Below, piece by piece: positions 1 through 64,000 of a DNA stretch of 64,000 nucleotides. The notes under the pieces were generated by a model. It worked only from the letters and a program-made list of their open reading frames with translations, was not told the origin of the DNA and ran no database searches. Position 1 is the first letter of the stretch; each line of letters opens with the position of its first letter. The stretch is from Phallus indusiatus (lineage: Eukaryota; Basidiomycota; Agaricomycetes; Phallales; Phallaceae). A program made the position numbers and the translations under genes. The stretch spans positions 558,001-622,000 of the forward strand of contig JAQFWX010000008.1 of the NCBI GenBank assembly GCA_027605045.1, in the 5' to 3' direction.

Positions 1-2164
1 TGCACAATCTGGCTGCAGGATCGAACATTCTTTACGATATGGATTGGATAGATGAGGTCGTGCGTCGTTTCTCTGTGGCCTATCTCCAGAAAGAACCGTT
101 GTCTAGTGTGAACATGAAGAACCCTTTCCGAACCCCAAAGGTGGGTTAGACCAATGGCATTTATAGTGTATTCGGGTCTGACGAACGTCCTTTTCAGTGG
201 AAAAAAGATGAAGTTAGATACACCGACAGAGAATGGACGGAAGATGAAAAACAACGTTTCTCAAATGCCATTCTGGAACATGGTCCCGAACTGCGCTTGG
301 TCCGTGATCAGCTGGGAAGCAGAACTATTGCGGAGGTTGTTCGGTTTTTTGCTAAATGGAAAGCGTAAGTCTTTTTATTATGTCGTGCACCTCAAGCTTA
401 TTTTTCCCTAGTGATCATTTACGAGAAGAAAATCATCGTATTTTGGAAGCTCGTCGTTCAGGCAAACCCACTGCGCCTCAATCACTTGCTGCTTCAACGT
501 CAGATGAAGAGAGATCTATCGTTAATGTCACAACCGATGGTCGTACTTTGACGTGTGCCGCTTGCAGAACACGACAATCAAGTGTCTGGTGGAAAGGACC
601 CAAGGGCTTATCCTCCCCAGTTCTATGTAATGAATGCGGGATGCAATGGCGGAAATACGGCGATCTCAGTTTGAAAACACCGTCCGAATCTCTTGCGGGA
701 AAGCATCGCACAAGTGTCATCGAGAAGCGGGAGGGCACTCCATTAGCGGGATCGGCACCGAAAATGAAGGTATGCAGTAGTACATGGTCGTAGACAGAGA
801 AACGTTGTACTGATTTATTAATTATAGCTTCCGACTATGCCCTTACCTCCTCAACCCCCTTTGATTAAACATATAATGTGTCATTGTTGTAAAAAGTTAG
901 GTCCATTAGGGAAGGTCATTCGGTGTATACAGTGTTGCATGACTATCCACGCAGGTAAGGAAATTTTAGGTTATGAATGACTCCCCTTTGCTCATTGTTT
1001 TTCAAGCATCTTATGGGACAGGCAGTTCTTTCTTAGATCTAACTGAAGCTGAAGGTTGGCTATGTGATGTTTGTCAAAATGAAAGTACACTGGAGGCGTC
1101 ACTGGTACGATAAAGTTTCAGGTAGCCCTTTGTACGTTTACTGAACATCCGTCTATAGGTATCTGATTGCGTATTGTGTCCTGGCAAACGAAAGAATGAA
1201 AAGAAGCGGGCGACAGAAACACAAGGCTCAAGAGATGAAAATGATGCCGGGTTCCTTCGAGCCAAGAAACCCACCGAAGGTCAAAACTGGGCCCATATAC
1301 TCTGTTCTCTTTATGCTCCGGAAGTGGTATATACCGAAGTGTCTCGTTTCCGTTTGGTAGAAGGAATTAGTTCTATTCCTCAATCTCGTTGGGAAGCGGT
1401 ACGACTGTTTATTATTCTCGATATCATACACATATACGAATGATTCATATTATAGATTTGTTCGATATGCAATCAGCCAGGGGTGCTTGCTAAATGTTCT
1501 TCTTGTCATGTTGCATATCACCCCTCGTGCGCTTGGAAAGCCGGACATAGGTTTATGCTCGAAATACAAACGGTATGATCTGTATCTTGTTTTTGCGGTT
1601 GTACGGTTCTAAAAGCATTCAATATACGACAGCCAAAACAGCTCAGCAAACGAGATACAACGATTGAATTCAAAGGAGAGACTGGAGTCATGCGGCCCGT
1701 TGTATTCTGCACTGAGCACGACGTTGGAGCACGTAAATTATTTGACTTTTGCGATACAAATGAGCGAGGAGAGGTATGTTACCGAATCAAAATGCCTCAA
1801 ATTGATATATAGCAACTAATATCGATAGACTGCTCTCGAGAACTTTGTCCGGGCTTCAAAACAAGTGTCGGCTGATAACTCTTACGGACTGCTGCGTAAA
1901 GCCCGCAGGGTGGACACTATTATGCAAAACAACGACAAGGCTTTAGGAAAAACTACAAGTCTATCCATTTCCTCTCAACGGTGTCATAAGTGCAAGACGG
2001 AATATTCACCTTTCTTTCATACTGTCGAGCCGGGAGATTCTCCAGAGGGGTCCAATCCACAGGAGTCATTGTACGAGTGCCATGCATGTCATTTTGAACG
2101 TGTGACATCCCATAAAGTAAAGGAAACACTTCACGAAGCATCTGTACCCATTCTTGTAGGTTAA
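1..2164 (+). CDS. Snt2-like chromatin reader (SANT + GATA + PHD + extended PHD), 5' end outside window
   Basis: This is the 3' part of a multi-exon gene entering from the left edge. Spliced reading gives, in order: a SANT/Myb-like helix region (about 200-358, EWTEDEKQRFSNAILEHGPE), a GATA-type C-x2-C...C-x2-C finger (about 550-650, CAACRTRQ ... LCNECGMQW), a PHD finger (about 870-1080, CHCCKKLG ... WLCDVCQ), and an extended PHD (about 1165-1745, CVLCPGKR ... WAHILCSLY ... CNQPGVLAKC). A last CxxC...CxxC pair (HKCKTEY ... YECHACHFE) precedes the stop at 2162-2164. This domain order matches fungal Snt2, a nucleosome reader working with a histone demethylase or deacetylase (S. pombe Lid2 complex, yeast Rpd3L-type complex). 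A BAH domain would be expected upstream. Introns are 50-60 nt. It converges on the deubiquitinase gene, 147 bp away. The family call is firm; the exact partner complex is inferred. Confidence 0.8.
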
Positions 2165-2311
2165 ACGCATTTCTTTGTTCATCACAATGCTGTTTCTATG
2201 TAATCTTATGTAGTTAAATTCACAAAAAAATGAACCTTTGCAATTCTTCATGCCGTGACATAATACATCTGAATAAAATAACAAACCAGGGATCAAAATC
2301 TCCCAAAAAGA

Positions 2312-5300
2312 TTATCTTGTACGTTTATAATATAAAACATAAGCAGGGCGGCCCTAAAACATCGAGATTAGAGCGTTATACGATTTACGCTACCTATAAA
2401 CATAAAACCTACCACGATATCTCGACTATCAGCCTTTGTTACGCGACTATCATCACAGTATAACCAGCCTCCTCGAGAGGCAATGAAGGCTGTGTCTACA
2501 AAAGTTCAATATCAGCACATGTAATATCTCATTATCAATCAAAAACACGAACAATGCCCGCTAGTTAAATTACCATAATGGTTTGTTACTGCATATAGAT
2601 CGTATTTATATGGGGGAAGCGGTGTACGGGGATCGTCATTTGGCGATGCTGGGCTCGGTCGGTGATCTGCACTCGGAGGTAATGGCATAGGGACGTAGTT
2701 CGTCAGGTCGAGATCTTTCAAAGGAAAATCGACCAATGTTTCAAGTTTGTCCGTAAACGGACCTTTGAACGAAAATCGTTTGAGATGAATTAGTAGAACG
2801 GGGGGTAGCCGTGAAATAGTCAACTGTTTCGTAGCCTTCCGAAGTGTTTTGCATCTCGGGCAATTCCAGGCCTCGCTCTTTTCCAGAACTTCTTCTTTCA
2901 CAAATGCATCCAAGCATTGGTATAAGGTCGTTTTGGCAGATCGGCCACTCGGAAGCGGCAAAGATAAATACATGAACGGATTGTATGTTGTTGACGTCTG
3001 AAAGAGATTTATGGTCAAAACACATAAGCAATCAAATTGTCCCATCTCACCTTGGAGCAAGCCAGGCATTGTAACTTGTTACGGAATTGACCTTGAAAGT
3101 AATCGACAACAATACTATCATTGCGCATCCGATATATTTTCCATTCTTGTTCGCTTGCGATTTGAGTTGGCAACGTTTCCAGCTCTGCTTCCCGATCGGG
3201 GGTTGATTCTATAAATGGCTTCTGCAATACACGATTCAAATCCTCATGTAATCCGTCCAGCAAGAATGAGAGGAATTCTTGCGAGTCGTGTTGATCGGTG
3301 CCGCCAAACTGGGGAGCATAAATACAGATCGATTTCTATCAATGAAATTGAGCATGAAATTTTCCCTGACAGAGTCAAAGTTACACTGACACGAAATGCG
3401 AATGGCACTAGATATGGTAAATCACCATGCCAGAGCTCATGAAGTATAGACGCGAATGCCTTGGCCATATTACCTTTCGAGCCTAGTGGGTTCAGCATGT
3501 TTACCGCATTTTTCCACAGCCCCTCTTAAGCATCCTCAGCAACGCAGCTCGTACAAGCTTGATTAACAACTTACCCGTAAAGAAACGCGCAAAAGGTACA
3601 GTTGCACTGAGACATTGCATGGTCGAATTCATGTAACATGTATTCCCCATATTCTTTAGACCAGAAACGCCAATCTGAACGTCCGTCCAGTATGTCACAG
3701 GATATTCCGATTGAATCGTTGGAGGTGCTGGTGCAGGCGTTGTATATGGATATGAAGACTGCTGGATCGACCGCGATCGATGATCTTGACGTTCCAAGTT
3801 TGATTGCACTGCCGCTGGGGGAGGCCGAAGAACAGGTTTAGCGGATAAATCAGGATAATCAATCGATGCTCTTGGGAAAGAAGGATAAATCTGATGACTT
3901 TGGTCAACATAGTCGTTTCGTCGACGAGATACGGAAGAGGGGTTGATAGATGCGACAGGAGGCGGCGAAACGAAACCATCAGCTTGGGGACGAAACCCAT
4001 TCATTGTAGTAGAGGGGTACGTTAAAGACATTGAAGGGTATTGAATCGGGGATGATATCGAGGAAAGACCCATGGGTGGAGGTGAGTACTAACAGGTTGA
4101 GTTAAACCTCAACTGCACGCTACTTAACAAAATTACATACCGGCTCTCTTGGAAATGTGATCGCGCTCTGACTCTGGCTCGAGGCGTGTGGTCGCACAAA
4201 GGCCGGTCTTCGAACGAGTCGGGTGTCCGGACTCTGAGGTTCAGGGGACGTAACACTAATCAACAGTCAGTGACACATGTCATATTTTACCCGGAACTAT
4301 AATCTCTTACTTCTTTGGAGTGTGGGTAGAATATGCGGGGGGACGTTCCAAATCGGTTTGCGATTGAGGTCGAGGAGGAACCCATCGTTCATGACCATCC
4401 GACGACATTGAAACATTGCTTGAAGGGGGGGTAATTGCATGATTTGATATAAGAGGAATAGAGACACTGTTTGATGACATTGAACCATGGACGGCATTTG
4501 TATGGGAATTGGTAGGCGGGTGACTGGATATAGCAGAGGGTTCCTTGATTCCATTATCTTGCGGTGGGAAGGAACGATAAATTCCCTCTTCCCCAATGTC
4601 CCTTTTCCAAGCCTCAAACCCCCCGACTAAAAGCATAGGTGGTCGTTTCAAAGATTGGGTAAAATCAGTCTCGAATATCGCCCGGGTCAAGTTCGACATA
4701 GCTGGGGTGAAAATTGCTGACGAGGCGTCATACATCACGACTACCTCGAATTTCGCGCGATTACTAAAGAGTGCCCGTTCGGAAGACGGGGAGACAACTA
4801 ATGCTGATTCAATTGCGTTGGATGTGATCCTAAAAGTATCGTCAGATTCACGTAATAAAGCAGACAGAGACACATCCATACTTGTCCCTTGTTAAGATAC
4901 TCGGCTCCAGGCAAACGATTTCATCACCTTTAATGCGCTCCGTATCGAATTCGGCCCGCGTTCGTATGTCCAACAGTAAAATCTTCCTCCCCTCAGAGCA
5001 GTAATCTCTTAATAACTTAGGATATATAGTGCTAGTAACAGGTAGGTCAGTTTTAGATTTTGAGCTTCCGGAATGTTTAATAGGAGTTTTTGTGGAATAA
5101 TTATAATTCTGATGTGAAGACGTAGACGCGACTGGCGGGGACGGAAGTTCACGCCGATGACTTGTTACAGGGGAACGTTCCGGAGGAGAGTCTAAATGGC
5201 CAATGCCGTTTGCAAGAGGTGGTATAGGTGTACTAGAAGGACGATGATGTGGAGGATTTCTATCAATAGTAGATAATCTCGTTGGAGATGTAATAGATGA

Positions 5301-6576
5301 TGAACTTGCGCCAGTATTATGGGGGCTGAAGTTACTGGTGACGAATGATCTCAAATCCCGGGCAGAAGACGGCGGTGGGGGTAGATTTTCTCCCGGCTTG
5401 CTCAATGGGACGTTTGGTAAGGTAATGCGTGGTTCCTCTGTGGGAACAGTTGGGAACGAAATTTGCTCATCCAGCTCGTCAATAGTTGGAAAGGCAGTCA
5501 TAAATTCAGATTCTGTTCGAGTTGGATATACCGCATGTCGGGAGGATTTCGGCGAAGAGAGGGAGGTGGTCGACGTAACGGTTGTGGGAATGGTGTTGTT
5601 AACATCAACCGACGGCGGAGACGACGCAACTGAAGACGTGGGCGAAGGAGGACCAAGTGAGGCTGTTGAGACGAATGTGAGGGGTGATGAAACCGAAGAA
5701 GGGACCTGAGGCGGAGAGGATGGGAATTGCCGTGTTTGCTGATTAGAGTTGAGAGATTGAATGGCGGAAGGTAAGGAAGCGGGTGACTTGGGTGCTAGTG
5801 AAGGAGGATGGGATCGGGGCGACGGTGCATTGACCGAGAATCGCTTCGGTTTGGCGGATAATGATAGTCCTTGACCTTGAAGTGCTTGGATTCGATCAGC
5901 GATAGAAGGTCTGTCAGAACCACCTCCACTTCCGTCATTAGCTTTGGTTTCATCGACCCTTATATCACTGGCTTCACTGGGAAAGATGCCGCTTAGTTGT
6001 TCAAAGTCGGCCAGGGAAAATCAAAGTGGCATTACCTGTGCGCCTGTTCGACATCTTTTAATCTTGTCTCCAAATTTTGTGCTCGCGGCATGGCATTTTG
6101 AAAGAAGTGCTAAAGACAATTAGATCGAAGTAAAGAATATGACGATAATGTCCAGAACATAGGCTCACGGTACTGAAATCTCTGAAATCCTTCCAAAACA
6201 CAGTCCTTTTGGCCGCCTCCTTGGATTCCAGTTTATATTCAGGGGTCTCATATATAGCCTGTATCAGACTGTGAAAAGTAATGAATGCCTGTGGCAGATC
6301 TCAGTTCCCGCTCGCCTACCTAGAAGCCATTATGTAGGCACGGAGTGCACTCTTCAGATCGCCACTTTTCTCCTCAAGACTGGCAGTCGTGGACTGATCC
6401 TTGGCGACTTTGAGCAAATTCAGTGCGCTAGCATTCTTTATCTTCTGCACACTGCTCTTCGCTTGTTCCTTGATTTCGGAAACAGACATGGTATCCATCG
6501 GACTAGGGGAAGGTCCATTACTGGCTGGTAATCTGGGTGAGATTTTTGCTGTAGAAGTCATGGTTAGAGCAACCAT
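2312..6576 (-). CDS. Ubiquitin carboxyl-terminal hydrolase, Doa4/Ubp4/USP8 type, with rhodanese domain
   Basis: A cysteine-protease deubiquitinase likely to recycle ubiquitin at endosomes/multivesicular bodies. The N-terminus (from 6576; a second ATG at 6561 is equally possible) is a helical MIT/USP8-dimer-like region. It is followed by a Pro/Ser-rich linker, a rhodanese-like domain (about 4890-5060, ILLLDIRTRAEFD), a second disordered linker, then the USP fold. The Cys box (GLKNMGNTCYMNS) has the catalytic Cys codon at 3636-3638. The zinc ribbon CxxC pairs lie at about 3030 and 2860. The His box (NHYGNLTSGH) has His at 2554-2556. The reading frame seems to stop just after the His box, but a GT-AG intron there followed by a second one restores the family ending (HYTAFI ... 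WLYCDDSRV ... AYVLYYKR), with the stop at 2312-2314. USP plus rhodanese is the Doa4/USP8 architecture. Minor uncertainty lies in the start codon and some internal splice sites. Confidence 0.85.
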
Positions 6577-7089
6577 GCTCTACTACAAAAATAATAAAAT
6601 AAGAATACAAGAGAGAAAGGAAACGAAGCGAATGAAGTATAGAAGGTTGAGGTTGCGTTGAGCGCTAAAGATGTTGCTTGGGACGCTGACTCAGCGGATC
6701 TCTTGTGTGCTGCGTTTGCCTGTCATACATCAACTGTGCATGCATAATCCGAGTCCGAGTCATTGTTATCCTTTCGTTGATTCTTTATCCTTGACCCAGT
6801 CAATTGTTCCTTAAAGTCCATATTATCGAATTGAACACCTGTTTAGAGAAAGAGAAGGATACTCAGAATCCGAATCATGCCAACTCCTTACTACATAAAA
6901 TGCCTACATTTACGACGTATTTAGATCTTTTTTAGCTTATATTTGTTACTTCTCAAATTGCCTATTATTTTTTATTATTTAGTACATTTTGTTTTATCTC
7001 CGTGAAGTGTTTTAGGCTTGATTACGTCGACCACTGAGGCATTTTGGTCGACAATTGAATTGCTAAAGCGCCGAGTCTCGCGTCTACTG
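6577..7089. other. Intergenic, upstream of the deubiquitinase
   Basis: About 500 bp, AT-rich. It must contain the deubiquitinase promoter. A short inverted repeat (GTCGACCA ... TGGTCGAC, about 7025-7054) sits just left of the MITE-like repeat. I see no gene. Confidence 0.5.
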
Positions 7090-7262
7090 TATTACAGGGG
7101 TTCTCAAAAACCTTGTCAGTGCGGAATTTTTTATTTTTTTTTCTTGCCTGGGCCGATAGGTGCCGAACCCAGGACTTGCTCGATGAAAGCTGAAAAAAAA
7201 GGGGGGCGGAATCAAAAAAAAAAAAAATCGCGCTGACAAGGTTTTTGAGAACCGCTGTAACA
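7090..7262. repeat. MITE-like element with about 35-bp terminal inverted repeats
   Basis: The two ends are inverted copies of each other. The left arm (7090 to about 7130) contains GGTTCTCAAAAACCTTGTCAG and the right arm (about 7223-7262) contains its reverse complement, with only a few mismatches over about 40 bp. The 100-bp core has no coding capacity, runs of A, G and T, and a small CCTGGG...CCCAGG inverted repeat. Size, non-coding core and TIRs fit a non-autonomous DNA transposon. The flanking duplication is unclear. It ends only 10 bp before the target-site duplication of the large element that follows. Confidence 0.65.
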
Positions 7263-7272
7263 TACAAAGCCC

Positions 7273-7281
7273 CTAATACTG
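7273..7281. repeat. Target-site duplication (left copy), CTAATACTG
   Basis: Nine bases immediately outside the left TIR. They are repeated exactly and in direct orientation at 19708-19716, immediately outside the right TIR. Confidence 0.85.
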
Positions 7282-7622
7282 TAGCCTCGGAACCAGTCTA
7301 TGTATTACGTCACCTCCCATTTTGGACATTCAAAACGGGAGGTTTCTCTATACATAGCCTGGTCCGGACCGCTTTGGCACCCCAGGCTGCCTCCCTGAAT
7401 TGCCCCCGCCGGGGTCCTTTCGATGACTAATGCATGAGATAATACATGTATGTACGCTAGCTCATAGAATAACAACAATTGTGGCCTTTTTTCTTACATT
7501 GCGAGGGAATAATATTCATTCAAAACATTTATTTCGTATGGAAACACGTATCTCATGTAAAAAATCGCAAAAAAACACGTCGCGGCATCATGATCGCACA
7601 GTGGCATGTTGCCTCTGCCGCC
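7282..7622 (+). repeat. Left 341-bp terminal inverted repeat
   Basis: It matches the reverse complement of 19367-19707 base for base by eye. Its outermost part is an imperfect palindrome (7292-7363: ACCAGTCTATGTA and ACCTCCCATTTT arms with their inverted partners, one mismatch per arm). The helicase ATG lies 23 bp inside its inner edge, so the helicase promoter is probably within this repeat. Confidence 0.9.
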
Positions 7623-7644
7623 TTCCTCTCACCACCACCTGTGA

Positions 7645-10047
7645 ATGGACCATACACCGACCCTCCAATCATTAACATCCCACGACACCCATACCACATC
7701 AAGTATAACTCAGCAGACCTCGAGTTCTGACTATGATGAGACTGAGGGTGGTTTACCGGACTGCGAACACGGGAGTGACGAGTTTTGGTTGATGCAGTTG
7801 AAAGCACACGCGTCTTCTCATTTGCCATTTGCACCAAAATCATGGCAGCTTGATACTGCTGTGAATTTGCTGAAGGGCAAGTCTGTCCTTTTGCTAGCAG
7901 GTACAGGAAGCGGAAAATCACTGACCTTTATTTTACCTGGAATGGTGACGCGCAAACCAACATTAATTCTATCACCTCTGAATGCACTACAAGAAGATCA
8001 GGTAAAGGAGGGTTTATAATAATGACATATTTGCTCACATTGGGTGGTAGGTCGCAGCTTTTGAACGCTTCAATGTTCGTGCCGTTGCAGTCAACGCCTC
8101 CAACTATTCCGCCCATTTACTAAAGGTTTTTTATTCTTATTCTTCGTGTGCTTGCGTTATTCTGTATTAAAATCCATTACAAAAGGAGATTCAAGAAAAG
8201 AAATATCAAGTGGTACTTACGTCGCCTGAATTTGTCCTGGAGAGTCAGAAGTGGCGCCCGCTTGTTGCTTCTCAAAAATTCACTCCGTTTTGGGGATTAC
8301 TCGTTGTTGATGAAGCCCACTGCGTTTTAAAATGGGGCCAGGGGAAGGGCAGTAATGCTGCTTTTAGGAAATCCTGGGGAAATATAAGCCAGCTTCATGC
8401 ACTGTTAAAGAGGGGAACTCCCATGCTTGCAGTGACAGCTACTCTGCCTACTGATGACTTACCGGCACTTCAGAAATCATTATCGCTCCCCGCTGATACT
8501 GTCATCATGAATTTGGGTAATAATCGACCCGAGATATTCATGGAATGTCGGCGGATGAAATATTCATTGAAATCAATGAAAGATTTATCCGAGTTAATTG
8601 TTTCGGCAGATGGAAATCTGATCAAAACCATGATTTTTTTTAATAATAGAAAATCAGCACATGACGCCCAGAGGAGAATCGCAGAAGACTTACCAACCTT
8701 TATAGATGAGGTTGCAGTGTATCATTCATTGCGAACGCTGGCCGCGAAACGCGACACTATGGAAAAGTTTGCCAATGGTGTATACAAAGTGTTATTGTGT
8801 ACTGAGGCAGCGGGAATGGTAAACTTACTTTACATTCGAGGTGCACATGAGTTTGACGACTTCTAGGGATGTAGCATTAAGGGCATCATTCAAGTCATTC
8901 AATGGCTCCTCACCGAATCTCTGGACGTCTGGCTCCAAAGGGCTGGAAGGGCGGCAAGGGGACCTGGTGAAAGCGGGAGAGCGATCTTGTTAGCGTCTGA
9001 AAATTGTATGAATAATGTTTATACGGCGCTGTCCCAGCACGGGTCAAGCTTACAAGCTATGGCGATGGAGAACTTGAAGATAATGAAGAAAACGCGACGG
9101 GGAAGAACTTGCAAAGACGTGACAGGACATTCAGTATATGAGATGCCGATGAATGAGTGGGTGGCGAGTCCTGATTGTCGCAGGATTATCCCCGATAGAA
9201 TATATGGGAACCCTGTGCGCGAGAGTATGTTTCTCAATAATTTATCAGCATGCTTCTTTTCTCACAGAGTTTTCGGGTAGGTGCGAGTCCTTCCCTTTGT
9301 TGTGACCGTTGTCGCGACAAACATCAAGTTTCTCCTTATCTTTCTGATCAACCCGATCCTCAGAGCCCTATGTTATCTGAGTCAGAATCATCAGTCGGAT
9401 CGTGTGCTCCCCCAGACGTCAACACAAAGCGCAAGAAAGGAGGCTGGAGGGTTCGTGAACACCGCGAAAAGGCTCAAACGGCCCTTCGCGAATGGCGGAG
9501 GAAAATTTGGCTGAGGGACTTTCGTGACTGCCTTGTAGGCTCTGAGATCATCATTGATGATGATATGTTGCATCGTGTGGCCAGACAGCAGCGATTTGCA
9601 GATCCCGCGATTTTGTCTGCAGAATGGGACATGTATGCCCAATATGGAGCGGAGGTTCTGGAGGTACTGAGAGCAGTGGATGACGAAGAGGGTCAAAGAA
9701 GGGAGAACGCGAAACGTGCAAAGGTGGCGAAGTATACCGCCACCAGACTGGGAAAAAAAAAGGCGGCAAGTGAACGCACCCTCGCTGATATATCAAACGC
9801 GTCCAATCTAAGCCCATATGCGCGCACATTCATACCCGGCACAGGATTCTTCGAATGTGAGGCGCAAAACCCCTCTGTCAATGCTCACTCTTTGATGGAT
9901 TCTCCCACTACGCGGGTACCTATCACACCATCTACACCGGCACCCTCTCAAGTCGGCTCAACGTCTGATTGCCCTACTCTCACCTGGCATTATGCCACAC
10001 CAGAGACGATGCGGGAGACAAAAGTCCAAAAACAGCGACGAAAATAG
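7645..10047 (+). CDS. RecQ-family DNA helicase of the DUF6589 element
   Basis: Five exons by inspection: 7645-8001, 8051-8125, 8186-8818, 8867-9224 and 9281-10047, with 48-60 nt introns. Superfamily 2 motifs appear in order: I (LLLAGTGSGKSLTF), Ia (LILSPLNALQEDQ), II (LLVVDEAHCVLKWG, the DEAH box plus the RecQ aromatic-loop position), III (AVTATLP), IV (IFFNNRKSAHDAQ), V (VLLCTEAAGMG) and VI (QRAGRAARG). The last exon continues into a CCDRC zinc-cluster remnant and a basic helical C-terminus typical of the short RecQ-like helicases amplified in basidiomycetes. No HRDC domain is seen. The gene appears intact. It would unwind DNA 3'-5'; a role in transposition of the host element is inferred from its position between the TIRs. 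The ATG at 7645 is the first in frame after the TIR; a start slightly downstream is possible. Confidence 0.85.
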
Positions 10048-10121
10048 TGATTCACAGGTATGTGATTGTGTTATAACTTGAACTACATTCTCATTTACCT
10101 TACAGATTCGCGCCTTTCATT

Positions 10122-12758
10122 TCAGTCAGAACCACTATCCCATTCATATCCCTCTCCGTTCTCCCCTGCATAACTGAATTCATCCCCATCATCTTGGTCA
10201 CCTTGATTTGGCACCTCCGCTTCCGTTCCCTCGTCCCAATTATATACTTTCCCCGTAGCTAAAGACTGTAAATCCTGTGCTGTTTTATGTTGATATCGAC
10301 TTCGTCCCTTAATCCAGTCAGCCAATGAGTGTGTGCGTAATTGGCGAATGCCCCGGTTTAAGACATTGGTATTTAAAGCATCAGATTCCATTCGTCCTAC
10401 AACGTCCCGTTGGTGGATTTTTTCTGAGTGATATAAGTTAATGAGCGTCTGAATGTCTTTGGTCTTGTCAACCTCGGAATGTTTTTTCCCTTTGTTCCCG
10501 CCTCCAAACATCTTATCAATGTGGTACCCTGTATGCGAAAAAAGAGGTATTAATGTGGACATCCTTCCCAGGTAATCCCACGATACATTGGGTCCATGAG
10601 GAGCACGCGCATTCTTTAAAGCACCAATATTATGCTCTTGTAGTTGGTCCGTAGGAAAGAAGCTAGCGGCACCTCCTTTTGTATTGACAAGCCAACAGTG
10701 TCGTTGAATAATGCTCCTGAAAAATAGATATAGTGAACACCAAACTCCCGCTACTTCATGACTCACATTTCCGCTGGTGTGAGATCATGTAGTTCCATTT
10801 GAAATTCCTCCAATAGCTCAATCACATAGTGTGGGTTATTGCCACCGGCAAACATAAACAGTAAATTTGGCATAACATTCCGCATGCGCCCAATATCTCC
10901 CTCTTTGATAGCTCGATGAAGCTCATAATAGATAAGAGTATCGCGCATAAACAAAGTAGCGTTTACAAAAGTTTTGTCAACACCAATGTTATTTTTGCTC
11001 GACCAATCCACCCCCTCATATATGTCCGGGAAAATATAAGTATCGTAGAGTTTCAAGGCCAAACTGATTATCGTCGATGGTGTCCATTCTTGGGCCATTT
11101 CAGCCAGAGTTTCCAAAGAGTCGGCACCTGCAATCTCCATCCAAGCATCCAGTATATGCGCCTCTAGCATATGGAGTAACAATTGGTGAGCCTGATAAAA
11201 GTCCAGTCTCTGTTTGCGGCTCTTTGGAGCTAGCCCAATTCTCTCCAGGATTTTTAGATCACGGGCAATGCCATTTCCTGCCAATGTACCGCGATGAATC
11301 CAGGATATCTGGTTTTGCAAAGTCATTTGGGTGTGGAACCAACCCTTGACTAAGATCATCCAGTCCAGGCGTGAAAAACCATCCAAGTCTTCTCCACGCA
11401 TTCCCTTTAAGTGTCGCATTAATCCCACAGATTTTTGATCGCCCATCCATATAATCATTCTCGAAATTGCCAGTTTCTTTTTGTGTTCGAGATTAGACAA
11501 CCCAATTTGACTGAGTAAATTTTCAATAACATTCGACGTTCCTTCTAAACTTGATTCGTCAACTGGGACCGTAACAATAGGCCACTGCACTGTTCGGTGT
11601 GCAGGCCCACTGGGCAGTTGCTCCTGAGCAGGAGGCTTGTTTAGGACCGTAGATTCCTGAACACGACTCTTCAGTTGTTGAAATAATGGATGATTCAACA
11701 GAAATTCTCGAATGTGAAACAACAGCATCTGTTTTAAAGGTGACGCCGCTTTTCGTTGAAGTTGGGCTATATCTGACCAACAAAGGGTAGATTTGTTCGA
11801 GCGGACACGCCAATTATCACGAATTGCACGCTGTATCGAGTTTTCTAAAATCCCGGAGTATTCTGAAGGCAAGGGCAAGATAGTCATTGCTGTACCATTA
11901 TCAAAATGATTATGGTGATTGACACGCTGTTCGGAAACACGGAACGCAATGTTGATATTATCGTGCATAGCGGCGAATGGTCTCTCGGCAACCCATTCTT
12001 GAACGCGAAGAATAGCCTCTAATGAATATTTTATTCTCATTGCAGTTGGAATGGTACAAGTACACCTCACATACCGCTGGAGAGATGATTTGTCGTGTCA
12101 TAAATCCATGTTGAGCTCATTCCCAGTCCCAAGGTGTGAAGAAGGTCTATGACTTTTGCCGGAGTTCCACATGACAACCAATAAATGGACAGTAATTGTT
12201 GAAAGGAGTTATTATACTTTGACCGGTGATATAGGAGCATACAGATGATCATAAAAATAATCTAGAGCAAGGTGTCAATAGTGGTCCTGAACTACAATTC
12301 ATTTGAATATACCTCTGTAGGGTCTTTTATCTTATTTCTTTCCTGACTCGATAAACGTTGAAGGAGATCAAAAAGCATAGGACTTTTAACTTGAAATCCA
12401 TTGACCAAATCAGAGACGGAGATGCTTAATAGCTCTTTCTCTGATAAAGGTCCCTCGGTTTTGATGTCTTTTTCTAAAAGAAAAAGCTCTTTATTCAATA
12501 TATTGTAGATCAAATCGGATGAAAAATCGATCAAGGATTGATGTGCGCCAGAGACATTATTGTCAGATCGCTTGGGCGGATTGAGCCAATTCTGCAAGAT
12601 GTTGGGCAAGAGTGCGCTTTTCAACAGTTGAGTTCTATGCGCTCTGATTGTAGGATCGCTAATACATTCCTTATCTCCATAACTTAGACTAAACAGAAAT
12701 TGAGGGAGGTCCAATCCCAAGGAATGCATGTGCCAAAGAATATTGCGAACTTTGTCTG
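10122..12758 (-). pseudogene. DUF6589 protein, main body (gene split by retrotransposon); candidate transposase
   Basis: Spliced exons 10122-10716, 10767-12018, 12075-12261 and 12313-12753, plus the 13-codon start exon at 19246-19284, give an 837-residue protein with all phases consistent. Conserved family blocks are visible: HDNINIAF, FDNGTA, MGDQKSV followed by RLDWMILVKGWFH, HCWLVNTKG and QEHNIGALK. DUF6589 proteins are multicopy in Agaricomycetes and have no assigned function. The acidic residues Asp242 (11960-11962), Asp416 (11438-11440) and Glu667 (10635-10637) sit in the three strongest motifs and could be an RNase H-fold D-D-E triad; this is inference. The C-terminus is acidic. The gene is interrupted after codon 13 by a 6.5-kb retroelement, so this copy should be non-functional unless an internal ATG is used (for example 12729, which keeps most of the protein). 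Confidence 0.8.
12754..12758. repeat. Retrotransposon target-site duplication, GTCTG (left copy)
   Basis: Five bases directly before the left LTR; the same five follow the right LTR at 19246-19250. They encode part of codons 12-13 of the DUF6589 gene on the minus strand. Confidence 0.9.
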
Positions 12759-13157
12759 TGTCAGGGTACGCTACCGCGTCCCCTTACTTTCCTTATTTAT
12801 TATCATCGGTATATGTTTATTTCTATTTCATTTACATTTCCCGTCCATTACTTCCATTTTCCGTTTCCTCGTTCTGCCTCTATTTCACTTTCTTTACTCG
12901 CGCGCGTCGCACGCTCGTACTCGGCGTGATGCCCGTGACATCACGTCGCTTAGGTTCGGTTCGGGCGCCTAGCACTTAGCTGTGTCAGGGCCGCACGCCG
13001 CGCTATCGTTTTTCATGTATATAGTCGCTGTCCCTAGAGTGAGGGTCCCTAAGCTTGTTCTCTTAGGATCCCCTCCCTCTAGGTGAGTAGTTAGTGTTTT
13101 CCGCAATATATTATCTTAGGATCCCCTCCCTCTAGCCTGAGCTGAGTAGCCCTAACA
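12759..13157 (+). repeat. 5' LTR (399 bp)
   Basis: It starts TGTC and ends AACA, and looks identical to 18847-19245. It carries a TATATAG promoter element at 13018-13024 and a likely transcript start near 13051. A direct duplication of about 21 bp (CTTAGGATCCCCTCCCTCTAG, at about 13062 and 13113) lies downstream. Confidence 0.95.
13018..13061 (+). promoter_or_regulatory. LTR promoter: TATA box and putative transcript start with self-priming 11-mer
   Basis: TATATAG (13018-13024) lies about 30 bp upstream of AAGCTTGTTCT (13051-13061). This 11-mer is the exact reverse complement of the primer-binding site at 13160-13170. In Tf1 the first 11 nt of the mRNA fold back onto the PBS and are cleaved to prime minus-strand synthesis; the spacing here fits that arrangement. 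Confidence 0.65.
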
Positions 13158-13159
13158 GT

Positions 13160-13170
13160 AGAACAAGCTT
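13160..13170 (+). other. Primer-binding site, self-complementary (AGAACAAGCTT)
   Basis: It lies two bases after the 5' LTR. It pairs perfectly over 11 nt with the presumed 5' end of the element's own RNA (13051-13061). I did not try to match it to a tRNA 3' end. Confidence 0.65.
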
Positions 13171-13321
13171 CCACTCGCAGACTGGCCGTTTTTATCGACA
13201 CTCGCTATCGAAAAATCGCGCTCGACACCGACTATCGCAGTGTCGTATTTTTCCCTCGAGTCCCGTCTATAACCGACCCCTCTGCTCCATCTTAAAAACC
13301 CCATTTTCCTTTCTCTCTCTC

Positions 13322-14590
13322 ATGGACTCTTCTCCTCCACCCTCTGCACCCCCACTCGTCACCCTCAACGATGTGGCGACTATTATTATGCGGCAGTTCG
13401 CGGAAATGGATGCCCGCCTGGCAAGACAGGAATCCCAGGCCTCACAGATGATTGAGGTGCTGCAGAGCATCCGAGACGCGGCTAGAGCTGCTCCAACCCA
13501 AAACTCCCCTGTGGGCGACGCGTCCTCGTCTGGACAACCACCGGCTCCTGAGCATCAAGCCAGTTCACGCTCTTCCCGAAATACCCGACCTGCTGTACCT
13601 CCTTCGTTCGACGGAGATCGCTCCAAGGGTCGCGCCTTTTGGAACACTGTCGAGTTTTACATGAGTATATGCAGTCGCGATTTCGAGACTGATGAACTCA
13701 AGATCGGCTGGGCGATGTCGTACATGAACGAAGGTCGCGCCCTTACCTTCAGCGAATCTATGCTGAAAAGGTATCAAAGAGGAGAGAAGCCCTTCGCTGA
13801 CTGGGATGCCTTCCGGGAAAGATTCAAGGCCGATTTCTTTCCACAATCCGAGCAAGAAGACGCCATCAACACCCTCTACTCCAACCGCTATGTCCAAGGC
13901 AACAGGACTGTAGAGGAATATGTAGACGCCTTCCGCGTACTCATTGAGCACGCTGGCTTTACGGAAGGTCTCGCCATTAACACGTACTTTCGTAATGGTT
14001 TAGACCCGGCAATTGCATCTCTGGTAGCGACGATGAAGGACCGACCCGCACTCCACGACTACGAAGGCTGGATCAGGCAAGCACGCATGTTTGACATGGA
14101 CAGGCGTGCCAACGAGGCCTTCACCGCTGCTCGCCGTCGACTCGTGGGCTCTGGAACGGCTCAGACAAATCCCGCAGCTGTCCCCATTAATCGACCTCGC
14201 CCCAACCCTTTTCCGTCGTATCAGACCCTCCAGATCCAGAGGAGGCCCCCTGCCCCTTCCTATCAGGCTCCTCCCTATCCACCTCCCAGGCCAGCATCTC
14301 AAATCGTGCCCACGTTGCCTCCAAGACCTGCGGCTCCTGCTCCTGCACCACAGGTTAGGCATGATCCGATGGACGTTGACGCTGCCCGTCGACGTGCTGG
14401 CCCAGAATCAACCAGGTGTCGTCGCTGTGGAGCAGCAGGCCATTGGGCTCGCGAATGCCCTCGTGCGTATGACATCCGATATCTTCAACCCGAGGAATTA
14501 GACGACAGTATCGCGCATCTGCTGGCCCAGAAAGATGCGCTAGAAGCCCAGACACGTGGTGACTCTGCTCTGACAGAGGGGAGACTGTAG
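13322..14590 (+). CDS. Retrotransposon Gag (capsid/nucleocapsid)
   Basis: 422 codons, continuous. It starts at the first ATG after the 5' leader. The N-terminus is helical, followed by the Ty3-type retrotransposon Gag domain (about residues 90-270; AFWNTVEFYM ... WDAFRERFKADFFPQ ... NRTVEEYVDAFRVLIEHAGF), a Pro-rich linker, and one CCHC zinc knuckle (CRRCGAAGHWARECP, about 14418-14462) that would bind the element's RNA. A frame change near a G-run at about 14575 appears to replace the natural acidic C-terminus, so the last residues are probably not authentic. The protein forms the virus-like particle. Confidence 0.88.
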   Translation: MDSSPPPSAPPLVTLNDVATIIMRQFAEMDARLARQESQASQMIEVLQSIRDAARAAPTQNSPVGDASSSGQPPAPEHQASSRSSRNTRPAVPPSFDGDRSKGRAFWNTVEFYMSICSRDFETDELKIGWAMSYMNEGRALTFSESMLKRYQRGEKPFADWDAFRERFKADFFPQSEQEDAINTLYSNRYVQGNRTVEEYVDAFRVLIEHAGFTEGLAINTYFRNGLDPAIASLVATMKDRPALHDYEGWIRQARMFDMDRRANEAFTAARRRLVGSGTAQTNPAAVPINRPRPNPFPSYQTLQIQRRPPAPSYQAPPYPPPRPASQIVPTLPPRPAAPAPAPQVRHDPMDVDAARRRAGPESTRCRRCGAAGHWARECPRAYDIRYLQPEELDDSIAHLLAQKDALEAQTRGDSALTEGRL

Positions 14591-14788
14591 CTGCAGCAGA
14601 GGTAGAGGATTTTCAAAACGGCGACGAGTGAACGATGCACCCTCGTTGCCGACATCTAATAGATTCGACATTTTGTACATAGATCGCGAACAAAATGACA
14701 CTTCTGATTCGAATCTAACTACCCCTGCTGCATCCCCTGCTAAACCCGAAGAATCGTCTCCACCTGCTACACGCTCTGTTTCAACTCC

Positions 14789-15260
14789 ATGTATGCTGTC
14801 GCCTTCTCAACGTCGCGCGTTGCCAGCGAATACCGACTCGCAGCTACTGCTGGTACGCAGAAGCTAGAGATCCCGGTGGAACTACAGAGTGTTGACACTG
14901 GAGCCCTGCTGCACAGCAAGGCCATGCTGGACACTGGAGCTAGCGGTATGTTCCTCGATCGCGACTTTGTCGAGAAACATCGGCTTCCCTCCGTGCGTCT
15001 TGCTAAACCAATTCCCGTGTTCAACGTTGATGGTACGCCCAACCACGCTGGCTCTATCACCCACGTCGTTGACCTGGTTGTTCGATTTCGGGATCATTCC
15101 GAACGCACCTTGTTCGCCGTTACCTCGCTCAAGTATCCCGTCCTATTTGGGCTGCCGTGGTTCAAGGCTCACAATCCCGTCATAGACTACACAACTGGTC
15201 AAGTGGAGTTCATGCGCTGCAGCCCCAGTTGTCGGTCTTGTGCTCCACGCTGGCCAGCGG
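14789..15260 (+). pseudogene. Retrotransposon Pol, aspartic protease segment
   Basis: It contains the retropepsin-like active site MLDTGASGMFLD (about 14926-14961) and the downstream FGLPWFKAHNPVIDY block typical of fungal Ty3 proteases. The protease would mature Gag and Pol. An upstream stretch in another frame (14628-14760, NDAPSLPTSNRF) reads like the start of Pol, so a frame break lies between about 14760 and 14850. The segment ends at 15260, where a GTAAGC splice-donor-like sequence begins; without splicing the frame would stop at 15443-15445. Confidence 0.75.
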
Positions 15261-15580
15261 GTAAGCTCTCTAAGCGCGCGTTCCAACAGATCCGACGCGC
15301 ACCTTTACCTGTAACGTTTCGTTACAGTTTACGATTAGCCCGGTTCTTACGGACTCACAACAAACAGTGTAAAGCTGTATATTTGCAAGTGCAGGTAAGA
15401 AAGGCTGCCGGCGCCTTTACCGTTACGCGGTATTTACTGGTGTGACGGCGCCTATGTACGTTACATAATACTAGGTACTTGTGCAGACGACGATCGTCTG
15501 CATACAATTGTATGTATATACGAATATGTACTATGGTTAATAGTAGTCCGCTGCTCATAGCGGAACCGTTACATTACCAG
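15261..15580 (+). other. 320-nt intron-like insert inside pol
   Basis: The segment begins GTAAGC and ends ACCAG. Removing it joins the protease frame to the reverse-transcriptase frame exactly (phase 1). It is about six times longer than the host introns in this window and is full of perfect short hairpins: CTGTAACG/CGTTACAG (15309-15327), GCAGACGA/TCGTCTGC (15483-15501) and TCCGCT/AGCGGA (about 15547-15564). It also has repeated GTTAC/GTAAC words and short GGTAA...TTACC ends. It could be an authentic intron or a MITE/introner-like insertion acting as one. Confidence 0.6.
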
Positions 15581-17213
15581 AGCTCGACAACACTGAGGCC
15601 GATGATCCTGATATACCAGACCTGGTTGATGTCGAGTCTGAGATTGAAGAGGGTGATCGACTGTTCGCGATATCAATGCTACCCGACGAGCCCGACACTC
15701 ACCGCATATATGCCACCGAGACTATCTCCCAGCGACTGGCTCAGGCCCACGCCAACAACGCAGACGCACCAGCTCCCAAGGGTTTTCGGGACATCGTGCC
15801 AGAGATGTTCCACGACTTTGCCGACATTTTCTCGAAGGAGTCATTCGATTCGTTGCCGCAGTCGAAGAAGTGGGATCACCCGATAGAACTTGTGCCAGGT
15901 TCCGAGCCCAAGTCTTGCAAGATCTACCCGCTGTCACCTAACGAACAGGCCGAGTTAGATGCGTTTCTGGAAGAGAACCTTGCGTCTGGACGAATCCGGC
16001 CCTCCAAGTCGCCCATGGCGTCCCCGGTGTTCTTCATTAAGAAGAAAGATGGCTCTCTTCGCCTTATTCAGGACTATCGCGCGTTGAATGCCATGACAAT
16101 CAAGAATCGCTACCCGCTGCCTCTGATCTCGGAACTCATCAACAAACTGCAAGGTGCCCGGTACTTTACCAAGCTGGACGTGCGCTGGGGTTACAACAAC
16201 GTACGGATAAAGGAAGGAGATGAGTGGAAGGCCGCTTTCCGCACCAATCGTGGCCTCTTCGAGCCCTTGGTGATGTTTTTGGTCTCACTAACAGTCCTGC
16301 CACCTTCCAGACAATGATGAATGAGATCTTTGAAGACATGATCTCGGAAGGTGTCGTTGCCGTCTATATCGACGACATTCTCATTTACACTCGGGATCGG
16401 GAACAGCACGACAGGGTGACACGACGCGTTCTCGAACGTCTCCGTGAACACAAACTGTATCTCAAGGCAGAGAAGTGCGAGTTCTGCCGGACTAAGATCG
16501 AGTACTTGGGTGTTGTCATTTCCGAGAACACCGTCGAGATGGATCCCGCGAAAGTCTCGGGTGTCAGAGACTGGCCTGTCCCGAAGAACGTCACGGAGGT
16601 CCAGTCCTTCCTGGGCTTCGCCAACTTCTACCGTCGGTTTATCAAGGATTTCGCGCGTATTGCCAATCCCATGTTCGGGTTAACCAAGAAGGATACGTCC
16701 TTCGTCTGGTCCGACACTTGTCAGCACGCTTTCGATACTCTGAAGTCGTCAATCACCTCTGCTCCTATTCTCCTCATCCCCAACCCCGCTAATCCTTACC
16801 GGGTTGAAGCAGACAGCTCCGACTTTGCAACAGGCGCAGTTCTTTCACAGTTGTCGAGCGAAGACGGTAAATGGCACCCAGTTGCTTTCTTCTCGAAGGC
16901 CCTCAGTCCCGTTGAACGCAACTACGAGATTCACGACAAGGAGATGCTCGCTATCATACGGTCCTTAGAGGAATGGCGACACTTTCTTGAAGGCGCGTCT
17001 CACCCTATCGACATACGGACTGATCACAAGAATCTCGAGTATTTCATGTCCGCGCGTAACCTCAATCGTCGTCAAGCCAGATGGTCAGTATATCTCTCAC
17101 GATTCGACTTTACTCTGCAGCATATACCGGGTAAGTCGATGGGTAAACCTGATGGCTTGTCCCGTCGCCCAGATCATGGCTCGGGAAAGGACGACAATCG
17201 GGCGTCACCTTAA
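15581..17213 (+). pseudogene. Retrotransposon Pol, reverse transcriptase and RNase H segment (frame-broken)
   Basis: RT blocks are clear: SPMASPVFFIKKKDGSLR, QDYRALN, RYPLPLI, TKLDVRWGYNNVRI, then YIDDILIYT (YxDD box, about 16366-16392) and YLGVVIS. RNase H follows with EADSSDFATGAVLSQ, YEIHDKEMLAI and IDIRTDHKNLEYF. The frame shifts once at a T5 run (16276-16280), between the two conserved RT blocks. It shifts again at a G3 run (17200-17202) near the end of RNase H. Each break is explained by one missing base. As written the gene cannot make an uninterrupted enzyme. Confidence 0.85.
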
Positions 17214-17224
17214 TCCGACCCGAA

Positions 17225-18835
17225 ATGTTTGCAATCAATGCTCTGCAAACATTCCGTCTTAAGGGGGAGGAGGAGGATCTTCTACGCCAGATTCGCAAGG
17301 CCAATCGGGAAGGCAAGGTTGAGGATAGTGTGTCCAAAGCCGTTGCAACACTTCGTGCACTGGGTGGTCGTTCGGCTCACTCGTCGGAATGGTTTGAAGA
17401 CCAGGACCTCCTCTACTATCGCGGCAAGGTTTATGTGCCAAATGTGGACGAATTGCGTCGGAAAATCCTTTCCAGACACCACGACACCAAACTCGGTGGT
17501 CACCCGGGTCGTTTCAAGACTCTTGAGCTCGTTTCGCACCTTTTGGTGGCCAGGTGTCTCTAGGTATGTACAACGCTATGTAGAGGCCTGCGACATGTGT
17601 CTACGTACGAAACCGTCTCGTCATGCCCCTATGGACTTCTCCGACCCACAGAAGTGCCAAGTCGACCCTGGGAACACATCTCAGTCGACTTCATCGTGGA
17701 GCTGCCAGAATCCAACGGTTTCGACGCGATCCTCTCTGTCGTCGACTCTCTCACCAAACGGGTTCATTTCGTGCCGACATTTACGACACTTGACGCGACA
17801 GGTCTGGCCCGACTGTACCTCCAGCACGTCTGGAAGCTCCATGGGCTTCCCATGAAGGTGATCTCTGACAGGGGCCCCCAGTTCGCGTCCCGCTTCACGC
17901 AGGAGCTTTCTAGGCTCCTTGGCATACGGCTTGCACCCTCTACTGCATATCATCCTCAAACCGATGGTCAGACAGAACGCGTCAATGCAGAAGTCGAGCA
18001 GTATCTTCGGCTCTTCACCTCAGAGCGACAGGACGACTGGGACCAGCTGCTGCCCATGGCTGAGTTCGCATACAACAACCATGTGCACTCAGCCACGCGT
18101 TCGACACCTTTTGAGCTCGACACTGGACGACATCCTCGTATGGGATTCGAACCGCAGGTTGCCGACTCGAAGATCGAATCTGTCAACGAGTTCAAGACGC
18201 GTATGGAATCGACGATAGAGGAAGCCAAGGCCGCTATAGCCAGGTCGAAAGACGAGATGGCCAAGTATTACGATCGGAAACACATCCCAGCACCTGAATA
18301 CAAGGTTGGCGACAAGGTATACCTCGATTCGAGCGACATCCGCACCACCAGACCTTCCGCCAAATTGTCGCATCGGTACCTAGGCCCATTTCCGATAGTC
18401 AACAAGGTCGGATCCCATGCATACAGGCTACGTCTACCACTGTCGATGTCAAGACTCCACCCCGTCTTCCATGTCGGGAAGTTACGTCCAAAGGTCGAAG
18501 ATACGATCCCGGGTCGTCGTGTTAAGGCTCCACCACCTCCTGAGGTCAGAGACGACGGTGAACACTACGTCGTGGAACGGATTCTGGACAGTCGTGTCTT
18601 CCGGAGACGACTCGAGTATAAGGTGCGTTGGGAAGGCTATGGTCCCGAGCACGATCAGTGGGAACCCGAGTCGAATATTGCAGCCCCAGATCTCATTAAG
18701 GAATTCCACCGCGAACATCCGAGTGCGCCACGCTCGATAAATGGCCTTCTTTTCCATCGTCGCCCTCGGTTTGATTTTTCTAAGTTACAAGCGTCATTAG
18801 TCGAAGCTACAGGCGTCGGGACGCCGCCTCGTTGA
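17225..18835 (+). pseudogene. Retrotransposon integrase with C-terminal chromodomain (frame-broken 5' part)
   Basis: The N-terminal H2C2 zinc-binding region spans 17440-17615 (RHHDTKLGGHPG ... CDMCLR) and is interrupted by frame breaks at about 17537 and at the C4 run 17626-17629. From 17660 the frame is open to 18835. The integrase core has Asp in SVDFIVELPE, Asp in VISDRGPQF and Glu in QTERVNAEVEQ (DD35E). The C-terminus has a GPF/Y-type module (HRYLGPFPIVNKVG) and a chromodomain (about 18560-18720, YVVERILDSR ... YKVRWEGYGPEHDQWEPE). In chromoviruses the chromodomain steers integration, often to heterochromatin. Here it landed in another transposon. Confidence 0.88.
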
Positions 18836-18846
18836 AGGGGGGATGG
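18834..18846 (+). other. Polypurine tract
   Basis: A purine-rich run, GAAGGGGGGATGG, directly before the 3' LTR. This is the expected primer site for plus-strand DNA synthesis. Confidence 0.75.
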
Positions 18847-19245
18847 TGTCAGGGTACGCTACCGCGTCCCCTTACTTTCCTTATTTATTATCATCGGTAT
18901 ATGTTTATTTCTATTTCATTTACATTTCCCGTCCATTACTTCCATTTTCCGTTTCCTCGTTCTGCCTCTATTTCACTTTCTTTACTCGCGCGCGTCGCAC
19001 GCTCGTACTCGGCGTGATGCCCGTGACATCACGTCGCTTAGGTTCGGTTCGGGCGCCTAGCACTTAGCTGTGTCAGGGCCGCACGCCGCGCTATCGTTTT
19101 TCATGTATATAGTCGCTGTCCCTAGAGTGAGGGTCCCTAAGCTTGTTCTCTTAGGATCCCCTCCCTCTAGGTGAGTAGTTAGTGTTTTCCGCAATATATT
19201 ATCTTAGGATCCCCTCCCTCTAGCCTGAGCTGAGTAGCCCTAACA
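18847..19245 (+). repeat. 3' LTR (399 bp)
   Basis: Looks identical to the 5' LTR. It is followed by the GTCTG duplication (19246-19250). Confidence 0.95.
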
Positions 19246-19284
19246 GTCTGCAATACTAAGTTGAACGAGAGGAGTTTGAGACAT
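19246..19284 (-). pseudogene. DUF6589 gene, 5' fragment (codons 1-13)
   Basis: The ATG at 19282-19284 opens a 13-codon stretch (MSQTPLVQLSIAD). Across the retrotransposon this joins in frame to the reading frame entering at 12753. The TSD bases CAGAC are part of codons 12-13. The start codon lies 82 bp inside the right TIR, so its promoter is probably TIR-borne. Confidence 0.8.
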
Positions 19285-19366
19285 CAGGATGTTGATAACT
19301 TGAATACTAATAGTTTCCACTCGAATTATTGATCATATCCATCGATAAGATCACTGACCGGGGAGA

Positions 19367-19707
19367 GGCGGCAGAGGCAACATGCCACTGTGCGATCATG
19401 ATGCCGCGACGTGTTTTTTTGCGATTTTTTACATGAGATACGTGTTTCCATACGAAATAAATGTTTTGAATGAATATTATTCCCTCGCAATGTAAGAAAA
19501 AAGGCCACAATTGTTGTTATTCTATGAGCTAGCGTACATACATGTATTATCTCATGCATTAGTCATCGAAAGGACCCCGGCGGGGGCAATTCAGGGAGGC
19601 AGCCTGGGGTGCCAAAGCGGTCCGGACCAGGCTATGTATAGAGAAACCTCCCGTTTTGAATGTCCAAAATGGGAGGTGACGTAATACATAGACTGGTTCC
19701 GAGGCTA
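19367..19707 (-). repeat. Right 341-bp terminal inverted repeat
   Basis: Reverse complement of 7282-7622 over its whole length; no mismatch seen by eye. It contains the same terminal palindrome (19626-19697). Confidence 0.9.
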
Positions 19708-19716
19708 CTAATACTG
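19708..19716. repeat. Target-site duplication (right copy), CTAATACTG
   Basis: Direct repeat of 7273-7281. Confidence 0.85.
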
Positions 19717-19748
19717 CTTTTTTTAATTGTTTTTGGACACTTGAACAT

Positions 19749-20030
19749 TTGGAAAAGGATGGACTAAATGCATATCCTTACCCTCATTCTTATCCTATAA
19801 ATGGCGGACATATTAAATTCCGATACCTAGTGGCTTTGGAAACCGACTCTAAATGTGTGACATTCCTAGCAGAGACTGAGGAGAACCAAAGAAAGCTCAT
19901 CGTCAAGTATGTCTCAAGTTATGGAGAAATTGTTCACAGGTTTCTTGCAGATCAAGATCACGCAAAGCTTCTTTACTATGGTCTAACAGCTACCCCCCAA
20001 TTTATGATTCCCAGGGAATGTCGCATCTAG
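19749..20030 (+). pseudogene. Kinase-like fold gene fragment
   Basis: 93 codons without introns. The stretch LIVKYVSSYGEIVHRFLADQ, then AKLLYYG, resembles the N-lobe of the small kinase-like proteins expanded in basidiomycetes (VVKFV..YG..AH..LA ... KLLYYG). Nothing after it resembles the catalytic HRD or DFG blocks, and the frame ends early, so it looks like a decayed fragment. Resemblance is from memory and modest. Confidence 0.35.
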
Positions 20031-20862
20031 CTTGAGATACTGGTAAAAGACTCTGTTGTTTGTTTTCCTTCGTAAAAATCGGTTGCAACTTTAACCATGT
20101 CTAAGTTTTATAAATGAATCTGATTCAAAAGCTCAAGTGCGAGTCAAGTACTTCGAAAGTTCTTACTTACTGTGCCCTTTTGTTTGCTTGGTGCTAAAAA
20201 AATGGGCGTCCTAAATTACTCAAATCTGAGCCGTACTTACTCTGGAGTCTGGATTATTCTGCGGCTCATTGTAACCGAAATGGTGATTGGTAAGTGAGAC
20301 TGTGGTTCCGTAAGTCTTTCAACATTGCATTTGTACTGAAATCTCTCTAGAGGCTTAGGAGCAGTTATTAACACCTGACCTTTTCGTAATAATTTCTCAA
20401 ACGCTGTGTGTTTATATATTGTTCCAACCAGACTTTGTCTGACGCCGGAAACCATGGTTACGTTTCCCCAAAATTACAGCCCAAATATACCCTCGGTATT
20501 GAATCAGCGCAATTATTTCCGAAATCTCCTACTAGTATGCATAACCCGTTAAATCTACTACTATCTCTTGTCAGGCAGCTTGGATGTTCGTAAGAAAGAA
20601 ATACAAACATGGGTTCTACAAGCTCCCATTCAAAACTCTAGGTGTAGCGGAATTACAAGCTACTTCAATTTTCAAATTCGTGATGACTACTGCCTTTGAT
20701 CTTGCCGAAACAAAAACACAAGACTGTCAACATCAGCGCGCGATCGGTAACACCTTTGCCTGCCCAAATTCTAATCGCCATCACATCGCGCAAGCAAAGG
20801 AATTTGCACTGAGGTACATGTACCAGAGATTGCTAACATTTGCTAGAGAAACCGAATCACAA
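20031..20862. other. Gene-poor stretch
   Basis: About 830 bp with short open frames on both strands but no recognisable protein and no consistent splice pattern. Probably degenerate flank between the transposon block and the MFS gene. Confidence 0.4.
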
Positions 20863-23279
20863 TTATAAATGATATCTAAAGCCACTCCAGCTATCGCCTT
20901 TAACTCTCCTTGCTTCATCAACGGTTTCGAAAACGCCGTTTAATTTCTGCCTCTCAGTCAAATCCTGTAGGTCAGATCCCTTTAATTCTGAAAGAATGAC
21001 TTCATCCCGCTCCCCTCGCGCTCGTTTCTGGTTCTCCTTTTTCAGAACCACAAGGTAAAGTAACGTCGCAAAAAAGGAGATGGCGATATAGCCCAATTGA
21101 ACCGCATGTCCAAGGATATATCTGGGTGCATCACGAGCCCGGTACTAACCATATATGTTCAGCGATATGCCAGTATCTCTGATTCGCTGAAATAGCACGT
21201 ACGACATTTGAACTGACTGCCCCTTGTAAGTTCCCGCTGGGCGAATTTAGTCGAATGAATGGCTTCAAAAAGAATCAGTCTCACAAGCCAAATGCCATTG
21301 CTAGCGTAACCCCTCTTTTATAACTCCCTTCAACGTTATTTGCAAACCAAGTCCTTAAAAAATCCGTAAACCAATAGCCAAATAAACAGGCCATTGACTC
21401 ACGAGGAATTTGCAATGACCGGATAAATGCCAGAAGCAGCCAAATAAATTGCGAAATAGGATAGTGCTGCGTTCCGGGATGTAATCAAGACTATATACCC
21501 AATCATACCTATACCCAATAAGACCAAGTTAAAATAACCCCTGTTTCCAACCCGGTCCGCAGCATAACCAACAGCGCAGGTTAAAGCCCCAGCCCATACG
21601 TAGATAGGTACACTGAGCAGGTTGGCTGGGTTAGCATCAAACCCTTCGAAGAAGATTAGGCCAGAAATACTTGAGTAACACTCCGAATTCAACACAAACC
21701 TAGCTGAGAAAAACTCAGTTTTATAATTAATTCCTATAAAATTTATGAAAAAGGTACCTGATTGATGATGCTTGGGGTAAACAAGGAAAATGCGTAAAGA
21801 GGACCATTGCTGCGAGTATGTAAGCCCGTTGATCCTTGCATATAAGACGTAATAGAATTATAGCAGAGATGCTTACTAGCCAGCAGCCATCACCACTGAA
21901 TTAATTACTTGAATTATAAAATAAATCTGAATAAGACTAAACACTCACTACAAATCCAGGTTTTGTAATCGCGGAAACTGTCCCATATGTATCGAGCACG
22001 GAATTTCTCTCCTTTTACACTAAATTGGCCATCTAATTCCATTTTTCGTTTAATAAACTTGCGTTCGGCCTCCGTAATGAAACGTGCAGTATCGGAGAAG
22101 TCTATGATGAGCCAAAATGATAAAAATCCGGCTACGACAGTTGCTATGCCCTCCAGTAAGAAAATCCAGGCCTGAAGTTTTGAGGTAGTTGATATATGTT
22201 ATTATCAGTTTTTGTTTCATGTGAAAAACAAGAATAATACTAAACCCATGCGGGCTTGCCTCCAACACCCTGCATGTTGGAGATAGCAGCAGCGAGGAGA
22301 CCCCCAAATGCACCGGAAATAGTCGCCATCGTGACAAAGACCGCTGTACGAACACCAAATTCTGACCGTTTGTACCAACTGCGAATTACCATCTAGTCCC
22401 AGGGATAGTGCCAATGAGAGATGATAAACGAACTAACCTACTAGCTATATATACACCTCCTGAAAGACGTTAGCTCTCGACCCTCAGCTTTTCGATCAAT
22501 TTAACAGCCTCTTACCAGGAAATAGACCCGCTTCAAATACTCCTAAGAGAAGACGAATAACTAACAAATGATGTCGTCAATACTTTACATTTATAGTTCG
22601 ACAAGGACAAGATATAGATACCTATTAAACCAGCATAGTTGTGTATAAGACCTTGAAAGGTCTGTGTATTTCGTTTTAGCGTACTTTAAGCGAATGTTGT
22701 AAAACGAAGCTACTATACCATACAGATTCCCCAAGATATCACGCATATGGGAAGCCAAATAGTGGGGCGAAATCTTTTCAAGACGATATTACTAGGAACC
22801 TATACCAAGAAAAGAACTGTCATTTGCTATTATCAAAGCCTTGACTTGACTAAAGGTCCGCACCTCAAAAACTGAATATGCTACAACAAAAAACAATTTT
22901 CGACTGCCCGAAAGACGTTGATCAAAGTGCACTCACTAACAAAGAAAATCGTCAGAGCCGTGAGATATTGGTGGTCCGTGATGTGAATGTCTTGTTCCAA
23001 CCCATATAACTACGAAACTCAGGTCATAAAGTCATCGCGGTACCATGCACTGGGGTTTCATACTTTGGCGTTTCCAATTGAGGACCTATCAAGAAAGCTA
23101 AGAAAGAAGAGAAAACCAATCCAGGGAAAGAAACGGAGATCTATTCTTCGTGTCAAGGCCTTTGTATTGATATCAGGAAAAGACAAATCAGCAATTTCTT
23201 TGTCTTGGATTTGAACGATGATGTTGTCGGACCCTGTTGAACTTTCAAAATCTTTCGAAATGCTGGGCTTTGCGTCCAT
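20863..23279 (-). CDS. MFS permease, Dal5/Tna1 (anion:cation symporter) family, copy 1
   Basis: A many-exon gene (introns 45-65 nt) encoding a 12-TM transporter. The start at 23279 gives an acidic cytoplasmic tail, then RRIDLRFFPWIGFLFFLSFLDRSSIGNAKV (TM1 with the family D-R-x-x-x-G-N-A motif). Later exons show LYGLEQDIHITDHQYLTAL, PSNIVLKRF, LLLGVFEAGLFPG, GAFGGLLAAAISNM, EGIATVVAGFLSF and ADRVGNRGY. The C-terminal tail ends SWSGFRYHL. The family takes up allantoate, nicotinate, pantothenate or similar carboxylates with H+; the substrate cannot be read here. A close paralogue in the same orientation lies at 34625-37562. Exon borders were checked only in part; no frame break was noticed. Confidence 0.85.
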
Positions 23280-24468
23280 ATCACTGAAAGAATGAGGAGA
23301 AGGCGAATGCGGGAATGAATCTAAAATAAAGCGATATCGTTGATAAATATCATCCCGACTGGATTCGACCGTTCTTCCACGCAGGTACTGAGCTGAGGTG
23401 GGAATATATCATACACACCTTACGCAACTGGGATGCAAACCGCGTGAATATTAGTCCTTTGCACTTCTATTTCGAAATTTGCGTGCATTCCGCAAGCCGT
23501 AAACGTCTAAATTGATGTGAACTCTCGCACCAGCCTTTTCTGGCGTCGCACACGCCTGCCAGAGCAATCATCGAGTCATGTGTCTCAGCACGAGGAGATA
23601 GTATTTCTTTTTCAAACACCTCTATTGAACGTTCCCAATGCGTCAAGATATAATACGCCTAATTGAATATTAATGATCATTGATGCACTCTAAGACCTAT
23701 AAGCAAGTGAACTTGAAAAAGTATCAATTGGCAATTCTTTTTTCTAATCTGAGGCTAGTACGTACAAGTTATGCATCATGGATGAATTCAATATCGTTTG
23801 TTTTGCGTCATTCAAATACTTCTTTTCGTATAGTCAAACGCAAAAAGATCACTCGATGATGATACACAAGATGGGTCGCCATCGAATTGCAATTTCCGAG
23901 GGTAAGCGAAAAAGGTGCCGCTGTGACCCTTTCGCCTTCTCTACTACTGTCGATTTCGCCGATAACGCCATTTAGTTTCTGCTTTAATGTTTTTGCACCT
24001 TGGAGTAAACTAAATGGAGAACTAATTCCGAGGATGTGGGTTTTGAGGCACTTCGTCTAACGATAAGCTTTACTTTTTTGTGAAACTAATGGCAAGCGAA
24101 GGCCACATTAAGATTTTCAGGTGAATCTTGGTCTCACAAAATTTGCACTAGAACTAGATACTGGTCCCTTGTCTTCACGGACGTACATCTTGCAGCCCAA
24201 ACTTAATGAAAACTCTAGACACTCGAGTCTAAACTGTGTGTGTTTATGAAGCCCTTATAACTCGCCATTCATTCCTTTCAACGTTGGTTTTGATTCTGTA
24301 CCTTGGATCGAGAGACGCATGAAGGAATCTATTGTCGTTCTTTTGATTATGGACAAGGTATTTAAATGTAATCATGATAATGCGAATAAACATATGTTTG
24401 CTACAACCCATATCGAGGTATTGCTTGGGTAACTTAGGTAAACAGAGCTAGAGATACAGTGGTATGAT
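23280..24468. other. Intergenic, about 1.2 kb
   Basis: No gene recognised. An open frame at 23778-23975 (65 codons) has no family signature. The region should hold the MFS copy 1 promoter and the 3' end of the E3 gene. Confidence 0.5.
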
Positions 24469-27400
24469 CTACAGCGGTGGTAGCGGACGGCGACATTGAG
24501 GACAAACGTTCTAAAAAAACGAGTTAGGCAGTGATGATAGATTCAAACCTAAAGTTAAGAAGTACCTTGATGGCTAGCCATTGTTCCAGACAGGTGGAAT
24601 GCTATTAGGGAGGGATCAGCTGAATTCTAGTAATTTAATAAAAGCACCCTACGAAAACATGATTACAAGGAGCCCAGGCGTATTCTTTGCGAGTTCGGAC
24701 GTTGTTGCCTCGGAGTAGATTAGACGGGACAGAGGCGAGGGGGTCGTGTTGGATAACAATAGGTTCCATACAAATCGCGCAGTCGCTGAGAGCTTGCTTG
24801 GGAGCTTCAGCGTCAGGGAGAGCAATATTCGGGTGATAGTCGTATGGTTGAGCAACAACTAACTGCAGGGAAGAACGAAAGAGTCAGCAGAGTACTTGTG
24901 TGAGTAAATATTAAAGGCCCTTTACTCTTTGCGGGAGGAAGAATGAGGGACCAAATGTCTCTTGACAGAGAATTATGGCGACTTGAAGAAGCAACAAGAA
25001 GACACTAAAGTAAGCCCAGCCTAAAAAAATTGAAGAGAAAAGTAGTTCAATATTACACCACACGCACGAGAAGCCTGCACTCCTAGAACATTTTCTGGAC
25101 AACCGAAAATATCTAACGAATAGCATGTAAATGCAACCGTCTATGAATACAACAAAACTTACATAAAGCAAAAAATGATCGGCCCAGGCTTCCGCCGATT
25201 ATATATTCCATGCTTAACCCGGGCCTTGATCCTCTTACTGCAGACCGGTAAATCTGGGGTATCCATAAAGAAGAGTATACGCATCCAACAAATACAAGCA
25301 TTACAACGGACGTCAATAAGATATCGAAAAAAAGTATTATGCATATCAAAATAAAAAACCCTGATATTGATATAAGTTCAATTCTAATTAGCCGATGATT
25401 GCAGAAAGGTCGACTTACAAGAACGGGTCACAAGTCGAAAATAGACCTTGAACATCTCAAACAAGGACGTCTGTCGTGATTCGTTTCCATTGTCAGCTAC
25501 GGGCGCAGTTTGGGAACCGTTACCGGGTCTATTATTTTGTTGAGTATTTCCCCTTTCCATCAAAGCCAGGTCTTCAGGGCCTTGAACATGTTTGATTAAG
25601 ACGGCATATCGCTGACGAGTTTATATCAATATGCAAGGTTTGACATCAATTCATAAAAAAGATACCATTTCATAGACACACAGCATGCATGCCAGAAATC
25701 CCGGGGCAAGAAGGGAAAGGGACGAGCGATGTTCGGAAAATAATATTCCAAACGTCAGATGCTACAATATAAGAAGTGACAAATGATGTATACTATAAGG
25801 AACAACTCAACATACGCCAATAAAAGAGATAGCATCTGCAGTTGCTTGAATTATCATGGTCCACCGAGATATTCGAGAAATGCCTGATGATGTTCTTCCA
25901 ATAGGTGATTCCATTTGACGCATGAGTAACACGAGAAGTCCAAGGTATAAAACAAATGCATATCCTGCATCTATATATGGCAATTAAATCATCACTATAA
26001 CATGAACCTGAAGGGATGAACTCACAGGTTGTGGCCTTTTGCCAAAATTTTTGTAATCTGAGACAGAATTAGGAAAGGTAATTTATTCGTGGTACAAACG
26101 TACTTCAGCCCTTTCATCCCTTTATTCTCAACAAATATCCCGCATGGTTTACTGATAAAGGCACTGTCCAACAAAAGCGGTGGTGAAGGAATTGTAGATA
26201 ACCCAGTGGGGTTCTCGAGCTCTGTTTCGAGCTCTTCGAGTAAACCGGAAACTACATGGGCAGGCCTCAACTGAAAATGAAACGAAAATTGACAATGTAC
26301 TGATTCGGATTCGTCTGAAGGAAACATGAGACAGGTAACAAATCACAGGTTAGCATTCTCCAACCTTTCAAACGTTCTTCGTCCGGCGACCCATTGTCAA
26401 TCATCGATTTCACCTTTTCAATACGTTTCTCCAGTTCAGATTTTACTTTTACTTGGGTTTCATTTTTGACGCTGTTAGATACGAGAGAGGGCAGTGTCCT
26501 GATGTCTGACATTTGTCTGTATAGGGATGAGACTTGATTTGACTGGAGCAAGTGTAATTAATCACCCAAATGGAGTTGCAAGTCCAACGAATTCGCCGCT
26601 TTCCGTCATATGAATCCCATCGAGGTGCATTCTTATTTCGGCATCCTCTGTGGTTGTGAAGTCCGCTTTACCCTATTTCGACAAGAGTTTGAGAAGTGTA
26701 ATACTTCCATGGGTCGAACTAACAAACCTGCATAAAAACCAAATCTTGGTGAAGATCGTTTTGAGAATCACGCAGCTCGACAATAGTTATTGCCACCTTG
26801 GACAATCTTGACCATTCGAATTGTTTTGATCGTTCCGTAGCGTCGGACATGTTGACATCGCCAAAAAATGATTTTGCGAAGGGTATCCATTCGGAATATG
26901 CACTAGAATTAGTTGAAATGTTGGTATCGTTCAAAGAAGACGCATTATAGAAAGTGGAGGGGCCACTGAAAAATCCTGATATATTACGGTAATAGGATAT
27001 AGGACCTGCAGAGTCAGTGATCGGGCTAAGAATTTTTTCAACAAATGGATCTAGAGCAATATCGTGTTCGGGCTTTAAAATTGAAAATGAACGATGTCCT
27101 TTGAGACTATTATTTATAGTAAGAGTAACACGAACCATAGTGAAGTTGGTACTAGTGCCATTCAACCAGGCAGCGTAATCCTCTCTTTGTGATTTCAAGG
27201 ACTCTAATGATTGTCCTACAAAAATTTTCAGAACGATGTTGAGTCCAGAAAAGGCATAGACTCACGATAGTAATTCTTTGTCGCGGCAACATTATCGTCC
27301 GAGCCTCCTCCGGTCATCAAAAAGAACATGAATAGGACGAATAACAAAGAGGACAGCGAGCTATGAACAATTTGAGACACATTTGGTTTTCCAGAGAATA

Positions 27401-27479
27401 ATACTTACCTCCTGTTCTGTCTTGGCCCATCGTTTCTTGTTCCGGAATCGTTAGTAGTGGGGGCATTTGGAACATCCAT
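24469..27479 (-). CDS. Transmembrane RING E3 ubiquitin ligase, Dsc1/Tul1 type
   Basis: The start MDVPNAPTT (27477-27479) is followed by a hydrophobic signal-anchor (LLFVLFMFFLM). A long Asn-rich luminal domain contains several N-x-S/T sites (about 26270-27240). Multiple TM segments lie between about 24910 and 26010. A C-terminal RING has CAICMEPI, then CNHVFH, CLEQWLAIK and CPQCRRPLPPL just before the stop at 24469-24471. The C-terminal RING behind a polytopic membrane region with the CLEQWLAIK / CPxCRxPLPP signature is that of the Dsc E3 (fission yeast Dsc1, budding yeast Tul1). This ligase ubiquitinates Golgi/endosomal membrane proteins and, in some fungi, triggers SREBP cleavage. The gene is divergent from Nnf1, with start codons only 75 bp apart. 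Confidence 0.85.
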
Positions 27480-27554
27480 GTCGGATGAGCGGTAAAGAAT
27501 GCTGCTTAGTCATCATCCCAACGAGAAACCATTTCGCAAGTGCGTGGACAACAG

Positions 27555-28377
27555 ATGGAGACGGTGACCGAACCAGGCTCCAGCAAAAGGTACAGAAACT
27601 TCTACTCAGCTCTACAGCTTGCAATGCGCAGCGCAGCGTCGCAGTGGACGTTGGTATAGTTTCAAGTCCTTGAAATGATGTCGATCTACTGAACACCTGG
27701 CATTTCTCAAGATATGACGATTTTAAAGACTGTTTCCCTACTTACTGCGAAGAATTCCCGGCCAAATCTCAAGATTTACATACACAGTTGTCTGAAAGAC
27801 TTTTTGAAAGCACTAAGGTTAGTTATTTTCTGGAACATCACGCGTTTTTCTCCTGACACGAACGTGCGTTGAAGCAAAGAACCGACGTGCTGCTCACTGA
27901 AAACAGTGTTGCAGAAGCTACCGATATCTTACACGATGTAGTCATCGATGCGCAACAAACTGATTCCAGCTCAAAAAGACGCGATATATGGACTGGGAAT
28001 TTGGACCCACGCGCGGCCGTTTATGCACGTACCGTTCCCGTGCTAGAAAAAGAACGTGACCGACTTCTTGCCGAAATAGAAAAGGTAGTCGCTGTCTTCA
28101 AACAAATGAATGTCGTGACATTTATTATGAGATTAGAGTACGAATGAAAACGAGCAAGCAATCGCGCAGTTAGAACTGAATGAGCACCAAAGAGACGAGT
28201 TAGAGGCGCTCATAATTAGTCGATTAGACAATCTGGACGAGGCAAGTGTCCTATACTCTGTTGCGATATTTTTGCTCATTTTAGTCAAAGATGGTTGCCG
28301 AAGTTGAGAGCCTACCTTTAGACCGAATGGAACAATGGGCGATGGAAGCAGAAGAGGCTCTGGGAGCTCGGTCCTAA
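27555..28377 (+). CDS. Kinetochore Mis12-complex subunit Nnf1
   Basis: The start at 27555 gives METVTEPGSSKRYRNFYSAL. An intron follows, and then YDDFKDCFPTYCEEFPAKS, the Nnf1 N-terminal signature. Later exons encode a helical, coiled-coil protein of about 200 residues (ENEQAIAQLELNEHQRDELEAL ... EVESLPLDRMEQWAMEAEEAL), ending at 28375-28377. Length and helical pattern match Nnf1/PMF1, which links inner centromere and outer Ndc80 complex at kinetochores. Small introns of 45-65 nt. Confidence 0.82.
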
Positions 28378-28506
28378 TTTCTGTACTTCTCAATTTAATG
28401 ATCGTGCAATTGTGCAATGGATAAATGAAAATTGTATTACTATGTATGTCTGCGTTAATGTGTTGCACTGTATATATCTTACATATTGTACTAGGGGTAT
28501 TGACTA

Positions 28507-31254
28507 TTAAGATGCATTATGTTGTCCACTAATCTCTAGCAATGCTTCAATGCTTCGACCCAAATCTCCATTATTAGCTTCCAGAATCATATCTGCTACT
28601 TCAATATCAACAGATGGGAAAATTTGCTTTAACGTTTCACGAGCAGCAGTTTGAGCAGCCGCATGAGCACGGTCGATCTCATCCTGAAGCGCGCCCAAGT
28701 CCAAAGTTGGGGTCGGCATTCTAGATGAATGGGGAGGAGTGCCGGCGTATAAAAACCCAGGAGAAGGACTGGACGTCCGAGAAGGTAAGGGAGACGGCGT
28801 CGACCGTCTTGATTGAAGTAATGATGCTTGATTTGGAGGAATTAGTCCCCGTGCTGTTGGCGTGTTATCAATAGAGGCAGTAGACAAGCGGTTGGATGAG
28901 TTGAGATGGGCGGGTCGCACTCGTGGCTTATATGGGGTCTGAATTGGAGCTTGATAAGCCGAATCACCTACAGGTGTATGTACACCCTGATCAGGAGCTG
29001 CAACAGTAGAACTATGTGAGAACGAGTCAGCTGGGAAGGGTGGGGGAGGTGTACGTGGTATGCGATCCGGGGTCATAACATCATTATTATTTCGTGATAG
29101 CCGTTGATCGTCAAGTATGTCGCTGAATATGCGGCCGATAGTTGTCAATGGCTTTGAAATTGTATCGGATGTTTTTTGAAAGAATCGCCGGGTATCTTCA
29201 CCTAATGATTGTGAGGATGATCCTGTCGCGCCCCCAGGATTTGGCATCGGTAGGGAGAGCGGCTTGGCGGCTTCCTCTCCTACTAATGAAGGTGTGGCTT
29301 TGATGGGGGCACCCGAAGGCAATTTCACTTGGGTGGTAGAAGGGACAGCACTGGGCGGTGTTGGTATGCGATCAATCGACAAGCTCTCGATGGCTGTCTC
29401 AACCTTCCTAATATACTATTAGAAAAGTATTAAAACAATGAAGCTGTGAATCTTGAACATACTCTTCGAACTCTTCTTGAGTTATGTTTGAAAGAGAGGT
29501 GTGGTCCATTGTCTCAATAAACGAGACCGCACCCATCTATGAAAATTCGCAAACAATCCGGGTTAAAGTAGTAATCTTGACATACCAAACTTGATAAATA
29601 GTACCCTGCCTCACTTTGAAGCCTATCCTGGCGTCGAAATCGATTTATGTACCTGTCGTTGTCGTTAGGTATGCCGTGAAATAACTAAAAACCGACTTAC
29701 TCAACATTGCTTAGTAGGTAGTCCGGATTAGATTTAAGGACAATGTAGATAAGAATGGGAAGGAAAGAATCGGCTCCTTCCGATAATTTGAGGTGTCTAA
29801 TGAGACCTAGACATAGCTGTTAGATCGCAACCACGTCTTACAACAACAAAGCGTTCTTACCAAAGATGACTTTGCAACAATTCAATATACAGATCAATTT
29901 ATCACGAGGTGCTTTGTAATGGTTAACCTTTAATAACTCTAAGAGCGAAGTAGTTAGTGGAGATCCAAGGCGCATAAATGGTAAATGAACCCTGTTGAGC
30001 GAACTCTAAAAATCCTTTAATCTCTTCCGACTTATTAAGATCTTTAAACGGTATATCAAGGTGTTCCGGCATCAACCAACCAAAAAGCATGATTCGTTGC
30101 CGTAAAACATGATCTCGTTCAATGTCATCAGTAGTACGTGACGCCGGGGGTAGCATTGGTTGGAAAGTACTGTTATAAGCTCATGACTCCAATAAAAAAA
30201 ATACGGAGATTGAACCGTTCATACAATTCATAGAGTCGATTCATAACCAGCTTTTCCATGGCGTCTAAGGCATGGTCGAATTCCTGCTGTGTTGCATGCT
30301 GCCATGGCGATCCCTCCAGAGTACGCATTTTATCGGCAATAAACTGGGAAATTGTATTAATAGTCTTGGACAAGGAGATAAATGATGAATCGTATACGTT
30401 TAGAAAATCATTAATAACTTTAATCTGTTCTTTGACTGTGTAGGTTTTCTTGGCGAAGTTTGAAAGGAAGCTTCATAGAAACAAGTGTAAGTTACAACTC
30501 AATATAAATTAGCATGTTTATACCTTCGTAAGTATTTAGCGATTGGGTCGGCACCTCTAGACTTCATCTGATCCAAAAACTTTTGAAAATCAAATGTTGA
30601 ATCTGCTTTTGACTGATCGCTGTCTTGTTCGTTTGAGGTTCCGACAGGCTGAGTTGTTTCCTGAGGTGTTTTTCGTGGAAAAGCAGTCTCGGAATCAGCT
30701 GACGAAAGTACGTTAACAGGGAGAGAACTATGGTGACCGTGACGTAGGGACGAAGACCTCGGAGGTGGAGGTAATGGGGGTGTAATAGAACGTTTAGGAG
30801 ACATTGCGAGGTTTTTTGCAAAAGAAGCAATGGACGAGGGAATAGAGGCTATGAAGGCAGGGGTAGTTTGGACCGGGGTAAGCGAGGCTCGGGATTGTTT
30901 AACGGGTTCTGAGGGTGTAACAGTCTCTCGATTTTGACTGCTTTCCGTTGCTTGTGGAGAAGGAGAAGGAGGGTGACTTTCTACGGCTGCCCACGCTTCC
31001 TGGGTGTCGTTTATTGACGCCAATGGATCGAATTCTTTCAGCACCGAAGGGTCAGGAGATGTTTGGGAGAGCTCAGCAGATTTAGTATCAGTAATATTAT
31101 GTTCATTAGATTCGTCAGAAGGAACATAAGATGGCAGAAGTGACGTGTCTGGAGCTCCCGGATCGTCGTAGCTGTCAGTGGGTATAGACGACCATGGATT
31201 AGTCTCGGGGGCTAAAACTGACAGCGAGGTTTCTGGTTTCGCTTCGTCTTCCAT
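28507..31254 (-). CDS. Vps9-domain Rab5 (Vps21) guanine nucleotide exchange factor with C-terminal CUE domain
   Basis: The N-terminal 250 residues are disordered and Pro/Ser-rich (MEDEAKPETSL...). They are followed by a helical bundle and the VPS9 domain. It includes RTLEGSPWQHATQQEFDHAL, RQRIMLFGWLMPEHLDIPF, the P-R-D-K-L block on the exon at about 29900, then ADSFLPILIYIVLKSNP and SNVEYINRFRR. A second disordered Pro/Thr stretch leads to a CUE ubiquitin-binding domain at the very C-terminus (LKQIFPSVDIEVADMILEANNGDLGRSIEALLEI). VPS9 plus CUE is the yeast Vps9 architecture. It activates Rab5 on endosomes and binds ubiquitinated cargo. The start and stop are clear; intron placement was checked only around the conserved blocks. 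Confidence 0.87.
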
Positions 31255-31462
31255 TGGAATATCAAAACATATATGAAGTGAAACTCGGGAATAGAGATAG
31301 GTAAAGGCAGAGCAATCACCACAATTTGCCCAGTGTTCCGCGCCAATGTCACAATCGGTCGCCTTGTCACGCGCACGCGTACGCAGCGCGCCTCATTGAC
31401 CTTGACCAGCCACGGCCATCCGTATCAGGTTTATTCAAAAAAATTACAACTATATTACAGCT

Positions 31463-32764
31463 TCAACAACGCGGAGGGTTGAAATTCATCTTCAACTGCC
31501 CTGAATCGTTGATCATACCCAGTCCCGGCTCCTGAGAATCATCATATGTATGGACGAACCAACCAATCAAATGTTCCTTGAAGTATTCGCATTTACTCTG
31601 GATTATATCCCAATATAACGTGAAATTGCCAATGTTCTCTCCAGGATTACCAAATCCACGGTCGTGGCTTCCGCCTTCAAAGCTTGCCCAAAGGGTCTTT
31701 CATTGGACCAGTCAGAACTATACAGCGATGGCTATAAATTTGACGTGCGCACCTGCGAAATTAGGATGGGTTTTCCAGGTATATACTTCTGTAAAAAGGG
31801 TATATAGGTCTCAAAATACGGCCAGACGGTGGCAGAAGTGGGAAATATATCCGCGTGGTAGTAAGGCATAACTGAAAGTGGTCAGTGTCTCAAACATTTT
31901 AGCTATACATGTTCACGTACTGTGCACATGCACAAGGTCGATAACAGGAGCAATTTCCATCCCGACAGGTCCCAGACCAGTCCAATTTTGATTACTCATT
32001 ATACCTGGGCGATCCCAGTCTTCCGAGATAGTCACCGGGATCTTGAACGGTTCTATACGCTGCTTGAACGCTATCAAGTCCGCTGTAAACTGAGTTGGCC
32101 CTCCATCTACATCATCCCCGATGGGTTCCGACCCAAACGCAATAGAATGGAAAACATAGGGAGCAACCGGTCCATGCACGGGGTCCGATAGGAGAGTCAC
32201 AATCGAGTCCGCAGTCAACTTCCAAAGGCTCTGGTTAGCCTCGAATCCCCACCAAACTTGAGGCAGTACCGCCCTGATCAAAAGCTTTGTATCGTACTCG
32301 GTGGACATAAGTCAATAATCAACCTACATATTGTTGGCAATCCCAGCTTTGAGAAGGTTTTCCCATACCGATACCTCTCGACACTGTGGTGCATAAATCC
32401 GAACCATACTCGCTCCAAACTCATACTTCATCCGTTGAAAATCGGCATTGATCTTAGGGAACAAATTGCTAGGATCAGTACAATTATCCGCCTCCATAGG
32501 GTAGCTAAAGCTAATAGGGGTATTAGAAAGCCATCTTTGGAGGAAAAAAACAGTTTTTTTCTACCCCATGAAGCCATATTGCAGCTTTTCTGGACACCAC
32601 CATTCTTCTCTACTTAAAGCTGGTTTATTTAGGCCATTTAAAGTAGCGCCCTTGAACGGAAAGCAAGTCGACTCTGTTCCTTCCGACTGACTTCGAGGAA
32701 TGCCTGCAGCAAACCCACCCTTCAACAAGACGGAAAACAACAGTAAGAAGGCAAATGGGACCAT
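31463..32764 (-). CDS. Secreted glycoside hydrolase family 17-like protein (beta-1,3-glucan), possibly catalytically altered
   Basis: The ATG at 32762-32764 starts a good signal peptide (MVPFAFLLLFSVLLKGGFAAG), preferred over the longer frame opening at 32995. The mature protein shows the GH17 barrel order: GFSYPME, MKYEFGASMVRIYAPQC, AVLPQVWWG, the acid/base motif HSIAFGSEPIGDD, VTISEDWDRPG, DLVHVHVMPYYHAD, then the nucleophile strand read as ILISQTLW. The family has Glu where this gene has Gln (CAG, about 31749-31751, at an exon end). Near the C-terminus are a Trp-rich segment and a Cys pair. Five or more short introns. Family members cut or remodel cell-wall beta-1,3-glucan. If the Gln is real this copy may bind rather than cut glucan. 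Confidence 0.72.
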
Positions 32765-34624
32765 GAGTGGAATGGCCAGCAGAATTATTTGATCTCTAGA
32801 CAAGAGGTTTAAATGAGAATCCAAATGAGAGAAGAAGGCCACAAAACATCGGCGTAAAGAACCTCTCTCAAAGGGCTCCGGATACCCGCAATTCATGAAC
32901 CGTAGTTCATGTGCGTTGGTTGCGTATGATAGAACATTCGCCGAAAGATGATATTCGATCCCATGTGCATAGCAGCAGAGTGGCAATACAATCAATACTC
33001 CTCAGGTTCTAGCGGTTTAATATGCTCTCGGTTAAGAAGAGCAGCTACGATCGCGAACTCCTAGTTCAAAAACGTTCGACGAATAAGAAATCGCCACATG
33101 ATTATTTTCAATACATCTCTTTCCTCCGGCTGTCATTCTCCGCCACGCAACGACATGGATACGTGATCAAAATCTGTTCTTCAATGCGCTCACACGAGGT
33201 CAAGCCTGTCATCTGATACTATTAAGCATGGCTCCCTTTCAATTGTAGTTCAGATGAAGCATTAACGGGCTATAAATAGCAACATTATAAAGCTCGATGT
33301 AACCTGCTTCGACAAAGGCGAGGAACAATGTTCTGTTTTAATAACAGGCTTGACAATTCTTGCGAAATTGTTATATGACGTCAATTTTAAAATCCTGGAT
33401 GGAACTGTTGGGACATTGTCAACTCTCTATGAGTTTCAATTACAAACGATATAATTAATTCAAATTGGCGATTATTGCGGAAATCCGAAAATTTCGCAAA
33501 GGCAATGACCGCTCAATCGAAACCCTCCCGAATTCACCTCTCTATCTAATGCATCCAGCCTCGTCAGCCGCTTGGTCGCTGCTTGGGGCTTGGGAGAGAC
33601 CCTGTGAGAGGGGTCGGAGCCAACACGGGCTCGGTGCGTGGAGGGAGGTGACCGCTCGGGTGGGCGGGCTCCTCCTCTCCACGACTGGGACTCTCCGTCT
33701 GCTCCACGCATCCGCGGGGGAAAACTCTGCTCAATTTGTGGCAATCGCTGTATTTACATGTAATCTGACTGTCTTAATACATCCTGAAACAAGATGTGCT
33801 TTGGGCGAGGGGGGGGATGGGGCCAATCTACACGAACTGAAGAGGGAAGGAAAGAAGGGAAAGAAAGAAAGAAAGAAAGAACGAACGAAAGAAAGAACGA
33901 AAGAAAGGAAGAGAAGCAGCCAAAGACGCAGCGGGGACGCATGGACAACACCTGATGAGTGGGAGGGTGGGAGGGTGGGAAAGAAATAGCAAAGATCGAA
34001 CGGGACGCTGGAGACGTCTGTGCCCTGCTGTCGTGGTCAGAGGAGAGATGATGACGACGGTGTGACAGCGACAGCGCTCACCTGCTCAGCTGGACGCTGG
34101 AGCCGGCCGGCACCTAGCTCATGTCAAGATAATGCTTCAACTATATTTCAGAAGAAAAGCGTCTCTACCCGAAGCTCATTGAATTGAACTGAACTTCAAA
34201 TTGCCATCATACCATCGCCGAAAGCAACATCTTGTACACATATGCCGTATGAGATTTGATTTGTAGTTTGATACGATTATGACCGTATGCGTACAATCTG
34301 ACACGATATTGATGGTTAACTGGAACAAGTAGCATTGACGAGTCGATCTCATATCCCGATACTGCAAATGGCATGGTTCCTAAATTTAGCGACGTTTTTT
34401 TTTACCACGCCCTGGATCTCGTTTAGTTTCTCGTTGAGACAAACGCTCAACGGCGAAAAACCTAAAAATCACGAATTCCTTAAAAATCCGGAATATGTAG
34501 CGTCCTTGACTAACTTCAAATTCCGGTACTCTCGTTGCTCATCATCATCATCAGAGTGACGTTCATATACATTTGTAATTACATGCATTCATCTCACGTA
34601 CAAAATTTCCGACTTGTCGTTATC
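32765..34624. other. Intergenic, about 1.9 kb, with GC-rich patch and GAAA microsatellite
   Basis: No gene recognised. About 33580-34120 is markedly richer in G and C than its flanks. It contains a purine microsatellite of GAAA/GAAC units (about 33845-33912) and a GGGAGGGTGG repeat (about 33960-33980). The rest is AT-rich. Confidence 0.5.
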
Positions 34625-37562
34625 CTACAACGTGTAAATGTATCCCGACCACAAATCACCTCTGTCCTTCTTCACCTCAGCTAAGCTCTCGTAAATCTTC
34701 ACCGAGCCATCTTTAGGTACATCCTTGTCATTGACGCCTCTGATAATCTCATCGTACTTTCCACTAAGCTTCTTGGCATTTTGTCTGCGCAAGTAGATAA
34801 TGGCTACCCAGGTCATTATATATCCTATACCGATATACATTACTTTGGAAATGGAGCGTGAGTATGCGGGGGTGAAATCTTTGGAGGGGGAATAGACTTC
34901 TACTTACAGACTAATCCATGTCCGAGTCGGAAAAATGGCTTGTCCTTAGAGCGGTACTAATTTTTCATTGGTAAACAGAGATAAGTAATGAATCTCTATC
35001 CTGAATACTCACCACGTTGGAGCTTACGGCGCCGTTAATATTTCCGCTAAAAGGGGGGAAGATTGAGTGCCACATTAACATGCCGAAAGAAGATTACACG
35101 GACAAACTGATAATCATAGCCAAAGTGACTGAACGTTTGTAACTTCCTTCTACATTGTTGGAGAACCAGGCACTGCAGGAGTTAAAATTAGCTTCCCATT
35201 AAACATATACATTTTTCATAAAACTTACATTGTATTCGCTAAAATTAGATAAACCTCATTTCAGTTTCACAATTGAGTCATACGCCCAATTCACTCACGA
35301 ATCAAAGGATAGATGCCACTAGCAGCAAGCTTTAAAAGAAAAGTAAATTAGTATGTTAGTCGCAGAGGCTTAGAACAATTACTTACATATACAGCGAAGT
35401 AGGAAAGAGCGGCGTTTGTTGAAGCGATAAGGATAATATAACCAGCAGCTCCGACCATCAAACATACACTAGACTCGTGCATGAGCATACATACATACCA
35501 CACCGAGGAAAAGAAAAGTTACATACACGCCGAAAGTTCCTCGGTGACCGTACTTATCAGCCAGGAATCCTACACCACATGTCAACAGACAGGCCCAGAC
35601 ATAAATTGGGACAGTAAGGAGGTTCGCGGGCGTGGCCTCAAATCCTAAAATAAAATAAATGGACGGTTCTTTCCGCAGCATGTATTCACAAACCAAGCTA
35701 AGTTTGAATTATTAAGGGCTAGCGAAAATGTGAGGGGAAAACTAACCTCATTGATGATAGTGGGTAAGAAGAGCGAGAATGCATAGAGCGGCATGTCACT
35801 AGTAATGAATAATGAATTAATTGAAGTCGACTAGCACATGCTCAAAAATTTCTTACGATCCAGTGTAAACAAGCACTATCACGTCGTTAGTATCTAATTT
35901 CAAAAATCATATACTACCCCGGGAAACTTACTGCCAATCCAAGTCTTCCAATCCAAAAGACTGTCCCAGATATATTTCCAGCGGAGGTTCTCACCACCAG
36001 CCGAGAATTGGTCATCTTCCTGAAGACGTTTGATCACAAATGCACGTTCCGTCTCGGACAAAAATTTGGCACTCTCAGGGAAATCTTGAATGATGAAGAA
36101 CGAGAGTGCTCCGGCAACGACAGTGACTAGACCTTCCAAAATGAAAATCCATGCCTGTAAGTGGCGATTAGGATATTGAAAAACGTTTTTTCATTTCCAA
36201 AAAAAAAAACGAACCCATGCAGGCTTGCCGCCCACGCCGTCCATATTGGAAATAGCAGCAGCCAATAAACCTTGAAAGAAGTTATAAGTACATGAATTAA
36301 TGTGTGGACGACATGAATTGGTACCCACCACCAAAGGCACCGGAGACAGTTGCTGCGGAAAAGAACAAAGCGGCACGAATACCGAATTCGGAACGCTTAT
36401 ACCAGCTGGAAAACGAGGAATAATTTTAACAACACCATTCAGAAGAACAACCCCATTGGCGGAACTAACCAACTATAAAAGGAATCTATAGTAAATTTCG
36501 GAATTTTTTCAATCAAAAGTGAGCTACGGACCTTAAATAGAAGTTGACCTAGCCACCGACGGTTCGACATGAGAAAATTGGGAAGATAAGAAAAAGAAGG
36601 TTAATTGTGCGTACCCCTGGGAATAGACCCGCTTCGAACATACCTAATGATCCGGTTAACAAACGGAGGAATTGGGAAAGTACGGCAAAAGTAAGAGCGG
36701 AAAAAGGACATACCGAGTAACCAACGCATTCCCAGCAGGCCACCGTAATTGTGTACCAAACCTTGAACAGTCTACAAAAAAAGCTTAACTGAGTCGTTTT
36801 TTAACATTGTAATGGAGAGGTTCACCATCATAATACCCCAACAAAGCATCAAAAGAGAAAGCCAAATAGATGGACGTAGACGTTTTAGGAATACATTACT
36901 CGGAACCTGTCGATTTCAGCGTTGTCAATACGCAATGTCCACCTCTAATAAAACGAACCTCGAAGATGGCATAACTAAAAATAATAAGAAGGGGATAAAT
37001 TAATTTCCAAGGTGGAGCACTCACGAAAAGAAAAAGATGGTCAATGCGATGTTATATTGTGTATCAGAGATATGAAGGTCTTGTTCCAGACCGTACAACT
37101 AGCGTTGAGAGTGGCGTTGGTGAAAGTTTTTCAGTGACGCAAATTGAATGGAGGTATACCTTGGCGTTTCCCTTTGGGTATGCGTATCATTAGTGGGATG
37201 GGTACTATAGACTGAGACAGATGTGAAACACACTATGGATGTCCGGTCGAGGAAAGATAACAGATACAACAAGGATACTAAAAAAGATGAAGCGAGAGTA
37301 ACCCTCAAGGTAGATTCTGCACTTACACTAGAAGCCAAATTAAAGGTGAGTACACATGTATGTGGTACACTGTCATAGAGAGTGCAAGACATACCCAGGG
37401 AACAAGAGCCCAGTCGAGCTTTCTCAAGAGCTTTTTCTCATCGATTGTTGAGAAGTCGTGCTCAACGTCTACATTGGCTGTCTCGCTGTTGTGATATGAA
37501 GCCTTTTCTCCTTCGAGTTTGTCTTCTTCATGATGCGAGGTCGTTTGTGAATCGGGAGCCAT
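34625..37562 (-). CDS. MFS permease, Dal5/Tna1 (anion:cation symporter) family, copy 2
   Basis: Paralogue of 20863-23279 with the same exon blocks: an acidic N-tail from 37562 (MAPDSQTTSHHEEDK), KKLLRKLDWALVPWVCL, FLDRTSI, FEAGLFPGV, LLAAAISNMDGVGGKPAW, EGLVTVVAGALSFF, then FLSETERAFVIKRLQEDDQF on the central cytoplasmic loop. Later come FEATPANLLTVPIYVWACLL and ADKYGHRGTF, and the C-tail ends DLWSGYIYTL. Eleven or so short introns. It is a proton-coupled uptake carrier for an organic anion such as nicotinate, allantoate or a related compound; the substrate is not determinable by reading. The two copies probably arose by local duplication, with four unrelated genes now between them. Confidence 0.85.
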
Positions 37563-39528
37563 TTTTTTCGTAGACGTCCAGCAATTTACACTGAGGCTGC
37601 GGAAGAAAGGCTGACAGGTCGCAGAGACAAGTTTTTATATAAACGGTGGAAGAGTACGCATGACTGTTTTTGTGCCGAATTAGATCATTTTACCCCAGGG
37701 CACTAATCCAAATCTTTCGCCGGCTGACATGGCCGCCGTCAAGAGATTTAGATCTGGTGTCTTTGATCTTGTTTGGCGAGCGATTTACCCATTGCATAAC
37801 GGAATCGACCAATAGCCCTTCAGCGTTTCATCCCCTCACAAAGGTACAAGAAATCTCAAAACGGCAGCACTGTCCTCGGCGGCGTAAAACCTGTACTCGT
37901 AACCTGTTTAGATGTATACATAGTCCGTGTCACAGACTCCGCATTGCAGATCCCTATCGCCCCAGTCGGCAAATCCGAAGCCGAAGCACCCTCCCTTCTG
38001 CGAGAACGTTAATGTTTAAAAACGTCATATTCCAGCTCTAAAAAAAGCCTTAGCGAAAGAATATCCATTTTGAACGTGTCTCTTGTCGTGTGTTCGACTG
38101 CCAGTCTGTGTGTGCTTTCTCCTTGTGTACCTTTGTTCTCACACGATACTGACCCGGCACTCACATGATACCTCTCAATTAGAACTGGCTACGGTAGCAG
38201 TGTCCTTTTTACCCGCAAAATGTGGTCAGGCAGAGCCATTTTGTGCCTAATAAAACACGTAAATAATAACTCAAGCCCAATGCTCCTACTTTGCGGTGCT
38301 CCTACACGGTTTGCGATCGGTCTCCTCCTGTAAAATTAGTTTCGTGAGAGTTTAGCTCCATCTTTTCCGACTCGGTATTTTCAGTCACGCTTTATTTGCC
38401 CAGAGCTTTTTTCCTCTGAAAAAAAAAAGATATCGCCGTGGAATTTACAGAGTATAACTTGCTCGTTTTTACTGGCATTAGTCGGGCTATAGATATCGAA
38501 AATCTATAAAAATAACTGGGATGCAATGTTTTCGCGACATCCTTCTTTCTTCTTTGATTTCAGCGTGTTCCGGTATTGTGGTGTGCCAGGGTGTGCCTTT
38601 TTCCTTCAACCAGGGATGTTCCCAAATTAACATCCAACGCCAAGCAACAGATCTGGGGACACGTGATTCTTTTATATCTTATCAATGCCCGGCATTTGTT
38701 CCCTCTGAGCAGCCTCCGCCCTCTTCTGCCAGACGTCTCAATATAATAGGCAGGTTTTTGCTTGGCCTCCTATAGTACACTAGGAAGGATGTCTCTTCGA
38801 TCGTCCTTGAGATGGCCACAGTAATGTCTGTGTTGTGTCTCGCTGACGTCCTTCGGATTTGTCCGGCCAGCGCAGCCATCGCCCACGATTATTTTTCAAC
38901 TGTCAGCCTTTCGGATTTGCTCCCTCAAATGGATAAACAATCGTTTCTTTCCAATGACTTATCAATAACGAATCGCTACTGTTCTTCACCAATTCTTACA
39001 AGCGCCGAGACTCTAGGAATTCATTCGCGCCCCACGTTATCCACAATCGAAGTTTATCCATATTGGGAATTTTTCATTTTCGGACATTCTATTTTTGTCC
39101 AAGATCATTCGTTTGACTACTCTTGTTCAAAGCGACAAAGTGAAGGTCTTCCAGCAGTGTTTCACTTTACCATCCGATGCTCAAAATACTTTTTGGCTAG
39201 TATTTCACCAAATTCACCATGGTTGGACGATCTTTGAGGACTCCAGAATTTCAAATATTAACGTCGCTGTTCAACGTCCACCTCATTCAATAATAAATGG
39301 ACTGAATATTTTCCTTATTGCCTCATATTGTCCTCGATGGTTGTCCATGAAACAACGACAGATATATAACAAAGCATCCTCAACTCATCGTGAATAACCA
39401 ACTTACTGACATTACCTGTCCCCATCTCACTTTTGAACACTCTCTCAACTTCTTTTCATATCCCGCCCTCGTTTTTAGATTAATCACTCCCCAAATCGCT
39501 AGGATGCATTTTATTGTGATAGTTCGCT
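37563..39528. other. Gene-poor stretch, about 2 kb
   Basis: It contains open frames at 38521-38775 (84 codons) and 38812-39237 (141 codons) on the plus strand. Neither resembles a known family, neither has a clear intron pattern, and the two overlap many alternative frames. I would not call a gene here. Confidence 0.4.
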
Positions 39529-40698
39529 ATGTTTTTTTCGGTATGTGTTTGTATACTATTTTCATGTCAGTGGATTGATACCATATTATTTGGGTTAGCA
39601 ATCGCCATTCTCTCCTTGATTGGTTTATTCGTCACGTCCATTGTGGGCATGCACAACTCCGGTAAACTTTCATCACGTTTCACACGAACCTACTGGTTTC
39701 TCAGAGCATTTCAGTTACATTGTCCCACAGCGCTCTAATCTTGTCTCTCGTTCTGTCCATTTATTTCATCTTACTGTGAGCCATTATTGATAGCATTTTC
39801 TTCAGCTAAATGAACATAATTTATCCTCAGCTTGATCCTCGATCACATTCGTACTAAAACTGGATTTGCTTATCGCCTCTTCATCTTCAAAATTTGGTGG
39901 GAGCTTATCTCCATCTCCATTTTCACAATCGTCACCATCGGTTCGTAACATGTATACTGCTTATATGCTATATTGTTACATTTCTCATCTCTCATTTTAG
40001 TTCTACTCGTTGCGGAAATTGTCAAGCCCCAAGGGGCAGCATGTTTTCAACACCGAGAGACAGCTGGTGAGATAATTAAGGCTTGATCAATTTTTTCCAA
40101 CTAACAATCCCTAGTTCAACCGAGCCAACACGTTTGTAGCATAAACAATAGTATATGGACATTCGAAATAATTCTAGCCATCACATGTAAGTTTATATTT
40201 CCCCCGGGCTTTATTTCTCATCACGCTGAACACTATTATCAAGCCTTCTGCTACGTTTTTTTCCTGGTTGCCGTAACCATCGACCAATTCGAACGTACCC
40301 CTTCCGTCGTCAATTCAGGTGTACGTGATTTCAACTGGAAAGCAAACCTCACTCCACAGAATCCCTACCGTGTTGACCACGATCCCTACACCGGTTCCTC
40401 TTACACCGCTGAATCACTAAACCGTTCGCTTGACAAATACAAGACTCGTCTTGCCAACTCTCGAGCTCAGCAGCCGCTGAATCGTTCTCCTTATTACGCT
40501 GGCTCTTTGAATAATAATGCAAGTCGTTCGACCTTCGATGCACCCTCAGCATCATCGATTGCTACCCCATCCTCAACTCACGCTTCTGCGGGACATTTAC
40601 CTTCAACCGTGAACTTTACCAACCCTCGAAGGATGGAAGAAGCTCATGTTCGACCAATACCTGGGGGCAGTCGTTTTATTGAACATCTCGACGACTAA
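39529..40698 (+). CDS. MARVEL-like four-transmembrane protein
   Basis: The start at 39529 gives MFFSVCVCILFSCQ running straight into TM1 (DTILFGLAIAILSLIGLFV). Spliced exons then give TM2 (LILSLVLSIYFILLLI), TM3 (WWELISISIFTIVTIVLLVA) and TM4 (IILAITSFCYVFFLVAVTI). A cytoplasmic tail of about 140 residues follows, rich in Ser, Asn and Pro, ending HLDD at 40696-40698. Four TMs with short loops and a long tail fit fungal MARVEL-domain proteins of the plasma membrane/eisosome type. Cys in the TM3-TM4 loop could form a disulphide. The family call is from topology and pattern, not from a diagnostic motif. Confidence 0.65.
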
Positions 40699-41072
40699 TA
40701 GCCGAATACATTTCGGCTTATGTACAAGTGAAATACTAGTAGTACGCGACATCCAAGTTGTTTTCACTTATGTCAAAGCTTTTCATGTTCTTTTTTTCAA
40801 ATATACCGTCATATTTTGATTTTAACTTGATGTCTGATACTATATTTACAAAGGGATTGAAGACACGTAGTCTTTCCCACAAGACATACACCAATACCTA
40901 ATTGGTCCGAATGAGACGGCTACAAATGGGATATACGAACAGAAAACAAAGGAGGGAAATAATTCAGCTGAAAAACTGTCGTTGAGAGACAATCAATTTT
41001 TCTAATGGTAACCTGAAGGGGAAGTAATATTGTATCCATAACTTATTAAAGAGGGTATATGTACGTAAAAAA
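40699..41072. other. Intergenic between convergent genes
   Basis: About 370 bp, AT-rich. It holds the 3' ends of the MARVEL-like and mucin-like genes. No other feature seen. Confidence 0.5.
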
Positions 41073-41120
41073 TCACAACGCGCAGCCAATCTAAATGAGG
41101 AAGATTTACTCGTGAGAAAT

Positions 41121-44100
41121 TCAAAGCAAATAAACGGTGTCACTTACAGTTCCATCTTCAGAAGGCTCATACGTCATCCCAGTCATAGCGCTTCCTGAGC
41201 TCAATCGACTCATCATCTTTCCCATCGATTCAGGTGTTCCTTGCCTCGGAGTGCTGTCATGATACATATCGTCAAATGGATCGTTGACAATTTCAGCTGA
41301 GGAGGCTTTAATCGGAACCGCATGGTCAATTAAAGAAGGACCGGAATTTTCATCCGAGAATGGATCGTTTTCGTATGACGGAGTCACCGTAAAGTTGCTG
41401 AAAGTCCGCTTGACACGAATTGTAGAAGCCGTACTGCGAGTACTGCGAACGCTAGGAGAACTACGAATGCTAGCTGCCGAACCATGTCCGACGCTCGAGC
41501 CGTCTCTAAACCCGCTGAGAGTAGACCGGTCATCTTCGTATTCATCCGCATGTAAATGATCTCCAAATGGATCTCCGATAAGTAGTTGGGGAATAGGCGA
41601 TAATCTGGGTATATTCGGCATCGTCTCTCTTACACTCTCCGCGCTGGGCGACTTAACCAACATGCTCCGATATTCGCCCTCAGCAGGGTGGGATGCACTT
41701 TCAATGGTCGCTCCTCTTTCTTCGTCTGGCTCTTCATGGGGTGAAACGGGGGCATAAGAAGTCTCAGAACTGGTAAAGAGACCACCAATGGGCTCCAGAG
41801 GTGGAGGAATGGAAATCCCTTCACCACCGGTGTATCCCATCTCCTCTTGTAAGCGAATGGGACTTTGACGTCTATATCTTCGACGAATCAAGAGGAATGT
41901 TATCCCTGCCAGAATCAGTGCAGCTACAACAGCTCCGACAAAGGCCCCAACGATAGCTCCTGTATGGTTGCTCTTATTTGTAGTCGCATTGGATACCGGT
42001 GCGACACTTCAAATTGTTTAAGTCAGGTGGAAGATGAGAAGAGAAAATCAGTACTCACACTGTGATTGGTATCGGCGATGGGGTCATTATACTCGTGATT
42101 TGTTTGGATGAAGTGATGACAGTGACTCCTGAGGACCCCGTCGTGGTGAACGTTGTTGGAACGACGGTGAGTACAGGTGTAGGTGGCGGAGTCGATAGCC
42201 TGAGCGGGGCATTTAGATGTTGTTGTTTAATTGGGAATCAAAAACATCCAACTTACGTAGTGATAGTAGTAAGTCGTCGCGACGAAGTTGGTTCAGGGCT
42301 ATGGGGGCTGTAAGAAAAAAAGCTGTGGTTACGAAACAATAACCCGGAGGCGAAAAATGACAATACATACTCGGACTGAACTAGCGCATGTGCCGGACTA
42401 GATAATTCTTACTTAAGAGCTAGTAGTTTGATGATGACGAATGACGACACGTACGCAGAGTTTGGACTTGAACTTGGCACCGTGGATGCAAGAGTTGAAA
42501 GACTAGAACTTTTAGTCAAATAATGTGACGGATAATGAATCAAATAGACGCACGCGGTAGAAGAGGAAGGTTTATTAGTTGTGGTAAAGTCGGAATTGTC
42601 GTTGTTGTTCGTGCTAGCTTTCAGACCTAGAACGTTCACACCGGTGGGACTATTATTGTTCTCACTCGGGGATGAAGATGGAGCAGGATCAGGACTAGGT
42701 GTTGGTTTTGGAGAGGGTCTTACGGAGTCGGAATTGGCTGGACTTGGTTGTGGATTGTTGAAAGGTCGATTTTGACTTGAACTCGGCCCAGAAGGAGGAG
42801 GAGGAGGATGGGTCTGAGTCGGACGGGAAGGATTGGGGGTAAACGACGCCGAGGGTGCTGGTGTTGGCTTAGCACCAGTATCACCGGGACCGTTATTCGA
42901 ACCTTTATTCGAACCGTTATCCGAACCTTGATTCGAACCGTTATCCGAACCGTTGTTGGAACCGTTATTCGAACCGTTACTAGAGCCATTGCTGGAACCA
43001 TTATCAGAGCCGTCGCTGGACCCGTTATTAGAGCCGTTGCCGGAACCGTTACTAGAGCCATTATCGCCATGGGTAGGAGTCGCGGAAGGCGCAGGGGCAT
43101 TACCAGCTCCGTTATTTTGCGAACTTTTCGGAGGAGCTTGGAATGGCTGGCTTTGTGGAGGACCAGGTTGCTTTGAGGAATGATCCGGGGAGGAACTTGG
43201 CAAAGAAATGGATATGGACAGCGAGGTTGGGTTAGCCGGCGACTGTGGAGTAAACGAGCTGTTCTGCTTCTGCGAAGGATCTGGATTTTTATCAGGAGAT
43301 TTGCCCGGTAAGCCAACAGATGCGGATATAGTTATCGGCAAAGTCGGGACTGGAAAATCTCCATTTTGGGAGTTAGAGGTTGAGAGAGGTTCAAAGGGCT
43401 TCTCAAAGGACGATGACTTCGTAGCTGAAGAACTTGAGGTCGGCCTTGCTATGTTGCTTTGGGATAGGGGTCTGGACGAAATCGAGGAACTTTGTGAAAA
43501 AGTGAATGGAGGTGTCTTCGGCGGTTGCTGTTGTGGAACGCTTTGGGAAGAGCCTGGTTTGAAATCAGACATAGAACTGGGGGAACTACCTGGTCGTCCA
43601 GTAGGCAGAGATATCCCTGCTATCGAAACCACACCAGAATCACCAATTTGAGACGACTGGGGAAAAAATGGGTTGTTTTTGTCTTGAGATGCACCATCTA
43701 ATTTTATTGTAAATATTTTGTTGACAGGTTTTTACTTGTCAAATGTAAACTTACCGCTTGGAGAACCCGAAGCTGTACTTTGAGACCCGGGTGGGAATTT
43801 TGAGGTCAAGGAAAATTTTGCCGACGAAGATGAAGATGGGATTGCAGGCCCGTTCGACGGCTGTGGTCCCTGCTTGAATGGACCAATTGATGTCGGAGTG
43901 CTCCCGGATGCGCCTTGTCGCGAGCTAGTTGGCGAACTTCCCGGGTCTCTATCTGACGAAAATGGTGGTCCAAAAGGTGGAAAACCCTGTTCACCCGCGG
44001 ATTTCGATGGTGAGCTATTAGAAGGATCCTTTGTCGGGTCACCCGGAAAATTTCCGGAACTTTGGTCGGACCCTTCAGATGTAAACGTTGGTGATACAGG

Positions 44101-44760
44101 GTTGTCTGTTTTCGTCGGGGACCCAAATTTGGATATACTAGATGGTGGTCCGTTTATCTTCGTAGGTGAACTTGGAGACGGAAAAGATGGAACACTGGTT
44201 GCTTTGGGATTGCCAAAAGGTCGAGATGTGCTCGGCTGAGACAACACGGAACTTGGTCCATCGGGAGGTTTATCAACAGATGATGTTGTACCAGATTGGC
44301 CTCCTTGGGAAGTGATCGATTGGGATGGCGCTGGAGATGGAAAACTACGAGTAGGTTTGGCAAATCCTCCAGATCCCTCAGCACCCGCTGGACCTCCATT
44401 TGAAGATTGTTGGGAGGAGGGAGCTGAGTTTGTAGGTGGACTCTTATTAGAGGGTGAAGAAGAAGGAGAAAAAGGAGAAGGAGAAGGCGGGGATGACGGT
44501 TTCGTAGAAGCCGATGGTTTATCTTGAGAAGAGTTTGGCGATGAAGGTTTGTTCACTGAGGATGAAGCTGGCGGCGGGGAACCTGCTGAACCACCGTCGC
44601 TAGCGAGTTCTGAGTTACCAGTGGAACTACTGGGAGATCCAGTCTGTCCTATGCCAGCTTTTCCCTCGTTAGGCGAACTCGCTGCTGTTAACAAGACATT
44701 AATCACCAAAACAACACCCAAAGTTTTGAGAAACATACGGTTATCCTCTGCTTGAACCAT
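41121..44760 (-). CDS. Mucin-like single-pass membrane protein with Asn-Gly-Ser repeats
   Basis: The start at 44760 yields an N-terminal hydrophobic signal (MFLKTLGVVLVINVLLTAA). About 750 residues follow that are almost entirely Ser, Pro, Thr, Gly and Asn. They include a run of three-residue Asn-Gly-Ser units (about 42880-43080). A Thr-rich stalk leads to one TM segment (AIVGAFVGAVVAALILAGITFLLI) and the stop-transfer RRRYRR. The cytoplasmic tail is about 260 residues, with repeated NDPFDD / ENDPFSDE / IGDPFGDH motifs. The architecture suits a heavily O-glycosylated wall sensor or adhesin-like protein (Msb2/Wsc-like in layout, without a WSC domain). An alternative 3' splice (donor GTAAGT at the codon after DGT) would move the stop from 41121 to 41073. 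Confidence 0.7.
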
Positions 44761-45750
44761 GACTCGTAAAGGCTGGTCAAGAAAATACCAGAAATGATGA
44801 CCAGGTGGGGCGTCGAAAAAGAACTACAAATAAGAAATTAAAAGTGAAGGATAGGGCCCGCGCAGAAGGCTGAGATAAATTAGAAGATGAGGAAAACCGC
44901 AAAAAAGAAACAAGTAAACGGTTGCACGTATGCACTAAGAGATGAGCTGAGATGAACTGGGGTGCGATTCGGATCACTAATGGAGCATGGAAAAATAAGT
45001 GGAGCAGAAACAAGATTAACGAATCGTAGCGCTGAATCAAGGGCACTCTACGTATTCGTATCTGCATGGCCGCAAGGGGATTGGCCGGCGTAGAACGGGT
45101 TATATCCCCGACTAGTCTTTGATTATTTTAGGCTGTTTATGCCGGTTTCCCAACATTTGGGAGGAAGTGGGCATGACACCGGCAGGATCAAAAAAAGTTG
45201 CGTATCGGGTATTTGCGTGCTTAACGCAGTCAACGCCTGAAAGGGTTCAGATGCGATGAATTGTGGCATGACATGACATTTGCGAGCACGTTTATGTCTA
45301 TGCTTATGATTTGACGTCAGGTTTGATTGATTGTAGTTTTTAATTTCGAGTGCTGATGTTAATTGTTAGGAAACAAGGAAACACGTCACCAAGGTAAAAT
45401 TGGCACGGCTTTGGCATAAAATGTCTGGTTTCATCCCAGCGATGAGAACTTGAAAAAAATACCGCTCAGGCTCATCAGACGTTTCTATCGTGAGCCTAGT
45501 GAGTTGATTGGTCTAAAGATGAAGCGATTGATGTATGTAGGCTATTAGCCTGCATGATAGTGCCGTCGAGCCACACGTCACATACATTCGTCACAGAAGA
45601 CCCATTCAGGAGAACGTCTGACGCACTGGCACTGGCTTCTAAGAATCGCGTGGATCCACAAATCTATCATGGTGCTTGACATTGAGAGAAGATATATAAA
45701 AATACACAATGTGATATCTAGTGAGTTGTGAATAATTGTAGTATGCAATA
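44761..45750. other. Intergenic, about 1 kb
   Basis: Upstream of the mucin-like gene and downstream of the nucleotide-sugar transporter. No open frame with a recognisable product. Confidence 0.5.
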
Positions 45751-47208
45751 TTAGTTACTTTTCACGTGAGTCTTGGAGTCGGAGCGGCCTCTATGTTCGT
45801 CCTTCTCTTTATTATTATTCCCCGATGTGGTATACATAATTGTTCCGAAAAAAACCATACTGGCTCCAATACTTAGCTTGCTATCCCAGCGATTGTTGAA
45901 CCACCAGACGCTAATGCACAGACTGAGCGCTTTTCGAGCCGTAAGGACCAAATTAGTGGACACGGAGGAAACCATCTGAGGTCATAGCGGGTCAAAGTAT
46001 TAATGATATAGGCTACAATCAATGTCCATTGGTACATACCGTAGATAGCTTGTTGACAGAAGATGTGCATAAGAACTGAGTAACCAAATTCAATGCGAGA
46101 TAAATAAGTGAATGAGTTGCTCCCCCAAAGGTATCCCGATCCGATGCTGATAGCGATGAAAATCCATGCTCAATATCCGATTTTAAAAAGAAAAACATGG
46201 GTAGTGAAAACAAGTGCTGTGCGATGAGATAAGTTTACAGCTCAACTACATGCATTTGGTGACATACAGTGTAAAATACAGCTTCCCTCCAATGGGGTCC
46301 ATATCGTTTATAGGTTTGTTCTTGAAGTGTGCCATAGTAGCCAGTGATGATAGAAGCCAGAACCAGCATCGATATTCCAATTGTATATTGCCTAAAATCG
46401 CTCGAATTCTGTGAATTCGACCCAGACGACGATGATGGGCCCGACATCGTGGCCAAAATCACACCGGCAGTAACTACCACAACAGCAATCTACAGAGTTG
46501 TATTGCCAGTGAGAAAATAAAAACATTTGTGGGAAGTATAAACATACTATTTGAGAAAAACTATACTTTTTATTCATTGTAAAATAACCGAAAAACATAG
46601 ATACCGCCAGGCCTAACAGATTCAGCGCTCAGCATTTAACAAGAACAATGTAAATTCATATACCTGAAGAACGAACGATAATTTGTACCGTGAGAGGGAC
46701 TTTGTAAGAGAACGACCAATTATTAAGCAAAGACATGCAGAACATTAATATTACTTGGACAAGCCAGGTCGATCGGGGTATGACAGCAGGTTTCAAGTGG
46801 GGAATCCACGTCAAATGACCGTCCTTCCGAAATGTAACGAAAGAAAAGAGACCTTGAGTGGCTATAAAGGTCATTTGTGTGAATGTTAATGCGGAACCTA
46901 ATTAATTGTTAATTTTGAAAATCTGAAAGTGAAAGTATACGAACCAAAATCGGCACCGCGCTTGAGAAGTATCTCCAACGACCAAGCATTTCTATGAGTG
47001 ATCTCGAATATTCAGTTCATCAATGAAGGGGGAAAGTTGGTATTGAGTCTTACGTGCAGCAACCGCCGAAAACTAAGGCGATTATGAAAACATAATCGAA
47101 GACAGCCAATAGGCCGGTTCGAACAACTGCAGCACTAGAAGGGGTGCTGTCCACGACTTCTGCAGATTTATTGGACCGTTGGGGCCTTTTTCTAAGCTTA
47201 GAGGCCAT
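45751..47208 (-). CDS. UDP-N-acetylglucosamine/UDP-xylose transporter, Yea4/SLC35B4 family
   Basis: The start MASKLRKRPQRS (47206-47208) precedes about ten TM segments spread over short exons. These include DYVFIIALVFGGCCTNAWSLE, FTQMTFIATQGL, PLTVQIIVRSSGLAVSMFFG, YTIGISMLVLASIITGYYGTLQEQTYKRYG, EAVFYTHLFSLPMFFF and SVSTNLVLTARKALSLCISVWWF. The TLQE...Y..YG...EA.FY.H..SLP block is diagnostic for the Yea4/SLC35B4 family. The tail is charged (KEKDEHRGRSDSKTHVKSN). The protein exchanges cytosolic UDP-GlcNAc for UMP across the ER/Golgi membrane and feeds glycan and chitin synthesis. Intact by inspection. Confidence 0.87.
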
Positions 47209-47637
47209 GACCAAAAACGTAAGAGCGTGTACGTTCCGGTGCAAGCCTTAAATCGAAGATGGCTTGAGCCTGCAGTGGGAATTCAATGGTATTCATGACA
47301 TTGCTGAGTAAGCGATGTACACAATTCGCGGCCCGCTGGGGGCGAAGTCCGGACGACTCCTTCGCATACTTTTTGTGCGTTTACTCCAGCAGCCTACGGT
47401 TGGTTGCCAGGGAATACGATGATTAGTATCAAGAACGTTCTTGTCAATTGATCTGTCTTAGAAAACAAACTACCCATGAGTTATGGTTATCAGTGATCGC
47501 GCGTCCCGGCTAGTGTAGTCCAAAATTTTAGTATGGCCGCGATGTCTGGCCAATGATTACTACTTTGACATAGACTAATAGTGTTGGAATATACAGTACA
47601 AAAGGATAAAATTACAAGAATACAAGCTTTAGTATAT
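47209..47637. other. Intergenic, about 430 bp
   Basis: Promoter side of the transporter gene and 3' side of the small Gly/Asn-rich gene. Nothing further seen. Confidence 0.45.
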
Positions 47638-48265
47638 TTAATAGCGAGGCCCCGAGTTTGGGTTTGAGCCAGTGGAAAAGCCTCTCATTTCCTGCCTTCC
47701 CGCTTCCGCAATCGCAGTATTCTTCGCAGCACCTTCTTGATTCCCCAATGCTCGGTCGACCGCAGACATAACATTTCCTCGGATAACTTCTCCGACGCCC
47801 TGTAAATTCAACGCTGAGATACACCACTAACTTATTAATCCGAGAAAAACGGTAACCTACATGTATTCCTTTAAAAACACCATGAACATTCTTGCCAGCA
47901 GTACCACCACAAGTTGCAGCACTATCACCTGTAGCAGTTTCTTGTGCAGGTCCATTGTAAGCCTGTCCACCTCCATTATAAGCACCTCCAGTATACGTTT
48001 GTCCACCTCCGCCACCTCCAGTGTAAGGTTGTCCTCCTGCCGGGTCGGTGGTACTTTGATTATAAGTATGTCCTGTTGACATATCGGGGTTATTCTGGTT
48101 TGTCGAGTTTAATGTGTATCCCTCCGAAGCAGCTTGAATAGGACTCTGCGGTGCTCCTCCTGTAACGCCAGTTTGTTGATAGTTCACGTCGGGATTCGTT
48201 ACATATGACTCGTTCATGACATTTCGTGGTCCCATACTCGAATATGAACCTGCTGGTGCGCTCAT
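47638..48265 (-). CDS. Small Gly/Asn/Tyr-rich protein with conserved C-terminal helix, function unknown
   Basis: Two or three exons from MSAPAGSYSSMGPRN (48265) to the stop at 47638-47640. The N-terminal two thirds are low-complexity, with repeats such as GGQTYTGGAYNGGGQAYNG. The C-terminal part is helical and charged: NVHGVFKGIH, then GVGEVIRGNVMSAVD and EGAAKNTAIAEAGRQEMRG. I recall this C-terminal pattern as recurring in small basidiomycete proteins without a named function; it loosely resembles CsbD-like or stress hydrophilin helices. Cytosolic, no signal or TM segment. Real coding sequence is likely because codon phase, introns and start are consistent. Confidence 0.6.
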
Positions 48266-48474
48266 CTTTGAAAAATTACAGAGAAGGAATTGATGAGGAG
48301 AAACGTCAAAGCTAGCCGAATTTAAATACTTGTTGAGACATGTCGAAAGGTTCCACTATGACGTCTTTCGTCTCAAAGGTGGGTCTCGGACTCCATCACA
48401 TGAAATCCAGTTGATGTCATATGTATTATTAACCATGATTATAACATAACCTTACAAAACATGATGCATGCTCT

Positions 48475-49815
48475 CTACCATCCGAAAATCATATCTGAGA
48501 ATTTAGACAATGCAGATCCTTGAGATAGTTCGTTTGCGTGAACTCGAGTGGGTGTGGTCGTTACTGCTGGCTGAGTTTTGGGTTTATTCGACGGCGTCTT
48601 GAATGCTGCAGATGATGGCGCCAGTGTCAGTGGCGTACCGAAACTTGTGGTGCGATTGAACGCGGGTATAAGACTGTCTTTGGAAGAAGTCTCAGCTGTA
48701 GGAGGCGAACCTGGAGCTCGTGGTCCGGATGTGTCCATAGGGAAGTCTGCAGAAGATGATCCATTCTATTTGAAGGATTAAAATGATTGAGAAACAGTTT
48801 ACAATTCAGAAAGATCAAAATTATAAACTCACCGTTTTAGCAACACCAATCATGTACATTTCATCCATTATCTTTCCGTTCCTTCTCAAAGCACGCTCGG
48901 CTTCCCATGAGTTACGGAATCCAATAGTAAACCACATTCCATTTTCACTAGGCTCAGGCTCAGTTGTATCACCAAGACTCTGAAACAGCTTCGCGACAGA
49001 TTCGTAGAGATCAAGTGGGTATCCGAAAACGTTCAGGTATACAATTTGGGGTGTATTGGACTGCAATTGGACTGGCTGAATTGGTCGATATCGTGGAGAG
49101 CCGGTTGGGGTGTCCTATGAAGAGTGGTGATGGATAAAGGAGACTAAGTTGTTAAAGTCATTATAATACGTACCCTCCGTTGAAACATACTTGCCTCTCC
49201 CATTGTATCCGTAAGGGACGCAGTTGGAGGCGCATCATCATCACCAGAAGTGGAAGGACGTTGACGGCGTGACCTTATTTCGTATAAGTCAAAAAGGCTA
49301 TAAAGTTTATGATCATCAAGATAGGCTTACTTGCTGCGCTCGAACATAGACTCCAAACCAAACTCGGACGGTGACGTTCTCGACGCCGTTGGATTAAACT
49401 TTGTCGGAATTATGGGTGGCTCTTCCATTAGCTGTCCGCCGGTGGGCGTTGTCTGTATAAAAGTAGATCAATGAGTCCACGAACAAAGGTGAGGGTCTGC
49501 GGAGCAGGGATACACGTACATTGTTCTGCGTCATGCTCTTAAAGCAATGAGGTTAAGAACTTTTTTAAAAAAGGTACATAAAAAAATTAAAAATGGACAA
49601 CACACCATTAAAAATCCAGGTTGATAATGCGACCTAGACGACGTAAATGGGTCGTTGAGCCCACTAGCAGCTGTACCAGCAGTACTCCATCCCATCGAAG
49701 AAGATGAGCTGGCAGAAAATGGCATGGTGGGTTGAGAATGAGAATGGGGAAAGCTAAGCCGGTTAGACCTGTCCGCTGGGGCTAAGGGCGAAGATGTGGA
49801 TTGTGAAGGAAACAT
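48475..49815 (-). CDS. Nucleoporin Nup53/Nup35 (MPPN/RRM-like domain)
   Basis: The N-terminal half is Ser-rich and disordered (MFPSQSTSSPLAPADRSN...). The middle exon (48821-49066) encodes the Nup35-type RRM: TPQIVYLNVFGYPLDLYESVAKLFQSLGD, then MWFTIGFRNSWEAERALRRNGK and MYMIGVAK. The C-terminus ends in LSKFSDMIFGW, matching the amphipathic, membrane-binding tail ending in a Trp seen in Nup53. The protein anchors the inner ring of the nuclear pore to membrane and to Nup155/Nup170. Five or so short introns. Confidence 0.85.
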
Positions 49816-50207
49816 TATATTATCAGGCAGAAATGTGATGAATGGGAGGAATGTTGGTTTCGCGTTTCTTCTTTTTTTCTTTTTTTAAAATTTGAGGGTT
49901 ATATTCCAATGTATTATGCGAGACTGTGAAACGTTGTCGGCTCTTTTTTTGTTTTTAGCGTTGTGTTTCTAAAACGAGATTGAGATTGAAAACACTCGCC
50001 GTTCGTTCAGGCCAAAAACAATAAACTCGTAACTAAGGGTCCACACGATCCCACAGGCGTACATAACGCGTCTACTCCAACCAATTGACGTAAGCACTGG
50101 ACCGGAGAACGCCATCTCCTCGGAAAACTGCAACGGTCTCCCGTGTTGCAGCCAATCAGCGCTAAACAAATCGTATAAAAATTTCCTCTCTCGCTTGCGA
50201 GGTTGAA
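49816..50207. other. Divergent promoter region, Nup53 / mS45
   Basis: About 390 bp between two divergent start codons. It contains a T/A-rich block (about 49868-49890). No gene. Confidence 0.5.
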
Positions 50208-51564
50208 ATGTCTTCGTTCACTTTTCCATGTCAGCGGGTCAGACAACGGTTATTGACCTCAAAGAAATTCTCATGTTATTCTGCCCATGCTAAAACACCC
50301 TCCCACATTCGTTGTATATCCTCCACACTTCCAACAAATGCACAACAAGGTTCTGTCGAACATGATCCTTTGAAACCGAGAACAGAAGAAGATGAAGACG
50401 TAGAGGATGTAGAAGAACGAAGTCCGACAACTCAAGCAGCCTACCAGAATTGGCTTGCAGGCCAGGGTCGACATTATAAACATCCCAGTTTCACGGGTCC
50501 AAAATGGCTGGGGGGAGATGTTGTATGTCGTCCATGTTTCTTCACATGCTTAGCGCCATTTAATGATTCTAGTCCTTTATGCGTTTTACCATAGCCATTC
50601 CCGCTGAATCCAACATTCAAGCCTCCACCTCCCTTATCGGATAGAGTTAGGGAAACAATATATAAAACCTACATATCGAATCCCGCTGCCAATGATTTGC
50701 GGTCACTATCCATGCGATATGGAATCTCCATCCCTCGCGTTGAAGCTATCCTGAAACTCAAAGCGTTAGAAGCCCGCTGGAAAAACTCGGTTAGTATTTT
50801 GTCTCTTTGCACTCGTGTTTCCCGGTGGACAGCTTGTCTGTCTCGGATTTCATGATGAGTTTAAATCGATTAGTCTTGAAGACAAACCCATGGTTAAACT
50901 TCAAAAAACATGCATGGCTTTCTGACATTTCTTCATTGTTTTTTATATTTCACTGGATTTTTATTGACATGTTCAAATAGGATGGATCTACACCGCTTCA
51001 AACAGGTTTCCAAGAAGGTATGGAAACGCTGTTGGGTGTTAAAGACCGGAGGGTGCATACAACACTTGCGGAAGAGCTCAATTCTCCCGCAAGAGATGCA
51101 GTAAACGATGCGGATGAGGCAGCCGCTGCCACAGCCGCCAAAGCGCAAGAACAAAAAGGGGGAAGGCATTTGTCAAGAACATACTTTGAACCGGTTGACG
51201 AGGGTCAGGTAAGACTTCTTATTTGTCTTTGACGAGACCTTCGACCAATTGTTTTCGTTAACAGCTCCCGATCGTACCAACGCTTATAGCTGAAGCTCGA
51301 GCCAAAGCCAAATCGAAACATGACGCTCTCAATCTTACCGACTCAACAGCCGATTATCCGTCGCATGTTGTTCAACCCAATCCTGCACGTCCTCCCTGGC
51401 GCTTTGTGGATGTAGGACTGAAATGGTTTGATTCTGTGGACGCCTCCAAACGACAGAAAGAGAGCGAGAGGAGGAAGAAGTTAAAAGAACGGAAGAAGGA
51501 AAAGATTAGGAAACAAATTGAAGAGAGCGTTAGGGAAAAAGAAAATTCCAAGGTTACAGTGTAA
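50208..51564 (+). CDS. Mitochondrial small-subunit ribosomal protein mS45 (Bot1/Mrps35 family)
   Basis: The N-terminus is a typical mitochondrial presequence, basic and Ser-rich (MSSFTFPCQRVRQRLLTSKKF). It is followed by the family signature AYQNWLAGQGRHYKHPSFTG, then PKWLGG and, after an intron, PFPLNPTFKPPPPLSDRVRE. Next comes a helix-turn-helix-like segment (NDLRSLSMRYGISIPRVEAILKL). The later part has ARPPWRFVDVGLKWFD and a long Lys/Arg/Glu-rich tail ending at 51562-51564. This matches PF12298-type Bot1/Mrps35 proteins of the mitoribosome small subunit. Four exons with short introns. Confidence 0.8.
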
Positions 51565-51988
51565 TTAATAAATAAAATCGTGCATTTGCTTTTACATGTA
51601 AAAATTCATCCAGTTCTTAATCAATCATACTGTTTAATTGGGCTTATTTGATCTCATTCTGAATAAACTAGAGGATGCGCAGTGTTATGAAATGAAAGTG
51701 CTAATAATATAATATACCAACTAGATAAGAGCTCTGTAAGGTAATTTCTACTGGCGAGAGTGAGACAGACGTCAATAGGCATTGTGATAATGAAATTAGG
51801 GAATCGGGGGAATGATGAATGAGTGAGTGAATGGAGTAAATGAGGGTATAGCTAGAATAACGATTAATGAATGAATCATAAAACGGACGTAAGCAGATGG
51901 CCGTGTAAGGCTAAGGGGCATGACAGATTGAGAAGATAATGATCGAAAAGCTGGGGTCTTAAATCCAACAAGTGTTGCGTGCACCGTT
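51565..51988. other. Intergenic between convergent genes
   Basis: About 420 bp, AT-rich, with TGAATGAGTGAGTGAATG-like short repeats near 51815-51835. No gene. Confidence 0.45.
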
Positions 51989-53945
51989 CTACTGGACCTC
52001 ATTTGAACCCTCATTTGCTGCGCTACCGGCTGCTTGCATTAACCGTCTTATCCGCGTTAACTCAAGTGAGAGTTTACTGAAATGAAGGGGAAAAAACACT
52101 ATCAACCGATATTTCATATCGCAAAGCAACAAAGCCACTTACTCTGCAGTCCGCCTAGCATTTTCTGAATCATCTGAGGATTTCTTGATAGTTGCGGCAA
52201 GACCATCTAGTTGTTCCCCAAATGCTTTTTCGAACTGCTTATCCACTTTCCTGGCTTCATCCCGAAGAGATTCAGTCTTTAGTCGTGCTTTCCTGAAAAG
52301 GATAGATAAATCATGAGTGAGATAATCTAAAAGGGAAAACCAGACGCAATATTTACCTCTCCTCCTCTGTGGCCTTGACTAGTTCCTCATACTTCTTCGC
52401 CATCTTTTGGGTCTCTAACCGTAACGCCTTTTCCTTCCTTTGTGTATCCTCTTTAATTCTCGAAAGATCCGCTTTCCATCCTTCCGTAAGATGTTTTAAT
52501 GATTCTCGAAGGGTAATGTATTCGCGCTCGCTTTTTGCAGATATAGCAGTTTGCTCGGCGAGCTGAGACTCCATCTCACGTAATGATTTTTTGGCGGTGG
52601 ATGTCTCTTGTTTGAGTTGAGTCTTGTATGATAGAGCTTCTGATTCGGCTTTGCGGGCTCGTTCCAAAACCTATTGAAACAGAAATTGGACGTCAAGCCG
52701 ATTATATCCTCTCTTGAGAACGTGTCTTTTTTACCTCTTGTAATAGCCTTTCTTTCCTCGCGACAACATTATTCAAACCCTCATTTTCAAGCCTTAATCT
52801 TTCCCTACCCTCTTTCAAATCTTCGTTCTGCCTCGTTAATTGCGCAACAGTACGCTGAGATATTCTCAACTGGGTTTTGGCATTATCCAAGGCTGTGCGT
52901 GAAGCCATGACACCAGCTTGGAGATCCGCTAAAACTTTGGTGGTATTACCGCCTCCTATCGAGCGGCGACTTGAGTTGCTAGAGGCACCGGTGGGGGTCG
53001 ACATAAGCGAGCTAGGCAGAGGGGAAAGCGAGTCGCGTCTGTTTGGTGTTTGGGGTTGAGGAAGTTCAAGCGTTGTTGATGAAGGTGTATGTACTTCTGG
53101 ACTTGTTAGTGCGGGCTCTGAAGAGGACGAGAAGGATGGTTTGACGTCTTCTGCTAGTATTCGAGCGTGTCCTATAAAAAGCAGTGAGCCTTAGGAAGGA
53201 AGGCCGGGAGAGTGGAGAAGGGTAAAATGGAACGACGTACCAACGGAAGATATAGGTATACCTAGCTTGTGGGATATATCATTTGTGACGAGAAACAAGA
53301 CGTAAATGACAGTTAATACGTACGACTCATACTTCGTGTCGGACTTTCTGCGCGTCTGGTAGTCGATGCCGATGACGACAAGGAGGAAACACCAAAATCC
53401 AAGGGAACCCCTTCTTTAATCACTTCGTCCGGTCTTATGTTCGAGCTTGAGGGACGACCGTTTACGTGAGTTGGAAGAGGTAAAGGAATATGTGATTCAG
53501 GACCACCTGCTGTCATGCCGGAAAGCTGTTCCCATGAACTACGCCGAGGTATCTTTGTAGAGGTGGAAGTGGCAGTGGAAGTTGAAGGAAGGTTGAGCTC
53601 AGTTGGTGGAGGTGAGGGAGGCAACGGACGAGGGCCGCGTAACAACAGAGTTTCGAGTGTATTGAATTGAGCTTGCTTCTGTCTTATTTCGTGTTTGAGT
53701 GCGCTCATTTGGGTTCTCAGAGCGACTAGAAGATTTCAAAAATTAATGAAGTGGGTTTTGAAAAAAAATTAATGTCATATCTTCGTACTTGGGTCATCAG
53801 GATTGATGGGAGGTGCAGGCGAAGATGCACGCATCGACGAACGCGACGATGGGCGAGGGTACGATAACGAATGAGGTCGCGTTGGCGATAGCGAGGGCGG
53901 TAACGCCGCACCCACGGGCGATGTTGTTGACAACGACGACGACAT
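51989..53945 (-). CDS. Long coiled-coil protein with disordered N-terminus, family not recognised
   Basis: The ATG at 53943-53945 gives MSSSLSTTSPVGAALPPSLS, a Ser/Pro-rich head. A short helix follows (LRTQMSALKHEIRQKQAQFNTLETLL), then a disordered middle (about 53100-53640). A continuous coiled coil runs through 52100-53000 (TALDNAKTQLRISQRTVAQL, ENEGLNNVVARKERLLQEV, KSLREMESQLAEQTAISAKS and onward). The stop is at 51989-51991. No enzyme or binding motif is visible. It could be a She3-like adaptor or a spindle/septum scaffold, but I cannot support either. Five or more short introns. Confidence 0.7.
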
Positions 53946-53999
53946 GCAATGAGGGAATCGCGATGAATGGAGAGAAAGGAGAGGCACTCAAAACAGGAG

Positions 54000-54030
54000 G
54001 AGCCACACACACAGACACACACACACAGGG
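54000..54030. repeat. CA/GT microsatellite
   Basis: Short (CA)n tract (ACACACACAGACACACACAC) just upstream of the coiled-coil gene start. Confidence 0.8.
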
Positions 54031-54163
54031 CAGACAGCAAAAACAGAAGACTCTTGCGCCGGCCAACCGGAACCCGGCGGAAGCTTTTTTTCAATTTCAA
54101 TTTCTGATTATGGACGGACTGCTACTACTAAATATGGTAATTCCTCAAATTCTTTAACTTAGA

Positions 54164-55635
54164 TCAGGTACTCCTCCCCATCCTCACTCTCGAACCCAAA
54201 GCATAGGGCACTTTGGTTTGTCCTCTCGAGTCTAAATGCAACGGTAAAATCGGATTTGGTACATTTTGCTTCGTGTCTTTTTTCCGGTCAAAATTTGTGA
54301 CGACTTTGGCTATGGCCGGAGGCTTCCATTGTCCTATCATCGAAGCAGTCGCATTGGTGAAAGCTGAGATATCCGGCCCAAGATCGATTGTGAAAGCTGA
54401 GAAATCAGACCCAGGATCGATCCTCTGTCGTTTCAGTGGAATATCTTCATCGTCATCAACGGTACCATCTTCATCCAGGTCAATTATCATGTTCACAGTA
54501 TCCCCACTTGCTACTTGTGGTCGAGGTCGCCGAGGTGCGGGATGCGGCAGCTGCGGTTTTGACGATTCTGATGGTGTGCTTTTCTCCATCTCCGAAATAG
54601 TCTCTTGCAATCTTCTAACCTCGGCTTTGTATTTCTCAGCCTGAGTCTAAAATCAGCTATCTCACCAACGCCCTATATGGCATCCACAAACCTTATGTTT
54701 ATGCTCTCCAAGCCAAACCCTAAACTTGGCCAATTCCTCATCCTTTACACAAATCGATTCCTTTTGCACCACAGATTCCTGCTGCGCAGTCTTCAATTTT
54801 TCATGAGTTGCATCCAAAGCCTTTTCCAATCCAACGAGACGTTCATCCACTAATTTCTTAGCCAATATTAAATTCGCTTTCTCCCTCTCCTGCTGCCGCC
54901 GTTTTCGCGAAATGACGTCAAGCTCTACTTCTCTCCGATTTAGTTTGCCTTGAAGGTCTAGGTTTTGAGATGTTAACGTCTCAATTGTTTCTCGTAGGTT
55001 TAATAGTGTTTCCAATTGGGGAAAAAGAAGTGATTGGAAGCGAGAGGACGCATCTCTCAACTGATGAGCTAAACACTATGGGCCAAAGAATGTTTCAACT
55101 CCATGAAATCTCGCTTGAAGTCAACTGAGCTCACCTTCAGTTCAATATCTTCTGACGTTGTAGCGACTTTCTCCGAAAACGTAGCCATACGCTGCGTAGC
55201 ATCAACAGCAGTATTTAAAACTGTATTGTTCAAACCACTTCCGCTACTCTCATCGGCAACAGAACATAATCCTCTGAGCGCATCTCTGATTCGACCACCT
55301 TCCATAGCAATGTCTGAAGCACGAGCTCTAGCACCTTCGCGTTTCACAGGCGATCCACTCGGCGATCCAGGTTGCGAAGAGGAGTCGAGGGCATAGAGTT
55401 TCAAAAAACTTGCTTTCTTGGTGGCCTTGTTACACAGTGGGCATGGCTTTAAACGAGTTTCTCCATAGAGCCGGTCGAGACAAGGTGTGCAAAAGACGTG
55501 GCCTGAGGAGATGATGTATTTAGTTCCCAATGTAATGTACAAAGGGAGTCAAAGTGACCTACCGCATGGTAATGCAACCGGCTGTTGATCTGAGGAGATG
55601 TAGTCGAGATGTATAGGACAGCTTAGAATAATCAT
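54164..55635 (-). CDS. RING-finger coiled-coil protein (putative E3 ubiquitin ligase)
   Basis: The start MIILSCPIHLDYISSDQQPV (55635) runs directly into a RING: CPIH, VALPCGHVFCTPCLDRLYG, then LKPCPLCNK, split by an intron after ALPC. The first Zn pair is C-x2-H instead of the usual C-x2-C. After the RING come a linker (SQPGSPSGSP), a helical region and a long coiled coil (LETLLNLRETIETLTSQNLD ... HEKLKTAQQESVV). The acidic/disordered C-terminus contains VNMIIDLDEDGTVDDDEDIP and ends RVRMGRST at 54164. The RING at the very N-terminus plus coiled coil suggests a dimeric E3; substrates are unknown. Confidence 0.72.
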
Positions 55636-55905
55636 ATCAACTAGGTGTCAAATTTGAGGTACACCCGGGTGAAAGAAGTCTCAAATCAAAAGTGTAGAAC
55701 GAGAGTAACACGACAAAGGCGAATTTAACGCGACGCGTTTTTGATGAGGCATGTCCAGTTTACGCGTGACGCGCCTTTCCCGGTGGCCGTTATATAAGCG
55801 CTCACCAATCAGATTAATTACACGCATTAAGTAAAGCAAAATGTGGTATTTCTTCTAGATCTATGTATATAATCCGACTGAATATTCCACTCCTTCTCTG
55901 ATCAA

Positions 55906-57955
55906 TCAGAAAGTATAAGATCGAACTTTGGAGAACCAAAAGGGCCGTTCATGGCGTAATGCAAAAGGCGAAACATCCCCCGTCTCGATATCCACAGATT
56001 CATAATCGAGTAAATCGAGTTTATTCCATCTAACATTTAAAGAGAACCGCCTGAGCATAGAACATAAGGTAAACCCAAAATGAAATGTTCACCTTCCTAA
56101 GCAAGGCTTCGACTTTAAACTTAACCTCATTTGAAAGTTGAATTTGTCTACGTTTCTGAAACGGGAGGGTGCAACCTCTGCGAGACCGGTGATGTATAAC
56201 CAAGATCCAAGAAGTCTCCAATCTCCGACTCGAACATCCTAAATGGAAGTGAAGATGTCTGTTAAGAGGAAACGCCAAAGTAAAACACTGTTCTAACCTT
56301 CTTGACAAGACTAGGTTGCAACGAATGGACTACTTCAGAGATTTCTTGATCCTCATTTGCCTGGTATGACATGACTTTTCCATTAGGGAAAAACCGTCTG
56401 AGAACAAAAATATCAGTCAGAGTTTTGACGAAAATGATCCTGCTCTGAGAACTAACAAAAACCGCCGATAAGTAATCAAGTGCGAAACCTGGAATCGAGA
56501 GTTTCTAGGGTATGCACATAAGAGGCTAGAGAATCACGTACAGCTACCCAGGGGTTCTCTCCTAAACCGTGGCGTCTGGGTAACGCGAATTAGTCAAAAC
56601 ATAAGTGCTAGCAGTTCAATGCCTCCACCACTTACATGTAATGACAGATGGCAATATATACACCATCAAACCGAATACGCGGATGTTCAATAAACATACG
56701 TCTGTAATCAGATTCATACGAGCCAAAACACAGTTCATCAATCGAAACATCGGGGTCGGAGAGTTGATAACGGACGAGATTGACTTCAAGAAATTTCCTA
56801 TCAGAAATAAAAACCAAACGTTAAAACGCGTTTGAGAAGGATAGACATTAGGAAATTTTACCTCCAAATACTCCCATCCAGAGTCAAAGATCTCATCTTC
56901 CTACAAACAAGAGCGAACCGTTCAATGGAAGCGGCATCCGTATTCCATACGAAGGTGGTTAGGATATAGATAATCAGTTCGTTAGGTATCTTGGCTAGAA
57001 AAACGCGACGCCGTTCATCTTCCGGTAAGAACTCGGGAACTGGATCGGTCCACGATGAAACCAACGGAAGAAGGCTGAATGGGTGGGATGGATGAAGTTC
57101 ACGAGGACCAGTGTCATCATCAACTTTTGCTGTACGTTGAGTCTGATCTAAATGGGGTTTGGAAGATTCGAGGTTAAGCTGCCCAAGCTGATGAGTCACC
57201 GACACTACTGGTGGTGGTGCAGACGAAGATGACGTTTCTGCAGTCGACGCAACGGAAGGCAAACGAGACTCCTCCCCCTCATTTCCCACTTTAGCTAACA
57301 AAGCCTTCTCCCTAGCCGCTTCTTCCAGCTGGTATACTTTATCCACATGTGAATCAAGTTGAAACGCCCGACGATAAAGGTTAGTCGCTTCAGAAAGATT
57401 CCCTTTCTGTTCTTCCAAAGTCGCTTTGGCATAAAGCTCAAGGGCTAACTTTAGACGAGGAGAAGTATGGGGTTTCAGTTGCGCACGCTGTGCTAGTGGC
57501 CGGACCGAAGACGCGGATATCGACGCTTCCGAAGAAGATGTAGTATGCGTTCCCGATACTGGCATATTGCCGATTCCGACTACCATTCCAACTTGACCGT
57601 CACTTCGATGACTGGGAGACACTGGCTTTAACGCTGTAGCTCGATCTTCCCCATTTCCCTTCGATAGTTGACCGCTCGTCTTCACTGCATTCTCAGCTGT
57701 TCCGTCTCCCACTCTCGTAGCCGCGCTACCCGCCGCTTTGCCTTTCGTTTTCCAACGGTTCTTCTCTTTTTCTCGCACTTCCTCTTTCCATCTTTGACGG
57801 AATTCAGCGAGCTCGCCTGTGTCCGGAGTAGCTGAGTCGGGGACGTCAGAGGGGAGAAGAGTTACGGATGGTGTAGGTGAGCTTGATGGGGATATAGGCG
57901 ATGGCGGAGAGGATGCGAGTGCTGGAGATGGTGGAGATGGTGGCCGTGAAGACAT
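55906..57955 (-). CDS. F-box protein, FBXO9/Pof7/Hrt3 family
   Basis: The start MSSRPPSPPSPAL (57955) leads into a disordered head. A MIT/TPR-like helix pair follows (LALELYAKATLEEQKGNLSEATNLYRRAFQLD, about 57340-57450). Then comes the F-box (FLAKIPNELIIYILTTFVWNTDAASIERFALVCRKM) ending at the exon boundary near 56860. Downstream exons show FIEHPRIRFDGVYIAICHYMRHG, RFFPNGKVMSYQANEDQEI and a final SVDIETGDVSPFAL block with the stop at 55906-55908. This order (TPR/MIT, F-box, RxxFxP(D/N)G) is the FBXO9/Hrt3 pattern: substrate receptor of an SCF ubiquitin ligase. Confidence 0.83.
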
Positions 57956-58540
57956 AATGACACAGTTACGTTATAGCTTGGTCAGGCACCGTGTATCGTA
58001 TTGAATGGTATCCAAGAACAAAGTATACGATGGCACTCTTAACAGAACGAACGACTCGCTTGACCCAAGCACGATATAAGCAATGGTAAGAGATCGAAAG
58101 ATTTCTATAAAATCTCCCGTGCGCCAATGTTATTTATGCTCTGGAACGAGATACTGCCAGCTATGAGTCAGTCACCAAAAGATAACGAATTCAATACGAA
58201 TACAAAAGAAATATTGACCTGAGAAAGAAAACCTTATGATAGTAACCCACGTTCGCCAATAATATTATCTTAGACACTTTCAGTGCAAAAATCCAGTTTA
58301 GCTATCCCAATAAACAAGATAAATAAGAATAACAGGGTTTGAGAAAGAAAAGACTGCGGGGGAGGAAAATATCGAGTAATCATCACAAGAGTGGTAATCG
58401 CTCTTTGCCGAAGCACGGCTTCCATCTCTGTCGTGTCGCCCGTCGTCTTCCTCATCTCATCTTTGCCCTAACGAACACAACATCTTTATTATCAACTACT
58501 ATTAACCTGGACCCATTATTCTCTCAATTTTCCTTGAACT
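57956..58540. other. Divergent intergenic region, F-box / J-protein
   Basis: About 585 bp between two divergent genes. An open frame at 58270-58455 has no family signature. Nothing else seen. Confidence 0.45.
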
Positions 58541-60268
58541 ATGAATACCGATGAGGTGCGTTATTCGATTTTTTTAAAAAAAGCTGGTTAGGATCGTAAT
58601 TAATGCACTGCATGTGAAGGCCTTGAAATGTTTGAGAATCGCTCAACGATACAGGTCAGAATCTCTAATCCTTTACTTTATTCATTCGTCAAGTTTCCTT
58701 CCTACCGCCCGCTTTTTATCGCTTCATTATTGCGCTCCCAGAACAGACCCTAAAAGCTAACCTAACCCATGAACCAACAGAGACTCAAAAGACTACGCAA
58801 ATGCCAGGAAATTCACTCAGAAATCGATAAACCTACACTCAACCCCCGAAGCAGAAAAGTTACTCCGAATTATCGAGCAAGAATCCTCTTCCGAAGGATC
58901 CAGCTCAACATCATCGTCTGACTCGGCTAAAGCCACAGGCACGGAAACCCATGCGACCAGCTCATCTGCGAGATTTCGGTCAACAGCGTCGTCGTCCACC
59001 TCTACGAATGGTGATGCAAGTGCGAGCAGTAGTAAAGCGACGTATACGGAAGCCCAAATAAAGCTCGTTCGGAGAGTGAGAAACTGTAAAGTAACGGATT
59101 TTTATGAGATCCTGGAATTACAGAAAACATGCGATGAGAATGACGTTAAGAAGGCATATAAAAAGGTATGATTATTGCCTAGTATGCACTCTAGGTTTAT
59201 GTTAACTGGTTTTTTTAGCTTGCCTTGCAGTTACATCCAGACAAGAACCAAGCACCAGGTGCAGACGAAGCCTTCAAAAGTACGCTCATGGCTTTTGCTT
59301 CATTTTATTCACGCTAAATTTTTTCTACCCTTGAATAGTGGTCTCAAAAGCCTTCCAAATTCTTTCCGATTCTCAGAAACGCGCGATATATGACCAGTCA
59401 GGAGGCGATCCCGATTCGCGCTTTGGAGGAGGAGGAGGGGGGAGCATGATATGGGTCGTCATTTCAATTTCAACGGCCAAGGTATGGGAGGAGGATTTGA
59501 AGGAGAAATTAGTCCCGAAGATTTATTCAATATGTTCTTTGGGGGGCAAATGGGAGGGGTAAGAGGGATGGGTGGTGGTGGATTTGGACCATTCGGTGGG
59601 CCCGGTATGTCGTTCCCTTTAATTTCATGACTGTTGTTATTCATACTTCAATCTTTTCACAAGTCTTCACGGCATCCTTTGGACCCGGTGGATTCCGAAG
59701 AACGTATGTTCAGACTGGAGGCATTCCACGTCAAAGACGAGCTGGCGAAGACGGAGCAGGGAACGGTGGAGGAGCTCCACAATCTCGATGGTCAATGATC
59801 CTACAGCTCGCACCTCTTATTTTCTTCTTTGTCTTCTCTATATTATCCAACTTGTCGTCGCTCTTCTCAACACCACCACCACCTCACCCTTCTTACACGT
59901 TCACACCGCAAGAACCATACACAGCGCCTCGTATGACCTCAATTCTCTCAATACCCTACTACGTTTCACAAGCCGAATTCACAAAACATCCTATTTGGGT
60001 GTCTATACCAGAATCGGCGAGAGATAAAATTCAGGCTGGGGCTGTGTCTCGTGATCTACTGGCGTTCGAACGTACGGTCGAGCAGACATGGAGAAATCAG
60101 ATGATACGACTCTGTGAAAGGGAAGTCTCGGAGAGAGAAAGGAAAGTGGAGGCCAACAGTGGTTTCTTAGGGATTGGGGCAGACTGGGATGCTGTCAAAC
60201 GGATTAGAAGTGAGAAGTTGGAGAGCTGTGAGGAGTTGAAGAGTAAAAGGCTTATTGATAGGTATTGA
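58541..60268 (+). CDS. DNAJB12/B14-like ER J-domain protein (apparent frameshift in a G-run)
   Basis: The start MNTDEALKCLRIAQRYRDSK (first two introns removed) begins a helical N-terminus, then a Ser-rich linker. The J domain follows ([32 protein letters not shown], with HPD intact) and a Gly/Phe region (DPDSRFGGG ... EISPEDLFNMFFGG). One TM segment (MILQLAPLIFFFVFSILSNL) is followed by the DUF1977-type C-terminal domain (ILSIPYYVSQAEFTKHPIWV). It is an ER Hsp70 co-chaperone for membrane-protein quality control. Between the J domain and the G/F region the frame shifts at a G6 run (59437-59442); one more G would keep the conserved frame. Sequencing error is more likely than a true mutation. 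Confidence 0.83.
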
Positions 60269-60541
60269 TCATTTGAGTGATTTTATATTTTTTCTTAATG
60301 CATGTATATATGTACGTAACCTTTTTTCCTCCCTGCTTCGTTCCGGATCAGCCTTGTCGAAATAAGTTTTTATACGTATTTTATTTATTCAAGTGCGCAC
60401 ACTCTTTACACAGTAGAATAGAATACTGGATAGCCGTCAGACATGTTAATAAAATCTGCATTTCTTTAGAGCTTGGAGTTCGAGTTTAGTATTTCCAGGG
60501 GGTTATATGTAATGTCTACGGGAGCGTTCCGGATGGGTTAA

Positions 60542-60854
60542 TCATTGACCTGCAGCAGCAGCCTTTTGCTTCTCCAATTTGAGGTAGAAATTTTCTTGTT
60601 TACGAACTAGTAAGGAGGATTAGTCAGTGAGTATCGACAGACGTCAGACAAGGGAAAACAGCGGGAGAGTCAACACATACGAGCTTTCAGATGGACTGCA
60701 TGCCTGTCGAAAACGCCGAGTCAGCATCAAACGAGCAACAGATAATAAATAAAACTGACCAATAAAAGTAGCCACCAGCTGTTCCGAGCCCAAGAGCCAC
60801 GGAAAGGTCAGTCCAGAGCTGCTTTCTTAATTTGCCGGTGATTGGTGCTATCAT
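60542..60854 (-). CDS. Cytochrome c oxidase subunit 7a (Cox9/COX7A family)
   Basis: A small three-exon gene. MIAPITGKLRKQLWTDLSVA starts at 60854. A TM segment follows (LGLGTAGGYFYW), then after two introns HAVHLKALRKQENFYLKLEKQKAAAAG and the stop at 60542-60544. Start, single TM, Arg/Lys-rich tail and length of about 60 residues match fungal Cox9/Cox7a, a nuclear-encoded subunit of respiratory complex IV. The open frame extends upstream to 60942, but the family begins at MIAPITGK. Confidence 0.82.
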
Positions 60855-61506
60855 CGTGTGTGTGTTGTGTGCTTCGGTGAGGAGGATGGCGGAGTTTGAA
60901 TTGGAATGAATGAATGGAACTGGCTCTGAGGTAGTCGTCATTGTGGCATGCAACACATTCACGCGCACTGCAGACAACCTCGGAAAGAATATCCATTCTG
61001 CACTATAGTTTATTTGTTGTTTTGGAAGTAGTAGACCATTTTCACTTTGGCCTTGCGAAGGGCATGAAACATCGATGACAGATGGCACTTGTGCTTATCG
61101 TACATATGAAATATAATTTGACTTTTTTAAACTTGAACGTGCTGTAATCGATGATTATAGCTAATTTCCTGGCCATAACGAGACTCGCACGCAAGCCTGC
61201 TTGTCATCACGCGTTGTCAGCGCCTTGCCAGTGAGATTTGGGTGCACCCGTCCGTGGTCCAGCGGCTGCCTGCCAGGTTGTCTCCCAGTTTCCCGTCCAC
61301 CATTCCCTCCTTGTTTCTGTCTTTTACAACAGCCCCGTTTTACAGCTTATTTACGGCAGTTCACAACAAGCGCAAAAGAACAGCTTTTACCGCAATTATT
61401 ACATACATCGACCGCGACTTACATAACCCACCAGATCATCCACTGCACCCCACACACCTTATTAGACTCTTCCCCACCGCATTCCCTAAAATCCCTCATT
61501 CCAACC
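60855..61506. other. Divergent promoter region, Cox7a / PP2A-B55
   Basis: About 650 bp. From about 61240 the plus strand is pyrimidine-rich, typical of a basidiomycete promoter/5' leader in front of the B55 gene. No separate gene. Confidence 0.5.
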
Positions 61507-63455
61507 ATGGATTCACCAGACGCGTCGTCGTCAGGCCAGTGGCGCTTTGCACAATGTTTCGGAGACAAGGGCGAAGTAGAAGACATCACTGAAGGTTTGT
61601 GTCTCTTTTTTCAATTAGGAAACGTTCTTATCTCTTCTCTTTCTCTCTCTGTTTCTTTAATGCCACATCTTTAATTCATCTTCGTCTCACATTCTCTTTT
61701 CCCTTTCACATATAGCCGACATCATCTCTACCGTTGAGTTCGATCATACGGGTGATTATCTGGCTACCGGCGACAAGGGCGGAAGAGTCGTCTTATTCGA
61801 ACGTAATGATTCGGTGCGCAGCCCGTCCCGCTTTCTCCTCTCCCTTGCCATCCCAGTCTCAGTCTTTATCTTTTCATTCTCTTCATTTCTCTCATCCGCG
61901 TTTCTTTTTTCTTTCTTCCTTTGCCCATCTGCTTTAGAAACGAAGCTGCGAATACAAATTCTACACAGAATTTCAGTCGCACGAACCCGAATTCGATTAT
62001 CTAAAGTCACTCGAGATAGAGGAGAAGATTAACAAGATCAAATGGTGTAGACGTCAAAATGCAGCTCATTTCTTATTATCGACAAATGGTACGCTTTGTT
62101 CTTCTCTCTCTTGTTTCCCTTTATCTATCTCACGTGCCACGTAAAGATAAAACCATCAAGCTATGGAAAGTGTTCGAAAAGACCATCCGGGTAGTGAGTG
62201 AGAACCATCTCAATGCATCTCGATCGTATCCCTCCAATGGCTACATCCGACTCCCCACCGTCGTCCGTCAAGACGATATCGTCGCTGCCGTTCCACGTAA
62301 AGTATACTCGAATGCCCACGCCTACCACATCAATTCCATATCCATTAACTCAGACGGTGAAACCTATATATCAGCAGACGACCTTAGAGTAAATTTGTGG
62401 AATCTTAATATCAGTGATCAAAGTTTCAGTACGTTTCATCGCATCTCATCACCCATTTCCTACACTAATGCACTTGTACAGACATTGTGGATATCAAACC
62501 TGTCAACATGGAAGAATTAACAGAAGTCATCACAGCGGCCGAATTTCATCCAATGCATTGCAATTTGTTCATGTACTCAAGCTCAAAGGGAACTATCAAG
62601 CTCGCAGACATGCGGGACTCTGCACTGTGCGATCAACATGCCAAACGTATGTCTCCACTTGTTGTTTGCTTCTTTCAATTCAATGTTATTCCATCGGTAC
62701 TGAGACATCACCGCAGAATACGAGGAACAAGAAGACCCAACAAATCGTTCCTTCTTTTCGGAAATCATATCATCCATCTCTGACGTAAAATTCAGTCATG
62801 ATGGGCGGTATATTCTTTCCCGGGATTATCTCTCTCTGAAGATATGGGATGTGAATATGGAAACTCGGCCATTGAAGACCATCAATATTCATGATCACCT
62901 TCGTGGGAAACTGTGCGATTTGTACGAGAATGATTGTATATTCGACAAGTTCGAGTGCACATTCAGTGGAGATGGAACGTACGTTTATTATTTTATGTCT
63001 ATACTTCTTACCTCTGCCTATCTTTCAATCTATTTTCAGCCATGTTTTAACCGGATCATATCACAACTACTTCCGAATATATGACGTCCAAACAACGCAA
63101 GATGTGGTGCTGCAGGCAGACAAATCAGCGTTTAAAGCCAAGAAGATCGGACTGAATGGACCAATGCCGAGAGGAGCTAATAATGGGGTCAAGTCCGGTC
63201 CCCTAGGGAAGGAGGGTATGAACATTGACACGATTGATTTTAACAAGAAGATTTTGCATGCTAGCTGGCATCCTCGGGAGAATACTATTGCGGTACGTAA
63301 TTGGCACAGATTATTAAGACCCCTATTAATTTTACCTCGACTTTCATTAGATTGCAGCAACCAATAATTTGTTCTTGGTTTGTACTTTCTCATATGATTA
63401 TCCGCGCAGTAATCGATAGAGCTGATAATTTTTTTTACAGTATAGTGCCGCATGA
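61507..63455 (+). CDS. Serine/threonine phosphatase PP2A regulatory subunit B55 (Cdc55/Pab1)
   Basis: The start [20 protein letters not shown] leads into a seven-bladed WD40 propeller. Blocks include [145 protein letters not shown] and [19 protein letters not shown]. The last exon (63441-63455) encodes YSAA and the stop. These are near-universal B55 sequences. The subunit targets PP2A to Cdk-phosphorylated substrates in mitotic entry/exit and septation. Eight or so short introns; intact. Confidence 0.92.
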
Positions 63456-64000
63456 AATGAAAAGAAAAAAATTAAGTGAAACTAGACTTGTCTCGATCGA
63501 TTTGGATCACATCTTTTTTAAGCTCGCAAGCTTTTTTTTTGATGTTGTCGTTAAGTTAAACTATTATCGGTCACGATCTCAGTTTCGCATTCCCGCCGAG
63601 TATTTATTTGCCCATCACCTTTCGTTTCTGTCGGCATATCTCTCTCATATCCATGGATTATAATGGTCCTCCCTCTCTGTCTCATATTACTCGTCTCATC
63701 ATCTTCATCTCGCTTCGGTGACCAGTCTGGTTCTGGACTTTTTTCCTTTATCTTTCCATCTCGTGTCATCTTTAGTATTTAGTACTTTTTTCTTCCTTCT
63801 TTTCCTTCACATCCCTTAAACCATATTATTGTGACGGATTCCCTCCGTTATTATTAATGTCCCCTTGACGATGTGTTCACGCCCATCATTCCCCCATGAC
63901 CATTTTGCTACATCTTTCTCTCTCTCTCCCATTCCATCAATCCCCCTTGTATCTTTTCCCCCCTACCCAAACCAAATAGTCAAACAAGCAGGCGCAGGAA
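63456..64000. other. 3' flank of the B55 gene
   Basis: Pyrimidine-rich, with CTCTCTCTCTC tracts (about 63920). No gene supported before the window ends. Confidence 0.4.

What the first reader, a model, noticed from the sequence alone, without database searches (positions are those of the whole stretch)
7282..19707. Precisely bounded DNA transposon built from a RecQ helicase and a DUF6589 gene, 341-bp TIRs, 9-bp TSD
The sequence shows two 341-bp inverted repeats, identical by eye, flanked by the direct repeat CTAATACTG. Only two genes lie between them. DUF6589 proteins and short RecQ helicases are both multicopy in mushroom-forming fungi, and DUF6589 has no assigned function that I know of. 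This copy ties the two into one mobile unit with exact ends and makes DUF6589 the best transposase candidate. I do not recognise the element as a named superfamily.
Basis: partly seen in the sequence, partly recalled or inferred. Interest (0 to 1): 0.88.

Follow-up and report, generated by a model that had tools for sequence, protein, structure and literature searches.

The report
AcademH-like jumping gene in a fungus
This is a real mobile DNA element of a mushroom-type fungus, with exact ends, a helicase gene and a gene of a family called 'unknown function' that has the predicted shape of a DNA-moving enzyme; it fits a known kind of element (AcademH), and its value is in giving that protein family a likely job.

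Summary
The element is real: 342-bp TIRs (not 341), 100% identical, flanked by CTAATACTG. The other haplotype (contig C93) has an empty site with one CTAATACTG. A second copy with both genes (5,893 bp, C121) has the same ends, a 9-bp TSD and the same convergent RecQ/DUF6589 pair. Sixteen of 19 paired-end copies have exact 9-bp TSDs. DUF6589 is predicted to fold like an RNase H-type DDE transposase with a helical insertion, nearest Hermes and P element; the acidic triad is conserved and kept in the window. Mobility and the transposase role are supported. 'Not a named superfamily' probably is not: 9-bp TSD plus helicase in fungi is what is published for AcademH. No Academ transposase sequence was available, so membership is probable, not proven. 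Apparently new: the DUF6589 assignment and a palindrome at each end whose pairing is kept across diverged ends.

The parts
7282..19707 (.). whole DNA transposon, 12,426 bp including a nested Gypsy; about 5.9 kb without it
   Evidence: empty allele
7273..7281 (+). left target site duplication CTAATACTG
   Evidence: single copy in the empty allele C93
19708..19716 (+). right target site duplication CTAATACTG
7282..7623 (+). left TIR, 342 bp, begins TAGCCTCGGAACCAG
19366..19707 (-). right TIR, 342 bp, 100% identical to the left
7287..7367 (+). terminal palindrome of the left TIR (about 80 nt hairpin when single-stranded)
   Evidence: DNA fold z -5.26; pairing kept across diverged ends (selected ends)
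19622..19702 (-). terminal palindrome of the right TIR
   Evidence: identical TIR
7645..10046 (+). RecQ-family helicase gene with C-terminal extension; ORF pieces 7645-8019, 8171-8866, 8867-9280, 9241-10047; introns inferred, splicing not verified
   Evidence: TIGR00614 E 1e-9 and 7.6e-15 for the first two pieces; the third only weak (best 0.0014); WRN/RecQ PDB hits; C-terminal piece 36% identical to the C121 copy
10122..12757 (-). DUF6589 gene, body (pieces 10122-10784, 10763-12097, 12292-12757, introns inferred); predicted DDE transposase
   Evidence: PF20231 on the first two pieces; the third aligns 42% to the C121 gene; fold of 10763-12097
19246..19284 (-). first dozen or so codons of the DUF6589 gene, cut off from the body by the Gypsy (inferred by eye)
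   Evidence: sequence; the C121 protein aligns up to the insertion edge
11960..11962 (-). codon of first catalytic Asp (D293 of P0005)
11438..11440 (-). codon of second catalytic Asp (D462 of P0005, GDQ motif)
10635..10637 (-). codon of catalytic Glu (E707 of P0005, QEHNI motif)
12759..19245 (+). nested Ty3/Gypsy LTR retrotransposon with chromodomain; pol split over several frames; described only
12754..12758 (+). Gypsy target duplication GTCTG, left (right copy 19246-19250)

Best explanation
It is a DNA transposon of AcademH type. The DUF6589 protein is its DDE transposase. It recognises the TAGCCTCGGAACCAG ends with their terminal palindrome, frees the element, and joins it to target DNA with a 9-bp stagger. 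The convergent RecQ-family helicase is its accessory enzyme, most likely unwinding the palindromic ends or the strand-transfer or repair intermediate. Short elements with the same ends (84-713 bp, too short for either gene) are moved in trans. Shown by sequence: ends, TSDs, empty alleles, paired genes, conserved triad, predicted RNase H-like fold, constraint on the transposase. Inferred: that the protein cuts and joins, that movement is cut-and-paste rather than copying, the helicase's role, and Academ ancestry. This copy is now disabled in cis by a recent Gypsy insertion near the start of the transposase gene.
Confidence: 0.8

Rival explanations
1. A separate, unnamed superfamily of RNase H-fold transposons that took up a RecQ helicase independently of Academ.
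For: No sequence link to Academ could be tested. No held paper contains the word DUF6589. The fold sits nearest hAT and P element. A RecQ helicase is also carried by another superfamily, Kolobok (PMC9587614 passage).
Against: TSD length, helicase and host range all coincide with AcademH.
Confidence: 0.17
2. KolobokH, the fungal Kolobok lineage with a RecQ helicase.
For: RecQ helicase, fungi only (PMC9587614 passage).
Against: Kolobok targets TTAA with 4-bp duplications (recalled); here 16 of 19 paired copies have 9-bp duplications of varied sequence. In KolobokH the helicase is described as downstream of the transposase domain; here the genes are convergent.
Confidence: 0.02
3. DUF6589 is a passenger and the RecQ protein or a trans-acting transposase moves the unit.
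For: The helicase is the other conserved gene; many copies lack both genes and must move in trans.
Against: DUF6589 has the predicted DDE fold and conserved triad, shows dN well below dS, and no other ORF of 100 aa or more lies outside the two genes between the TIRs of the C121 copy.
Confidence: 0.03
4. Cellular gene pair or segmental duplication that only happens to have inverted repeats.
For: Low copy number of the long form.
Against: Empty alleles with single target copies, and about 15 independent 9-bp TSDs.
Confidence: 0.01

Closest known systems
AcademH lineage of Academ DNA transposons (Kojima 2020, Mob DNA 11:15; paper itself not held, known here through passages of PMC10045372 and PMC10799480)
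   Same: 9-bp TSD, encoded helicase, found in Basidiomycota and Ascomycota, DDE-type transposase
   Different: transposase homology untested; whether AcademH genes are separate and convergent, and whether it has a palindrome at each end, could not be checked
KolobokH (RecQ-encoding Kolobok of fungi; PMC9587614 passage)
   Same: RecQ helicase plus DDE transposase in fungi
   Different: TSD length and target (9 bp varied versus TTAA, recalled); gene order
hAT (Hermes) and P element
   Same: predicted RNase H fold with helical insertion between Asp2 and Glu; nearest solved structures
   Different: TSD is 9 bp (hAT 8 bp, recalled); no hAT or THAP Pfam match; extra helicase gene
Helitron
   Same: carries a helicase
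   Different: no TIRs or TSDs in Helitrons (recalled); no Rep or PIF1 domain among the hits here

Membership tests
AcademH | TSD of 9 or 10 bp (PMC10045372 passage) | tested here: met
   9 bp in the window element and in 16 of 19 paired copies
AcademH | encodes a helicase | tested here: met
   RecQ-family helicase in the window and in the C121 copy
AcademH | DDD/E transposase | tested here: met
   predicted fold and conserved triad; no activity shown
AcademH | transposase groups with Academ transposases in sequence | not testable with these tools
   no Academ reference sequence or profile held
AcademH | occurs in Basidiomycota, Ascomycota, Mucoromycota (PMC10799480 passage) | tested here: inconclusive
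KolobokH | TTAA 4-bp TSD (recalled) | tested here: not met
   9-bp TSDs of varied sequence
hAT | 8-bp TSD (recalled) | tested here: not met
   9-bp TSDs
hAT | hAT C-terminal dimerisation domain in Pfam | tested here: not met
   only DUF6589 matches, at E up to 1 for the window pieces and up to 0.001 for the C121 copy and P0012
Helitron | Rep (HUH) plus PIF1 helicase, no TIR or TSD (recalled) | tested here: not met
   TIRs and TSDs present; no such Pfam domains among the seven pieces scanned

The most novel reading that the evidence does not exclude
DUF6589 elements are their own superfamily, or a deep branch, of RNase H-fold transposons in which a dedicated RecQ helicase works together with an element end that is itself a long palindrome: the helicase opens or resolves the terminal hairpin during excision, joining or repair, so that transposase, helicase and end hairpin have evolved as one set.
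Probability: 0.17. Interest if true: 0.7.

Novelty: new member of a known kind. Interest (0 to 1): 0.45.

Why it matters
It gives PF20231 (DUF6589), a family with many copies in mushroom genomes and also present in ascomycetes (179 and 133 homologues in the two larger searches), a concrete and testable function: a DDE transposase with named catalytic residues. Such 'hypothetical proteins' in fungal genomes could then be annotated as transposons. The second copy with both genes, the empty alleles and the family of short elements give clean substrates for testing what a RecQ helicase does in DNA transposition.

Tried and rejected

Palindrome test: one search listed 22 distinct ends; for I picked 13 ends (11 distinct 92-nt sequences, 10 distinct arm pairs) that showed the palindrome and its right-hand anchor by eye, and left out 11 distinct ends (both ends of L044 and L057, one end each of L045, L046, L049, L051, L054, L056, L058) that are truncated, diverged or without it. 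So the 78% is for selected ends. It does not correct for relatedness, and templated repair of a palindrome could give the same pattern as selection. The C121 copy pairs in only 6 of 10 positions. In one search (RNA parameters, mononucleotide shuffles) six TAGCC-type ends gave z -3.2 to -7.2, the decayed C45 end only -1.6.

TSD census: pairs that used a weak inner match (in the window and in L045) or a second right end (L046) were set aside as alternatives to an outer or inner exact pair. The 34 loci held 19 paired, 13 single-ended, one with only a weak end (C134) and one without ends (C45). For single-ended loci I fetched mostly about 1 kb; none has a listed partner of opposite strand within 14 kb. 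Four of the 52 motif sites (on C36, C129, C184, C186) were not fetched. In one search one query piece (duf_w1) was translated out of frame by my slip; its rows are not used.

Full report
WHAT IS THERE. The two inverted repeats are real and exact: 342 bp at 7282-7623 and 19366-19707, 100% identical, each beginning TAGCCTCGGAACCAG, flanked by CTAATACTG. The window is contig C184 of an unnamed 67-Mb genome in 206 contigs, in which several loci have near-identical counterparts on other contigs, as expected if both haplotypes are assembled.

EMPTY SITE. Contig C93 carries the same locus (98.3-99.4% identical over about 17.5 kb) without the element and with exactly one CTAATACTG. Three further insertions were tested with joined flanks: the C121 copy with both genes (single GGACATGCC), the C138 short element (single TATTTTTTT) and the C2 short element (single copy with one base changed). 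Each has a continuous empty allele, so 4 of 4 tested.

A MISSED THIRD UNIT. A Ty3/Gypsy element at 12759-19245 has identical 399-bp LTRs and a GTCTG target duplication (read). Separate frames match gag, reverse transcriptase, RNase H, integrase and chromodomain, and weakly a protease below its cut-off. It lies inside the DUF6589 gene, separating about the first dozen codons (19246-19284, inferred) from the body (12757-10122). The transposon proper is therefore about 5.9 kb, and this copy cannot now make a normal transposase. Identical LTRs suggest the Gypsy came in recently.

THE TWO GENES. The plus-strand gene is a RecQ-family helicase. The best NCBIfam model is TIGR00614 for the first two pieces (1e-9 and 7.6e-15, below the whole-protein cut-off, as pieces would be); the third piece has only weak helicase hits. 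WRN and bacterial RecQ are the PDB matches of the second piece. The minus-strand gene is DUF6589 (PF20231; E 1.3e-74 for 10763-12097, 8.2e-19 for 10122-10784, none for 12292-12783). They are convergent. Introns are inferred from frame changes and were not verified.

COPIES. The end motif occurs 52 times at up to one mismatch, against 2 for the reversed control. I examined 34 loci taken (48 of the 52 motif sites are covered): 19 have paired ends. Of these, 16 have an exact 9-bp duplication, 2 an imperfect one (8/9, 7/9) and 1 none (3/9). C143 and C195 share one target in opposite orientation and are probably alleles, so about 15 are independent. The paired copies are the window element, the 5,893-bp C121 copy, two of 2.8 and 3.9 kb without a match to either gene, ten of 634-713 bp (one of them the copy without a TSD) and five of 84-98 bp. 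The five smallest are little more than one palindrome with two ends. Thirteen loci have one end only.

DUF6589 LOCI. One search gives eight matches at six loci: C184 (window), C121, C45, C134, C111 and C141. One search looked for the helicase near them. C184, C121 and C45 have helicase core pieces convergent to DUF6589. C134 has only the helicase gene's C-terminal extension, also convergent (59% identical to that of C121). C111 and C141, probably alleles, keep a left TIR and a truncated DUF6589 and have no helicase match in the 10 kb fetched. Paired TIRs with a TSD are kept only at C184 and C121; C45 has weak inverted arms and no convincing TSD; C134 is decayed. Against the C111 copy, 291 codons give 76% amino-acid identity, dN 0.15 and dS 1.66, which points to constraint on the protein, though dS is near saturation.

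PALINDROMIC ENDS. Each TIR of the window element begins with a palindrome that folds into an 80-nt hairpin as single strand (z -5.26, 0 of 200 shuffles as good). Related ends with changed sequence keep the pairing: over 10 outer positions, 10 distinct arm pairs give 78% Watson-Crick pairs within an end and 49% when arms of different ends are combined, 0 of 10,000 permutations as good. These ends were picked by eye as having the palindrome (11 of the 22 distinct ends; the others are truncated, diverged or lack it). Relatedness was not corrected for, and copying across a palindrome could also keep the pairing. It fits a dimeric binding site or a real hairpin; the RecQ partner makes the second attractive, but this is a hypothesis.

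MECHANISM. Shown: insertion with 9-bp stagger, defined ends, paired genes, predicted transposase fold and conserved triad, gene-less copies that must be moved in trans. Inferred: DUF6589 does the cutting and joining; movement by cut-and-paste; helicase acts on ends or intermediates.

RELATION TO KNOWN KINDS. AcademH generates 9- or 10-bp TSDs and encodes a helicase (PMC10045372, passage) and was reported in Basidiomycota, Ascomycota and Mucoromycota (PMC10799480, passage). Academ-like short elements were noted in Marasmius oreades, an agaric (PMC8290104, passages). KolobokH carries RecQ in fungi (PMC9587614, passage) but its TTAA target (recalled) does not fit. I therefore file the element as probable AcademH; the transposase comparison that would prove it could not be made. 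DUF6589 occurs in no held paper, so linking that Pfam family to this transposase may be new in print, but the library searched is incomplete.

Noticed in passing
window 7092-7262: A roughly 170-bp MITE-like element with 85% complementary arms lies just left of the transposon, with an apparent TA target duplication; it is absent from the C93 allele and has 95-99% identical copies on C40, C185, C198 and C78.
   Followed up: partly
L029 1120-1214, L032 1229-1326, L047 241-336, L048 239-323, L050 819-902: 84-98 bp elements made of one palindrome with TAGCC-type ends at both sides; three with exact 9-bp duplications (two of them probably alleles), two with imperfect ones. They look like single-end fold-back derivatives.
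   Followed up: partly
L041 (C45:278000-284300): A much diverged DUF6589 and RecQ pair (about 22-27% identity), also convergent, with weak inverted arms: a second old lineage in the same genome.
   Followed up: partly
P0245 (Metarhizium anisopliae): One predicted protein carries both DUF6589 and PF02171 (Piwi, name recalled); it may be a gene-model fusion or a real host-transposon fusion.
   Followed up: no
DUF6589 protein family: Four of 159 aligned proteins have Asn in place of the first catalytic Asp, possibly dead or domesticated copies.
   Followed up: no
L045 (C159:165189-169095) and L044 (C45:727711-730522): Elements of 3.9 and 2.8 kb with exact 9-bp duplications but no DUF6589 or RecQ match; they contain other repeats, probably nested insertions.
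   Followed up: no
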